Shown one piece after another: positions 1 to 9,557 of a stretch of 9,557 nt of DNA. The translations under genes were made by a program, and so were the position numbers. The stretch is taken from assembly GCA_031266095.1 (NCBI GenBank), contig JAISBR010000207.1, positions 1 to 9,557 on the forward strand. Reading direction: 5' to 3'. Positions within the stretch are counted from its first letter, which is position 1, and the number at the start of each line of letters is the position of its first letter. Below the pieces are notes generated by a model, which was given only the letters and a program-made list of their open reading frames with translations, did not search any database and was not told where the DNA came from. Source of the DNA: Treponema sp. (GTDB taxonomy: Bacteria > Spirochaetota > Spirochaetia > Treponematales > Breznakiellaceae).

Positions 1-22
1 ATCCCCGGGCATGGGAATATTT

Positions 23-289
23 TCAAAATAAACAGCCCCCCCCCCCCCCCCCCCTATCAAAGGCCTGTCTTAACCGGGGAACTCCTCCCATTGCGATTAT
101 AGCAGGGTCGTTGAATATATTGTAGTTTCCAATGATGGCTTCGGGCTGTACCACGGCGGAGGCCGCCTGCCCAAGCAGAGAACACATGGCATGATTAACC
201 AGCACCGTGTAACCCCGGAGATCAAAAACTTCCATGGGATGAGGAACAGATTCTATAAATGTCGATAGCTGTGCAAGGTCCGTTTTCAT
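23..289 (-). CDS. PAS-domain sensor protein N-terminus, interrupted by a poly-G tract (OFF frame)
   Basis: As sequenced the gene encodes 88 residues from the ATG at 289-287. An ATG at 304 is possible, but GGAGG at 302-298 sits 8 bases before the 289 ATG and favours the latter. The protein is a typical PAS core: PHPMEVFDLRGYTVLVNHA (ligand/dimer fold start), then LLGQ, then IIGNYNIFNDPAI and LRQAF. Such domains open sensor kinases, diguanylate cyclases and transcription regulators. After Asp-Arg the codons run into 19 G (36-54) and the frame ends as Gly6-Cys-Leu-Phe-stop. With 18 G the frame instead reads AVYFENIPMPGD to the window edge, which looks like the next PAS strand. The output domain is therefore outside the window. 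It follows the chemoreceptor gene on the same strand but is separated from it by a terminator. PAS call is confident; function of the full protein is unknown. Confidence 0.72.
   Translation of the reverse strand: MKTDLAQLSTFIESVPHPMEVFDLRGYTVLVNHAMCSLLGQAASAVVQPEAIIGNYNIFNDPAIIAMGGVPRLRQAFDRGGGGGGCLF
36..54. repeat. 19-base homopolymer (C on +, G in the PAS gene); candidate phase-variation tract
   Basis: Nineteen consecutive C on the plus strand, read as G inside the minus-strand PAS gene immediately after GAT A. Frame bookkeeping: 19 G gives GGC TGT TTA TTT TGA, a stop within 5 codons. 18 G (or 15, 21) gives GCT GTT TAT TTT GAA and stays open to base 1. Tracts this long are prone to slipped-strand mispairing. 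The exact count may also be affected by sequencing error. Confidence 0.85.
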
Positions 290-313
290 GGAAATAACCT
301 CCATTTCAAAGCT

Positions 314-433
314 TTATGATGAGGTATTACGGTTTATGACGGTGACGGAAGTACCGTTTACGAATAACCAGGCTGAGCCGTATTCACAATAGGCAATTTT
401 TATATTATCCAATTCCGAATATTTTGTTTTCAT
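314..433 (-). CDS. Short 39-residue ORF, possibly a truncated hydrolase-like remnant
   Basis: An ATG at 433-431 opens 39 codons ending in TAA at 316-314, 24 bases before the PAS start at 289. The product begins MKTKYSELDNIKIAYCEYGS and ends INRNTSS. The opening (short strand, then IKIAYCEYGS) resembles the first strands of alpha/beta-hydrolases, in which a Leu-rich strand and His-Gly would follow; here WLFVNGTSVTV follows and the frame ends. It may be a remnant of a broken hydrolase gene or a small coding leader of the PAS gene. The upstream AGAGAAG is only a weak ribosome-binding site. No known family is claimed. Confidence 0.35.
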   Translation of the reverse strand: MKTKYSELDNIKIAYCEYGSAWLFVNGTSVTVINRNTSS

Positions 434-455
434 TTCACTTCTCTATAAAGTATTG

Positions 456-489
456 GGCTTGTTCGACAACTGAAATTTCTGAATAACTC
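456..489 (-). repeat. Palindromic repeat family A, copy A1 (degenerate)
   Basis: On the minus strand it reads GAGTTATTCAGAAA followed by TTTCAGTTGTCGAACAAGCC. It aligns along its whole length with copy A2 (3169-3203) and with the minus strand of A3 (8901-8937), sharing GAG, TGTTC/TATTC and the (C/T)TTCAG centre. Pairing of the arms is imperfect here, so this copy seems decayed. It lies just upstream of the 39-codon ORF and the PAS gene. Confidence 0.5.
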
Positions 490-530
490 TATTTTTATAA
501 TATTGGACTTCTTTTCTTGTGTCAACATGT

Positions 531-569
531 AGACTTGTGAGACAACCAACCGGGTTATCGACCAAGTCT
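531..569 (+). repeat. Palindromic repeat family B, copy B1
   Basis: Inverted repeat AGACTTG...CAAGTCT with an inner GACAACC/GGTTATC pairing. Its centre, AACCAACCGGGTT at 544-556, is identical to the centre of copy B2 (8819-8831, opposite strand), while the arms differ in sequence but keep pairing. A 12-base inverted pair (AATATTGGACTT 499-510 with AAGTCTAATATT 564-575) overlaps it and could form an alternative structure. Confidence 0.5.
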
Positions 570-624
570 AATATTTTCCAGCCGGTTTCCATCTCATTTC
601 GCCTAACTCACTGTATACAAATAA

Positions 625-657
625 CCATCGTATATCTCCAAAGGGGATATACGATGG
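625..657 (-). terminator. Strong hairpin terminator of the chemoreceptor gene
   Basis: CCATCGTATATCTCC (625-639) pairs with GGGGATATACGATGG (643-657) across an AAA loop: 15 base pairs with one G-T type wobble. Outer CTCAC (607-611) and GTGAG (661-665) could extend it. It begins 45 bases beyond the stop of the minus-strand chemoreceptor gene and is followed on that strand by TTATTTGT, a modest U-rich run. It would separate the chemoreceptor transcript from the PAS gene. Confidence 0.75.
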
Positions 658-701
658 CCTGTGAGCAATAATTATATTTCCATGCGAAGGCAAGGAACCG
701 G

Positions 702-2903
702 CTATTCTATCTTGAACCGGGAGACTTCCTGGACGAGAGTGTCGATGTTATCTTTGTTTTTGCCGCTGATGTTATTCACCTGGGTTACGGCGGAGTTGAT
801 CTGATCCGCTCCGGTGGCCATTTCGTTCATCCCATCGGTAATCTCCTGGGTGACCATTTCAAGATTCTTGCTTTCCTGTATAACTTCTCTGCTGCCTTCC
901 AGCATCTCTAGGGAACCGCCCTTGACCTTTTGGGTTAACTCGTTGAGCTGGCTGATCACGTCCAATATCTGCTGGCTCCCTATGCTCTGCTCTTCCATAG
1001 CGTTGCGGATGTTTTCCGCCTGTTCGGAAACTGTTCTGACCCCGCCGTCAATGGTTTCAAACTTGTCGAGAACCGCCTCGGTAGAGCGGGTGATCTTATC
1101 AATGGCGTCCTTGATCTTTTTTAGTACTGCGGAGATGGTCTTGGACTGTTCACCGGAACTTTCGGCCAGTTTTCTGATCTCGTCGGCAACTACCGCGAAA
1201 CCCTTGCCCGCTTCGCCGGCGTGAGCGGCCTCAATGGCGGCATTCATGGAAAGAAGGTTGGTCTGACTGGAGATGTTTTCCATCACCGCGTTGATTTCCA
1301 GAAGGCCCTCCGATTCCCGGGCTATTTGCTGAATATCCGTTGCCACTTCATGGAGGCCGGAGCGGCCTATGTCGCTGGATTCCAGGAGTTCTTGTACATT
1401 TTGAGCGTTCTTGCTCAGGGTTTGGGTTACGGAGTTGATATTGGCAATCATCTCCTCAATGGCGCTTGAAGATTTTGCCACGCTTGAGGTCTGATCTTCC
1501 ACGTGGTTGTTGAGCTTGTCGATGTTGACGGTGATTTGTTCCATCGTAGCGTTTGTTTCCGTTACAGAAGCGCTCTGATTGATAACCCTGCTTTTGATGC
1601 TCTGGATATTGGTGGCGATTTCGTTTACAGCCGTCGCGGTCTCTGCCATGTTGGCCGCAAGCTCATTGCCTATATCGAAGAGGGCCACTGACTGGTCTTT
1701 GATAGTCTTTATCAGGTTTTTGATCTTCTCCAGAGTCTTGTTGAAGTAAAGGGCCAGATTCCCTATTTCATCTTTGGAGGTTACCTTGATGGTCTTAGTC
1801 AGGTCTCCTTCACCTTCGGAAATATCCTTGAGGGTAAGGGCCACATTGCCAATGGGCTTGGTAATACTAGATGCGATAAAAAAGATAATCACCGCCACAA
1901 CCAGAGCTATAATTATCGCTATCAGTACAACGATACGGGTCAAATCTTTAATCTCGTGGAGCATCTCGTTTTCGGAAGTACCGACCATTACGGAAAATGT
2001 AGCTCCGCTTTGCCCTACGGTAAAAGGATGCAGCACAAGCTGTAGATTGGTATTAAGGACTTCTGAAAAAACTTTTAAATTGAGCTGTTTGCCGTTAACT
2101 ACGGCGTCTACCGCCTCTTCTATGTAGGGTTCGTAGAGGGTTTTGTCCGCATCTCTCATATGTCTACCGATTCTGTCCGGCTGATAACTGCCGATGATTA
2201 TGCCGGTGTCGGAATAGATCGCAATGGCACTGATATCACTATTGGTTTCTATGAGTTGGTTAATGATAGGTTGTATCGGGTCAACCCTGATACTGATCCC
2301 TACAAGACCGATCGCTTCGTCTGTACGGGGATTGATAATCGGCGCGGACATGCGGAAAGAATAGGTTTGGATACCAGCCACTTCCTGAGGTATAGGGTCT
2401 TTCACGATCTGTTTTCGTCCACTCGGCCCGTTGATAGACTCCAGGGCTGAGGGAACGGAATCAAAGGTGAGGAATTCTAGGGTTCCTGAGCTCCGGGAAA
2501 AATAGGGGGCGAAGAGTCCTTCGGCGGTTGACCCGACGATTCCCCTGTACTGGCTGTCCAAACCATCCAGGGCTTCAGGCTTAAAGACGGCAAAAATACT
2601 AACCACATCTTCTTCCGTCGTAATGATCGATTCAAGAAAGTGAAAAAACCGGTTCCGCCGCAGCTCAGGTTCGACGCGTTCATAAGATGACAGAAAACCA
2701 GCCGCTACCTCGGCAATCTTGAGATGGGATTCTTCCCACCCCTGCCAGTAAGACGCCTGCTGGGAGGCCAGCCGTTCAATGCTTTTAACAGATAAATCAC
2801 TAATAGTCGATGAAGCCTGGAGAAGTATCAGACTAGCAAGCCCCCCTACTACAAGTACCAAAATGGTAATTACAATGAGACTCAGTCTAAATTTTAGTTT
2901 CAT
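702..2903 (-). CDS. Methyl-accepting chemotaxis protein (dCache sensor, HAMP, MCP signal domain)
   Basis: A 733-residue inner-membrane chemoreceptor that senses an extracytoplasmic ligand and controls CheA through CheW. Order seen: TM1 about residues 8-29; a roughly 290-residue outer sensor (40-318) with dCache-like features; TM2 about 323-345 ([17 protein letters not shown]); HAMP about 346-398 (SITKPIG...DEIGNLA); then a long coiled-coil signalling region to the C-terminus. The hairpin tip is clear at about 543-583 ([20 protein letters not shown], then [16 protein letters not shown]). Glu/Gln-rich segments such as [10 protein letters not shown] may be methylation sites. No CheR-tethering pentapeptide ends the protein (it ends RFKIE). 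The start ATG at 2903 has AGGAG at 2915-2911, 7 bases upstream. It appears monocistronic, ending at the 625-657 terminator. The ligand cannot be told from sequence. Confidence 0.96.
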
Positions 2904-3014
2904 TTTTTAACTCCTGACAGACGAGCTGTCCAAAGACAGTAATCCCCGGAACAGCAACCCCGTATTTTTAAATCGAGGCATTTTCAAATACAGAATCTTA
3001 AAGCCTCTTCTTAA

Positions 3015-3043
3015 ATTATATATATACAATTGCCGGCAGTTTG
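3015..3043 (-). promoter_or_regulatory. Candidate promoter of the chemoreceptor gene
   Basis: On the minus strand TATAAT (3020-3015) lies 111 bases upstream of the chemoreceptor ATG within an A+T-rich run. The -35 position at 17-base spacing reads CAAACT (3043-3038), a poor match. No convincing sigma-28 motif was found, although many spirochaete chemotaxis genes use one. Weak prediction. Confidence 0.25.
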
Positions 3044-3168
3044 GAGAAAACAGGCCGAATTTCCCCGGTTAGTTGAGGTAGTTTCAAAATTAGGTATTTT
3101 TAAGCTAACGAATTCCTTTAAAACGGTATGAGGAGAAAAAAATTATCCGGATGAGATTTTATATAATA

Positions 3169-3203
3169 GAGTTGTTCGATAACTTCAGTTGTCGAATAAA
3201 TTC
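3169..3203 (+). repeat. Palindromic repeat family A, copy A2
   Basis: GAGTTGTTCGATAAC, then TTCAG, then TTGTCGAATAAATTC. TTCGATAAC pairs with GTTGTCGAA (one G-T wobble) around a TTCA loop. It aligns end to end with the reverse complement of A3, whose arms are TGTTCCAAAA/TTTTGGAACA instead; the arm differences are mostly compensatory. A TATAAT lies just before it (3162-3167). Confidence 0.55.
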
Positions 3204-3344
3204 CTTATAAATGTCACCAGACACGAATTAAAAAGCGCCGCTGTTAGACATTCCTCTTTAAGCGCGAAGCGCAGCAAACTGCTGGCACGCATGAATTGGG
3301 TAAATCAGGTTAGAGTTCCTGCCTTTATTTTCCGATACGGCGGT

Positions 3345-3812
3345 TTAATGGGGGGAATTAGGCTCCTCGCTGGTAAGATGTTCTATCAAACCGTCGGATT
3401 TGTATTCGGTTTCCAGTAGCATCTGCCGCTCCTCCCCCGCGTTATTCCGGTAATGGATGACAAGTTTCGGCGCGGAAGGGCTGAAGATTTTTTTCCACCA
3501 CTTTATTTCCCTGATGAGTTTCGCTGAAATTACCCGCTCTTTGGGGATAAAGATGGTTTTTTCCTTGGGCGGCTCGGCGCCGGAGGTAAAATGGGTTATG
3601 GCCTCAATCCAGCCCATGTGGGGAAAATGATGAAAGCGGAAGCCGCCGCTGGTGGCGATGATGAGTCCCCAGATAGCGGTCCAGCCATTTTTGTCGAATT
3701 CTTCCCAGCCGGACACATATTGGCCAAGGCTGCGGGCCAGGACTTTCTCGCCGGTTTTTTCTTCGTATTCCAGCCAGAAGTCTTCGGGTTTTTTTTCGTT
3801 TTTCTTAAGCAT
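3345..3812 (-). CDS. Conserved-looking protein of unknown function, last gene of the redox operon
   Basis: The 155-residue product starts MLKKNEKKPEDFWLEYEEK and has no signal peptide or membrane segment, so it is probably cytoplasmic. Its middle is rich in aromatic residues and glycine (WTAIWGLIIATSGGFRFHHF). Its C-terminal third (IKWWKKIFSPSAPKLVIHY, then a Gly-Glu-Glu turn and a final helix DGLIEHL) has the strand-turn-strand-helix pattern of PH-like or GRAM-like domains; this is an inference, not a recognised family. The ATG at 3812 directly follows the TAA of the DUF1667 gene (TAAATG), so it is likely translationally coupled and co-transcribed. Codons 5-8 sit on an 8-adenine run (3796-3789), a possible slippage site. 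No cysteines are seen, so it is unlikely to carry an Fe-S centre. Confidence 0.8.
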   Translation of the reverse strand: MLKKNEKKPEDFWLEYEEKTGEKVLARSLGQYVSGWEEFDKNGWTAIWGLIIATSGGFRFHHFPHMGWIEAITHFTSGAEPPKEKTIFIPKERVISAKLIREIKWWKKIFSPSAPKLVIHYRNNAGEERQMLLETEYKSDGLIEHLTSEEPNSPH

Positions 3813-4211
3813 TTAATTGACCGTCCTTACCGCGATAACATTTATTCCTTCGCCATTCCAGTCCTCAATCACCGTGTCTCCGGCCTTTATCGGCAGGCTG
3901 ATTTTGGTTTTATAAATATCGGCCAGAAGAGCGGGGATCTTTTCTTTGGGACAGGGCGAAAGGGTTTTAACCGGAACACGTCTGGGTGCGTATAGGCCCC
4001 GTCCCGTCTTGTCCACCGAAACGCCTGTAATGGGGCAGGTGGCGGTCAACACCCGCTTGGGGGCCCGGAGTTCTTCCTGAGCGTAAAGCGCGCCCCGCGG
4101 ACAGCGGTTACCGGTAATGGTCAAAGCCGGAAAACCGTCGTCGTCCGGCGCGTTTTCCTCAACATCGAGAGAACAACCCATGGGACAGACAATACAGGTT
4201 AAGTTTCGCAT
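3813..4211 (-). CDS. DUF1667 family Cys-rich protein, probable Fe-S partner of the oxidoreductases
   Basis: 132 residues from the ATG at 4211. GAGGG overlapping the stop of the preceding gene serves as ribosome-binding site 5 bases upstream, and the protein then begins MRNLTCIVCPMGC as family members do. An ATG 13 codons earlier would overlap the previous gene and adds unrelated residues. Six cysteines are placed as expected for metal or Fe-S binding: C6, C9 and C13 in CIVCPMGC, C37 in NRCPRG, C59 in TATCPITG and C87 in SPCP. DUF1667 proteins are regularly encoded directly after a GlpA-like dehydrogenase and an NAD(P)/FAD oxidoreductase in anaerobes, exactly as here. A role as small electron-transfer subunit of that complex is inferred. 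Confidence 0.9.
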   Translation of the reverse strand: MRNLTCIVCPMGCSLDVEENAPDDDGFPALTITGNRCPRGALYAQEELRAPKRVLTATCPITGVSVDKTGRGLYAPRRVPVKTLSPCPKEKIPALLADIYKTKISLPIKAGDTVIEDWNGEGINVIAVRTVN

Positions 4212-4218
4212 AACACCC

Positions 4219-5496
4219 TCAATTAATGCTGAATTCCAAACAGGAGTCAAAACCGGCGTTCACGCCTTCAAAGTCAGCGGGACCGACTTTTACATTGATC
4301 ATCTCCGAAGGCTGCACATGCTTGTGCTTCTCACTGCGGATGAGCCGGTTATCCAGGCGAAGTTCCAGCACGGCATCGTTTTTTACCACCAATGAACGGA
4401 GGTAGATCCGGTTTTCCTGCTGGGGATTGATCCGTACCGGGTTCACATACTGTACGTTGGAGCCTGTCTTGGCCCGGATCTGCGAGGCCGGCCGCCTGCC
4501 CTCCAGCCATTCCACGGCATAACGGCCGGCCCTGCGGCTTTCCTCGGCAACCCAGTCAACCAGATCGTGCACATGGAGCACGTTGCCGCAGGCAAAGATT
4601 CCTTCAATGTTGGTCATCAGGCTTGAATCCACTATCGGGCCGTTGGTGGCGCTGTTCAGTTCCACCCCGGCGGCCTTAGACAGTTCGTTTTCCGGTACCA
4701 GCCCGACGGAGAGCAGTACCGTGTCGCAGTCAATGCGGAACCGTTTTTCCGGAAGAAGAACACCGTTTTCCATGGGGGTAACCTCAACCCCTTCCACCCG
4801 GTCATTGCCGAAAATATTGGTGGTCTGGGAGGAGAGATAAAGGGGAATATTGAAATCCCGCAGGCACTGAACGATGTTCCTGGTGAGGCCCGAGGGATAG
4901 GGCATAATCTCCACTACGGCCTTTACCGAGCAGCCCACCCAGTTCATACGCCGGGCCATGATGAGGCCGATATCACCGGAACCGATGATCACTACATTCC
5001 TGCCGGGGATGCAGCCTTCGATGTTCACCAGGCGCTGGGCAAGGCCGGCGGTAAACACCCCGGCGGGCCGGGAACCGGGAATACGGACATTGCCCCGGTT
5101 CCGCTCCCGGCAGCCCATTGCCAGCACCACCGCCCGGCTTTGAATCCGCAAAATGCCGGCGGGTGAAACGCAGACCAGCTCTTTATAGGCCGCCAGCCTG
5201 CCGTCAGGGCCGGAAGACGCAACGTTAAAACCGGTCACCGTGGTATCCAGATAGACGGCTATTTTCGATTTCACTACCCGTTCAATGAAACGCTCGGCGA
5301 ATTCAGGCCCGGTAAGCTCTTCGGAAAATTCGTGCAGGCCGAATCCATTGTGAATGCACTGCATGAGGATTCCGCCCAGATGATCTTCCCGTTCAATAAT
5401 GGCGCAGGAGAAACCGGCGGCGTCCAGCTCCAGTGCCGCCGCCATCCCCGCAGCGCCTCCGCCGATTACCACCGCGTCGAAGCTCAGTTCTCTCAT
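4219..5496 (-). CDS. NAD(P)/FAD-dependent oxidoreductase (pyridine nucleotide-disulfide oxidoreductase type)
   Basis: 425 residues, soluble, with two dinucleotide-binding folds. The FAD site is VVIGGGAAGMAAA (G12, G14, G17) with an acidic residue after the second strand (IIERE). The second Rossmann fold for NAD(P)H is VVIIGSGDIG (172-177). The FAD-closing motif is GIFACGNVLHVHDLVDWV (299-316). The segment GGILMQCIHNGFGLHEF (41-57) is typical of the version that accompanies GlpA-like proteins. The C-terminal about 90 residues are a family-specific extension. It starts inside the end of the GlpA-like gene (ATGA overlap at 5496-5493) and is followed 7 bases later by the DUF1667 gene, so the three are translated together. 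It probably moves electrons between NAD(P)H and the partner dehydrogenase; direction and acceptor are unknown. Confidence 0.94.
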   Translation of the reverse strand: MRELSFDAVVIGGGAAGMAAALELDAAGFSCAIIEREDHLGGILMQCIHNGFGLHEFSEELTGPEFAERFIERVVKSKIAVYLDTTVTGFNVASSGPDGRLAAYKELVCVSPAGILRIQSRAVVLAMGCRERNRGNVRIPGSRPAGVFTAGLAQRLVNIEGCIPGRNVVIIGSGDIGLIMARRMNWVGCSVKAVVEIMPYPSGLTRNIVQCLRDFNIPLYLSSQTTNIFGNDRVEGVEVTPMENGVLLPEKRFRIDCDTVLLSVGLVPENELSKAAGVELNSATNGPIVDSSLMTNIEGIFACGNVLHVHDLVDWVAEESRRAGRYAVEWLEGRRPASQIRAKTGSNVQYVNPVRINPQQENRIYLRSLVVKNDAVLELRLDNRLIRSEKHKHVQPSEMINVKVGPADFEGVNAGFDSCLEFSIN

Positions 5497-6923
5497 AGTT
5501 CCGCCTCCAAGAGGCGGCTTGTCCCGCCGTGCTTGGTGATCTCATCCCAGGAAAGGCCGGTTTCCCTCATTATGATCTTGATAATCTTGTAGGTGCAAAA
5601 GCCCCCCTGGCAGCGGCCCATCTGAGCGCGGGTAAAATACTTGATGCCGTCCAGGGTACAATGCCCAAGCCGCACGGACTGCACGATCTCGGCCTCGCTG
5701 ACGTTTTCGCAGCGGCAGACAATGTTGCCCCAGGCGGGATCTTTGGCGATAAGGGCGTCCAGTTCAAAAGTATCGAGTTCCCTCGCGCGGGGACGATTTT
5801 CGATGAGGGGGTCCCAGCCCGGCTTTTCTGTCAGCTCAAGTCCCATGTCCTTTAAGAGATTCTTCACATATTCACCGATTGCGGGGGAAGCGGTAAGTCC
5901 CGGACTCTGAATCCCCGCCACCTGTACAAAGGCGGACGCTTTTTTTGAAGGCTCAATGTAAAAATCTTCTTCCAGGCAGGGACGCAGTCCGGCGAAACTG
6001 GTGATCACATCGTTGCGGCTTAACGAGGGGATCATGTTTTTGCCTGAATCGAGGATCTGTTCCAGGCGTCCGGTTGTGGTGGAAAAATCGCCTTTATCGT
6101 CCGCGGCGTCCGCGGTGGGGCCGACCAGTACCGTCCCCTCCACCGTTGGGATCACCAACATGCCCTTGGAAACCGCTGTGGGTACCGGGAACACAACCTT
6201 CTCCGGGCAGGCCCGCGTTAAGCGATCCATCAGGAAGTATTCACCCTTGCGGGGTTTGATCGAAAAAGCCTCTCCGCCGAAAATTTTCGAAACATCATCG
6301 GCGAACAATCCCGCTGAATTCACCGCATACCGGACCTTGACTTCCCTGCCGTCCCCGGCGCGGATCGTCCAGAGATCGGCCTCTTCATTCCGCTCCGCTC
6401 CGTTCACCTTAAAATCGGTGTAAAGATCAACGCCGTTTTTCACCGCCGATTCCACCAGGGCAAAGACAAAGCGGTACGGTTCGACAATACCGCCGCCCGG
6501 CGCGTACAGACCGCCCGCTGTATCCGGGGACAGTTTCGGCTCCAGTTCCATAATCCGTTCACGGGAGCAAAGCTCAATGCCTATGACGTCGTTTTCAACC
6601 CCCTGCATATAGAGGTGTTCTACCGCCTTCATCTCTTCCTCGTGAAGCGCCGCTACGATGATGCCGCAGCGCTTGAAGGGAAAATTCAGTTCCCGCCTGA
6701 GCTGGTCAAACATGAGGTTCCCCTGAATTTCCAGCCGGGTTTTCAAGTACTTCCTGTTGTGATGAAAACCACCGTGTACAATTCCCGAATTGGCCTTAGA
6801 AGATCCAAATGACACATCCGCCGCTTTTTCGAGAATCGCCGTTTTAATATGATAGGCGGACAGCCGCCGGGCTATATTCGCTCCGGACACACCGCAGCCA
6901 ATAATCGCCACATCGTAGATCAT
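5493..6923 (-). CDS. GlpA-like FAD-dependent dehydrogenase with C-terminal BFD-type [2Fe-2S] domain
   Basis: 476 residues. The DAO-type FAD domain starts at residue 3 (VAIIGCGVSGANIARR; G9, G11, G14) and carries the family segment SSKANSGIVHGGFHH (41-55). It closes with GLRPCLEEDFYIE (312-324) and VQVAGIQSPGLTASPAIGEYV. The C-terminal domain has four cysteines, C403, C405, C438 and C443 (VCRCENV ... GRCQGGFC), the pattern of BFD-like [2Fe-2S] domains. Relatives are annotated as anaerobic glycerol-3-phosphate dehydrogenase or L-2-hydroxyglutarate oxidase-like; the substrate here is not settled and no glycerol kinase or facilitator is nearby. The first gene of a four-gene minus-strand operon, it overlaps the next by 4 bases. 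No clear ribosome-binding site precedes the ATG at 6923, and a TATGAT lies only 7 bases upstream. A glpA symbol is withheld. Confidence 0.93.
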   Translation of the reverse strand: MIYDVAIIGCGVSGANIARRLSAYHIKTAILEKAADVSFGSSKANSGIVHGGFHHNRKYLKTRLEIQGNLMFDQLRRELNFPFKRCGIIVAALHEEEMKAVEHLYMQGVENDVIGIELCSRERIMELEPKLSPDTAGGLYAPGGGIVEPYRFVFALVESAVKNGVDLYTDFKVNGAERNEEADLWTIRAGDGREVKVRYAVNSAGLFADDVSKIFGGEAFSIKPRKGEYFLMDRLTRACPEKVVFPVPTAVSKGMLVIPTVEGTVLVGPTADAADDKGDFSTTTGRLEQILDSGKNMIPSLSRNDVITSFAGLRPCLEEDFYIEPSKKASAFVQVAGIQSPGLTASPAIGEYVKNLLKDMGLELTEKPGWDPLIENRPRARELDTFELDALIAKDPAWGNIVCRCENVSEAEIVQSVRLGHCTLDGIKYFTRAQMGRCQGGFCTYKIIKIIMRETGLSWDEITKHGGTSRLLEAEL

Positions 6924-6930
6924 TCATTTA

Positions 6931-6936
6931 ATCATA
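6931..6936 (-). promoter_or_regulatory. Candidate -10 box for the redox operon
   Basis: On the minus strand TATGAT is followed by 7 bases and then the ATG of the GlpA-like gene. No Shine-Dalgarno sequence lies between, so if this box is used the transcript would be nearly leaderless. The -35 position is poor (TAGTAT at 17-base spacing). Confidence 0.35.
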
Positions 6937-6959
6937 TAGGTTAATTAAAAAAGATACTA

Positions 6960-6965
6960 TATAAT
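6960..6965 (+). promoter_or_regulatory. Candidate -10 box (TATAAT) for the DUF4838-like gene
   Basis: A perfect TATAAT is separated by only six bases (AGAATC) from the ATG at 6972. Initiation at the usual distance would start the RNA at or next to the start codon. No Shine-Dalgarno sequence is present, which fits a leaderless message. The -35 region is weak (TAGGTT at 17 bases). It is divergent from the operon promoter, within a 48-base shared gap. Confidence 0.45.
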
Positions 6966-6971
6966 AGAATC

Positions 6972-8096
6972 ATGAGAAGCTGGGCGGTTTTCGACGTTTC
7001 AAAAAATTGGGTCATTCTCGCGCCGGCATCTGTTCCGGCGGCCTGGAACGCCGTGGATGAATTGGCCTTCTATATTGGCCTGCTTCGGGACAGGGCAGGG
7101 CTTGGTAAAAATCAGCCCCCGGTTGAGGATGCCGAAACCGCCTCGCCCCTGGCCGGCGTCCCTATTATTTTGATTGGTGTTACCGCTGCCGCCAGGGATC
7201 GAAACGGCTTTGCGTGGCGGATTGGCCAGGACCGGATTGAAATACAGGGCGATTCCATTCGCGGCCTATGGAACGCTGTCTTTAGCTTTCTTTCCACCCT
7301 GAATATCCGCTGGCCTGAACCCGAACAGGAAGAGCTTCCTCCGCCTCCCACGGCGGGCGTCTATCCCCTGGGAAAAAACAGAAATTATTGCCATTCGGCA
7401 TCTTCCGTTCAGGACCGGCGGCGGCTTATTGTGGATGAAAGATTAGCGGCAAAGGAACGGGCGCTGTTGATCCGTTGGGCTGCCCGGAATCAATATGATG
7501 CGTTGATATTTTCCCTTGCTGCAAAAGGCCTTTGGAACAAGGCGCGGTCTGGCAGGGGAATTCGCCTGGAGACTGAACGTTATGCTCTTATCCTTGAGGC
7601 GGGTGGCCGGGATTTGTCTTATCTCCTACCCCGGCGGCTGTTTTTCTTTCATCAGAATATGTTCCGTATGGATTACGGCAGGCGCGTCAAAGAACACCAT
7701 TTCTGTGCCACCAATCCCAAAACCATCAGGCTGATTAAAATAACGGCTGAGAAGCTGTTCGTCCGCGCAATGGCGGGAATGAACGCCCAGCCATTTTTCC
7801 GCAGCCGCACCGGTTCCAAAGTCGTCCAACCCCCCGCAGTCGTCCCGGTTTTTCATCTCTGGCCTGACCGGGACCATGAAAGAACCTGGTGCGCCTGCCC
7901 CGCCTGCCGCGCTTTCAGCCCCGAAGAACAAAACCGTATCGCGATCAACTCCGTTGCAGATGTTCTCGCCGGTCTTGATCCACAGGCGCGGCTCTCGTAT
8001 TTTGAAGCCCCGGCGGAAATCTCCGGTAATCCAGCGGATGTCCCCGCCGTCAGCATTGCCCCTCGTGCCAATACGTTTTCATTAAGCTTGTGTTAG
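6972..8096 (+). CDS. DUF4838-like protein with glycoside-hydrolase-type N-terminal domain, apparently C-terminally short
   Basis: 374 residues, no signal peptide. Residues about 1-120 resemble the non-catalytic N-terminal domain found before GH67/GH20-type barrels, ending in the typical SIRGLWNAVFSFLSTLNIRWPEP (a stretch that in relatives reads like 'LYGVYSFLE-LG-RW'). Residues about 160-345 carry DUF4838-type signatures: IRWAARNQYDALIF, LLPRRLFFFHQNMF, FCATNPKTIRLI, and WCACPACRAFSPEEQ (306-320) followed by a helix and LDPQARLSYFEAP. DUF4838 proteins are linked to polysaccharide-related functions, but their activity is poorly defined. Family members usually continue for a few hundred more residues; this one stops after SIAPRANTFSLSLC, immediately before a cluster of hairpins, so it may be truncated. 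Start choice rests on homology and on the TATAAT six bases upstream. Confidence 0.75.
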   Translation: MRSWAVFDVSKNWVILAPASVPAAWNAVDELAFYIGLLRDRAGLGKNQPPVEDAETASPLAGVPIILIGVTAAARDRNGFAWRIGQDRIEIQGDSIRGLWNAVFSFLSTLNIRWPEPEQEELPPPPTAGVYPLGKNRNYCHSASSVQDRRRLIVDERLAAKERALLIRWAARNQYDALIFSLAAKGLWNKARSGRGIRLETERYALILEAGGRDLSYLLPRRLFFFHQNMFRMDYGRRVKEHHFCATNPKTIRLIKITAEKLFVRAMAGMNAQPFFRSRTGSKVVQPPAVVPVFHLWPDRDHERTWCACPACRAFSPEEQNRIAINSVADVLAGLDPQARLSYFEAPAEISGNPADVPAVSIAPRANTFSLSLC

Positions 8097-8110
8097 GTGA
8101 AATGACGGAG

Positions 8111-8125
8111 GCCGCGATAAGCGGC
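8111..8125 (+). terminator. Small G+C-rich hairpin after the DUF4838-like gene
   Basis: GCCGC (8111-8115) pairs with GCGGC (8121-8125) around GATAA, 15 bases after the stop. No U-run follows, so intrinsic termination is uncertain. Confidence 0.3.
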
Positions 8126-8150
8126 GCCCGGCGGCTTGATTCGTGGCGAA

Positions 8151-8196
8151 GGGTCCATACCCCGGCCCCTTGGGGTGGAACCAAGGGTATGGACCC
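8151..8196. repeat. Long extragenic palindrome with nested hairpin (REP-like, copy 1)
   Basis: GGGTCCATACCC (8151-8162) and GGGTATGGACCC (8185-8196) form a perfect 12-base inverted repeat. Within its 22-base centre CCCC-TT-GGGG forms a second small hairpin. The segment CATACCCCGGCCCCTTGGGG matches CATACCCCGACCGCTTGCGG at 8222-8241, including a compensatory C/G swap on both sides of the CTTG turn. It resembles repetitive extragenic palindromes. Terminator or mRNA-end protection are possible roles. Confidence 0.65.
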
Positions 8197-8216
8197 TGAG
8201 TCAAATACCTTATGAG

Positions 8217-8251
8217 AACAACATACCCCGACCGCTTGCGGCGGGGTTGTT
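8217..8251. repeat. Extragenic palindrome, copy 2, abutting the luxS promoter
   Basis: CCCCG-A-CCGC (8226-8235), TT loop, GCGG-CGGGG (8238-8246): nine G+C pairs with one bulged A. AACAA (8217-8221) and TTGTT (8247-8251) can extend the stem across a 4-base bulge. Its right arm touches the candidate luxS -35 box, so it could affect luxS transcription or terminate transcription from upstream. No U-run follows. Confidence 0.6.
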
Positions 8252-8278
8252 GATTATAAAAACAATTCCGGCTATAGT
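8250..8278 (+). promoter_or_regulatory. Candidate luxS promoter
   Basis: TTGATT (8250-8255), 17-base spacer, TATAGT (8273-8278). Initiation near 8285 would give a leader of about a dozen bases holding GAGGAG (8285-8290), 6 bases before the luxS ATG. Spacing is ideal for a sigma-70 type promoter and box matches are fair. Confidence 0.5.
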
Positions 8279-8296
8279 AAGTGTGAGGAGCGGTAA

Positions 8297-8776
8297 ATGG
8301 AAAAAATCGCCAGTTTTCAGGTTGACCATCTCCGGCTGAAGCCGGGGGTATATGTATCCCGCAAGGATCGTTTCAGCGGCGCGGCCCTGACCACTTTTGA
8401 TCTTCGTTTCAAGGAGCCCAACAAGGAACCGGTGATGGATCAGCCGGCCTTACACACCATTGAACACCTGGGAGCTACTTTTCTCCGTTCCCACAAAGAT
8501 TGGGGTTCCAGGGTGGTGTACTTTGGTCCCATGGGCTGCCGTACCGGCTTTTACCTAATCCTGGAAGGGGATCTTAATTCCGAGGGCGTTCTCCCCCTGC
8601 TGCGCGAAATGCTGGACTGGGTGGATCGGTTTGACGGCCTCATCCCCGGCGCCGCCGCCGCTGAATGCGGCAACTGGCAGGAACAAAACCTCGATATGGC
8701 CAAATGGGAATGTCGCCGCTATGCCGCGCTCCTCTGCAGCCCCGGGAAGGAAAACTTGAATTATCCGGGTGAGTAG
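8297..8776 (+). CDS. luxS: S-ribosylhomocysteine lyase LuxS (AI-2 synthesis)
   Basis: 159 residues, the normal length for the family. It cleaves S-ribosylhomocysteine to homocysteine and DPD, the precursor of autoinducer-2, in the activated methyl cycle of the cytosol. The metal-binding and catalytic residues are all present: H53 and H57 with E56 in ALHTIEHLGATF, the catalytic C81 in GPMGCRTGFY, and the metal ligand C124 in ECGNWQEQNL. The N-terminal FQVDHLRLKPGVYVSR is also typical. GAGGAG lies 6 bases before the ATG. It stands alone between the DUF4838-like gene and a set of hairpins; no pfs or methionine-cycle gene is in the window. Looks intact and functional. Confidence 0.97.
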   Translation: MEKIASFQVDHLRLKPGVYVSRKDRFSGAALTTFDLRFKEPNKEPVMDQPALHTIEHLGATFLRSHKDWGSRVVYFGPMGCRTGFYLILEGDLNSEGVLPLLREMLDWVDRFDGLIPGAAAAECGNWQEQNLDMAKWECRRYAALLCSPGKENLNYPGE

Positions 8777-8805
8777 GCGATAGCAAAGATTTTTCGATAT
8801 TACTT

Positions 8806-8843
8806 GAGCTTGTTCCAAAACCCGGTTGGTTTTGGACAAGCTC
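8806..8843 (+). terminator. Hairpin after luxS; palindromic repeat family B, copy B2
   Basis: GAGCTTGTTCCAAAACC pairs with GGTTTTGGACAAGCTC, 16 pairs with one bulged T, around a CGGTT loop, 29 bases after the luxS stop. Its centre on the opposite strand is AACCAACCGGGTT, identical to B1 at 544-556. No long U-run follows, so it may be a terminator or just the repeat. Confidence 0.6.
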
Positions 8844-8845
8844 TT

Positions 8846-8888
8846 GGAAAAACCGGTCAAATCGGCCTAAAGTCCGGCCCGGTTTTCC
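8846..8888. repeat. Intergenic hairpin between repeats B2 and A3
   Basis: GGAAAAACCGG (8846-8856) pairs with CCGGTTTTCC (8879-8888), 10 pairs with one bulged A, around a 22-base centre that itself contains CGGCC and CCGGCC. It lies in line with two other palindromes between luxS and the methyltransferase gene. Role unknown. Confidence 0.5.
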
Positions 8889-8900
8889 TCTAAATTTAAG

Positions 8901-8937
8901 GAAGCTGTTCCAAAAGCTGAAGTTTTGGAACAGCCTC
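8901..8937 (-). repeat. Palindromic repeat family A, copy A3 (best preserved)
   Basis: GCTGTTCCAAAA (8904-8915) and TTTTGGAACAGC (8923-8934) form a perfect 12-base-pair stem around GCTGAAG. On the minus strand it reads GAGGCTGTTCCAAAA-CTTCAG-CTTTTGGAACAGCTTC and aligns with A2 and A1. It lies about 55 bases upstream of the methyltransferase start. Confidence 0.65.
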
Positions 8938-8952
8938 ACTTTACAAAAAAAC

Positions 8953-8958
8953 TATAAA
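8953..8958 (+). promoter_or_regulatory. Possible -10 box of the methyltransferase gene
   Basis: TATAAA in an A-rich stretch directly after repeat A3. Initiation near 8965 would exclude the ATG at 8962 and give a leader of under 30 bases for the ATG at 8992. The -35 region is not convincing. Confidence 0.25.
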
Positions 8959-8991
8959 AACATGCTAAACAATATTTTTGGCGGTATTAAA

Positions 8992-9456
8992 ATGATGGAA
9001 TCGAATAGGGTAAAGCGTGAAAAAGTATGGCACAATAAAACATTTGGAACAGATGTACGCGCGAAGGTTGGAAAATTTTATTCAATCAATTATTTACTAA
9101 ACAAGGAATTTGACTCTATAATTAATGAAAATCTAAAAAAAGAAACGACCGTTTTTATGGATTATGGGTGTGGTACCGGTTATTATTTAATGAATATCGC
9201 ATCGAAAATAAAAAAGGGAGTAGGAATAGATATTTCTGAGGAACGAATTAAAGAAGCAAAAACAATAATGAAAGAAAAAAATATTGACAATATTGAATTT
9301 ATGGTTATGGACGCAATGAATACATCATTTGAAAGTGGTTATTTTAATATAATTCATGGGACAGCGATATTGCATCACTTGGATTTAGAGAGGAGTCTTG
9401 TTGAAATCAAACGATTATTGAGGGGGGGGGGGGGGGGGGTAGCATTTTTTGTTTAA
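8992..9456 (+). CDS. Class I SAM-dependent methyltransferase, interrupted by a poly-G tract (OFF frame)
   Basis: 154 residues as sequenced. Motif I is VFMDYGCGTGYYL (SAM-binding loop); the acidic residue after strand 2 is in GVGIDISEERI; then FMVMDAM and IIHGTAILHHL (motif II region), and EIKRLLR where relatives continue Pro-Gly-Gly into strand 5. This is the small-molecule or lipid/quinone-type methyltransferase fold; the substrate cannot be read. At this point 18 G (9422-9439) give Gly5 and then VAFFV-stop. With 19 G the frame reads GSIFCLTTGYKN and stays open to the window end. Start: GGCGGT lies about 7 bases before the ATG at 8992; an in-frame ATG at 8962 lacks a ribosome-binding site. 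Codon use is very A+T-rich (for example 16 G+C in the 60 bases 9061-9120), unlike neighbours, suggesting recent acquisition. Confidence 0.75.
   Translation: MMESNRVKREKVWHNKTFGTDVRAKVGKFYSINYLLNKEFDSIINENLKKETTVFMDYGCGTGYYLMNIASKIKKGVGIDISEERIKEAKTIMKEKNIDNIEFMVMDAMNTSFESGYFNIIHGTAILHHLDLERSLVEIKRLLRGGGGGVAFFV
9422..9439. repeat. 18-base poly-G tract inside the methyltransferase gene; candidate phase-variation tract
   Basis: Eighteen G follow the A at 9421, so the first codon is AGG (Arg) and five GGG follow. Outcomes by length: 17 G gives an immediate TAG, 18 G gives VAFFV then TAA, and 19 (or 16, 22) G gives GGT AGC ATT, open to base 9557. In an otherwise A+T-rich gene so long a G run is strikingly out of character. 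The exact length may be misread. Confidence 0.85.
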
Positions 9457-9557
9457 CCACAGGATACAAAAATATTAATAAAATTAAATCGAAAAATTAC
9501 ACCCGGGGCAAGGACACCAGATTAACAACCAATGAGAAAAAAAGACAAAAAATTTTT
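9457..9557 (+). other. A+T-rich sequence beyond the OFF-frame stop, probably the rest of the methyltransferase gene
   Basis: The frame that a 19-G tract would enter is open from the tract to the window end, reading GSIFCLTTGYKN then a Lys-rich stretch (INKIKSKNYTRGKDT and on). The other two frames stop at once. Around 40 open codons in such A+T-rich DNA is suggestive, not conclusive. The Lys-rich tail does not clearly match a methyltransferase core. Confidence 0.4.

Follow-up and report, generated by a model that had tools for sequence, protein, structure and literature searches.

Two long homopolymeric G tracts lie inside coding sequences near opposite ends of a contig from a termite-gut treponeme, and both are likely to be simple-sequence contingency loci subject to phase variation by strand slippage, which as a type of switch is known but would here reach an unusual scale. 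The window, i.e. the whole stretch of 9,557 nucleotides that was analysed, is this entire contig. A run scan confirmed the two tracts of 18-19 bases described in the initial annotation, a C19 (G19 on the minus strand) and a G18 (Table 1); all remaining G or C runs in the window are at most 6 long. Assuming equal base frequencies, G or C runs of at least 18 are expected about 2e-7 times in DNA of this size, and the two homopolymers thus exceed chance as is typical of phase-variable genes. A change in tract length would alter the reading frame, since both tracts are located inside ORFs with matching protein on either side, the downstream side of the PAS-type gene comprising 11 residues. In addition, tract length at the same site differs between genomes, both for the methyltransferase gene (G18, G22 or none) and for an AraC-type regulator of the same family of genomes (G14, G18, G21 or none). 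Neither tract has the promoter location of the Treponema pallidum tpr kind.

Table 1. Tract-related features of the window, with positions on the 9,557-nucleotide contig.
Feature	Position	Strand	Basis or remark
G19 tract (C19 on the plus strand) in the PAS-type gene, frame shifted by one in the assembly	36..54	-	Site of the AF..GE motif
PAS-type ORF, 93 aa, shortened after the tract	23..304	-	Pfam PAS matches below cut-off; ~30 bits to PAS-AraC-type proteins
Rest of the PAS gene beyond the tract (VYFENIPMPGD), shifted frame, to the contig end	1..35	-	Comparison with the family motif
G18 tract in the methyltransferase gene, family frame kept as assembled	9422..9439	+	G22 at the same site in genome G001
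Class I SAM-dependent methyltransferase ORF, 164 aa; TAA five residues past the last Gly	8962..9456	+	
Post-tract tail to the contig end	9440..9557	+	In-frame family match; two TAA at family Glu positions

The nearest relatives of the oxidoreductase encoded in the window come from termite-gut treponemes (L001-L003; 90-91% identity, based on this one protein). The central gene order of the window is kept in many of the 40 loci listed out of 75, and the MCP, LuxS, PAS and methyltransferase genes had no match among these 40. The luxS gene (8297-8776) ends 185 bp ahead of the tract-bearing methyltransferase gene.

We compared the methyltransferase with a set of 41 proteins, including the window's own. 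Full-length relatives carry EIKRLL, followed by a short loop that usually contains Gly (KDG, KPGG, NGG and similar at the tract site) and then by AFFIEPLDTN. The tract therefore occupies a place where Gly is natural, as had been proposed. The same annotation had both genes off by one base, which is correct for the PAS gene only: past the methyltransferase tract, 24 of 38 residues match the homologue P0002 in the frame kept by G18, compared with at most six in either other frame, and an off-frame methyltransferase was rejected on this basis. The ORF ends because a TAA stands where the family has Glu, not because the frame is lost, and a second TAA replaces another Glu. That an in-frame copy is nevertheless stopped counts against phase variation. 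In the nearest genome, G001, the same site carries G22, located 109 bp from a contig end and followed by a damaged-looking tail. What follows a long homopolymer of G at the end of a contig is probably poorly determined, and real nonsense changes are also possible.

Seven of the 40 other homologues are shorter than 200 aa. Six of them end 1-26 residues past a stretch of 2-7 Gly at the tract site, whereas the seventh, P0020, is broken elsewhere. The end of P0008, HFLLNLLIQIYL, looks by eye, at the protein level, like the family sequence translated in a frame shifted by one base. The six endings past the site, together with G18 in the window versus G22 in G001, argue for a switch; P0007, with only two Gly, argues against it. 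A search of 195 genomes of the family at E below 1e-50 returned five close homologues. Only that of G001 has the tract, which likewise weighs against a switch, and L106, L107 and L109 are open without one. At L110 (genome G014), which lacks a G run, the frame breaks directly past the same site, an observation that also disfavors tract-dependent switching.

The 93-aa ORF at the other end of the contig gave PAS matches slightly under the Pfam cut-offs, and the only match in a homologue search with this cut ORF was the window's own protein. Among the 195 family genomes we obtained a single weak match (E 5e-4, 31%) and no close orthologue; the scarcity of matches counts against a switch. The weakly matching protein has 274 aa and ends in an AraC HTH; its first half has no Pfam match and is called PAS-type solely by its similarity to the window. 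The corresponding PAS-AraC-type family holds 163 proteins, 120 of which were listed and used for motif counts, and the best of these 120 reaches ~30 bits with the window ORF. AF or GF, one to three residues and then GE occur in 117 of the 120 listed relatives, and in 42 of the 120 AF..GE is followed by AV or TV. The window gene reads AFDRG, the tract and then VYFENIPMPGD one frame off, which again places the tract at a natural Gly. Because the downstream frame is shifted by one, the copy is OFF as assembled, provided that the tract length is right and on the strength of the 11 downstream residues. The ORF probably represents the beginning of a longer regulator that extends past the contig; by its resemblance to this family, the regulator may be of the AraC type, with its own end beyond the contig.

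Clearer examples of tract-bearing regulators are found in relatives. One AraC-type regulator (AraC_binding followed by HTH_18) has matches at 25 places in 22 of the 195 family genomes. Its linker contains a tract in G003 (18), G018 (14) and G046 (21), in each case off frame, away from contig ends and with both domains readable. These three lengths at one linker in three genomes favor phase variation. Further tracts of this gene stand at contig ends in G007 and G014, and in G009 and G084 the contig breaks off close to the site. Orthologues lacking the tract, a comparison that the initial annotation had proposed, were found for this gene: eight loci have no G tract and an open frame of 300-329 aa, one tract-free locus being 88% identical to the G003 copy over residues 1-98. 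The remaining loci are partial or weak matches. In one tract-free orthologue with an open frame (L271), the coding strand carries a C10 at 891-900, close to this linker.

Growth of the runs from small Gly seeds, one of two origins suggested earlier, fits the GE motif of the listed PAS-AraC-type relatives, the Gly-bearing methyltransferase loops and the tract-free AraC genes. The other, insertion of poly-G by some process, found no support, and no insertion process is needed. An A precedes both tracts of the window, which creates the noted AGG GGG start in the upstream frame. This context is not general, as 71 internal tracts of the sample described below are preceded by C in 31 cases, T in 29 and A in only 11, and AGG as a shared start signal was consequently rejected. 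The earlier observation thus holds in the main, with two errors of detail, namely that both genes are off by one and that AGG is shared.

We then counted runs of at least 12 G across genomes, bearing in mind that the counts include contig-end runs and that most genomes are draft MAGs of uncontrolled sequencing source. Such runs are present in 174 of the 195 genomes of the family to which G001 belongs, with a median of 14, a mean of 24 and a maximum of 271 per genome, and seven genomes have at least 100. Poly-A runs of at least 12 occur in 106 of the 195, mostly 0-3 each and 19 at most. The order was represented by 340 genomes, 196 of which were absent from the family search and taken as other families; in these, 75 of 196 have any run, the median is 0, two reach 10 and the maximum is 32. 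The complete genome of Breznakiella homolactica (G015) has zero runs of 12 or more G. The excess over both the other families of the order and poly-A supports phase variation.

Individual runs were examined in 140 sampled stretches, the counts of runs of at least 10 G being taken from the first 120 plus the window; the sample is uneven, as many start-of-contig runs were left out. It holds 131 runs of at least 10 G, of which 71 are internal, i.e. at least 300 bp from contig ends, and 10-22 long, again in favor of a switch. The expectation of many tracts genome-wide is hence supported in relatives and may extend to the window's own strain. With regard to coding sequence, 84 internal tracts had long open frames on both sides in 24 cases, on one side in 26 and on neither in 34, whereas the corresponding figures for 2000 random points in these loci are 1156, 569 and 275. 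Tracts are thus commoner outside long open frames, which speaks against a role in switching reading frames. Where both sides are coding, G lies on the coding strand in 18 cases and C in 6, a preference that supports it. Ten of the G-strand tracts coding on both sides are at least 12 long; six are in frame and four out of frame, with the frames of L297 and L301 barely above the limit and possibly spurious. An AraC HTH follows the tract in four of these ten (L171, L173, L220, L250).

The position of the window's tracts, 35 bp (36-54) and 118 bp (9422-9439) from the contig ends and both reading G outward, counts against phase variation and invites the alternative that loss of quality or a turn to G at contig ends produced false or overlong poly-G. 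Contig ends do hold doubtful G: the sample contains 60 runs near contig ends, 44 with G outward, including the two of the window, and 16 with C outward, and odd ends exist such as a run of 73 G in L259 and mixed G-rich ends. The damaged-looking sequence past the methyltransferase tract in the window and in G001 points the same way. On the other hand, the window sequence resumes past its tract with a match to the same gene family, and the site is identical in G001. Confinement to contig ends, one of the refuting conditions named in the initial annotation, does apply to the window's contig and is countered by the 71 internal runs of relatives, some of which lie in contigs of 70-385 kb. In genome G077, 13 of 21 runs of at least 9 in 20 whole contigs (157.7 kb) are internal. 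HiSeq machines of the 2000, 2500 and 4000 types do not have the dark-G fault, and it was machines of these types that served two termite metagenome studies. According to the available text of these studies, HiSeq 2000/2500 and HiSeq2500/4000 were used (PMC7024585, PMC9137090), and the sample codes Co191, Emb289 and Nc150 in relatives' records match one of the two, the connection consisting of such codes only. An artefact is, in our view, very unlikely to account for the tracts.

It is also unlikely that long G runs are neutral by-products of dying genes or weak mismatch repair, with no useful switching. Such decay would agree with the 34 of 84 internal tracts that lack long open frames, against 275 of 2000 random points, and with the two TAA in the methyltransferase tail. 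MutS and MutL were surveyed in 28 genomes picked by run count. Four of ten high-count genomes (G077, G075, G092, G074) yielded no MutL above the cut-off, compared with one of 14 zero-count genomes; given the few genomes, this gap, whether a real loss or a MAG gap, is only a lead. Overall, MutS passed the cut-off in 22 of 28 genomes and MutL in 23 of 28, including G001-G003, and their loss as a general cause was rejected. Poly-A, moreover, shows no comparable rise, and the off-frame AraC genes keep readable domains on either side, although recent decay could leave the same picture.

Slipped-strand phase variation, by comparison, fits the sites in Gly loops and linkers, the length differences between orthologues and the copies that are off frame yet keep a readable domain downstream. 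That G runs undergo slipped-strand mispairing has been established in other systems (PMC7864442, PMC6321876). During replication, such mispairing would add or remove bases in the G run, and the gene would thereby enter or leave its reading frame; a population would then consist of a mix of ON and OFF cells for the PAS-type regulator and the methyltransferase, possibly to the cell's benefit. As the runs occupy existing Gly in a tolerant loop, lengths that keep the frame would differ by only a few Gly. The same arrangement recurs across the termite-gut treponeme family, in genes and between them, and AraC-type regulators are repeated targets.

Poly-G phase variation is known above all from pathogens. 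Like the poly-G genes of Campylobacter, in which poly-G/C is the main repeat type, the genes described here have G runs in reading frames, coding-strand Gly and frame switching as the predicted outcome (PMC6321876). That report gives 1944 tracts of at least 7 in 77 genomes, with a peak at 9-10, 13-15 being rare and 77% in ORFs, whereas in the termite-gut family lengths of 12-22 are common, long frames flank 24 of 84 internal tracts on both sides and the tracts are known from assemblies. T. pallidum, also a treponeme, has G runs that vary in length, but its studied tracts are in promoters and alter transcription (tprL, 7-11 G), unlike the coding tracts of 18-19 in the window (PMC7864442). Neisseria meningitidis resembles the family in its large repertoire of variable simple repeats per genome; there, deep sequencing confirmed variation in 115 genes (PMC5084427), in contrast to an uncultured insect-gut lineage known from assemblies. 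Among titles and abstract starts, a coverage outside which most subscription papers fall, we recognised no paper on phase variation in termite treponemes; a joint search for the genus, termites and phase variation listed a single paper, which concerns a Mycoplasma, and PMC13067680 and PMC12236494 contained none of the terms looked for.

The type of switch is already known; its scale and run length in a family of symbionts and the repeated hits on AraC-type regulators stand out as unusual. Poly-G phase variation appears here to span an insect-gut symbiont family and so to extend beyond pathogens; the runs are longer than those of 9-10 that are usual in Campylobacter (PMC6321876), and their number in the top genomes is far greater. 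With such tracts in gut symbionts, bet-hedging outside disease becomes testable by sequencing of termite guts. It is possible, though we stop short of calling it probable, that few if any bacteria surpass the family in the size and run length of their poly-G switch repertoire, which in many genomes would comprise tens to hundreds of runs of at least 12 G and have AraC-type regulators as repeated targets, such that one slip could toggle a whole gene set in a mutualist gut community. In practical terms, assemblies of family genomes tend to break at such tracts, and truncated-looking genes at tracts may only be OFF.

Several further patterns were seen around G runs. In G077 (L282-L301), 10 of 13 internal G runs are exactly 14 long, a sharp mode, and most are outside long open frames, which looks as if a set length mattered between genes. 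In G004, five loci (L152-L155 and L157) have AAC ahead of the run, TAAA behind it and similar surroundings, like a repeated intergenic element. Near-identical flanks surround G runs of 13-21 in two sets of G003 loci, L187/L194 and L174/L184/L195, the latter with hairpin-like sequence past the run. Directly ahead of the G run, L149, L170 and L192 (G002, G003) show related versions of one motif, ATTCCTAGTA...TATC, which may be a promoter or a regulator site. Finally, L206 of genome G006 carries a G10 within a coding sequence for RGGGRSS, in a protein that we take to be chorismate synthase, and a run of this length can thus be plain Gly codons of an essential enzyme.
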